Below are positions 1 to 32,737 of a DNA stretch of 32,737 bases, piece after piece. Every line of letters begins with the position of its first letter. Positions within the stretch are counted from its first letter, which is position 1. Position numbers and translations under genes: made by a program. The stretch comes from Acidimicrobiaceae bacterium (GTDB lineage Bacteria > Actinomycetota > Acidimicrobiia > Acidimicrobiales > RAAP-2), in the NCBI GenBank assembly GCA_003138855.1, contig PLHF01000025.1, forward strand, positions 26,312-59,048. The letters run 5' to 3'. The notes under the pieces are model-generated. The model was not told the DNA's origin. It saw only the letters and a program-made list of their open reading frames with translations, and ran no database searches.

Positions 1-42
1 CGGCACCCGCAATTCGTCCAGGACGTCCTTCGCACTTCCCAT
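1..42 (-). CDS. Possible 5' end of a gene leaving the window (carboxymuconolactone decarboxylase/AhpD-like?)
   Basis: On the minus strand an ATG at 40-42 is preceded by AAGGTG about eight bases upstream and opens a frame reading MGSAKDVLDELRVP to the window edge. The peptide resembles the N-terminus of AhpD/carboxymuconolactone-decarboxylase proteins as I remember them (KEVLDEL, then a Leu-Arg segment). It follows the MMPL gene on the same strand after about 80 bases and could be cotranscribed with it. Only 14 codons are visible, so the product is a guess. Confidence 0.3.
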   Translation of the reverse strand, partial: MGSAKDVLDELRVP

Positions 43-122
43 CTCTCGGGCACCTTACTGGTCGGAATTGTGATCAGTCGTCACGATTGGGTCGAGTTCG
101 AGCTGGCTGCTCGTCCCGATGG

Positions 123-2327
123 CTATTCGTGGGCGAAGCGCACGGGCGGGAGGACCCGCTTCAGCCACTTGGGCTCCCACCAGGCTGCGTTCCCCGTCAG
201 GCGGAGGAGCACCGGCAACAGGAGCAGGCGGACCAAGAGGGCGTCGAGCAGCACGGCAACCCCGAGGATGATGCCCATCTCCTTGGGCGGGAGCGGTCCG
301 GACAGGGCGAAGGTGAAGAACACGGCCACCATGACCGCCGCTGCCGCGAAGATGACCCGCCCGGAGTGGGCCAGGCCATTGACCATGGCGTCCTTGGGGT
401 CACCCGATCGTTCGTAGTGCTCTTTGGCACTCGAGAGGAGGAACACGGTGTAGTCCATCGAGATGGCGAAGATCATGGCGAAGAAGAACACCGGCCCCCA
501 GGCATCGAGGAATCCTTGGGGGGTGAAGCCCAGCAGGCCATGGAGCCATCCGTTCTGGAAGATCAGCCGGGCCACCCCGAAGGCTCCACCGGTGGCCAGC
601 AGGCTGGTGAGCACCCCGAGTGCGGCAATGAGGGGTGCCTGCAGGGCCACCAGCAGCACCAGGAAGCCGAGGAGCAGCACCAGGCCGATCACCTCGGGTG
701 TCTTGGCAGCCAGCACGACCTGGAGGTCATGGTTCTCGGCGGCAGCCCCGCCGACCAGCGAGCCTGGGGGCAGGGTGCCCCGCAACCGGTCGATGGTGGT
801 CCTGATCGCCGGTGACGAAGGATCGACATTCGGCACCGCTCCGATCATGACCAGGTCCGCTGAGGTCGAGTGCTGGGCGGGCAGTGCCGCGGCGATGCCT
901 GGGTCATGGGCAAGAACGGCTTCTGCTGCTGTGGCATGGGCCGGCGTGGTGATGATCTGGAGCTGGCCGGGGGCACCGGGGCCGAACGCCGACTGCACCA
1001 GGTCGTAGCCGACCCGGGCGGAGTCGGTTGCCGGCACCACCTTGATCGACGGCATGGCGGTCCGGAGGCCGATCACAGGAGCCGCCAACAGGACGAGAAT
1101 GGCGACAGCCACGCCCCCGAACAGCCAGGGACGACGCCAGAGCAGCTCGCCCCACCGTCCGAAGCGTGCCGAGCGGTGCTCGCCGGAATGGACCCACTTG
1201 AGCGGGAGCGCATCCACCTTGTCGCCCAGCTTGCCCAGTACGGCCGGCAGCAGGGTCAAGGTGGCGAGGAGGACGAAGAAGACCGACAGCATGATGCCGG
1301 CGGCCATCGACTGGAACGCGGGAGCAGGCACCAGCATGACCGTCGAGAGCGCGATGAGCACGGTGAGACCCGAGAAGAGCACCGCCTTGCCCGCGGTGTC
1401 CATCGTCTCGCCCACCGACTCGCCGACGTGGCGATGCCGCCCGAAATGCGCTCCCCGGAAGCGGACCACGATGAAGAGGGCGTAGTCGATCCCGAGGGCC
1501 AGGGCGAACATCAACGCGAAGTTCATGGCCCAGATCGAGATCGGGGTCACATGGGTGAGCAGATCGAGGAGCCCTGCTGCACTCAACAGGCCGACCAGGG
1601 TCAGCAGCAAGGGAAGTCCTGCGGCCACGAGGGATCCGAAAGCCAGCAGCAGTATGATCAGGGTCACGGGCCAGGAGATCATCTCCGAGCGCAGCATGGC
1701 GGTCCGGTTGGCCGTATTGAAGTCTGACCACAGCACCGATGCACCGGTGGCGGCCACGGTCACTCCATCACCACTCAGCTGGCGAAGGGGCACCTGCAGG
1801 TCGTCGGCGGCCCGCACCATGGTGTTGGGGTCGGCGTTGGCCCCACCGAGGATGACCGCCGTCTTCCCATCGGCGCTGATCGACATACCGGGCTGAGGAG
1901 CCACGACCCGTCCGATCCGCGGGTCGGCGGCCAGGATCTTCTCAGCCTTGGCCACCACGGCCTGCACGGACGGGCTCGAGACCGGGCGATCGGCGGCGAC
2001 GACCACTTCGATGGCGGAGCTGGCCTGGCCGCCGAAGTCCTGCTGAGCCAGGTCGCGGACCTGCACGGACTGCGACCCGTTGGCCTGCCAACCGGCACCG
2101 CTCAGGGCGTGCTCGACACTCGGGGCGAAGACGGCCAGTACGGCGACGATGGCCAACCAGGACAAGAAGACCGTCCCCCGGTGCGAGGCTGACCATCGCC
2201 CGAGCTGCCCGAGTGGTCCGAGGTTGCTCGGCGGTGGCGTGCCGCCGGCTGCCCGCCGGGGAGCGTCCTCTGCAGGGTGGGCCGGGCCGTTGGCGACGAC
2301 CGTCGACGAGGTCGGGGAAGGAGTCAT
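123..2327 (-). CDS. MMPL-family (RND superfamily) membrane transporter
   Basis: A 734-residue polytopic membrane protein with the MMPL layout: one N-terminal membrane segment (about residues 48-68), a large extracytoplasmic domain, a block of five to six helices including NFALMFALALGIDYALF, a second extracytoplasmic domain, then a second helix block including AMIFAISMDYTVFLLSSAKE. The paired Asp-Tyr motifs (GIDYALF and SMDYTVF) lie in the helices that carry proton-relay residues in mycobacterial MmpL proteins. These transporters export lipids or small hydrophobic molecules using the proton gradient; the substrate here is unknown. The frame stays open further upstream, but an ATG at 2325-2327 gives the natural N-terminus, and the extension would run through a promoter region and the divergent thioredoxin gene. 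It is divergent from the thioredoxin gene, and a CsoR-type site lies 15 bases upstream of the start, which suggests control with the sulfur genes. Confidence 0.9.
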   Translation of the reverse strand: MTPSPTSSTVVANGPAHPAEDAPRRAAGGTPPPSNLGPLGQLGRWSASHRGTVFLSWLAIVAVLAVFAPSVEHALSGAGWQANGSQSVQVRDLAQQDFGGQASSAIEVVVAADRPVSSPSVQAVVAKAEKILAADPRIGRVVAPQPGMSISADGKTAVILGGANADPNTMVRAADDLQVPLRQLSGDGVTVAATGASVLWSDFNTANRTAMLRSEMISWPVTLIILLLAFGSLVAAGLPLLLTLVGLLSAAGLLDLLTHVTPISIWAMNFALMFALALGIDYALFIVVRFRGAHFGRHRHVGESVGETMDTAGKAVLFSGLTVLIALSTVMLVPAPAFQSMAAGIMLSVFFVLLATLTLLPAVLGKLGDKVDALPLKWVHSGEHRSARFGRWGELLWRRPWLFGGVAVAILVLLAAPVIGLRTAMPSIKVVPATDSARVGYDLVQSAFGPGAPGQLQIITTPAHATAAEAVLAHDPGIAAALPAQHSTSADLVMIGAVPNVDPSSPAIRTTIDRLRGTLPPGSLVGGAAAENHDLQVVLAAKTPEVIGLVLLLGFLVLLVALQAPLIAALGVLTSLLATGGAFGVARLIFQNGWLHGLLGFTPQGFLDAWGPVFFFAMIFAISMDYTVFLLSSAKEHYERSGDPKDAMVNGLAHSGRVIFAAAAVMVAVFFTFALSGPLPPKEMGIILGVAVLLDALLVRLLLLPVLLRLTGNAAWWEPKWLKRVLPPVRFAHE

Positions 2328-2341
2328 TGCGTTAGTTAACC

Positions 2342-2357
2342 ATACGGGGTAGGGTAT
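2342..2357. promoter_or_regulatory. CsoR/CstR-type operator-like site A
   Basis: ATACGGGGTAGGGTAT: one perfect GGGTAT arm and one degenerate arm (ATACGG instead of ATACCC) around four bases, the same 6-4-6 layout as the perfect site at 7617-7632. It lies 15 bases upstream of the MMPL ATG on the minus strand, where it could block transcription or initiation. The assignment rests on resemblance to known CsoR-family operators and on the CsoR-family gene at 2934. Confidence 0.55.
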
Positions 2358-2385
2358 CTGCAACGGATGGTTCGCGATTGTCGGA

Positions 2386-2401
2386 ATACCCACCCCGGTA
2401 T
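2386..2401. promoter_or_regulatory. CsoR/CstR-type operator-like site B
   Basis: ATACCCACCCCGGTAT: perfect left arm ATACCC, four-base spacer, right arm CGGTAT (five of six matches to GGGTAT). It sits 40 bases upstream of the thioredoxin ATG. A TTGTCG at 2378-2383 could be a -35 element, which would place the site in the promoter spacer and -10 region. Together with site A it would let one repressor control both divergent units. Confidence 0.6.
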
Positions 2402-2441
2402 ACCGGTTACAGTGAGCGACAGTCCTAGAGAGGAGCGAACG

Positions 2442-2819
2442 ATGGCCACAGTGGAGCTGACGAAAGAGAACTTCGATGAGGTGGTGTCGGCGAATGGCGC
2501 GGTGCTCGTGGACTTCTGGGCATCGTGGTGCGGGCCCTGCCGCGTGTTCGGGCCCATCTTCGAGGCTGCGTCCGGGCAACACTCTGACATCGTGTTCGGC
2601 AAGGTCGACACCGAGGCCCAGTTCGAGCTGGCCGGCTCCTTTGGCATCCAATCGATTCCCACACTGATGATCCTGCGGGAGCAGGTGGTCGTCTACTCAC
2701 AGCCCGGTGCCGTGCCCGGTGAAGCACTTGAGGACCTGATCACTCGTGCCGGTGCGCTCGACATGGACGAAGTGCATCGCGAAGTAGCGGCCCAACGGGC
2801 CGAGCAGAGCGCGTCGTGA
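2442..2819 (+). CDS. Thioredoxin
   Basis: A 125-residue cytoplasmic thioredoxin. The active site WCGPC places the redox cysteines at residues 30 and 33, and the cis-proline loop reads SIPT around residue 73; length and layout match classical TrxA proteins, with a slightly longer acidic and polar C-terminal tail. The ATG at 2442 is chosen because AGGAG precedes it at normal spacing; the frame is open further upstream, but that part crosses the operator-bearing promoter. Thioredoxins reduce protein disulfides and persulfides. As first gene of a run that also encodes a CsoR/CstR-type repressor and an SQR-like enzyme, it probably serves persulfide turnover rather than general redox housekeeping. 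That role is inferred from context only. Confidence 0.93.
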   Translation: MATVELTKENFDEVVSANGAVLVDFWASWCGPCRVFGPIFEAASGQHSDIVFGKVDTEAQFELAGSFGIQSIPTLMILREQVVVYSQPGAVPGEALEDLITRAGALDMDEVHREVAAQRAEQSAS

Positions 2820-2933
2820 GCCGGAGTACTCGTGACACGGGAATGGCCGTACACGAGAGAGCGGCAAGGTTGCAGAGTGCCGACATGGTTGACTACGGGC
2901 AGTCCGGATCGAGCGAGAAGAGAGGAATAGGGC

Positions 2934-3203
2934 ATGGAGCTTCCTGAGGATGTCGTCGACGATGTGCGCAAGCGCCTCCGGCGAGTGGCAGGGCAGGTCC
3001 AGGGTGTCGAGCGCATGCTCGAAGAGGGCCGGGAGTGCCGGGACGTCGTGGCTCAGCTGTCGGCGGCAACGAAGGCGTTGGAGCAAGCCGGGTTCAAACT
3101 CGTGGCCTCGGGCTTGGCGTTCTGCCTCGAGCACCCCGACCAGGCTGCCGCCGACGGGTATGCCATCGATGAGGTCCAGCGCATGTTCATGAAGCTGGCA
3201 TAA
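2934..3203 (+). CDS. CsoR-family (DUF156) transcriptional repressor, probably CstR-like persulfide sensor
   Basis: An 89-residue all-helical regulator of the CsoR/RcnR/CstR family, recognised by the N-terminal RLRRVAGQVQGVERML segment, an ECRDV cysteine at residue 35 and the LAFCLE cysteine at residue 64. In copper-sensing CsoR the third ligand is a His four residues before the second Cys; here that position is Gly60. The two cysteines without the His match persulfide-sensing CstR, in which they form a di- or trisulfide link between subunits. Start ATG has an AGAGGAA ribosome site about eight bases upstream. It lies between thioredoxin and a DUF302 gene, and three sites of the family's operator type occur in the same 5 kb, so it is the best candidate for the local repressor. 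Confidence 0.88.
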   Translation: MELPEDVVDDVRKRLRRVAGQVQGVERMLEEGRECRDVVAQLSAATKALEQAGFKLVASGLAFCLEHPDQAAADGYAIDEVQRMFMKLA

Positions 3204-3213
3204 GGGGCCCGTG

Positions 3214-3594
3214 ATGAAGGCGATCGAGACCACGATCGACCTGCCACTGGCAGAAGTGGAATCGGCAGTACGTGCGGCGCTCAGAGATCAGGGCTTCGGC
3301 GTGCTCACCGAGATCGACGTCGCCGCCACGCTCAAGGAGAAGCTCGGCATCGACCGAGCACCGCTCAAGATCCTGGGAGCCTGCAACCCGGGCTTCGCTC
3401 ATCGCGCCCTGACGATCGATCCCACGGTGAGCCTGCTGTTGCCCTGCAACGTCGTGCTCGAGACGGTCGGCGGCGGCACCCATGTGGCGATCGCCGACCC
3501 ACGGGAGCTCATGCCCGGCGAGGAGCTCGCCGACATCGCCGACGAGGCGGCGAGACAGCTCATCGCCGTGATCGACGCCATCGAGGGGAACTGA
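3214..3594 (+). CDS. DUF302 domain protein
   Basis: A 126-residue soluble protein (127 if the GTG at 3211 is used) with the DUF302 pattern: an N-terminal beta segment, a KEKLGI stretch, a CNPGFAHRAL motif (Cys near residue 57) and an LLPCNVVLE motif with a second conserved Cys. DUF302 has no established biochemical role; its proteins often occur beside sulfur and thiol genes, and the two motif cysteines suggest a thiol or ligand-binding function. The gene begins 7-10 bases after the repressor's stop codon and is surely cotranscribed with it. No signal peptide or membrane segment is visible. Confidence 0.85.
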   Translation: MKAIETTIDLPLAEVESAVRAALRDQGFGVLTEIDVAATLKEKLGIDRAPLKILGACNPGFAHRALTIDPTVSLLLPCNVVLETVGGGTHVAIADPRELMPGEELADIADEAARQLIAVIDAIEGN

Positions 3595-3721
3595 CTGTCA
3601 AGAGCCAGGAGAGCGGCGAGGGCTCCCTCTGGGGGCTGTCAAGCGGGCGGTCGTGTGAAGCGAACATCTGGCTCCTCGGGGGTCAGCAGGTTGTGCATTT
3701 GAACGGAATAGGGAGGCCCCA

Positions 3722-5179
3722 ATGGCACGTGTAGTGATTCTCGGTGCAGGTATCTCCGGCCACACGGCGGCACTGCACCTCAAGCGCCGGCTGAAGCGGG
3801 GCCACGAGGTGATCGTGGTGTCGCCTAATGCCAACTGGAACTGGATACCCTCCAACATCTGGGTGGGGGTAGGCCGGATGACGACCGATCAGGTGACCTT
3901 CCCTCTGCGACCGGTGTACCGCCGCAAAGGGATCGACTTCCGCCAGGCGCTGGCGGTGGCCATTCGACCGGAGGGAGACGGAGACCACGAGTCCGGGTCG
4001 GTCGACATCGTCTACACCGACCCGACGCGCCTGGGCGAAGAGGAGCGGCTGACCTACGACTTCCTCATCAACGCCACCGGGCCCAAGCTCAACTTCGCGG
4101 CCACCCCGGGGCTCGGCCCCGACGGGAACTCGCTGTCGGTGTGCACGGCGAAACACGCCGAGCAGACATCCGCAGCCTTCGACAGCATCGTCGACGCCCT
4201 GAAGAGGGGCGAGCGCAAGACGCTCGTCATCGGCGTCGGGCACGGCACGTGCACCTGTGAGGGGGCGGCATTCGAGTACACCTTCAACATCGAGCACGAG
4301 CTCTGCGAGCGAGGAGTGCGGGAGCTGGCCGACGTGGTCTACCTCACCAACGAGTACGACCTGGGCGACTTCGGCGTGGGGGGCATGTCCTTCGCTCAGA
4401 ACGGGTTCGTCACCTCGAGCAAGATGTGGACCGAGTCGCTCTTCCGCGAGCGCAAGGTCCGCGCCATCCTGCGTGCCCACGTGGAACGGGTCGAACCGGG
4501 GGTGATCCACTACGAACAGCTCGACGGGACCAAAGGCACGCTGGCCTTCGACTTCGCCATGTTGCTGCCACCGTTCCGGGGTGCCGACTTGAAGGCCTAC
4601 GACCGGCAGGGCGAAGACATCAGCGACCAGCTGTTCGCCCCGAACGGGTTCCTCCGGGTCGACGCCGACTACGCAGCGAAGCCGTTCGAGGAATGGACGG
4701 CCGAGGACTGGCCGAGCACCTACCAGAGCGTCGGCTACAGCAATCTGTTCGGGATCGGGATCGCCTTCGCACCTCCTCACCCAATCTCGCGCCCTCGGTC
4801 GACCCCGGACGGGACGGTCATCTCCCCGGCGCCCCCCCGCACCGGCATGCCATCGGGCGTCATGGGTCGCGTGGTGGCCCACTCCATCGCCGACAGGATC
4901 GAGCGGGGCGAGACAGCTCCGCTGCACAAGGCATCCATGGCTTCGATGGGTGCGGCCTGCATCGCTTCGGCCGGCGCCGGTATGCGCACGGGGACGGCGG
5001 CTGCGATGACCATGTACCCGATCGTCCCCAACTTCACCCGCTTTCCGGAGTCAGGGCGCAGCCTGAAGGAGACGACCGGAGAGATCGGGCTGGGTGCCCA
5101 CTGGACGAAGCTGCTCCTGCACTACCTGTTCCTCTACAAGGCGAAGGCTCGTCCCGGTTGGTTCCTCATCCCCGAGTGA
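3722..5179 (+). CDS. Sulfide:quinone oxidoreductase-like FAD flavoprotein
   Basis: A 485-residue pyridine-nucleotide-disulfide-type flavoprotein. It has an N-terminal FAD fold (GAGISG at 8-13), an NATGPK loop (117-122), cysteines at 141, 177/179 and 413 in the regions where SQRs place their three redox cysteines, and a C-terminal amphipathic tail (about 461-485, WTKLLLHYLFLYKAKARPGW) like the membrane-contact helices of SQR. SQR oxidises sulfide to persulfide or polysulfide and passes electrons to quinone at the inner face of the membrane. The ATG at 3722 follows a GGGAGG ribosome site. It lies 127 bases after the DUF302 gene on the same strand and is followed by a 48-residue ORF. Flavocytochrome c sulfide dehydrogenase and rubredoxin-type reductases are less likely, given the cysteine pattern and tail. 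Confidence 0.82.
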   Translation: MARVVILGAGISGHTAALHLKRRLKRGHEVIVVSPNANWNWIPSNIWVGVGRMTTDQVTFPLRPVYRRKGIDFRQALAVAIRPEGDGDHESGSVDIVYTDPTRLGEEERLTYDFLINATGPKLNFAATPGLGPDGNSLSVCTAKHAEQTSAAFDSIVDALKRGERKTLVIGVGHGTCTCEGAAFEYTFNIEHELCERGVRELADVVYLTNEYDLGDFGVGGMSFAQNGFVTSSKMWTESLFRERKVRAILRAHVERVEPGVIHYEQLDGTKGTLAFDFAMLLPPFRGADLKAYDRQGEDISDQLFAPNGFLRVDADYAAKPFEEWTAEDWPSTYQSVGYSNLFGIGIAFAPPHPISRPRSTPDGTVISPAPPRTGMPSGVMGRVVAHSIADRIERGETAPLHKASMASMGAACIASAGAGMRTGTAAAMTMYPIVPNFTRFPESGRSLKETTGEIGLGAHWTKLLLHYLFLYKAKARPGWFLIPE

Positions 5180-5221
5180 CCGCCCCCGACGTGTCCAGCC
5201 CCCTGCGAAAGGATCGACCCC

Positions 5222-5368
5222 ATGGATGACGCGGCAAGCAGTATCGCGGCAGCCCCCCTGCCGACACGAAAGACCCTGCGGGCCCGCTCGAGCCTGCCCT
5301 ACCAGGTGATGCGCTTCGTGGCCTTCAACATCCGGATGCTGAGGATGGTACGGAAGGGCCACCACTGA
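5222..5368 (+). CDS. Small basic protein (48 aa) paired with the SQR-like gene
   Basis: The ATG at 5222 with AAAGGA about eight bases upstream opens a 48-residue frame ending in KGHH and a TGA at 5366-5368. The N-terminal half is Ala/Ser-rich; the C-terminal half (LPYQVMRFVAFNIRMLRMV) is hydrophobic and strongly basic, fitting an amphipathic membrane-surface helix. It lies 42 bases behind the SQR-like gene on the same strand. I do not recognise a named family. I infer a small partner or membrane tether of the SQR-like enzyme from position and composition only. Confidence 0.6.
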   Translation: MDDAASSIAAAPLPTRKTLRARSSLPYQVMRFVAFNIRMLRMVRKGHH

Positions 5369-5462
5369 TCCGCGGACAGGTGCGTGGCTCGGACCCGTTG
5401 TTGAGTCCTTGTACGAAACCCGGGTTGCCAGGCAGCGACGGGGAGCGATCCGCGTGGTCAGA

Positions 5463-5476
5463 TGGCAAGATTGCCA
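5463..5476. repeat. Short perfect inverted repeat between convergent genes
   Basis: TGGCAA-GA-TTGCCA lies just downstream of the YeiH stop codon, in the 116-base gap between the convergent 48-residue gene and the yeiH-like gene. There is no T-run, so it is a poor intrinsic terminator. It may be a protein-binding site or may be chance. Confidence 0.3.
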
Positions 5477-5484
5477 CCCGACGC

Positions 5485-6579
5485 TCACGACAGCGTCCCG
5501 GTGGCCGCTTGGAGCCCGAGGCTCGTGACGGCGACCAGAACCCACAGGAGGGCGCCGAGTGTCAGTGGCTTGAGCCCTGCTCGTCGGACGTCGCCGAACC
5601 GGGTGGAGAGACCGATGGCGGCCAGAGCGACGGTGATCATGACCTGAGCGATGTCCGACAGGGCTCCGTGCCAGGCCCGAGGAATCAGGCCGAGCGTGTT
5701 GAGGGTGACCGCGAGGAGGAACCAGCCGATGAACACCGGGACGATACGGCGGACCTTCCCGAGCACGCGGGACGTGCCCACGGAGCCCTGTGCCTGGGCA
5801 CCTCGTGAACGCCAGAGCGCCAGGGCGAGGCAGATCGGGATGATCATGAGCGTTCGGGTCAGCTTGACCACCACCGCAAACGAACTGGCGCCGTGGCCGA
5901 AGACCGTCGAGGCGGCCACGACGGACGACATGTCATTGATGGCCGTGCCCGCCCAGAGGCCGAACGAGTGTGGTGACAGTCTCAAGAGGTGGCCGAGGGT
6001 GGGAAACGTCAGGACGGCGACGACGTTGAAGGTGAAGATGGTGGCGATGGCGTAGGAGACGTCGGCCTCCGCTGCGCCGATCACCGCATCGGTGGCAGCG
6101 ATGGCAGAGGCCCCGCAGATGCCGGTGCCCACCCCGATCAAGGTGCGGATGTCCTTGTCCACCCCGAGGGCCCGCCCGAGCAGGATCGCACCGACCAGGG
6201 CGACCGTGAGCGTTCCGAGGAGCATCGGAAGCGACGCCACCCCCGTGGTAATCACCTGATGGAACGACAGTCCGGTGCCGAGCACCACGATCGATCCCTG
6301 CAGGACCGCCTTGCTCGCGAATCCCAGCCCGGGGCGGGTCCTTTCCGAAGGCTGTCGGAGGAGCGAGATCGCTATTCCTCCGACGATGGCGAAGACCGGG
6401 GCGCCGACCACGGGAGCGAGACGGCCGAGGGCCGTCGCCGCGGCGGCGAGGGCGGCGGCTGCGAGCAGGCCAGGCAGGATTCCCGTCACCCGGCCCTGCA
6501 CCCAGTGTTGCGGTCCGGCTTGACGACGATCCGATGGTCGGGTTGCGACGTGATCCGCTCCGGTGCCCACGGGTACCAC
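5485..6579 (-). CDS. YeiH-family putative sulfate/sulfonate exporter
   Basis: A 364-residue membrane protein of the YeiH/UPF0324 family with about ten hydrophobic helices. Family marks include GTGICGASAI at 151-160, FTFNVVAVLTFP, and AINDMSSVVAAS near residue 222. Family members are annotated as putative sulfate exporters, and some are linked to sulfonate or sulfolactate efflux; the substrate here is not shown by sequence. The start is a GTG at 6577-6579; a second in-frame GTG three codons later is equally possible and no strong ribosome site separates them. It is divergent from a LysR gene, the usual yeiE-yeiH-like arrangement, with a palindrome in the shared region. In this neighbourhood it may export sulfite or sulfate produced by sulfide oxidation. 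Confidence 0.87.
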   Translation of the reverse strand: MVPVGTGADHVATRPSDRRQAGPQHWVQGRVTGILPGLLAAAALAAAATALGRLAPVVGAPVFAIVGGIAISLLRQPSERTRPGLGFASKAVLQGSIVVLGTGLSFHQVITTGVASLPMLLGTLTVALVGAILLGRALGVDKDIRTLIGVGTGICGASAIAATDAVIGAAEADVSYAIATIFTFNVVAVLTFPTLGHLLRLSPHSFGLWAGTAINDMSSVVAASTVFGHGASSFAVVVKLTRTLMIIPICLALALWRSRGAQAQGSVGTSRVLGKVRRIVPVFIGWFLLAVTLNTLGLIPRAWHGALSDIAQVMITVALAAIGLSTRFGDVRRAGLKPLTLGALLWVLVAVTSLGLQAATGTLS

Positions 6580-6628
6580 CTTCGACCCTGGGTCCCCGGT
6601 GCGGAAGGCCGGATTCGGTTGCGTCCCT

Positions 6629-6643
6629 ATAAGGTATCCTTAT
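6629..6643. promoter_or_regulatory. Palindrome overlapping the LysR start codon, candidate LysR operator
   Basis: ATAAGG-TAT-CCTTAT is a perfect inverted repeat of 15 bases in the divergent yeiH/lysR region. Its last two bases are the first two of the LysR ATG. It contains TAAGGT (6630-6635), a TANNNT -10 hexamer six bases before the ATG, so the LysR mRNA may be leaderless and occupancy of the site would block it (autorepression). The yeiH start lies 50 bases away on the other strand. A weak CsoR-like half site (ATACCT on the minus strand) overlaps it. Confidence 0.5.
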
Positions 6644-7550
6644 GCCACTCGCCGAACCGATTCCCGACATCCGCTCGCTCGACCTCTTGCGGAGCGTCGC
6701 CGAACAAGGCTCGATCCGGCAGGCCGCGGTGGCCCACAGCATCAGTCAGCCGGCGGCGAGCATGCGACTCCGCTCGCTGGAGCGAACCCTGGGCCTCGAG
6801 CTACTCGACCGATCCTCCGGACGGGCCCGCCTCACAGCAGCTGGAGTGGCGGTGGTGCACTGGAGCGAAGACGTGCTCGACAGCATGCGGACGCTGCTCA
6901 TGGGAACTGCAGCCGTCAGGTCGGAAGGGGAGACCCATCTCCGCGTCGTGGCCAGCATGACCGTGGCTGAGTACCTGGTCCCGGAGTGGCTCAATCGCCT
7001 CCGGGTGTCGGACCCGGCCATTGTGATAGCTCTCCAGATGGGAAACTCCGAACATGTCGTCGAGGTGATGAAGGGACGAGGCGCTGACCTGGGGTTCGTC
7101 GAAGGCCCACACGCACCGCCGGAGTTGAGATCCCGGGTCGTGCAGACCGATGACCTCGTGGTCGTGGTGGCACCCATGCATCCATGGTCGCATCGACGAA
7201 AGCCGGTGGATGCGTCCGAACTTGCCGCCACGCCGCTTGTTCTCCGTGAAGCCGGATCCGGAACCCGTGAGGTTCTCGAGACAGCTCTTCTTGCCTCGGG
7301 GCTCCAGCCGACACCTTTTGTCGAGTTGGGCTCGACGACGGCCATCAAAGCAGCCGTTGCCGCCGGTACCGGCCCGGGGGTGCTCAGCCGCCTCGCAATC
7401 GAGCCCGATGTCCGAGACGGCCGCCTGGTCATCGTGCCGACGGAGGGGATCTCCCTGGAGCGCTTGATCCGTGTGGTCTGGCCAAGGGACCGATCACCGT
7501 CGCCACTGGCGAGACGGCTTCTCAGGCAGATCGGTGGTGCCGCCGAATGA
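6642..7550 (+). CDS. LysR-family transcriptional regulator
   Basis: A 302-residue LysR-type regulator. The N-terminal winged helix-turn-helix is visible (about residues 13-60, with QGSIRQAAVAHSISQPAAS as helix-turn-helix), followed by a hinge and a two-lobe ligand-binding domain (about 92-295, starting LRVVASMTVAEYLVPEWL). The domain resembles the YeiE/CysL/CbbR branch, and the gene is divergent from a yeiH-like exporter, the classical arrangement for a regulator of that exporter. The likely effector is a sulfur oxyanion such as sulfite, inferred from family and neighbours. The ATG at 6642 overlaps the palindrome and may be leaderless; AAGG at 6631-6634 is an alternative weak ribosome site. 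Confidence 0.9.
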   Translation: MPLAEPIPDIRSLDLLRSVAEQGSIRQAAVAHSISQPAASMRLRSLERTLGLELLDRSSGRARLTAAGVAVVHWSEDVLDSMRTLLMGTAAVRSEGETHLRVVASMTVAEYLVPEWLNRLRVSDPAIVIALQMGNSEHVVEVMKGRGADLGFVEGPHAPPELRSRVVQTDDLVVVVAPMHPWSHRRKPVDASELAATPLVLREAGSGTREVLETALLASGLQPTPFVELGSTTAIKAAVAAGTGPGVLSRLAIEPDVRDGRLVIVPTEGISLERLIRVVWPRDRSPSPLARRLLRQIGGAAE

Positions 7551-7594
7551 CAGCTTCCAGCGATCCACTGAACCAGACCTGCCGCCGAGACGCG

Positions 7595-7632
7595 TTGCGA
7601 AGGCGGCTGTTCTCTGATACCCTATGGGGTAT
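7595..7632 (+). promoter_or_regulatory. Promoter with perfect CsoR/CstR-type operator (site C)
   Basis: A -35 hexamer TTGCGA (7595-7600), a 17-base spacer and a -10 hexamer TACCCT (7618-7623) lead to a predicted start of transcription at about 7630, right at the ATG of the next gene. The -10 is embedded in ATACCC-TATG-GGGTAT (7617-7632), a perfect 6-4-6 inverted repeat of the CsoR-family operator type that also overlaps the ATG. A repressor bound here would cover the -10 and the start of transcription. Confidence 0.7.
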
Positions 7633-7792
7633 GTGCAGAGAAGCTACGTGTCGCAAATGTGGTCGGCCAACCTGGAAGGGGTGTGGAGCCCACGTCGAGC
7701 AAGTGCTCGGTGATGTCCCACCTGCTGAGCGGTGCCAGTGCAGGTCAGAAAAGGCACTAGCCCCCAAGCGGAAGTCCTGGCTCTCTCGTTGA
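7631..7792 (+). CDS. Small cysteine-rich protein (53 aa)
   Basis: The ATG at 7631 gives a 53-residue protein starting MCREATCRKCGRPTWKGCG, with cysteines at 2, 7, 10, 18, 33 and 35. The CxxC and following cysteines suggest a small metal-binding or sulfur-carrying fold. I recall similar short unnamed actinobacterial proteins (MCR.V.CK.CGK.TW.GCG..V), but cannot confirm this here. An upstream in-frame start at 7547 would put the promoter and operator inside the gene, so the short form is preferred. There is no ribosome site, and the -10 hexamer lies seven bases before the ATG, so translation is probably leaderless. The stop overlaps the start of the downstream reductase. Confidence 0.7.
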   Translation: MCREATCRKCGRPTWKGCGAHVEQVLGDVPPAERCQCRSEKALAPKRKSWLSR

Positions 7793-9468
7793 GCGACTCA
7801 TCGGAAGCCAAGGCCAAGCACGTCGTCATCGTCGGCGGAGTCGCCGGTGGGATGTCCACGGCGACTCGTCTCCGCCGCCTCGATGCCGAAGTCAGCATCA
7901 CCGTCCTCGAACGGTCGGGTCACGTCTCTTTCGCCAACTGCGGCCTGCCGTACTTCGTTGGTGGCCTGATCGAAGAAGAAGAGGATCTTACGCTCCAGAC
8001 TCCGGAGCAACTGTTCGATCGGTTCCGACTCGATGCCAGGGTCAATGACGAGGTCATTGCCATCGACCGGGAGGCGCACGCAGTAACGACCCGTTCTACG
8101 GTTACGGGCCAGGAGGACATCGTCCCCTACGACAAGCTGGTGCTCAGCATGGGTGCCGCTCCGGTGCGCCCGCCCATCCCCGGGTACGAGAGGGTCCGCA
8201 CGCTGCGGACCGTTGAGGATGCAGCTCGTCTCGCCTCGGATGTCGACGTCGCACCTGCAACCGCTGTCGTCATCGGTGCTGGATTCATCGGGCTCGAGAT
8301 GGCCGAGAACCTCGTCGGTCAGGGGATCGACGTGACGATCGTCGAGGCAACTCCCCAGGTGCTTCCTCCCCTCGATCCCGAGCTCGCCATTCTGGTGAGC
8401 GACGAACTGATTGCGCATGGCGTCCACGTCGAGACGGGTGCGTCCGTCGCATCGGTCGAGGACCGGTCGGTCACCCTTTCCGACGGTCGGGTCCTTGCTG
8501 CCGATCTCGTGGTCGGTGCCATCGGCGTACGGCCTGATATCCGACTGGCAGAACTCGCTGAATTGGACCTGGGACCGAGTGGCGGCATCGCTGTGAATGC
8601 GGCGAATCAGACGAACGATCCTGCTATCTACGCAGTTGGTGATGCTGTCGAGAAGGCAGACGCCATCTCCCATGCCACTTCGCTCATCGCTCTTGCGAAT
8701 GTTGCCAATCGTCAGGGTCGCAGGGTCGCTGACCATATTGCTGGGCGACCTTCACACGCCGTCGCTTATCTTGGGACGGCAATCGTCAAGGTCTTTGACC
8801 TGGTCGCTGCGACCGTCGGTTGGAACGAACGGCGCCTGAAGGCTGCGGGTCGACCGTTCCGATCCATCCACTCACACCCCTTTGACCACGCGACCTACTA
8901 CCCCGGTGCAACTCGAATGGCGGTGAAGCTGATCTTCGACCCGAACGACGCGACCATCCTCGGTGCACAGATCGTTGGCCGGAATGGAGTTGACAAGCGA
9001 ATCGACGTGATTGCAACGGCGATGGCAGGCGGTATCACCGCCGACCGACTGGCTGACCTCGAACTGGCCTACGCCCCGCCGTTCTCTTCGGCCAAGGACC
9101 CGGTCAACCTGCTTGGCTACATGGCTGAAAACGTACTGAGCGGCGACTGTGACGTCGTCGATCCGCAGGAGCTCGACGGGCTCATCACGAAGGGATGGGC
9201 AGTCATCGACGTACGTACTGCAGAGGAGCACGCAACGGGGGCTATCGAAGGGTCGACGAATGTACCCATCGACTCGCTCCGAGACCACCTCGATGCACTC
9301 GGCAACGGTCCCGTCATCGTCTACTGCGAAGTAGGCCAACGCGGCCATACGGCGACTGCTCTGTTGCACGAACTCGGCATCGAGGCGCGCAATCTCGACG
9401 GTGGTTACCAGACATGGTCGGCATCGATGAGGGCTCAGGTAGAGAACGCAGCTGCGTCAATATCGTAG
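7789..9468 (+). CDS. CoA-disulfide reductase with C-terminal rhodanese domain (CoADR-RHD, NAD(P)H persulfide reductase-like)
   Basis: A 559-residue fusion. Residues 10-450 are an FAD/NAD(P) reductase of the CoA-disulfide reductase type: GGVAGGMS at 16-23, the active-site SFANCGLPYF with Cys51, a second Rossmann loop (IGAGFIGLEMAE) and a C-terminal dimer domain. Residues about 465-555 are a rhodanese domain with active-site loop CEVGQRG, Cys513. Proteins with this layout reduce CoA disulfide, CoA persulfide or polysulfide. The preferred start is the TTG at 7789, overlapping the TGA of the Cys-rich gene as TTGA; GTG codons at 7732 and 7738 are alternatives that would overlap that gene more deeply. 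It is driven by the promoter with the perfect CstR-type operator, so it is probably induced by persulfide. Confidence 0.9.
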   Translation: MSDSSEAKAKHVVIVGGVAGGMSTATRLRRLDAEVSITVLERSGHVSFANCGLPYFVGGLIEEEEDLTLQTPEQLFDRFRLDARVNDEVIAIDREAHAVTTRSTVTGQEDIVPYDKLVLSMGAAPVRPPIPGYERVRTLRTVEDAARLASDVDVAPATAVVIGAGFIGLEMAENLVGQGIDVTIVEATPQVLPPLDPELAILVSDELIAHGVHVETGASVASVEDRSVTLSDGRVLAADLVVGAIGVRPDIRLAELAELDLGPSGGIAVNAANQTNDPAIYAVGDAVEKADAISHATSLIALANVANRQGRRVADHIAGRPSHAVAYLGTAIVKVFDLVAATVGWNERRLKAAGRPFRSIHSHPFDHATYYPGATRMAVKLIFDPNDATILGAQIVGRNGVDKRIDVIATAMAGGITADRLADLELAYAPPFSSAKDPVNLLGYMAENVLSGDCDVVDPQELDGLITKGWAVIDVRTAEEHATGAIEGSTNVPIDSLRDHLDALGNGPVIVYCEVGQRGHTATALLHELGIEARNLDGGYQTWSASMRAQVENAAASIS

Positions 9469-9541
9469 TGGGCCAGTTGGTGCCCCTCGGGGCTTCATTG
9501 AGATCCGGGTGGCCCACCAAGCCTCGAGCGGACTGAAGTTC

Positions 9542-10080
9542 TCAGGACTTCGAGCCATGTGCCATCAGCCGGACCATGGTTGCTGCGCGTTCGAGGCGAT
9601 CCAGGGCTCCTGGTGCGGGCCCGACGGAGCCAGGGCCCAAGAACGGCTCCACCCTGGTCTCCATCAACGCATCGAGTACCCCGCGGTGCTCACCACTGTG
9701 GATGAGATTGATGCCTTCAGAAGGATCCTCGTCGAGGTCGAAGAGCTGGACCGGGTCGTGGCGGCAAGGCCCAGATGCTCGACCAGCTCCGTCACGACGC
9801 GAGGGTTGCACCCTCGGGGTGGGCGGATGATGACGGGTACCATCACCGCCGGCTCATAGGTCACCATCTTGGAGAGCATCCGGTGCTCGCCACCATCTCG
9901 CCGTGGTCCGGGGTGTAGATCGCCCACGTCTCGTCAAGCAGCCCGCGAGTCGTACTCCTCGATCCACCGGACCACACGGCTCCCTACCCAAGTGTCGACG
10001 TAGTCATCCCCCGAGACCGGCTTGGACGACGTCGACCACCTCCCGACCTTCGTGCTCGAGCACATCGCCAGCCGATCGAA
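9542..10080 (-). pseudogene. Decayed sulfatase
   Basis: Fragments of a type I sulfatase appear in order on the minus strand but in different frames. A DDYVDTWVGSRVVRWIEEYD segment ends at a stop codon (about 9950-10010). Next comes TPDHGEM (about 9905-9925), the sulfatase metal-site motif. In a shifted frame follows EHRMLSKMVTYEPAVMVPVI (about 9830-9890), and in another shift the C-terminal QLFDLDEDPSEGINL part, ending at a stop at 9542. The distance between the last two blocks is much shorter than in intact sulfatases, so there is also an internal deletion. The N-terminal half with the Cys/Ser formylglycine site is absent. I see no way this gives an active enzyme. It lies between the reductase and the end of the acetoacetyl-CoA synthetase gene. 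Confidence 0.75.
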
Positions 10081-10181
10081 CGTCGCCGACTCCCGTACGT
10101 CACTCGTCTACGAGCACCGCTGCAAGACTGTCCTGGAGCCGATCGCCTCTGACCTCCGAGGAGGTCGGGAACGGAGGGGTG

Positions 10182-12170
10182 TCACCCGCCTGGATGTCTC
10201 ACGCGGTCGGCGGCGATGCCGGCGATGTGGTCGAGAGCGCCGAGGTCCTTGAGGGCGCCGCGGCTGGCGACGGCGTCCGGCTCGGCGCCGAGCAGGATCT
10301 TCTTTACCGGAAGCTCGAGCTTCTTGCCGGACAGGGTCGTCGGGACGCCCGGGATCTGGTAGAGCTCGTCGGGGACGTGGCGTGGCGACAAGCCGGAGCG
10401 AATCGTCGCGCGGATCGTGGCCCCGAGCGCCTCGTCGAGGGTGACGCCGCTTGCGCAGACGACGAACAGCACGAGCGTGCCGGGCCCGTCGCCGCTCGGG
10501 TCCTCGAGGTGCACGACGAGGCTGTCGGTCACGCCGTCGATGTCGTCGATGACCCGGTAGATCTCTGCGGTGCCCACACGGATGCCGCCGCGGTTGAGCG
10601 TGGCGTCGGACCGGCCGGTGATGATGCACGAGCCGCGCGAGGTGATCGTGATCCAGTCGCCGTGGCGCCAAACGCCGGGATATTCGTCGAAGTAAGCGGC
10701 GCGGTACCGCGACCCGTCAGTGTCACCCAGGAACCCGATCGGCATAGAAGGCATCGGAGCGGTGACCACCAGCTCGCCCTGCTCGTCGATCACCGACCGG
10801 CCGGACTCGTCGAACGCCTCGACGTCGGCGCCGAGATAGCGGCACGAGATCTCCCCTGCCCATACCGGGGTGAGCGGATTGCCACCGACGAACGCCGAGC
10901 AGATGTCGGTGCCACCGCTGATCGACGACAACATCACGTCGGGCTTCACGGCGTCGTACACCCAGTGGAACTCATCGACAGGCAGCGGCGCCCCGGTCGA
11001 GCCCACGGAGCGAAGGTGCGACAGTTCGAACTCGTCACCGGGGCGCAGACCTGCGCGACGGCAAGCGACCAGATACGGCGCACCCACCCCGAGCCACGTG
11101 AGGCCGAGCTCCGACGCGACCCGCCATAACGTGAGGGGCCCGTCGGCATTCGGGTCCCCGTCGAAAGTCACCACGGTGGCGCCCACGAGCAGCCCCGCGA
11201 CGAGGTAGTTCCACATCATCCACCCGGTGGTGGTGAACCACAGGAACACGTCGTCGTCGCCCATGTCGGCGTGCAGGCCGATCACCTTGAGGTGCTCGAG
11301 CAGCATCCCGCCGTGCGCGTGCACGATCGGCTTGGGCAGCCCGGTGGTGCCCGACGAGAAGAGCACGTAGAGCGGATGATCCGATTCGACCTGGGCGAAC
11401 TCGAGATCCCCCCGCTCACTGGTGAACTGCTCCCAGCCGACGACCCCGTCTCCGAGGAGCGATGGGTGGAGGTACGGCAGGACCACCGTGGCGCGAACCG
11501 TCGGTAGGCCGGCGCGGATCTCGGCCAGTTCGTCGACCCTGCTCACGTCACGCGACCCGAAGCGGTACCCGTCGACCGCCAGTAGCACCATCGGTTCGAT
11601 CTGGCCGAACCGGTCGAGCACGGCGCGCACGCCGAACTCCGGGGCACAAGAGGTCCAGATCGCGCCCAGGCTCGCTGTGGCGAGGAAGGCGGCGATCGTC
11701 TCGGGAACGTTGGGTAGGTATGCCGCGACCCGGTCGCCGCGCCCGACGCCGAGGCGCAGTAAGCCGGCACGGGCGCGGGCCACGTGGTCGCGCAGGTCGT
11801 CGCGCGACCACTCCGTCGGGTCGACGGTCTGCGACCGGCCGACCACCGCCGGTCGGTCACCCCTATGGGCGAGCGCGTGCTCCGCGTAGTTCAGTCGGGC
11901 GCCTTCGAACCAGCGGGCGCCGGGCATCTCGCGCCCGGAGAGCACCCGCGTGTACGGAACGCTCGCCCGGACTCCGAAGAACTCCCACACGGTCGCCCAG
12001 AACTCCTCGAGGTCGTGGATCGACCAGCGCCACAACTCGTCGTAGTCGGCGAACCGGCGCCCGGTTCGCTGCTCGGCGAAGTCCATGAATCGGCCGAGGC
12101 GGGTGGTCTCTCGGGCGTCGGCTGGTGGAGACCACAGCACCGCGGGCTGCGAGTCAGGAGGTATGCTCAC
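10182..12170 (-). CDS. Acetoacetyl-CoA synthetase
   Basis: A 662-residue acyl-adenylate-forming enzyme of the acetoacetyl-CoA synthetase family (usual length about 650). Visible motifs are the ATP-binding loop LFSSGTTGLPKPIVHAHGG, WFTTTGWMMWNYL, the adenylate-binding region SSISGGTDICSAF, the hinge GRSDATLNRGGIRVG, and SGKKLELPVKK with the catalytic Lys near the C-terminus. It activates acetoacetate, the end product of leucine breakdown, to acetoacetyl-CoA. The start is a GTG at 12168-12170 overlapping the dehydrogenase stop as GTGA, so translation is coupled; the frame is open further upstream but only as an antisense-phase extension within the dehydrogenase gene. Last gene of the four-gene minus-strand liu-type operon. 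Confidence 0.92.
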   Translation of the reverse strand: MSIPPDSQPAVLWSPPADARETTRLGRFMDFAEQRTGRRFADYDELWRWSIHDLEEFWATVWEFFGVRASVPYTRVLSGREMPGARWFEGARLNYAEHALAHRGDRPAVVGRSQTVDPTEWSRDDLRDHVARARAGLLRLGVGRGDRVAAYLPNVPETIAAFLATASLGAIWTSCAPEFGVRAVLDRFGQIEPMVLLAVDGYRFGSRDVSRVDELAEIRAGLPTVRATVVLPYLHPSLLGDGVVGWEQFTSERGDLEFAQVESDHPLYVLFSSGTTGLPKPIVHAHGGMLLEHLKVIGLHADMGDDDVFLWFTTTGWMMWNYLVAGLLVGATVVTFDGDPNADGPLTLWRVASELGLTWLGVGAPYLVACRRAGLRPGDEFELSHLRSVGSTGAPLPVDEFHWVYDAVKPDVMLSSISGGTDICSAFVGGNPLTPVWAGEISCRYLGADVEAFDESGRSVIDEQGELVVTAPMPSMPIGFLGDTDGSRYRAAYFDEYPGVWRHGDWITITSRGSCIITGRSDATLNRGGIRVGTAEIYRVIDDIDGVTDSLVVHLEDPSGDGPGTLVLFVVCASGVTLDEALGATIRATIRSGLSPRHVPDELYQIPGVPTTLSGKKLELPVKKILLGAEPDAVASRGALKDLGALDHIAGIAADRVRHPGG

Positions 12171-13309
12171 CCGACCGGCAACCCGAGGCCGCGGGCCAGC
12201 ACCAACCGCTGGATCTCGCTCGTACCCTCGCCGATCTCGAGGATCTTGGCGTCGCGGTAGAAGCGCACGATCGGCGTCTCCTCGATGAAGCCGGCTCCGC
12301 CGAACACCTGGGTGGCGACCCGCGCAGCGGTGACCGCGCTCTCGGTGGAGTACAGCTTGGCCATTGCCGCAGCCTGCCCGATCGGGCGGCCCTGGTCCTT
12401 CAACCATGCCGCCTTGTAGGTCAGGTTGTGGGCGTTCTCGATCGCCACGGCGAGGTCGGAGAGTTGGAATGCCAGTCCCTGGAAGCGACCGATCGGGCCT
12501 CCGAAGGCATGGCGCTGCTTGGCGTAGTCGACGGCGTGCTCCAGGCATGCCCGCGCGCACCCCAGCGCGAGCGCCGAGATCGCGATCCGGCCGTCGTCGA
12601 GGATCGAGAGGAAGTTGCGGAACCCGTCTCCGGGCTTGCCGAGCAGGTTGGCCTCGGGCACCCGACAGCCGTCGAGGAGGAGGCCGTGGGTGTCACTGGC
12701 GTGCCAGCCGAGCTTGCGGTACCCGGGCTCGATGACGAGGCCCGGAGTGCCGGCCGGCACGACGAACGCGGAGATGCCGTCGTCGGTGCGAGCGGTGACT
12801 GTGATGATCGAGGTGATTTCCGTACCGCAGTTGGTGATGAACGCCTTGCTGCCGTCGATCACCCACTCGTCACCAGCGAGGCGGGCCCGGGTCCGGGTGG
12901 CGCCGGCGTCACTGCCACCGTCGGGCTCGGTCAGCCCGAATGCGCCAAGCGAGCGACCGGCGACGAGGTCGGGCAACCAGCGGTCCTGCTGTTCCTCGTT
13001 GCCGAATTGGTGGATCGGGTTGGCGCCCAGGCCGACCCCTGCCGACAGCGTGATCCCCATCGACTGGTCGACGCGGCCGATCTCCTCGATAGCCACGCAC
13101 AGCGAGGCGAAGTCGCCGTCACCCCCACCCCACCGTTCGGGGAAGACGAGCCCGAACAGCCCGAGATCGCCCATCGCTCGCGCGACTTCGACGGGGAAGT
13201 GGTGGTCGCGGTCCCACTGGGCGGCGTGCGGTGCGATCTCCGACTGGGCGAAGTCGCGCACGACATTGCGGAACATCTCGTGGTCGTCGCTCAGTTCCCA
13301 ACTGCTCAT
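12167..13309 (-). CDS. Acyl-CoA dehydrogenase (short-/branched-chain type)
   Basis: A 380-residue FAD acyl-CoA dehydrogenase with both family signatures: GAFGLTEPDGGSDAG (about 121-135) and a C-terminal QVFGGAGFIEETPIVRFYRD block. The catalytic base is Glu361 in EIGEGTSEIQ, the short-chain/branched-chain position. In isovaleryl-CoA dehydrogenases this residue is Ala or Gly, and the base sits on an earlier helix (LER motif); the matching helix here reads DDGRIAISALALG and has no Glu. Its location between biotin carboxylase and acetoacetyl-CoA synthetase suggests isovaleryl-CoA oxidation, but the residue pattern leaves a different acyl substrate possible. Its ATG overlaps the stop of the biotin carboxylase gene as ATGA. 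Confidence 0.92.
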   Translation of the reverse strand: MSSWELSDDHEMFRNVVRDFAQSEIAPHAAQWDRDHHFPVEVARAMGDLGLFGLVFPERWGGGDGDFASLCVAIEEIGRVDQSMGITLSAGVGLGANPIHQFGNEEQQDRWLPDLVAGRSLGAFGLTEPDGGSDAGATRTRARLAGDEWVIDGSKAFITNCGTEITSIITVTARTDDGISAFVVPAGTPGLVIEPGYRKLGWHASDTHGLLLDGCRVPEANLLGKPGDGFRNFLSILDDGRIAISALALGCARACLEHAVDYAKQRHAFGGPIGRFQGLAFQLSDLAVAIENAHNLTYKAAWLKDQGRPIGQAAAMAKLYSTESAVTAARVATQVFGGAGFIEETPIVRFYRDAKILEIGEGTSEIQRLVLARGLGLPVG

Positions 13310-15339
13310 GGCTGTTCCTCGGGCTCGTCTTGGCTCGCGTTCTCGCGTTTGTCCGGTACCTCGACGGCGGAGATCGTGACGACCGGGTCGTCGAGGCCGA
13401 CCGGCTGCCCTTGGCGGGCGTGGACGGCGGTGACTTTGCCATCGACCGACGCCATCAACGTGTGCTCCATCTTCATCGCCTCGATGATCGCTACCTTCTG
13501 TCCGGCAGCGATCACGTCGCCCTCGGCCACCAGTACCGCGGTTGCCACTCCGGGCATGGGGCTGCGGATCGTGCCGTGGCCCGCTGCATCGGCATCGGGG
13601 CGAAGGTGGTCGGCACGTGGGTTGTGGTCACGGATCGGCCAGGCGGATCCGGCGACGCCGACCCACGTGACCCCGCCGTCACGGTGCACGACCATCGGAG
13701 TGGTGACGCCGTCTAGCGTGACCCGGACCGCCCCTTCGGGCCCGGCGACGACCGACGCCGTGCGAGGCGCCGCGTCGTCGATCATGGCGTCTACCGTCGA
13801 ACCCCCGTGGAAGCGGAGCGCCACGGACACCGTGCCGCGTCTCGGCACGTCGAGGCGTCGGCGTACCCAAGATGGTCCACCGTGCCGCCATCCGACGGCG
13901 GCCTGCCACGGATCGGCTGCACCCCTGGCGTCGAGCAGGGGCAGCACAGCGGCCCCAACGACTGCGGCATCGGGTACGTCGGCGGTCACGAGGGCATCGC
14001 CACGCCGTTCTACGAGCCCGGTGTCGAGACGACCAGAGCGCACCTCTTCGTCGGCGAGGAGCCGTCGCAGGAACCCAACATTGGTGGTGACGCCGAGAAC
14101 AGCCGTCGACGACAGGGCAGCGTCGAGCCGCCGCAGTGCCTCGTCGCGGTCCGCTCCGTGGGCGATCACCTTGGCGAGCATCGGGTCGTAGTCGGTGCCG
14201 ACGACCGTACCGACGTTGATGCCGGAATCAACTCGGACGCCCACGCCGGTCGCTTCGACCAGTCGATGCAAGGTCCCACCGGTCGGGAGGAAGTCGCGAG
14301 CCGGATCTTCGGCGTAGATCCGCGCCTCGATGGCGTGACCGACCGACGAGAGGTCTGCCTGCGTGAATGGCAGTGGCTCGCCAGCGGCGATGCGTAGCTG
14401 CAGCTCGACGAGATCGATGCCGAAAATCAGCTCGGTGACCGGGTGCTCCACTTGCAAGCGCGTGTTCATCTCCAGGAAGAAGAACTCATCGGGTCGGTCA
14501 TCCGACATTATGAACTCCACCGTACCGGCGCCGGCGTACCCGCAGGCCCGGGCGGTGTCGATCGCCTGCGCGCCCATTGCCGCTCGAACCTCGGGAGTGA
14601 CGAACGGCGATGGAGCCTCCTCCATGATCTTCTGGTGACGGCGCTGGAGGCTGCACTCTCGTTCGCCGAGGTGAACCACGTTGCCGTACGTGTCGGCCAT
14701 CACCTGGATCTCGACGTGCCGCGGGTTGACGACGTAGCGCTCGACCAGGATCGTGTCGTCGCCGAACGCGTTGCGAGCCTCGCGCCGTGCGGACTCGATC
14801 TGCGGGCGAAGCTCGGCTTCGTCGCGCACCAGCCGCATGCCTTTGCCACCGCCACCCGCCGACGGTTTGAGCAACACCGGCAGTCCGACCTCGAGCGCCG
14901 CCGCCACGAGCGCCTCGTCATCCAGACCGGCCTCGTCGCTCCCTGGCACCACGCGCACACCTGCGGCGGTTACCGCGCGCTTCGCTGCGATCTTGTCGCC
15001 CATCGCCCTGATCGCTGCCACGGGCGGGCCGACGAACACGATGCCGTGGGCCTCGCAGGCGTCGGCGGGTGCCGGGTTCTCCGACAAGAAACCGTACCCG
15101 GGGTGGATTGCGTCGGCCCCTGTGGTCAGCGCGGCCGCCACTACCCGGTCGACGTCCAGATAGCTCTCGCTCGCGGCAGCAGGGCCGAGCCGCACTGCGA
15201 CATCGGCGTCGTGCACGTGGCGGGCGTCGGCGTCGGCATCGCTGTACACCGCCACCGAGGCGACACCGAGTGCCCGCAGTGTGCGGATCACGCGCACGGC
15301 GATCTCGCCGCGGTTGGCCACGAGGACCGTCGAGAACAT
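13306..15339 (-). CDS. Acyl-CoA carboxylase biotin-carboxylase/BCCP subunit (MccA/LiuD-like)
   Basis: A 677-residue alpha subunit of a biotin-dependent acyl-CoA carboxylase. Domains in order: biotin carboxylase N-terminal fold (FSTVLVANRGEIAVRVIR), ATP-grasp with glycine loop KPSAGGGGKGMRLV, ERECSLQRRHQKIMEE and FLEMNTRLQVEHPVTE, the C-terminal biotin-carboxylase domain, a linker domain, and a C-terminal biotinyl domain with EAMKMEH (biotin on Lys623). The ATG at 15339 gives the canonical N-terminus; a GTG at 15369 would overlap the carboxyltransferase stop as GTGA and add ten residues, so the start is uncertain. With the carboxyltransferase encoded just upstream it most probably carboxylates 3-methylcrotonyl-CoA or a related acyl-CoA. 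Confidence 0.93.
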   Translation of the reverse strand: MFSTVLVANRGEIAVRVIRTLRALGVASVAVYSDADADARHVHDADVAVRLGPAAASESYLDVDRVVAAALTTGADAIHPGYGFLSENPAPADACEAHGIVFVGPPVAAIRAMGDKIAAKRAVTAAGVRVVPGSDEAGLDDEALVAAALEVGLPVLLKPSAGGGGKGMRLVRDEAELRPQIESARREARNAFGDDTILVERYVVNPRHVEIQVMADTYGNVVHLGERECSLQRRHQKIMEEAPSPFVTPEVRAAMGAQAIDTARACGYAGAGTVEFIMSDDRPDEFFFLEMNTRLQVEHPVTELIFGIDLVELQLRIAAGEPLPFTQADLSSVGHAIEARIYAEDPARDFLPTGGTLHRLVEATGVGVRVDSGINVGTVVGTDYDPMLAKVIAHGADRDEALRRLDAALSSTAVLGVTTNVGFLRRLLADEEVRSGRLDTGLVERRGDALVTADVPDAAVVGAAVLPLLDARGAADPWQAAVGWRHGGPSWVRRRLDVPRRGTVSVALRFHGGSTVDAMIDDAAPRTASVVAGPEGAVRVTLDGVTTPMVVHRDGGVTWVGVAGSAWPIRDHNPRADHLRPDADAAGHGTIRSPMPGVATAVLVAEGDVIAAGQKVAIIEAMKMEHTLMASVDGKVTAVHARQGQPVGLDDPVVTISAVEVPDKRENASQDEPEEQP

Positions 15340-15365
15340 GGGTCGAGACACGTCCGGCACCCCGA

Positions 15366-16997
15366 TCACATCCGGAATATTCCGTAGGCGACAGGATCGA
15401 GCGGGACGCCCCCAACGATGCCGAGTGCCAGCCCGAGCACAGTGCGGGTGTCGCCTGGTTCGATGATGCCGTCGTCCCACAGGCGTGCGGTGGCGTAGTA
15501 GGGGTTGCCCTGCATCTCGTACTGGTCGCGAATCGGCGCCTTGAACGCCTCCTCCTCCTCGGCCGGCCAGGAGCCGCCATTCGCCTCGATCTGGTCGCGT
15601 CGCACGGTCGCCAGCACACTCGCGGCCTGCTCACCGCCCATCACCGAGATGCGGGCACTTGGCCACGTCCACAGAAAACGCGGCGAGTACGCCCGGCCAC
15701 ACATGGAGTAGTTGCCGGCTCCGAACGACCCGCCGATCACCACGGTGAGTTTGGGCACCCGGGCGCAGGCCACGGCAGTCACCATTTTTGCGCCGTGCTT
15801 GGCGATGCCGCCTGCCTCGTAGTCGCGCCCCACCATGAACCCGGTGATGTTCTGCAGGAAAAGCAGTGGGATCTGGCGCTGGTCGCACAGTTCGATGAAG
15901 TGAGCGCCCTTCATCGCCGACTCTGAGAACAGCACGCCGTTGTTGGCCACGATGCCAACCGGATGCCCCCAGATGCGGGCGAACCCGGTGACCAACGTTG
16001 AACCGTAGTCGTGCTTGAATTCCGAGAACTGGCTGCCGTCGACAATGCGTGCGACCACCTCGCGCACATCGTATGGCGTGCGATTGTCGGTCGGCACGAT
16101 CCCGAGGAGCTGAACGGGATCGACAACCGGTTCGACGGGTTTCGCTACCGCATGCGGCACAGCAGGCGGTAGCGGCAGCGTGGCCACGATGTCGCGCAGG
16201 ATCCGCAAAGCGTGCGCGTCATCATCGGCGAGGTGGTCGACCACACCGGAAATGTGTGCGTGCACGTATCCGCCGCCCAGGTCCTCGGCGGACACCACCT
16301 CACCGGTGGCCGCCTTCACCAGCGGTGGGCCACCGAGGAAGATCGTGCCCTGCTCGCGTACGATCACTGCCTCCTCGCTCATCGCCGGCACGTACGCTCC
16401 GCCCGCCGTGCATGATCCGAGCACCGCCGCGATCTGAGGGATGCGTAGCGAAGACATCCGCGCCTGGTTGTAGAAGATCCGCCCGAAGTGCTCACGATCG
16501 GGAAAAACCTCGTCCTGCGCCGGCAGGAACGCGCCACCCGAATCCACGAGATACACGCACGGCAGCCGGTTCTCCAGTGCGACCTCCTGGGCGCGCAAGT
16601 GCTTCTTCACGGTGACGGGGTAGTAGGTACCACCCTTCACCGTGGCATCGTTCGCGACGATCACGCACAACCGCCCCGACACCCTACCGATGCCGGTGAC
16701 GATCCCCGCGGCCGGTGCATCACCGCCGTACATGCCGTTCGCGGCGAGCGGCGACAACTCGAGGAACGGCGAGCCCGGATCGAGCAGCGTCTCCACCCGA
16801 TCCCGTGGCAACAGCTTGCCGCGGGAAACGTGGCGGTCGCGTGCCGCAGGCGGTCCGCCGACGGCGGCGGCCACCCGCTCCTTGCGCAACGCAGCGACGA
16901 GGCCAGCCATCGCCATGACGTTGCGACGGAACGAGTCCGACTCCGGATCACACATCGAGCTCAGTATCGGCCAGCTCGCATCGGTCCTGTCGGGCAT
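15366..16997 (-). CDS. Acyl-CoA carboxylase carboxyltransferase subunit (MccB/LiuB-like)
   Basis: A 543-residue carboxyltransferase beta subunit of the methylcrotonyl-CoA carboxylase type (usual length about 535). The N-terminal half holds [35 protein letters not shown] and [20 protein letters not shown]. The C-terminal half holds [30 protein letters not shown], and [19 protein letters not shown]. The DSGGA and [14 protein letters not shown] blocks are characteristic of MCC rather than propionyl- or acetyl-CoA carboxylases. First gene of the minus-strand operon. Its ATG is only six bases from a TAAGGT hexamer, so the transcript may be leaderless, and an inverted repeat covers that hexamer. 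Confidence 0.93.
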
Positions 16998-17002
16998 GGT
17001 TG

Positions 17003-17024
17003 CACCTTAATCCAGACTAAGGTG
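17003..17024. promoter_or_regulatory. Inverted repeat between divergent liu-type operons, candidate TetR operator
   Basis: CACCTTA-atccagac-TAAGGTG is a perfect 7-8-7 inverted repeat located between the carboxyltransferase ATG (16997, minus) and the HMG-CoA lyase-like gene (17065, plus). It covers TAAGGT on the minus strand, a plausible -10 for the carboxyltransferase operon. The TetR gene at 17988 is the obvious candidate binder. Confidence 0.6.
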
Positions 17025-17064
17025 TGGGCGGCAACCGGGAGTGGCTAGCCAGTGGAGGGGGAGC

Positions 17065-17991
17065 ATGATGACCAACGGCACGGCGACGGTGACCATCCGG
17101 GACGTGACCCCACGCGACGGGCTGCAGGCGGGCACACCCGTGTCCAGCGCCGCCCGCGCCGAACTGGCAATCGCACTCGCCGACGCTGGACTCGCCCACG
17201 TCGAGGCGGCCTCGTTCGTGTCAGCCAAGGCGGTCCCCACGATGGCCGGGGCAGACGAGGTCTTCGGACTGCTCCCGGAATGTGACACGGTGTGGTGGGC
17301 TCTCGTCCCCAACGCACGGGGGGCCGAGGCCGCACTGGCTGCCGGCGTCCGCAACATCACCGTCACCGTCTCGGCGTCGACCGCGTACAGCGAGAAGAAC
17401 GTCCGACGAAGCACCGCCGAGGCGCTCGCCGGCCTTGCCGAGATCGCTGCTGTCTCGCAGCCCGCCGGTGCCGACCTCGACGTCGTGGTGTCGTGCGCAT
17501 TCGGCTCCCCGTTCGATGATGTGATCAGCCCGTCACCGGTGATCGACGTCGTCGACGCCGCTCTGCGAGCAATGCCGGGGGCCCGCATCACCCTCGCCGA
17601 CACCACCGGCACCGCGACCCCCCGTCGGATCGCGGCCGTGTTCGCCGAGCTCGCCGGCGAGGCGCACACCGATCTCGGGCTCCACCTGCACGACACACGG
17701 GGCACCGCGCTCGCCAATGCGCTCTGGGCGTTCGAGCACGGTGTCCATCGCTTCGACACGGCGACCGGTGGGCTCGGCGGATCGCCGTTCGCTCCAGGTG
17801 CGGGCGGCAATCTTGCCACCGAGGACCTCGTCCTCGTGCTCGAGGACCTCGGCATCCCTACCGGCATCGACCTCGACGCCATCCTCCGGATCGCCGATTC
17901 ACTATCTTCGCTGGTCGGTCATTCCGTGCCGAGTCGCACGGCGGCGGCAGGTCCGCTTCCCTTTTTCGACAGTCAGCGACCCCTTGCATGA
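17065..17991 (+). CDS. Hydroxymethylglutaryl-CoA lyase-like protein
   Basis: A 308-residue TIM-barrel protein of the HMGL-like (DRE-TIM) family. It has the PRDGLQ loop (catalytic Arg17-Asp18), the HVEAASFVS substrate loop with a conserved Glu, and the metal-binding HLHDTRG pair of histidines. The catalytic flap reads GGLGGSPFAPGAGGNLATED; in characterised HMG-CoA lyases the residue after GG is Cys, here Ser240. The lyase splits HMG-CoA to acetoacetate and acetyl-CoA, the last step of leucine catabolism. GGAGGGG at 17054-17060 supports the ATG at 17065 (or 17068). It overlaps the TetR gene as ATGA. The Ser substitution may mean weak or altered activity, or another aldol-lyase substrate. Confidence 0.85.
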   Translation: MMTNGTATVTIRDVTPRDGLQAGTPVSSAARAELAIALADAGLAHVEAASFVSAKAVPTMAGADEVFGLLPECDTVWWALVPNARGAEAALAAGVRNITVTVSASTAYSEKNVRRSTAEALAGLAEIAAVSQPAGADLDVVVSCAFGSPFDDVISPSPVIDVVDAALRAMPGARITLADTTGTATPRRIAAVFAELAGEAHTDLGLHLHDTRGTALANALWAFEHGVHRFDTATGGLGGSPFAPGAGGNLATEDLVLVLEDLGIPTGIDLDAILRIADSLSSLVGHSVPSRTAAAGPLPFFDSQRPLA

Positions 17992-18593
17992 CGGCCACTG
18001 GTACGCGCCGGCACGAGCTGCTCGCGCTTGCCGCTGACCTGTTCGCTGCCGACGGGTTCCACAACGTGACGGTCGACGACATCGGCGGCGCGGCCGGCGT
18101 GTCCGGGCCTGCGCTCTACCACCACTTCACCGGCAAGGAGGCGCTGCTCGGCGAGATGCTGGTCTCCATCAGCCAGCATCTCCTTGATGGCGGGATGCTG
18201 CTGGCCGAGGGCGGCCCCACCGACCTGCTCGAACGCCTGATCCTGTTCCACTGCGAGTTCGCCGTCGACAACAGGTCACTGATCGCCGTTCACTTTCGTG
18301 ACCTGATCCACGCCACTGCCGCCGATCAACGCCGAGTTCGTCGCCTGCAAGCAAGTTACGCGACGCTGTGGGTCGATGCTGTCCTCGCCCGGAGCGATGG
18401 CGTCGACCCGCGCAGCGCCCGTGCTGCTGTCCACGCCACGTTCGGGCTGATGAACTCCACCCCGTTCAGCAGCACGCTGCCGCGCGCTCGGATGATTGAC
18501 CTGCTGTCGGCGATGGCGGAAAGTGCGTTCATCACTGCAGCGAAGATTCGGCCCGCCCTTCCGTTGGGCGCGGAATCCACCGACCGACCGTAA
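17988..18593 (+). CDS. TetR-family transcriptional regulator
   Basis: A 201-residue TetR regulator. The N-terminal helix-turn-helix spans about residues 10-55 (VTVDDIGGAAGVSGPALYHHF with the typical YHHF recognition helix end); the C-terminal ligand domain resembles those of acyl-CoA-responsive repressors of fatty-acid and branched-chain catabolism in actinobacteria. It starts with an ATG overlapping the HMG-CoA lyase-like stop as ATGA, so the two are one operon. Probable role: repressing both divergent liu-type operons through the inverted repeat at 17003-17024, relieved by an acyl-CoA intermediate. The ligand is inferred from context. Confidence 0.9.
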   Translation: MTATGTRRHELLALAADLFAADGFHNVTVDDIGGAAGVSGPALYHHFTGKEALLGEMLVSISQHLLDGGMLLAEGGPTDLLERLILFHCEFAVDNRSLIAVHFRDLIHATAADQRRVRRLQASYATLWVDAVLARSDGVDPRSARAAVHATFGLMNSTPFSSTLPRARMIDLLSAMAESAFITAAKIRPALPLGAESTDRP

Positions 18594-18652
18594 CCTCCCT
18601 TCCCCCGGCTCAACTCGAGCCACCCATCAGGCTGTGTCCGGCAGTTCGATCG

Positions 18653-19010
18653 TCAACCGGGGCGTGCCACCTTGGCGGCCACGGCCGGCCAGGGAGCGAC
18701 ACCGAGCGGGCGCTCCGGGGTCTCGCAGTAGAGGCCGAAGGCCTCGAGCGTCGGGATGACGTGTACGGAGAGGAGGATGGCCTCATCGGTGGTGGAGCGG
18801 TTCGCGAAGCTGTGCTCCGCCCAGTTGAGGATCACGAAGCGGTCACGGTCGGTCCACTCGAGGTCGACGGCGTCCACGGTGGTTGTCCCGGCGGCGCTCG
18901 CGACGTGGCACATGCCGCTGGAGGTCTACCGATGGGGCTGGGTGCGCTCGCCGGGGCGGAGCATCTGGATCCAGCACGGTCCACCCGTCAATCTGGCTCT
19001 GGCGATCGTC
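18653..19010 (-). pseudogene. Relic of a gentisate 1,2-dioxygenase-like cupin
   Basis: On the minus strand the reading frame shows WIQMLRPGERTQPHR, a TAG stop at 18926-18928, then TSSGMCHVASAAGTTTVD, LEWTDRDRFVILNWAEHSF and LLSVHVIPTLEAFGLYCETP before the end at 18653. This is the C-terminal cupin of the gentisate 1,2-dioxygenase/homogentisate-like family, where PHRHTSS and PSWAWHEH are typical. The in-frame stop falls where the conserved metal-binding His should follow the Arg. The N-terminal cupin is missing, replaced by the end of the crotonase gene. Confidence 0.6.
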
Positions 19011-19013
19011 TTT

Positions 19014-19064
19014 GATCCACGTGCGTTCCGTGCGTCCCTCCGAGCTATTGGACGCACGTGGATC
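19014..19064. repeat. 13-bp perfect inverted repeat
   Basis: GATCCACGTGCGT (19014-19026) and ACGCACGTGGATC (19052-19064) are perfect reverse complements separated by 25 bases, located 12 bases downstream of the crotonase stop codon. Each arm contains the palindrome CACGTG. No T-run follows in either direction. It could be a terminator-like hairpin, a regulator site, or the end of a lost element. Confidence 0.5.
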
Positions 19065-19076
19065 GGGATTTGGCTG

Positions 19077-19937
19077 TCAGATCCCCCCCACGGTCTCTGT
19101 TCCGGAATCCGACGCCTCCTGACCGTCAGGTGCCAGGGTGAGGCTCGCCGAAGGGAAGCGCGGGGCTCGCTTCTCACGCAGAGCGGCAGCGCCCTCGAGA
19201 ACGTCGGGGCCCATGAAGCAGAGCATCTCGTATGCCGCTGACTGGTCGAAGATCGGTCCCGCGACCTTGAGCCAGTTGTTGAGTGCTCGCTTCGTCCAGC
19301 GGATCGCTGGCTGGGATCCAGTAGCCAGCTTCTCGGCCACCGCCATCGCTTCGTCGAGAACCTTCTCCTTGGGCAGCGCCATCGAGACCATGCCGAGACG
19401 CTCGGCTTCAGCGCCGGTGAACATCTCGCCGGTCAGCAGGTAATAACGGGCCTTCGCCATGCCCGCAAGGAGCGGCCAGATGATCGCGGAATGATCACCT
19501 GCGGCGACCCCGAGTTTGACATGTCCGTCGCCGAGGCGGGCATCCTCCGCACAGATCGAGATGTCGGCGAGCAAGGCTACAGCCAGACCGGCACCAATGG
19601 CGACACCATTGATCGCCGAGATGATGGGTTTCTCGCAATTGATCATGTTGTAGACGAGGTCGCTCATCTCGGAGGTCATATGCGTCACGCGATCGAAATT
19701 GCCGGACAGGCGTTCAACCATCGCGAGGTCGCCTCCGGCACAGAACGCCTTGCCGGCACCGGTCACTACGGCCACGTTGGTCTCCCGGTCGCGAGAAACG
19801 TCCGTCCAGACCCGGGAAAGCTCACCATGCATGATTTCGTCGGCGGCGTTGTACTTATCCGGGCGGTTCAAGGTGATCAGAAGGATGCCATTGGGACGGC
19901 GCTCAAATGCCAGTTGCTCGTAACCTGCGTACTCCAT
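19077..19937 (-). CDS. Enoyl-CoA hydratase/isomerase (crotonase) family protein
   Basis: A 286-residue crotonase-fold protein: LLITLNRPDKYNA at the N-terminus, AFCAGGDLAM (oxyanion hole), INGVAIGAGLAVALLADISI, and KLGVAAGDHSAIIWPLLAGM. Rat hydratase Glu144 aligns with Ala in GAGLAVA and Glu164 with His in DGHVKLG, so neither hydratase Glu is present, and the actual reaction is uncertain. The ATG at 19937 is chosen because a strong GGAGGAAG site lies about six bases upstream; the frame continues upstream but would bury that site. The C-terminal 20 residues are a polar tail. It is on its own, not coupled to the liu-type genes. Confidence 0.88.
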   Translation of the reverse strand: MEYAGYEQLAFERRPNGILLITLNRPDKYNAADEIMHGELSRVWTDVSRDRETNVAVVTGAGKAFCAGGDLAMVERLSGNFDRVTHMTSEMSDLVYNMINCEKPIISAINGVAIGAGLAVALLADISICAEDARLGDGHVKLGVAAGDHSAIIWPLLAGMAKARYYLLTGEMFTGAEAERLGMVSMALPKEKVLDEAMAVAEKLATGSQPAIRWTKRALNNWLKVAGPIFDQSAAYEMLCFMGPDVLEGAAALREKRAPRFPSASLTLAPDGQEASDSGTETVGGI

Positions 19938-20253
19938 GTGGTCTTCCTCCGGTGAAACACCATTTGGCAAGTCATCGTCAGCTCTGATCGTTCACGCGAC
20001 CTGGTGAGATGAACGGCGGATGGACGTGAAGACGCCATCCTGATGAGAGAAACCGAGGTCTGTGAATGCACCAGGTCCCGACCCAGGAGAGCACTTCAGG
20101 AGTGAACGGTACCAGCCGAGTTCAGATGCTCCGAACGAGACACGGGCCGACCGTACCCTGACCAAGTCGGGCCTCCCCAAGTCCACCCGCTCGCAAGGAA
20201 AGAAGCGGGTTGCAGCGCGGAAGGCGGTGATGCCGAGTGGATCGGCTTCTACC
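19938..20253. other. Gene-free gap
   Basis: 316 bases between the crotonase start and the patatin-like stop, both minus strand. I see no convincing gene, hairpin or recognisable promoter in it beyond the crotonase ribosome site at its left edge. Confidence 0.5.
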
Positions 20254-21288
20254 TCACTCGTCCAACCACTTCTGGGCAGCAGACCTGCCATTCTGGTAGA
20301 GCTGAGCCTGTACTTCCCGAGTGATGTCGAAATCGGTGGCATTGACGCCGAGCGTGTCGACGAAGATGGTCCGGGCGATCACCGCGGGATCGTCGAGATG
20401 CATTTGATCACTCCAGCTCTGCATGGTTCCAAGCATGGCCAAAGCGAGGCTGACATCCCCCTTGACCTGGTGCTGAACGACGTCGGCTTGCCGACGAGCT
20501 GACAGCTTGATGCCAATGGTAGGTGGCCCGGGGGGCCCTCCTTCTGGTGGGTCAAAGCTATCGATCGGGAAATTCGACAACATGCCGCCATCGACCATGA
20601 CCGAGGGTCCATCTGCGAATACATCGAGGGGGAACGGCCGATAGAAGAACGGGATCGACATCGAAGCGCGAACGGCATCGGCGATGAGTTGTCCGTCACG
20701 AGGATGGACCGGATCGGCGAAGGCCCAGGGCAGCCTCACCAGTTGTCCCTGCGACACGTCTGAAGCCATGACCACAAGTTTGTATTGCTGAGAGTCCGGG
20801 ATCTCTGGGCCGAGGTCTGTCCGGAGGTCGCCGAAGGTGTGCTTGTCCTTGGTGGCCAACTGCTCGCTGATCCACTTGTGGAAGTAGTCACCCTTGTAGA
20901 CGCCCTCGTGGAACCACAAGGCGAGTCCTTCGTCGAGGGGCAGGACACGTTCCAGTTCAGAAGCATCCCGGAACTTTGTGTAATCGAGGGGGGCCATGAG
21001 CTCTTGCATTTCTGTGCTGTTGAATCCGGCCGCCACGAGAGAACCGACGATGGCACCCGCAGACGTGCCGGCCACCCGCACGAAGCCAAATCCGCGCTCT
21101 TCCAGAACCGAGATGGCGCCGACCAGTCCGATGCCCTTCACGCCCCCGCCCTCGAGAACCAAGTTGACCGGCTGGGGAGCCAGCCGGGAGCTGGTCGGTG
21201 GTGAGGATTCGGCCACGGCGCCCTCTCCGCTGTCCTCGCGACCTCCGCCTACTGAGGGAGGGGTGACATTATCGTCGCGAATGACCAT
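20254..21288 (-). CDS. Patatin-like phospholipase
   Basis: A 344-residue patatin-family lipid acyl hydrolase. It shows the oxyanion loop GGGVKGIG (47-54), the nucleophile elbow GTSAG (Ser76) and the catalytic Asp in VDGGMLSNFP (Asp233), the complete Ser-Asp dyad. About 40 residues of low-complexity polar sequence precede the domain; there is no signal peptide, so it is likely cytoplasmic or membrane-associated. AGAGGA lies about eight bases upstream of the ATG at 21288. Substrate is unknown; bacterial patatins act on phospholipids or other acyl esters. Confidence 0.9.
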   Translation of the reverse strand: MVIRDDNVTPPSVGGGREDSGEGAVAESSPPTSSRLAPQPVNLVLEGGGVKGIGLVGAISVLEERGFGFVRVAGTSAGAIVGSLVAAGFNSTEMQELMAPLDYTKFRDASELERVLPLDEGLALWFHEGVYKGDYFHKWISEQLATKDKHTFGDLRTDLGPEIPDSQQYKLVVMASDVSQGQLVRLPWAFADPVHPRDGQLIADAVRASMSIPFFYRPFPLDVFADGPSVMVDGGMLSNFPIDSFDPPEGGPPGPPTIGIKLSARRQADVVQHQVKGDVSLALAMLGTMQSWSDQMHLDDPAVIARTIFVDTLGVNATDFDITREVQAQLYQNGRSAAQKWLDE

Positions 21289-21301
21289 GGATTTTCCTCT
21301 T

Positions 21302-21610
21302 TCACTTGACGCCGAGGGCGGTAACGAGGACGAGCACTTCGATCGTGACCGTGACGATGGCAGCCTCGAAGGTGCGCATACGGCGACGGATCCTCGGTCG
21401 ATTCTCCGCTCGACACGGCCACGAGCTTGGCCATTGCCCCGAAGATGCCCTGCAGCGTTTGCCCAGCTTCTTGCATCTCAAGCATCTTTCCAGAGTCCGG
21501 GCCGAACCCGAAGCATTTGGCCTGCCGCAGCACGTATCTTGACAATCCGTCGATCGCTGTCGAAGCGCGTCGGACGCCTCCGGAACCATGAAGTTCATGA
21601 GCACCTCGAA
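21302..21610 (-). pseudogene. Possible decayed gene upstream of the patatin-like gene
   Basis: Two overlapping minus-strand frames each look coding over part of their length. One reads IDGLSRYVLRQAKCFGFGPD then MQEAGQTLQGIFGAMAKLV; the other begins MLMNFMVPEASDALRQ and ends MRTFEAAIVTVTIEVLVLV 14 bases before the patatin ATG. Switching between frames would give one 100-residue protein, suggesting frameshifts. I do not recognise the product. It could also be chance open reading in GC-rich DNA. The rest of the 21289-21824 gap holds only the leader of the next gene. Confidence 0.25.
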
Positions 21611-21824
21611 CTCCCTCCGTCGCCGATCTCCTGGGGGTTGCGCATCAGACCAGGCAGTCTCGCCGTGAGGGGGTGACGCGCACCTGTAACAGTGCTCCTG
21701 CAGAATGTGGTTGGCGATGGCGGCGCGCGTCCAGCAGCACGAATGTCAGCAACCTTGGATTCGGGTCAGCGGGTCTCCTCATTGGCCGGAGATCCCGGCG
21801 GGGCCGAAGCACTTTGGAGGCAAC

Positions 21825-23141
21825 ATGAAGGATCGTCCAGCTTCTCGATTCACGAAGTCCATCGCTGCGGCCAGTCTCGTCGTTGGCCTCATCATCGCTG
21901 GAGCTGGGCCTGCCTTTGCCGGCGGCGGCACCCAAGGGAATCCGGGCGGATCAGGTCCCGGAGGTTCAAACAGTCAGGCCCTCTACGTGTCAAACGCTCC
22001 CGGCCACCTGAGTTACAGAGGTCAGGGGCAATGGGGCTGCCGCAGCACCCCATATTCGACGATCGCATCAGCGGTTGCCGTTGCGCCCAACGGGAGCACC
22101 ATCGTCGTCTGTCCGGGTACGTACAACGAATCGGTAACTGTCAGTGGTAAATCGCTGAACCTGCTCGGCCAGGGGGCGACGATCGCGGTTCCGAACAACG
22201 CTGGGGCTGCCTCGCAAGGAGTCGTCTTCATCGGACCGGCCACAGCGGGGTCGACTCTCCGCGGCTTCACCATCACCGGCGCCGGCGCCGAGGCCCTCTA
22301 TGCCGACGGCACGTCGAACCTGACGATCGACGGAAACCAGATCGTCCGGAACGACCTGAGCTGCCAGAACGATGCGGCCGAAGTAGCGGGGAATGACTGC
22401 GGAGAGGGACTGCACCTCGACGCTGTCACAAACTCGCAGATCACCAACAACTACCTGACCGGCAACACAGGAGGCATCCTGCTCACCGACGGCATCCCGG
22501 AGGGCTCGACCGGCCAGTTCGCGTTCGGTTTCTACACCCAATACGCCGGCCCATCCTTCGGCAACCTCATCGCCCGTAACACCGCCGTCGACAACGTCTG
22601 GGACTGCGGCATCACGATGCCATCTCACAATGCGAACGCAGTCTCCGCGAGCGGAACGCCGCAGTCCGCCGAAGGCGGCGTCTACAACAACACGGTCATC
22701 GACAATGTCACGGTCGGCAACGGCACCCTGGATGGCGGCGGTGCCGGCATCCTCGTCGCAGCCCCGTTCCCCGGTACCGGGTCCTACAACAACGTGATCA
22801 AGCACAACTTCGTCGTAGGTAACGGCCTTGCCGGGGTCACGATCCACAGTCACGCCCCCGACCAGGACGTCAACGGCAACCAGATCATCGGCAACTTCGT
22901 CGGCACCAACGCACTCGCCGGCGCGGCCGGCGGCACCCCCGGCGACGTCGACTTCGATGCACTCGGCACGATCGGCATCCTCGTCGGCAGCGTGAGTCCG
23001 GTCACGGGCACCGTGATCGCTGGCAACGTGATCCGGAACAACCAGACGGGCATCTGGACGACGAACAACGTCAGCGGCGACTTCACCCACAACTTCTTCG
23101 CCAACGACACCGTTGCAATCTCACAGCTCAATCTGCCCTAG
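21825..23141 (+). CDS. Secreted right-handed beta-helix (pectin-lyase-like fold) protein
   Basis: A 438-residue protein with a Sec signal peptide: basic N-terminus, hydrophobic segment about 12-28 and AFA cleavage site after residue 32. A Gly-rich linker follows, then a parallel beta-helix made of repeated N-x-I/V turns: NLTIDGNQIVRND, SQITNNYLTGNTGGIL, NVIKHNFVVGNGLAGV, NQIIGNFVGTNALA, TVIAGNVIRNNQTGIW. Six cysteines fall in the helix region, probably disulfides in the exported protein. Such folds occur in polysaccharide lyases, NosD-like proteins and adhesins; no catalytic triad or metal site is obvious. TTTGGAGG seven bases before the ATG at 21825 fixes the start. No neighbour suggests a substrate. 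Confidence 0.87.
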   Translation: MKDRPASRFTKSIAAASLVVGLIIAGAGPAFAGGGTQGNPGGSGPGGSNSQALYVSNAPGHLSYRGQGQWGCRSTPYSTIASAVAVAPNGSTIVVCPGTYNESVTVSGKSLNLLGQGATIAVPNNAGAASQGVVFIGPATAGSTLRGFTITGAGAEALYADGTSNLTIDGNQIVRNDLSCQNDAAEVAGNDCGEGLHLDAVTNSQITNNYLTGNTGGILLTDGIPEGSTGQFAFGFYTQYAGPSFGNLIARNTAVDNVWDCGITMPSHNANAVSASGTPQSAEGGVYNNTVIDNVTVGNGTLDGGGAGILVAAPFPGTGSYNNVIKHNFVVGNGLAGVTIHSHAPDQDVNGNQIIGNFVGTNALAGAAGGTPGDVDFDALGTIGILVGSVSPVTGTVIAGNVIRNNQTGIWTTNNVSGDFTHNFFANDTVAISQLNLP

Positions 23142-23218
23142 AAGCCGCCGCGCTCACGCGCCCATCCAGCGTGGGCATAGCCCCCGTGCACCACCATGAC
23201 GGTGCGAGAGGAGGATCC

Positions 23219-23389
23219 ATCTACGCAGTGGTCGCCGAGGCGAGCATTGCCCCTGGACGTGTGGACGTAGTGGTCAGGATGACCGAGTCGCAGGTCGTTC
23301 CTTTGCTCAAGTCACATGCGGGTCATGGGGCCAGCTACTGCACCCGTAGCTCCGACGGAACCAACGGACTATCGATCTGCAATCAATAG
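23219..23389 (+). pseudogene. Truncated antibiotic-biosynthesis-monooxygenase (ABM)-like gene
   Basis: A 56-residue frame reads IYAVVAEASIAPGRVD, SQVVPLLKSH and TRSSDGTNGLSICNQ, matching the first half of small ABM-fold proteins (about 95-100 residues). It ends at a TAG where the family normally continues with the second half. A perfect AGAGGAGG lies four bases before an ATC codon at 23219, where an ATG would be expected; a GTG at 23171 is in frame but has no ribosome site. Both start and end look damaged, so I treat it as a pseudogene; initiation at ATC is rare but not impossible. Confidence 0.5.
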
Positions 23390-23399
23390 AGGAGGACGC

Positions 23400-23564
23400 A
23401 TGCCCGACGTTCTCGTACTCGAGGTTTCCGAGCCCAACGCACTCGAGATCTACGGCTGTGTCGACAGGCAGCTGGGCATCGACGGCTCGTTCGATCCGGA
23501 CAAATTCCCGGCCCCGACACGCGTTGAGTGGTTCTCCCTTGTTGGAGAAATGCACCGCCACTGA
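23400..23564 (+). CDS. Short conserved-looking protein, probably truncated (54 aa)
   Basis: The ATG at 23400 follows a strong AGAGGAGG at four to five bases. The 54 residues start MPDVLVLEVSEPNALEIYG and resemble the first half of a small actinobacterial protein family I recall at about 90-100 residues that is often encoded beside ABM-fold genes. After residue 40 the sequence (FPAPTRVEWFSLVG) loses that resemblance and stops, so a frameshift or deletion is likely. It begins ten bases after the preceding fragment, giving two adjacent half-genes. Confidence 0.45.
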   Translation: MPDVLVLEVSEPNALEIYGCVDRQLGIDGSFDPDKFPAPTRVEWFSLVGEMHRH

Positions 23565-23882
23565 CCACCGCGAACGGCCAAACCATTCGGGACGAGCGGC
23601 CTTCGGCAAGGCAGTCTTGTCGGACTCACCGTCGGCACTGGGCACAGATCGGATCATGCGGGCGCCGGTGTCTGGCCGGGCCACTCCTGACAAGCCACTC
23701 GGAGGATCTGGAGAGCGACCAGTGTCCCATGACGCGCATCCGTCAACCGTGCCGAGGGTGCCCCCGACGCCGGATATGGGCGCTACCTTCCAGGCTGACA
23801 AGCTCTCCAGGATCTCCGCTGCATCAGCTGAGGAGCGGAGATGACGCTCTCAACCTGAGCAGCTGAGGACGGCCCAATGACC
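23565..23882. other. Gene-free gap
   Basis: 318 bases between the truncated gene and the YceH-like stop. Open frames exist on both strands, but none has a ribosome site, family resemblance or coding-like composition. Confidence 0.45.
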
Positions 23883-24626
23883 TCACTCCCCGAGGTTGTG
23901 GCGCAGAGCGCTCAGTGAAGCGCTGAGTTCGACGACCTGGTCCCGGAGCGCCACTACTTCAGATGCGAGCACCTCGACACGATTCTCGAGATCGGTGCGG
24001 CTGTCTTCGGTTCTGGTTGACTCAGGTGGCACGTCGTGCTCTGTGCCGTGCACCAGGAGAGAGCGCTGCGGTGCGTCTTTCGATTCCGCCACGTCCATCG
24101 ACTCCGATCCACCGGCCACACTCATCCCGCTCGACTCCGTCGCCAACAACTGCTGCCAGCGGTCTTCCTTCTGGCCCGGCCGTCGGGGCAGTAGTCGCGC
24201 CAGAGGCTCGGGTTGGCCGGCCAGTACATCCAGCTCCCCCTGCACCGCACTCACCGAGGTGAACTCCGCCATACGCCCAGTGCGCGCCCGAAGCTCCCCC
24301 GGAGTCTGAGGCCCCCGCAGCAACAGCACCGCCAACAGTGCGACCTGGGAGGTGTCCAGGCCAAACGCCTCGTCGAGCACGTGCCGGTACCGCGTCACCG
24401 ACTTCCCGTGAGACGGCAGCACGAACCGCACCAAGTGGAGCACCTTGAGCTCCGCCAGCGCCCGCTGCACCGCCTCGTCGTCCAAGGTCATCACCGGCTC
24501 CCGGTTGGTGGCCTGGCTGCATGCCAGCGACAGAGCGTTCAGGGTGAGCGGGTACTGCTGGGGGGTGGTGAGCTGTTTCTCCACCAGGCACCCGAGCACC
24601 CGGCCGCCTTCGGGCGTGATGATCAC
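23883..24626 (-). CDS. YceH/DUF480 family protein
   Basis: A 247-residue protein with the tandem winged-helix DUF480 (UPF0502, YceH) fold: VLGCLVEKQLTTPQQYPLTLNAL at the N-terminus, ACSQATNREPVM, LHLVRFVLPSHGKSVTRYRH, and a second helix domain with LRGPQTPGELRARTGRM. The C-terminal 45 residues form an extended linker and a coiled-coil-like heptad segment (LENRVEVLASEVVALRDQVVELS). Function is not established in the family. The start is a GTG at 24624-24626; TAGTCT six bases upstream could be a -10 for a leaderless transcript. Confidence 0.88.
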   Translation of the reverse strand: MIITPEGGRVLGCLVEKQLTTPQQYPLTLNALSLACSQATNREPVMTLDDEAVQRALAELKVLHLVRFVLPSHGKSVTRYRHVLDEAFGLDTSQVALLAVLLLRGPQTPGELRARTGRMAEFTSVSAVQGELDVLAGQPEPLARLLPRRPGQKEDRWQQLLATESSGMSVAGGSESMDVAESKDAPQRSLLVHGTEHDVPPESTRTEDSRTDLENRVEVLASEVVALRDQVVELSASLSALRHNLGE

Positions 24627-24632
24627 GGGCTG

Positions 24633-24661
24633 AGACTAACCCGGCCACGTCACCGCCGTCA
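24633..24661 (-). promoter_or_regulatory. Candidate leaderless promoter of the YceH-like gene
   Basis: On the minus strand TAGTCT (24633-24638), a TANNNT -10 hexamer, lies six bases before the GTG start, and TGACGG (24656-24661) lies 17 bases further upstream as a -35-like element. No ribosome site is present. Confidence 0.4.
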
Positions 24662-24958
24662 GCCTCCATAGCTGAGGACACGATCGGCCACGGACAGGGC
24701 ACTCAGGGTCGCAGCCGATGCAGGTGAGACCGTGCCAGAGTTCTCACCCAACGTGTCTGAGATCCCGCATCGGCAGTTCCAACCTGCGTCGGAGAAGCAA
24801 CCTGTCGCCAGCTCGAACACGGTTTGCCTCAGGAGTCCGCGCCAACCGAGCGAGTATCCAGCTGGTCAGCGAGCCTCGCCCACACTGTTCATTGCCAAAG
24901 GTACCTGGAAGACTTGTCAAGAGCCAGGCATCACCCCGGAATCCAGTGGTGGTCAACC
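24662..24958. other. Gene-free stretch upstream of the ABC transporter
   Basis: About 300 bases between divergent genes. I see no coding signal. It must hold the promoter of the leader ORF and ABC genes, but I could not single out a convincing -35/-10 pair. Confidence 0.4.
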
Positions 24959-24972
24959 AGAGGAGGACCGAA

Positions 24973-25050
24973 GTGCCCGATTCCCCACCGACGGCAGCTA
25001 CCGACCACGCTGAGGCCTCGCAGAACTTGCTGGGATCTGCTGCTCCATGA
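24973..25050 (+). CDS. 25-codon leader ORF coupled to the ABC permease
   Basis: A perfect AGAGGAGG (24959-24966) six bases before a GTG at 24973 opens a 25-residue frame (MPDSPPTAATDHAEASQNLL then GSAAP) whose TGA overlaps the permease ATG as ATGA. The permease has no ribosome site of its own, so its translation probably depends on this ORF. The peptide is Ala/Ser/Pro-rich and has no recognisable function; it may be a regulatory leader or the relic of a longer upstream gene. Confidence 0.5.
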   Translation: MPDSPPTAATDHAEASQNLLGSAAP

Positions 25051-26165
25051 CGCACTTCTCGTTGGTCATAGGGAATATCTGGGCGAAGAAGGCTCGGTCG
25101 ACCGGCATCGCGCTGGCCGTTGCCCTTGCGGTGATGACCGTGGTTACCTTGACCGTCGTCAGCAACGGACTGGAAAACGCTGCAGCGGCTGTGCTGACCA
25201 TCGGAAAGGCCGATTTCACGGTTGCCCAGAAGGGCGTCTCGGACATTCTCTACAGCAGCTTGGACAACGGACAGGTGGCGCAGATTCAATCGACCCCTGG
25301 GGTCAAGAGTGCCGTCGGCGTCCTACTCGAGACCGAGAGGATCAACGCCGCCAATCCACTCTTCATTGAGATAGGCATCCAACCGAGCGACCTCGAGTCG
25401 TTCGGGGTCACTATCCTCGACGGCACCGCTTACGGTCCGGACGCACCCAACGAGGTGATGCTCGGGTGGCGCGCCGCCCAAGACCTCGGTCTCCACGTGG
25501 GGGATCAGTTCAAGGCCAACGGAACCTCGAACACTGTCGTCGGCATCTACTCGACAGGGATCTCCTATGGCGACCTCGGGGCCATGTTCCCGTTGCCGGC
25601 GTTGCAGGCCTACAACCGAGTACCCGGTTCGGTGACACTCGTCTTCGTGAAGGTCGTGCCCGGGCTGTCCGTGGCAAAGGTACAAGCGACATTCGAGGCA
25701 GCGCACCCGGAGCTCACGACGATCCGAACCGCCTCACAGTTCGGCCGTGCTGACCGCAATCTGGTGTTCCTGAAGGCGGCAGTGACCGGCAGTACCGTCC
25801 TTGCGATCCTGATCGGGGCAGTCATCGTCGGCAACACGATGCTTCTCTCACTCTTCGAACGGACACGCGAATTCGGATTGCTGCGAGCTATCGGGTGGGC
25901 GCGGAGTCGGGTGGTTGCCCTCGTCGTCTCCGAGAGCTTGATCTTGGCCTTGATCGGCTCGGCGATCGGGGTGGGCCTGTCGGTCGCGGTCGCCGCCGGC
26001 CTGGAGTCCTTGCCCCAGTTGAACGGCGTCCTCCACTCGAGTTTCACGGCTGAGGCGTTCTGGCGCGGACTCGTCGTCGGCTTGGGCATGGCTATTCTCG
26101 GCTCGCTGTATCCGGCCATACGGGCTGCAAACCTGACCCCGGTAAAGGCGTTGAGCAATGAGTGA
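25047..26165 (+). CDS. ABC transporter permease (FtsX/MacB type)
   Basis: A 372-residue permease with the MacB/LolC fold: one N-terminal helix (about 18-40), a large extracytoplasmic MacB-like domain (about 45-240), then three helices (about 248-272, 290-322, 340-358), with ERTREFGLLRAIGWARSRV between the first two as coupling segment and ANLTPVKALSNE at the end. This type works by mechanotransmission rather than classical transport and is used in lipoprotein handling, peptide export or antimicrobial resistance. The substrate is unknown; no periplasmic partner is encoded nearby. It is translationally coupled to the upstream 25-codon ORF and overlaps the ATPase gene by eight bases. Confidence 0.92.
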   Translation: MTHFSLVIGNIWAKKARSTGIALAVALAVMTVVTLTVVSNGLENAAAAVLTIGKADFTVAQKGVSDILYSSLDNGQVAQIQSTPGVKSAVGVLLETERINAANPLFIEIGIQPSDLESFGVTILDGTAYGPDAPNEVMLGWRAAQDLGLHVGDQFKANGTSNTVVGIYSTGISYGDLGAMFPLPALQAYNRVPGSVTLVFVKVVPGLSVAKVQATFEAAHPELTTIRTASQFGRADRNLVFLKAAVTGSTVLAILIGAVIVGNTMLLSLFERTREFGLLRAIGWARSRVVALVVSESLILALIGSAIGVGLSVAVAAGLESLPQLNGVLHSSFTAEAFWRGLVVGLGMAILGSLYPAIRAANLTPVKALSNE

Positions 26166-26844
26166 GCATGACGTGGATACCCGCCCGATGATCGAGACCC
26201 ATGACGTGAAGAAGATCTACGCCGACGGAAAGGTGGCAGCGCTCGACGGCGTCGACCTGAGCGTGAGCGCCGGCGAGTTCGTTGCCATCACCGGGCCCTC
26301 GGGCTGCGGGAAGTCGACCCTTCTCAGCCTGCTCGCGGCGTTGGACGGTCCAACGTCAGGGACCATTCGCGTGGGCTCCTACGAACTGCAACAGCTCAAG
26401 AATGCCGACCGCTTCCGCCGGCAGGAGGTGGGGCTGGTGTTCCAACTCCACAACCTGCTGCCGCGCCTCTCCGCGCTGGGCAATGTCGAGATAGCCATGA
26501 TGGGTTCGGATCGCCCCCGTGCCGAGCGAGCAAGACGAGCGCAATCCCTGCTCCGAGACGTCGGACTCACTGACCTTTCGGACCGTCGACCGACACAGCT
26601 GTCCGGAGGGGAGCGCCAGAGGGTAGCCGTGGCTCGCGCTTTGGCCAATGATCCGTCGGTGCTCTACGCCGATGAACCCACAGGCAGTCTGGACAGTAAG
26701 TCGGTGTCGACGGTACTGGGGTTGTTCGAGAGGCTCCGCACTGATCACGGGGTAACTATCGTTCTTGTAACCCATGACGTCGCTGTCGCCGCTTCGGCGG
26801 ATCGAACTGTTCATATGCTCGACGGAAGGATCGTCGAACCGTAG
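26158..26844 (+). CDS. ABC transporter ATP-binding protein (LolD/MacB type)
   Basis: A 228-residue nucleotide-binding subunit: Walker A GPSGCGKST, Q-loop VFQLHNLLPRLSALGNVEI, signature LSGGERQRVAVARAL, Walker B VLYADEPTGSLDS and H-loop VTHD. The TGSLDS after Walker B and the LolD-like Q-loop place it in the MacB/LolD branch, matching the preceding FtsX-type permease. The ATG overlaps the permease stop by eight bases. All catalytic motifs are intact. Confidence 0.94.
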   Translation: MSEHDVDTRPMIETHDVKKIYADGKVAALDGVDLSVSAGEFVAITGPSGCGKSTLLSLLAALDGPTSGTIRVGSYELQQLKNADRFRRQEVGLVFQLHNLLPRLSALGNVEIAMMGSDRPRAERARRAQSLLRDVGLTDLSDRRPTQLSGGERQRVAVARALANDPSVLYADEPTGSLDSKSVSTVLGLFERLRTDHGVTIVLVTHDVAVAASADRTVHMLDGRIVEP

Positions 26845-27261
26845 CCGTGGCGACGTCGTGCCGTGGCACAGTGAATGGTCTCAGCAGGCTTGCGGACCGA
26901 ACCGCTCAGCCTTGATAAGTGTGGCTCAGACCTGCACCCTCAGCTCCGGAGGCTGAGCACGAACGTCGATGCCCGTTCTCAGCTTGCGAAGCCGAGAACG
27001 CTCTCAGCGTGACGAGACCAGCCGATGGAGCTGAACCCATTCGTGACGGTTCGGATACTGGCGAAATGTGGCTCGGTTGCGTCCGGGCCGCTCAGGTACT
27101 CGTGCCCGCACTCGCGATTGTTGGATGCCCATGAGAGACACCTCGGGGACGGTGCGCAGCCTCTGAGTGGTGATCACCCATGGAGGAGAGCATCGCACGC
27201 CACTCTGGGCTGCCCTTCATGCCGGGACATTGACCCACCGCGACACATGCCAGATGTGCTC
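26845..27261. other. Gene-free stretch between convergent genes
   Basis: 417 bases between the ATPase stop and the SRPBCC stop. The only structure I see is the hairpin at 26974-27000. No gene of either strand is convincing. Confidence 0.5.
26974..27000. repeat. Imperfect hairpin between convergent genes
   Basis: CGTTCTC-a-GCTT-gcg-AAGC-c-GAGAACG: an 11-bp stem with one mismatch and a three-base loop. It is followed by ctctcagcg, not by T residues, so it is not a classical intrinsic terminator, but could stop transcription or stabilise the 3' end of the ABC transcript. Confidence 0.5.
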
Positions 27262-27750
27262 CTACGCCTCGGTAACCAGAATCCTGCCAAGTCTGCCGAG
27301 TTCACTTTCGTGACCCATCACCGCACGCTCTGTCCATTGCTCATCATGCATGGCATCGAACGTCAGCTCCATAAGTACCCCAGTGGGTTCCTGACTCAGA
27401 GACACTGTCGTGGCCACCTCATATGGAGGGGTGTCAGGAACGAAGTCTGCCAAGCTCATGTACCCGAGTCGCCGCATCGGTTCGATCTCCGTGAAGGTGA
27501 TTGACACCTCTGTCGAAAGAGGCATGCCTGCCTGCTTCATGAATGCGACCTGTTCGGGGGCAGTTGCCGTCATCGTGTACTTCAACTCACCTCCGACGTG
27601 GAGATCGAGGAGTTGCACCGTGACAGTGAATCCTTCTGGACCCCACCAGGACTCGATGCCCGTTCTGGTAGTCCAGAGATTCCAGACTTCCTCGATGGTT
27701 GCTCGATACTGCCTTTCCAACCTGATCCTTCGCCGTTCCTGCTCGCTCAT
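27262..27750 (-). CDS. SRPBCC (AHSA1-like) domain protein
   Basis: A 162-residue START/Bet v1-like protein of the AHSA1 (Activator of Hsp90 ATPase homolog 1-like) family, with ERQYRATIEEVWNLWTTRTGIESWWGPEGF at the N-terminus, a beta-sheet core with HVGGELKYTM, and a C-terminal helix with DEQWTERAVMGHESELGRL. Such proteins bind small hydrophobic ligands and are very often encoded with ArsR regulators. The ATG overlaps the ArsR stop as ATGA, so the two are coupled. Ligand unknown. Confidence 0.9.
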   Translation of the reverse strand: MSEQERRRIRLERQYRATIEEVWNLWTTRTGIESWWGPEGFTVTVQLLDLHVGGELKYTMTATAPEQVAFMKQAGMPLSTEVSITFTEIEPMRRLGYMSLADFVPDTPPYEVATTVSLSQEPTGVLMELTFDAMHDEQWTERAVMGHESELGRLGRILVTEA

Positions 27751-28091
27751 TCTGGCTCCTTCAGCCTCTCGCCCTTTGGCTCCCGTTGCGCTCGGTCGAG
27801 GGCGACGGCAAATCGCTCAAGTTGGGCCTCCCAAAGACCTCTGTAGCTGGCGACCCAGTCGTCGAGTTCACGGAATGGCTTTGGGCAAAGCGAATACAGG
27901 CGCTTCGATCCCTCGGGGCGAACCTGGACGAAGCCCGCTTCGCTCAGGATGCGAAGGTGCCGCGAAACCCCGGACTGGTGAATGCCGACAAGCGCCACGA
28001 TGTCGCTGACGGCCTGCTCCTCGTCACGCAGCAGCTCCACGATTCTTCTCCGGGTGGGATCGGCAAGGGTCTGGAAGACATCGGCTTGCAC
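27747..28091 (-). CDS. ArsR-family transcriptional regulator
   Basis: A 114-residue winged-helix repressor: VFQTLADPTRRRIVELLRDE, the recognition helix in GIHQSGVSRHLRILSEAGFV, and the wing VRPEGSKRLYSL. No ELCVC-type metal site is present, so it belongs to the group paired with SRPBCC genes rather than to classical metal sensors. The start is taken as the GTG at 28091 (VQADVFQTLADP, the usual N-terminus), which lies seven bases after a TATATA -10; a GTG at 28109 would lie inside the promoter. The promoter holds an inverted repeat and is probably self-repressed. Confidence 0.9.
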   Translation of the reverse strand: MQADVFQTLADPTRRRIVELLRDEEQAVSDIVALVGIHQSGVSRHLRILSEAGFVQVRPEGSKRLYSLCPKPFRELDDWVASYRGLWEAQLERFAVALDRAQREPKGERLKEPE

Positions 28092-28098
28092 GCAGATA

Positions 28099-28128
28099 TA
28101 TATACACACTGGTGTATGTGTTGGTCAA
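28099..28128 (-). promoter_or_regulatory. Promoter and operator of the arsR-SRPBCC operon
   Basis: On the minus strand TTGACC (28123-28128), an 18-base spacer and TATATA (28099-28104) form a good promoter. The inverted repeat ATACAC-ACTG-GTGTAT (28102-28117) fills the spacer and touches the -10, the usual location for an ArsR self-operator. Transcription would start at about the GTG start codon, so the mRNA is likely leaderless. Confidence 0.65.
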
Positions 28129-28279
28129 GAGGATGAGGCGTCCGGGTGTTGCCGATCGAGGGGAGGATTGCGCGTCGCGAGGGTGGCGAGGTGACGAATC
28201 GGTGACTTCTGGCTCTGGTAGAAGGGTGACCGGCGGATGACCATGTCGGTAGGCCTTACGGACGAAGAATGGAGCCACA

Positions 28280-28474
28280 ATGCACGCGAAAGTCGGAGAT
28301 CGGATCGTGATTGGCGGGCATCGGGCGGGCCAGCCGGATCGTGACTGCGAGGTGCTCGAAGTTCGCCACGAGAACGGCGAGCCGCCGTATCTCGTCCGAT
28401 GGGGGGACACGGGCGACGAGGACCTCTTCTTCCCAGGGCCTGACGCCTCTGTTGTCGATTACAAGGACGACTAG
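28280..28474 (+). CDS. DUF1918 domain protein
   Basis: A 64-residue protein of the DUF1918 family: MHAKVGDRIVIGG, then EVLEVRHENGEPPYLVRWGD and a final FFPGPDASVV. The small beta-barrel, SH3-like family is common in actinobacteria and has no established role. GGAG lies about six bases before the ATG at 28280. It stands alone between the divergent ArsR gene and the next orphan gene. Confidence 0.9.
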   Translation: MHAKVGDRIVIGGHRAGQPDRDCEVLEVRHENGEPPYLVRWGDTGDEDLFFPGPDASVVDYKDD

Positions 28475-28715
28475 TCCGAACTGGCTCATCTAGCTGAGAA
28501 CATCTGCGGCTGAAACGGCTCGGAAGCGGGTCGCCGCCAGCGGGGATCTGCATCTGAGGCTGGCAAGACGGGTTGGCGTCCCGGTCTTGATGGCACACCC
28601 ATTCGATACAGTGGGATCTGACACATCCAGAGGAGTCGAGGGACCTGGCCCTATGACGCTCCGCCAACCGACCGAGAGGCACGGTGGCAATGCCGGGATC
28701 GATGAGGAGGAATTG

Positions 28716-29114
28716 ATGACCGAGGAATCTCTCGACGCCCGGGTTGCACTGATCCAGAGCAACCGCACGTGGTCGCCGCTCGACGATGTCGCCAAGGCCG
28801 TGTCAGTGGCAAGCGAAACGGAACGTCGGCTCTACGTGGAGCAGCGTTCAGGTCTCTACCGTTGGAGTCTGGCGCACGCCGGCGGTGGCTACCCACTGTT
28901 GAGGGTCGCGGCGCGATTTCTCGGCGTCGACTACCACCGAATCTACGTCGGGTTTCGAACCCTTCCAGATGGTACAGCCATCATCTGCGACGACCCTGGA
29001 TCAGTGGAGGAGCCGGACGAGTGGGCTCTGCTAGACGTCCCGACCGCCGTCGATCCCGTAGCGGCAGCCGAGCTGATTGCGAGCGCCATCAAGATAGGTT
29101 CTGGCAGAACGTAG
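28716..29114 (+). CDS. Hypothetical protein (132 aa)
   Basis: The ATG at 28716 follows GAGGAGG at five bases; the frame is open further upstream from 28587 but that part lacks a ribosome site. The 132 residues are acidic and soluble, with a central segment rich in Arg/Tyr (ETERRLYVEQRSGLYRWSL, ARFLGVDYHRIYVGF) and an Ala-rich C-terminal helix (AVDPVAAAELIASAIKIGSG). I do not recognise a family. No cysteine or metal motif is evident. It is convergent with the Gfo/Idh/MocA gene. Confidence 0.65.
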   Translation: MTEESLDARVALIQSNRTWSPLDDVAKAVSVASETERRLYVEQRSGLYRWSLAHAGGGYPLLRVAARFLGVDYHRIYVGFRTLPDGTAIICDDPGSVEEPDEWALLDVPTAVDPVAAAELIASAIKIGSGRT

Positions 29115-29328
29115 GCAATGCGGATTCCCAGGCGAGGAACTCGATCATCGAAGGCAAAGGTGGCACCGCCTCTGAACGGTCCCAGCTTCCAGAGCTGAGG
29201 GCGCTCGACGCTCCGGTTAGTTCAAGAGCTGCACCCGCTGGCAACACCGGACCTGCGTCGGCCATTGTTGGAGTGGAGGAGAGCATGGTCACTGCGTGTC
29301 CTCAGCGCACGGTCGCCTATTCGGTGGG

Positions 29329-30420
29329 CTACTCCAGCGAAGCGGGATCCACACCGGTGCCGCCCGCAGCGCTGCTCGCGTAGGCGGCCAGGGCGAAGCG
29401 CAATACGGAGACGGCTTCGTCACCGCTCCACAGCATCGGACCTTCGCCTGCATGGAGCCAGCGCAGCCAATGGCGGCCGGAGTCCCGAAAGCTGCTGGCC
29501 CAATCGTCATCGAGCGCGTGGTAGGACCGCATCTCCCCGTCGACGTAGACCTCCAGGCTGGGCTCCTGGATTCCGCGGCTGGTGCAGCGGTTGACCCGTG
29601 CGTAGCCGCGACGGCCGGTGATTTCCCAACGTTCGTCATTGGTGTAGTAGTCGGAGCGGAGGAACATGTCGGGCGCAATCGTGATGTCCCAAACGCCGCG
29701 GATCCCACTCTGGTGCTCCCACACCAGGGTGGCGGGTGCGTCGATTTCGATGTCGCGCACCACCTCGGTAGCGCCCACCCAGGCCCGTACTTCCTTGACC
29801 GGACCGAAGAGCCAGATCGCCGTGGCCAGCTTGTGCCAGCCGTCATCGAACACGAGGATGCCGCGGCCTTGCCGCATCTGCTGGAACTGCCACTCGTAGC
29901 TGCTCCCAGGGACGTCCCAACCTCCACGGCCGCTGGCCACCATCTTGATGTGGTACCCGCTCACCTCACCGAGTTCACCTGACTCGACTATCTCCTTGAG
30001 CCTTACCAACGGTTCGTAGAAGATGTAGTTCTCCATGACCCGCAAATGGCGGCCGTTGGCCGTGGCGGCGTCGAGCATCCGGTGCGCGCTGGCAAGGTCA
30101 TTGCACATCGGCTTTTGCAGATTGACGTGCCAGCCATGACCGAGGAGCTCGGTGACACCATCGGCATGCAAAGGAGCCGGCAGCAGTGCCTCGACGGCGT
30201 CGACCTCGAGACCGCTCGCCCCCAGTTCGGCGATGGACGCGAACGTCCGAGCGGCCGGCCAGTCAGCCTGTCGTTGGGCGCGGCGCTCCTCGCTCGGATC
30301 GACGAGTGCTACGACCTCGACGTCGGGATTGCCGACGTATGCACGCACGTTGAGGTCGTAGATGCGTCCGAGGCCCACGAACGCGGCCCGTACCGGACGG
30401 TCATAGGGTGAAAAGGTCAT
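29329..30420 (-). CDS. Gfo/Idh/MocA-family NAD(P)-dependent oxidoreductase
   Basis: A 363-residue oxidoreductase with an N-terminal Rossmann fold (AAFVGLGRIYDLNVRAY), the family loop NLQKPMCND (the EKP motif with Gln in place of Glu), and a C-terminal alpha/beta domain with FDDGWHKLATAIWLFGPV containing the catalytic His of the family. These enzymes oxidise or reduce sugars, inositols and related polyols with NAD(P). No sugar transporter or other catabolic gene is nearby, so the substrate cannot be assigned. The start is the ATG at 30420. Confidence 0.9.
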   Translation of the reverse strand: MTFSPYDRPVRAAFVGLGRIYDLNVRAYVGNPDVEVVALVDPSEERRAQRQADWPAARTFASIAELGASGLEVDAVEALLPAPLHADGVTELLGHGWHVNLQKPMCNDLASAHRMLDAATANGRHLRVMENYIFYEPLVRLKEIVESGELGEVSGYHIKMVASGRGGWDVPGSSYEWQFQQMRQGRGILVFDDGWHKLATAIWLFGPVKEVRAWVGATEVVRDIEIDAPATLVWEHQSGIRGVWDITIAPDMFLRSDYYTNDERWEITGRRGYARVNRCTSRGIQEPSLEVYVDGEMRSYHALDDDWASSFRDSGRHWLRWLHAGEGPMLWSGDEAVSVLRFALAAYASSAAGGTGVDPASLE

Positions 30421-30485
30421 CGTCGGCCCAGCTCCTCCAGAAGTTCAACGCCAGTCGTCCTCGACCGACCTGCCGGTTTTCCAAA

Positions 30486-30504
30486 GGTCAAGGACTTCTT
30501 GACC
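30486..30504. promoter_or_regulatory. Perfect inverted repeat upstream of the oxidoreductase
   Basis: GGTCAAG-gactt-CTTGACC, a 7-5-7 inverted repeat located 66 bases upstream of the Gfo/Idh/MocA ATG. Its position and symmetry fit a dimeric regulator's operator; no candidate regulator is encoded beside it. Confidence 0.45.
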
Positions 30505-30765
30505 GAACACTATTCGAAGGGTAACGCCAGGCAGACGGTCGCCGGACATGATCTGACCATCTAGTCGTTGCCTCTCGATCTTGAGGCCAGCCTCCGCTGA
30601 ACCGAGTCCGGCCTGTCCTCGGTGCTATCTGCGCCACGCACCGCCGTCAATATGAGCGCGGCTGCCACAGATGAGAACATGCGACATGCGGTCGTCACCA
30701 ATTGCTATGGCTGAGAGCGTCTGATGCACCCGTGACGTCCGCAGTCTTTTCAGCTGAGGGCACTT

Positions 30766-30791
30766 GCCATGCAGCTAGTGCACTGCATGGC
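30766..30791. repeat. 9-bp perfect inverted repeat in the long gap
   Basis: GCCATGCAG-ctagtgca-CTGCATGGC, perfect 9-8-9 symmetry over 26 bases. It lies about 345 bases upstream of the Gfo/Idh/MocA start and 547 bases upstream of the monooxygenase start. It could be a TetR-like operator, a hairpin in an unrecognised RNA, or a trace of an element. Confidence 0.5.
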
Positions 30792-31337
30792 TGGCTGAGG
30801 ACAGGAGGAGTCAGCTGACTTTCGACGAGGACCTTCGGTTGGATGCAATCCGTAGGAGAAGTTCGCCCATTGGGACGTGGAGAAAATTGGGCGAGAAGTC
30901 TCTCCCCGGTGGGCGAGGGGGGGACTCGGGTGTCTTCGGCCGGCTGACCAGCCACTGTGTCCCCGCCTGACACGGCCCACACCCCCACTTCGGGGATGTG
31001 GTTCTGTCATGAGTCGAATGTAGCGCTACGCGGTGACAACTGCTCGGGGTGAGGCCTACCTCATCTGGTCCGATATCGCCACGGAGCTCAACACTCCTGT
31101 GATCGAAAGGAGAAGAACCCACACGAAGGGTAGGACTTCGATCTTCGCCCATCTCGCACAAGCGCGACGGCCTCGCACCGCCTTGATCGGTGCCTTATGG
31201 GCTCGCCCCCGTCGTAGCCCGACTCCGGGGGGGACGCTCCCGCGCAAACCACCTGTTGCCGACTCTCGAGGGCAGCGACCCCGCTCCTCATCGACCCATC
31301 GAAGAGCTCCGGGCCGAGGTGCGTAGGCTTCACGTTC

Positions 31338-32737
31338 GTGGACCATGTCGACGTGCTCATCCTCGGTGCCGGGCTGTCCGGGATCGGCGCCGCCTGTCAT
31401 CTCCAGACCGACCGCCCAGGCACGACGTACGCCATCCTCGAGGCCCGGGAAGTGAGCGGCGGCACGTGGGACCTCTTCCGCTACCCGGGGGTCCGCTCCG
31501 ATTCCGACATGTTCACCCTGGGCTACGCCTTCCAGCCGTGGCGCGAGGCCAAGGCCATCGCCGACGGGCCATCGATCCTCCATTACATCCGGGACACGGC
31601 TCGCCAGTACGGCGTCGACCGCCACATCGCCTACCGGCGGCGGGCGGTGTCCGCCTCGTGGTCGTCGGCCGAGGCACGATGGACGGTCGAGATCGAGCAC
31701 GGCGACACCGGCGAGATCGACCAGATGACGTGCGGCTTCTTGTGGGGTAACACCGGCTACTACCGGTACGACGAGGGCTACCGGCCAACCTTCCCCGGCG
31801 AGGAGGGGTTCGGGGGCCGGATCGTCCACCCCCAGCACTGGCCCGGGGACCTCGACTGGGCCGGCAAGCGCATCGTGGTCATCGGCAGCGGGGCCACCGC
31901 GGTGACCCTGGTGCCGGCCCTGGCCGAGACGGCGGGGCACGTCACCATGCTCCAGCGCTCACCGACCTACATCGTGTCGGTGCCCGGGAGGGACAAGGTG
32001 GCCGACGCCCTCCGGAGGGTTCTGCCAGCCAAGCTCGCCCACGCCCTCGTCCGGTGGAAGAACGTGGCTCTGACCATGCTCAGCTATCAGTTGAGCCGCC
32101 GGACGCCGAAGATGATGAGGAAGGCGATCCGAAAAGGAGTGGTCAGGGCCCTGCCGGAGGGCTACGACGTCGACACCCACTTCAATCCCCGGTACAACCC
32201 GTGGGACCAGCGCCTCTGCCTGGTCCCCGACGGAGACCTCTTCGAGGCCATCAGCGCCGGCCGGGCCTCGGTGGTGACCGACACCATCGACACCTTCACC
32301 GAGGACGGGATCCGCCTCGCATCGGGCGACGAGCTCGCGACGGAAATCATCGTCACGGCCACCGGCCTCCAAATGTTGCTGCTCGGGGGGATCACCCTCG
32401 AGGTCGACGGCAGACCCGTCGACAGGGGATCCACCGTCGCCTACAAGGGCCTGATGCTCTGTGGAGTACCCAACCTCGCCGTCACCTTCGGCTACACCAA
32501 CGCCTCGTGGACACTCAAGGCCGACCTCACGGCCGACTATGTCTGCCGACTACTCGCCACTATGGAGGAGCGCGGCGTCCGCCAGTGCACGCCCGTCGCC
32601 CCCGACCCGTCCCAGCCGACCGAGCCCTTCCTCGACTTCTCTTCGGGCTATGTCACTCGGGCCATCGCGGACCTCCCCAAGCAGGGGACCACCGCTCCGT
32701 GGCGGCTGCACCAGAACTATGCGCTGGATACCCTGCT
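31338..32737 (+). CDS. Flavin-containing Baeyer-Villiger monooxygenase (EthA-like), 3' end outside the window
   Basis: At least 466 residues, still open at the window end. It shows an FAD Rossmann motif (LILGAGLSGIG, Gly10-Gly15), GGTWDLFRYPGVRSDSDMFT, the Baeyer-Villiger fingerprint FGGRIVHPQHWP (158-169, matching FxGxxxHxxxWP), and the NADP motif VVIGSGATAV (about 180-190). The SDMFTLGY and NPRYNPWDQRLCLVPDGD segments resemble the EthA branch. Such enzymes insert oxygen next to a ketone or oxidise sulfur and nitrogen in small molecules. The start is taken as the GTG at 31338, since no upstream in-frame start exists nearby; TAGGCT eight bases upstream may be a -10 for a leaderless mRNA. Confidence 0.88.
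   Translation, partial: MDHVDVLILGAGLSGIGAACHLQTDRPGTTYAILEAREVSGGTWDLFRYPGVRSDSDMFTLGYAFQPWREAKAIADGPSILHYIRDTARQYGVDRHIAYRRRAVSASWSSAEARWTVEIEHGDTGEIDQMTCGFLWGNTGYYRYDEGYRPTFPGEEGFGGRIVHPQHWPGDLDWAGKRIVVIGSGATAVTLVPALAETAGHVTMLQRSPTYIVSVPGRDKVADALRRVLPAKLAHALVRWKNVALTMLSYQLSRRTPKMMRKAIRKGVVRALPEGYDVDTHFNPRYNPWDQRLCLVPDGDLFEAISAGRASVVTDTIDTFTEDGIRLASGDELATEIIVTATGLQMLLLGGITLEVDGRPVDRGSTVAYKGLMLCGVPNLAVTFGYTNASWTLKADLTADYVCRLLATMEERGVRQCTPVAPDPSQPTEPFLDFSSGYVTRAIADLPKQGTTAPWRLHQNYALDTL

Follow-up and report, generated by a model that had tools for sequence, protein, structure and literature searches.

A probable CstR-type regulon linking sulfide-handling operons and an MMPL exporter in Acidimicrobiaceae DNA

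The 32,737-nt stretch of Acidimicrobiaceae DNA analysed here (the window) in all likelihood contains the core of a CstR-type regulon, whose repressor would act on ATACCC-N4-GGGTAT operators and be released by persulfide, with induction of the set. As judged from sequence comparison, one 16-base site very probably places several sulfide-handling operons, and with them an unexpected RND/MMPL exporter, under this repressor. It is from this comparison that the operator, the gene linkage and the Cys pattern are drawn. The window links the system to sulfide/persulfide enzymes through an SQR-like protein, a CoAPR-like protein and Trx, and profile searches returned the gene identities proposed in an initial annotation, namely MMPL, Trx, CsoR-family, DUF302, SQR-like, Cys-rich and CoADR-rhodanese. 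What appears to be new is the CstR-linked MMPL family, a predicted leaderless Cys-rich mini-gene, and a one-base difference in operator spacer.

The repressor and its operator sites

The CsoR/RcnR-family repressor of CstR type (89 aa, 2934–3203, plus strand) matches Pfam Trns_repr_metal PF02583 with an E-value of 3e-21 and 76 bits, against a cut-off of 22.8. Its Cys35 and Cys64 (the X and Z positions) align with Cys of CstR 7mq1 (we take PDB 7mq1–3 to be S. pneumoniae CstR). Gly60 is found where copper CsoR 4m1p and 4adz have His, a position that is presumably that of the copper-ligand His (Y), and the Cys-His-Cys copper site is thus absent. C35, G60 and C64 are invariant across 15 aligned sequences. 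By these residues the repressor is CstR-like and not of the copper CsoR type; the assignment agrees with the dithiol Cys pattern of CstR and with the fit of the operator to the S. coelicolor sulfane-sulfur operator.

A motif scan of the window found ATACCC-N4-GGGTAT-like sites where they had been annotated: ATACGGGGTAGGGTAT at 2342–2357 with two mismatches, ATACCCACCCCGGTAT at 2386–2401 with one, and ATACCCTATGGGGTAT at 7617–7632 with none. They exceed chance as estimated from 300 dinucleotide-preserving shuffles of the window (100 for the count at three mismatches or fewer). Not one of the 300 shuffles held an exact site (window, one), at least two sites at ≤1 mismatch (mean 0.013; window, two) or at least four at ≤2 mismatches (mean 0.37; window, four). 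The excess is weak at ≤3 mismatches, with 10 sites in the window against 5.49 expected and 5 of 100 shuffles reaching 10. The fourth site at ≤2 mismatches, 28102–28117 (ATACACACTGGTGTAT), was treated as chance; the CC/GG present in nearly all sites with ≤1 mismatch is missing from it.

Exact copies of the motif number three in the 4.0 Mb genome, namely C25:23938, C25:33928 (site 3) and C49:15857, and all fall in the window cluster or in a second, paralogous cluster; three of the four further places with one mismatch also lie in these two clusters. The initial annotation counted three sites in three transcription units. The sites themselves were confirmed, but the genome has at least seven operators, including one lying 2.4 kb beyond the left end of the window and three that belong to the second cluster on contig C49. 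Outside the window, a YgaP-like membrane protein and a SAM methyltransferase are predicted members of the regulon with an operator. Relaxing the scan to ≤2 mismatches gives 54 places genome-wide, compared with 12 when the pattern is reversed; eight of the 54 sit in the two clusters, and the regulon does not explain the remaining excess. Five of the 46 places outside the clusters were inspected: C132:3459 lies inside an ORF, and nothing promoter-like was seen by eye in about 150 bp on each side of C44:1634, C125:18254, C116:470 and C50:14104.

The motif was then surveyed in 120 non-redundant loci (1.78 Mb), 118 found via the CstR protein and two from the same genome. These hold 121 exact and 72 one-mismatch copies, compared with 0+0 for the reversed, 0+1 for the GC-swapped, 0+2 for the AT-swapped and 0+9 for the scrambled pattern. 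Of the 120 loci, 111 carry one or more sites at ≤1 mismatch, and the proposal was not refuted by a lack of the motif next to orthologous genes in relatives. Only 62 of 125 CstR matches have a site of their own (≤1 mismatch, promoter window); gene starts for the promoter-window counts were extrapolated from alignments, and sites may therefore be missed. Among genomes, the exact motif occurs in 64 of 82 with CstR and in 21 of 166 without (Fisher p 1e-24), at a CstR threshold of E≤1e-18 chosen after the match list had been viewed; a looser threshold of E≤1e-12 gives 73 of 99 versus 12 of 149. At the stricter threshold the exceptions are thus 18 CstR-positive genomes without an exact site and 21 CstR-negative genomes with one. 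In these relatives the same motif stands before genes of the known cst kind, as read from their sequences. For instance, 23 of 59 lactamase-fold/rhodanese matches, which we take to be persulfide-dioxygenase-like and which may include lone rhodaneses, and 4 of 17 TauE matches have a site in the promoter window. The ORFs behind sites fall outside the defined families in 52 of 209 assignments; many are singletons and some are plainly spurious.

The repressor had also been described as the only family member. No other CsoR-family gene was placed in the window, but the genome has four, two of CstR type and two of copper type. The second CstR, encoded in the C49 cluster, is 74% identical to the repressor at 2934, and its own cluster carries the same motif; it could share the window sites. 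That this paralogue, or both paralogues jointly, is the real regulator of these sites is somewhat less likely than not: a single CstR match is listed for the majority of the 99 genomes that have any, and their loci carry the same sites. Either CstR may act at a given operator; the one at 2934 is taken here as the likelier regulator in the window.

Genes behind the operators

Operator 2 (2386–2401, plus strand, one mismatch) lies in the trx-cstR promoter. The thioredoxin gene (CGPC; 2442–2819, plus strand) is recognised by Pfam (5.7e-25) and by TIGR01068 (98.7 bits, above the cut-off of 96.8), and in related loci a site at ≤1 mismatch falls within –300..+30 of 34 of the 37 Trx matches. After the repressor gene comes DUF302 (3214–3594, plus strand; Pfam 5.6e-22), which is probably internal to the operon, since the DUF302 matches of related loci never have a site of their own (0 of 35). 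The SQR-like flavoprotein (3722–5179, plus strand) was matched by phmmer to sulfide-quinone reductase 3sz0 (E 2.8e-35), with Cys141 and Cys179 pairing with Cys of 3sz0 in an alignment read by eye; it scores 44 bits against the NCBIfam SQR model, for which the cut-off is 525. As the window has no site directly upstream of SQR, we infer its place in the trx-cstR unit. The C49 SQR paralogue has its own exact operator, and half of the SQR matches in related loci (11 of 22) carry one at ≤1 mismatch in the promoter window. A 48-aa basic protein without a Pfam family follows SQR (5222–5368, plus strand), and a paralogue, 55% identical, follows the C49 SQR. Between units 2 and 3 are located YeiH (5485–6579) and a YeiE-like LysR gene (6642–7550), which were left out of the regulon because a site was found at none of the 11 YeiH matches scored and at one of 13 LysR matches.

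In the third unit, promoter, operator and start codon appear to be fused. A putative –35-like TTGCGA (7595–7600, plus strand) stands 17 bp before TACCCT, and the extended –10-like TGATACCCT (7615–7623, plus strand) overlaps the perfect operator 3 (7617–7632, plus strand), the last two bases of which are the A and T of the Cys-rich ATG. The mini-gene (7631–7792, plus strand) is predicted to be leaderless. Its 53-aa product has C2, C7xxC10, C18xxH21, C35 and C37 (24-row alignment) and no match in Pfam, NCBIfam or PDB; the predicted fold, a hairpin and a helix, is of low confidence (pLDDT 68, pTM 0.39). With the window counted, 27 of 42 Cys-rich genes show the fusion of –10, operator and ATG, and the fused promoters have exactly TGATACCCT in 20 of 27 and TACCCT in 25 of 27. 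In a tally of promoter offsets made without a control, –10-like boxes occur at offsets +1 and +13; their TA are operator bases, so only the last T is informative. Overall, 29 of 41 Cys-rich matches carry a promoter-window site at ≤1 mismatch and 12 lack one. The conserved block might instead be a promoter and leaderless start element rather than an operator: TGATACCCT...GTATG is kept where the right half of the palindrome is altered (L066, L152, L171), and 17 of the 27 fused genes have AGA as their third codon. We consider this improbable, as the perfect operator is kept in 21 of the 27 fused copies and, in the unfused L071 and L091–L093, a palindrome still stands just upstream.

The downstream gene (7789–9468, plus strand) encodes a CoA-disulfide/CoA-persulfide reductase with a C-terminal rhodanese, matching PDB 3icr (3.6e-145) and 8a56, 'Coenzyme A-persulfide reductase' (4.6e-143). 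The CoADR domain, the C-terminal rhodanese (Rhodanese domain 3.2e-16) and two catalytic-type Cys (Cys51 in FANCGLP, Cys513 in YCEVG) are all present; TIGR03385 gives 428 bits, below its cut-off of 578.8.

The MMPL-family (RND-type) exporter of 734 aa is encoded on the minus strand (123–2327, ATG at 2327; Pfam MMPL 6.4e-65, two stretches), and its gene is also predicted to be leaderless. Operator 1 (2342–2357; ATACCCTACCCCGTAT on the minus strand) lies in the MMPL promoter, flanked on that strand by a putative –35-like TTGCAG (2363–2358) and a putative –10-like TTAACT (2339–2334), the latter 6 nt before the ATG. It has two departures from consensus and fits ATACC-N6-GGTAT save for CGTAT in the right half. 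This site, called degenerate at the outset, is real: a site at the same offset, –22, is found at five orthologous MMPL promoters (L110, L111, L112, L114 and L140, with 2, 2, 2, 1 and 0 mismatches), although the MMPL match in L110 spans just 49 residues. Among 40 MMPL matches in related loci, 25 carry a promoter-window site at ≤1 mismatch and 15 do not, one of these 15 having a two-mismatch site only; in divergent loci a trx-side site may be credited to MMPL in these counts. Eight of the 40 matches span fewer than 600 residues. In L063 a site between Trx and MMPL was missed in the MMPL scoring.

The centres of operators 1 and 2 are separated by 44 bp within a single divergent intergenic region, and operator 1 is degenerate, so the two could form a tandem pair for trx-cstR alone, with control of MMPL incidental. 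We give this slightly less credence still than the start-element reading of the Cys-rich block. L140 keeps a perfect site on the MMPL side but has lost the one on the trx side; two operators belong to the C49 MMPL, which has no trx as a neighbour; cstR-MMPL pairs stand behind a site in L082, L083, L086 and L090; and 31 of 40 MMPL matches lie ≤700 bp from a CstR match, in loci that were centred on CstR. Furthermore, of the six MMPL genes in the genome, only the window and C49 copies, 56% identical to each other, have the motif in their fetched loci. The window MMPL is ≤31% identical to three other full-length MMPLs of the genome in alignments of >300 residues (34% over a 144-residue piece), and no motif was found within the fetched loci of these three. 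An operator serving MMPL is the more probable reading. Literature searches for a CstR-MMPL link and for MMPL transport of sulfide or persulfide gave nothing on the subject, as judged by title and abstract.

Joint control of sulfide oxidation, persulfide reduction and RND export had been proposed from the window. The motif at Trx, Cys-rich, MMPL and SQR genes in the proportions given above supports this, but the regulon is larger than proposed and other family members exist in the genome.

Spacer length and the copper CsoR operators

In 30 copper-type loci, 26 N5 sites at ≤1 mismatch were found in 24 loci, and N4 sites in none. The 120 CstR loci hold 193 N4 sites and just two N5 sites, one exact in L108, where a copper-type CsoR lies 2.8 kb away, and one with one mismatch in L101. 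Both copper csoR genes of the genome, one of them at C126, have a one-mismatch N5 site at or about 20 bp before the start, and the window has no 17-bp N5 site at ≤2 mismatches. Across 248 genomes, N4 in these sequences tracks CstR and N5 tracks copper CsoR. Identical half-sites, two copper-type CsoR genes in the genome and the similar look of published copper CsoR operators might assign the window sites to a copper-type CsoR, but spacer length and distribution make this very unlikely, since copper-type loci, those of this genome included, carry N5, CstR loci carry N4, and in genomes without CstR the presence of N4 is independent of copper CsoR (9/50 vs 12/116, p 0.2).

We regard it as more probable than not that, order-wide, one bp of spacer (N4 or N5) prevents the persulfide-sensing and copper-sensing paralogues from acting at each other's operators despite identical half-sites, and that the regulon of the persulfide sensor takes in a dedicated MMPL exporter family for a sulfur-stress product and a leaderless Cys-rich mini-protein that starts from a fused –10/operator/start element of about 19 bp. 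From two published Streptomyces operators, the spacer separation perhaps extends beyond this actinobacterial order.

Relation to known systems and proposed mechanism

The closest parallel is ScCsoR of S. coelicolor, an actinobacterial sulfane-sulfur repressor with the operator ATACCn6GGTAT and Cys37/Cys66 (PMC7533328). Sites 2 and 3 fit ATACC-N6-GGTAT exactly, in keeping with the likeness to CsoR-family operators first remarked on. In both systems the Cys pair is 29 residues apart (35/64 here) and a 16-bp operator occurs at several promoters, the repressor's own included. The reported ScCsoR targets are persulfide dioxygenase, TauE, rhodanese and csoR (PMC7533328), whereas those predicted here are MMPL, Trx, DUF302/SQR, Cys-rich, CoA-persulfide reductase and methyltransferase, in duplicated clusters. 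A dithiol site without the copper His is shared with CstR of S. aureus, of E. faecalis and of PDB 7mq1–3, and E. faecalis CstR controls CoAPR, a homologue of 7789–9468; these regulons are Firmicute, and the sections available describe no MMPL or leaderless Cys-rich gene in those of S. aureus and E. faecalis (PMC9405070, PMC9774590). Similarly, the CstR-like YrkD of Bacillus licheniformis represses sulfur genes, the sqr-pdo cluster, but in one 11-gene cluster under NreBC co-control (PMC9918477). S. lividans copper CsoR has the same fold and the same ATACCC/GGGTAT half-sites, but it is a copper sensor with an N5 spacer (ATATACCCCTNAGGGGTATAT) (PMC3902906). Mesorhizobium NreA likewise has a CsoR/RcnR-family operator in the –35/–10 spacer of a leaderless transcript, but it is a nickel sensor and its operator, –30 to –12, is unfused to the start codon (PMC12724321). 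Thermus TTHA1953 is also a CsoR-family repressor of sulfur genes, but its operator is TACNNTACNNNNGTANNGTA and its targets are Sox genes (PMC10318464).

We infer the binding, the effector, the transcriptional effect and the substrates of the enzymes and of the exporter as follows. The reduced repressor, possibly with its C49 paralogue, would occupy the 16-bp operators, which overlap the promoters of MMPL, of trx-cstR-DUF302 and probably SQR, and of the Cys-rich and CoA-persulfide-reductase/rhodanese genes; outside the window, it would occupy those at the YgaP-like and SAM methyltransferase genes and in the C49 cluster, the genes of which are MMPL, CstR, YgaP-like, DsbA-like, SQR, Cys-rich and methyltransferase, so that MMPL, SQR, Cys-rich, methyltransferase and motif are repeated within one genome. 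Binding would block RNA polymerase. Once sulfide is oxidised to persulfides, Cys35/Cys64 would be persulfidated or cross-linked and the repressor released. The induced set would then provide sulfide oxidation, reduction and transfer of persulfide sulfur, thiol methylation, and export by MMPL.

Our analysis would carry the persulfide-responsive regulon into a deep actinobacterial order and would bring two conserved components to persulfide defence, an exporter family and an orphan Cys-rich protein. The spacer difference bears on how CsoR-family paralogues with identical half-sites avoid cross-talk; if it holds true, annotators could separate sulfur from copper regulons by counting one base.

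Occurrence of the proposed operator motif

The three sites of the form ATACCC-N4-GGGTAT proposed in the initial annotation are present at 2342–2357, 2386–2401 and 7617–7632, with 2, 1 and 0 mismatches, respectively. The window contains 1 exact site, 2 sites at ≤1 mismatch and 4 at ≤2 mismatches. None of 300 dinucleotide-preserving shuffles produced an exact site, two or more sites at ≤1 mismatch, or four or more at ≤2 mismatches; the excess is weak at 3 mismatches (10 sites vs 5.49 expected). The 155 contigs of the genome, 4.0 Mb in all, hold three exact sites: the one at 7617, another to the left of the window at a distance of 2.4 kb, and a third on C49, a contig carrying a second, paralogous cluster. 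Four further places have one mismatch, three of which fall within the window-side and C49 clusters. At ≤2 mismatches 54 places are found vs 12 for the reversed pattern, and only 8 of the 54 lie in sulfur clusters.

A search of the order with the CstR protein gave a match at E ≤1e-12 in 99 of 248 genomes. Sixty of these matches were fetched with their flanking DNA; the choice followed rank, apart from that in genome G236, which was given precedence over five matches that scored slightly better. A profile scan of named genomes gave 258 relatives, almost all of them MAGs entitled Acidimicrobiaceae, Acidimicrobiales or Actinomycetes/actinobacterium; its best 80 and 2 loci of the window's own genome were added, and removal of 22 duplicates from the 142 left 120 loci (1.78 Mb). 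The motif occurs there 121 times exactly, 72 times with one mismatch and 44 times with two. The corresponding counts are 0, 0 and 22 for the reversed control, 0, 1 and 14 for the GC-swapped, 0, 2 and 76 for the AT-swapped, and 0, 9 and 170 for the scrambled control. Exact and one-mismatch sites are therefore signal, and two-mismatch sites largely background. A scan beside the same genes in relatives had been suggested as a check, and it bears the motif out: 111 of the 120 loci hold at least one copy within one mismatch. The exact motif is present in 64/82 genomes with CstR at E ≤1e-18 vs 21/166 without, and in 73/99 vs 12/149 at E ≤1e-12.

Repressors, clusters and the genes behind the motif

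The gene at 2934 had been taken for the only family member, which does not hold genome-wide: four CsoR-family genes are present, including a second CstR on C49. The two CstR-type proteins are 74% identical; in both, positions X and Z are Cys, and Gly stands in place of the copper-CsoR His. The remaining two show the Cys-His-Cys pattern, as read from their translations, and each is adjoined by a YHS-type ORF that we take to be permease-like. The repressor matches PDB 7mq1-3, labelled CsoR there; since 7MQ2 is named as CstR in a review, and the sequences of 7mq1 and 7mq2 are identical, this is a match to a CstR. With two CstR genes in the genome, either or both may act at a given site.

Domain searches bear out the MMPL, thioredoxin, CsoR-family, DUF302, SQR-like, YeiH, YeiE-like LysR and CoADR-rhodanese genes of the window. 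The CoADR-rhodanese protein (7789) matches PDB 8a56, annotated as "Coenzyme A-persulfide reductase", at E 4.6e-143 and has one Cys in each of two active-site contexts; the SQR-like protein (3722) matches sulfide-quinone reductase 3sz0 at E 2.8e-35. For the Cys-rich 53-residue protein (7631), searches of Pfam, NCBIfam and PDB gave no hit. Downstream of the CoADR-rhodanese gene and opposite to it, 10182–12560 encodes an AMP-binding enzyme with an acetyl-CoA synthetase N-terminal domain. Left of the window, the exact site stands in promoter-like sequence and is followed by a YgaP-like membrane protein and a SAM methyltransferase (best domain Methyltransf_25; TPMT 33 bits vs a cut-off of 26). On the same flank (L015, contig C25), a degenerate stretch, KALEQAAPRLVAARLPHCLEHP, at 8080–8145 behind an aminotransferase-like ORF looks from its sequence like a decayed third copy of CstR, and 12 N at 12300–12311 fall in the 5′ part of a Nudix ORF just left of the window start.

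The C49 cluster reads two operators, MMPL, CstR, YgaP-like, DsbA-like, operator, SQR, a 48-residue protein, Cys-rich and methyltransferase, then LysR and YeiH; eight compared paralogue pairs are 54–80% identical across the two clusters. The YeiH transporter and a divergent YeiE-like LysR occur in both (window 5485–7550; L016:2219–4289), perhaps as a separate sulfite circuit, none of 11 YeiH matches having an operator (≤1 mismatch, −300 to +30).

When genes were scored for a site at ≤1 mismatch between −300 and +30 of extrapolated starts, one was found for 34/37 Trx, 29/41 Cys-rich, 25/40 MMPL, 62/125 CstR, 11/22 SQR, 9/15 YgaP-like, 12/44 methyltransferase, 13/46 CoADR/rhodanese, 4/29 LmbE, 1/9 DsbA and 1/13 LysR matches, and for none of 35 DUF302 or 8 48-residue protein matches. 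PIG-L/LmbE-type enzymes act in mycothiol metabolism; a deacetylase gene of this type (L015:10897–11577) recurs near CstR, at the 29 places scored. A survey of ORFs behind sites, independent of the gene list, added, with matches scored by the same rule, TauE (4/17), OsmC (4/6) and a lactamase-fold/rhodanese protein, presumably persulfide-dioxygenase-like (23/59, a count that may include lone rhodaneses). Dioxygenase, rhodanese and TauE are targets of the sulfane-sulfur CsoR of S. coelicolor (PMC7533328), which ties the motif to persulfide control on evidence from outside the window.

The degenerate site at 2342–2357, before the MMPL gene (123–2327, minus strand), is real: a site recurs at offset −22 in five MMPL orthologues (L110, L111, L112, L114 and L140, in that order with 2, 2, 2, 1 and 0 mismatches; the L110 match covers 49 residues only). 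The MMPL-side site of L140 is perfect and its trx-side site is gone. For 31 of 40 MMPL matches, a CstR match is found no more than 700 bp away. Within the fetched loci, only two MMPLs of the genome bear the motif; they are 56% identical to each other vs ≤31% to three other full-length paralogues over alignments >300 residues (34% over one 144-residue piece). The CstR-linked MMPLs look like a dedicated exporter family.

Promoter registers and the start of the Cys-rich gene

Promoter registers, read from sequence alone with no control, place the operators differently by gene. For SQR, a −35 TTG starts 3 bases before the operator in 5/11 genes and TAnnnT lies at +20 in 6/11. TAnnnT starts at the operator's last TAT in 20/35 Trx genes and at operator position 2 in 26/32 Cys-rich genes, registers in which its TA belongs to the operator anyway. 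Repressor bound in any of these registers would be expected to block RNA polymerase.

Fusion was scored as TAC at the operator position together with GT directly before ATG. By this measure, 27 of 42 Cys-rich genes, the window's counted, take the AT of their ATG from the last two operator bases. The operator is perfect in 21 of the 27 and preceded by TG in 22, and in 20 the sequence is exactly TGATACCCT, an extended −10 form. Promoter −10, operator and start codon are fused at window 7615–7641 and at 26 homologous genes. AGA is codon 3 in 17/27 fused genes and otherwise rare (beyond codon 3, 9 of the 324 Arg codons of all 42 genes). The C49 Cys-rich gene lies within the SQR unit and has no fusion. 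Searching DNA only for TGATACCCTNNNGGGTATGTG (≤1 mismatch, 396 genomes of the phylum) gave 12 places in 11 genomes. Eight, the window's own included, read straight into the Cys-rich protein; these all belong to the window's order, and at least 2 of them were already within the CstR locus set. The other 4, in genomes outside the order, do not read straight into it. In one genome of the phylum (L204, genome G438), a TGATACCC...GGGTATG element reads into a 158-residue protein with no resemblance, by eye, to the Cys-rich family. A tested precedent for the Cys-rich gene, where a leaderless transcript is predicted, is NreA (PMC12724321), for which leaderless transcripts have an operator of the CsoR/RcnR family within the promoter spacer.

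Spacer length and the extent of the proposed regulon

This genome's copper-type CsoR has a match at E ≤1e-20 in 108 genomes; the copper-type set comprises the 30 for which loci were obtained (L217–L246). Identical half-sites separated by a 5-bp spacer (N5) occur in 24 of the 30 (14 exact and 12 one-mismatch sites; examples of the form are L019:2768–2784 and L018:4704–4720), and none has a 4-bp (N4) site at ≤1 mismatch. The 120 CstR loci hold 193 N4 vs 2 N5 sites, the latter being exact in L108, where a copper-type CsoR lies 2.8 kb away, and one-mismatch in L101. The window's genome has no exact N5 site; each of its two copper-type genes has a one-mismatch version, located at the start or some 20 bp ahead of it, and that of the copy on contig C126 runs into the csoR start codon. 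Over the 248 genomes, with shared descent ignored throughout, N4 tracks CstR (p 1e-24) and shows no association with copper CsoR (p 0.2 in CstR-negative and 1.0 in CstR-positive genomes), and N5 tracks copper CsoR (52/108 vs 15/140 genomes, p 5e-11) and shows none with CstR (p 0.14 and 1.0). Published operators have N5 for the S. lividans copper CsoR (PMC3902906) and a 16-bp site, equal to N4, for the S. coelicolor sulfane-sulfur CsoR (PMC7533328). No statement of the difference was found in the accessible portions of the CsoR-family literature, primary S. aureus CstR papers aside, and it may be in print.

With binding, effector and transcription as predictions from the DNA, the candidate persulfide regulon of the initial annotation is right in its core and was understated; the regulon would be wider, taking in the second cluster on C49 and the site left of the window.
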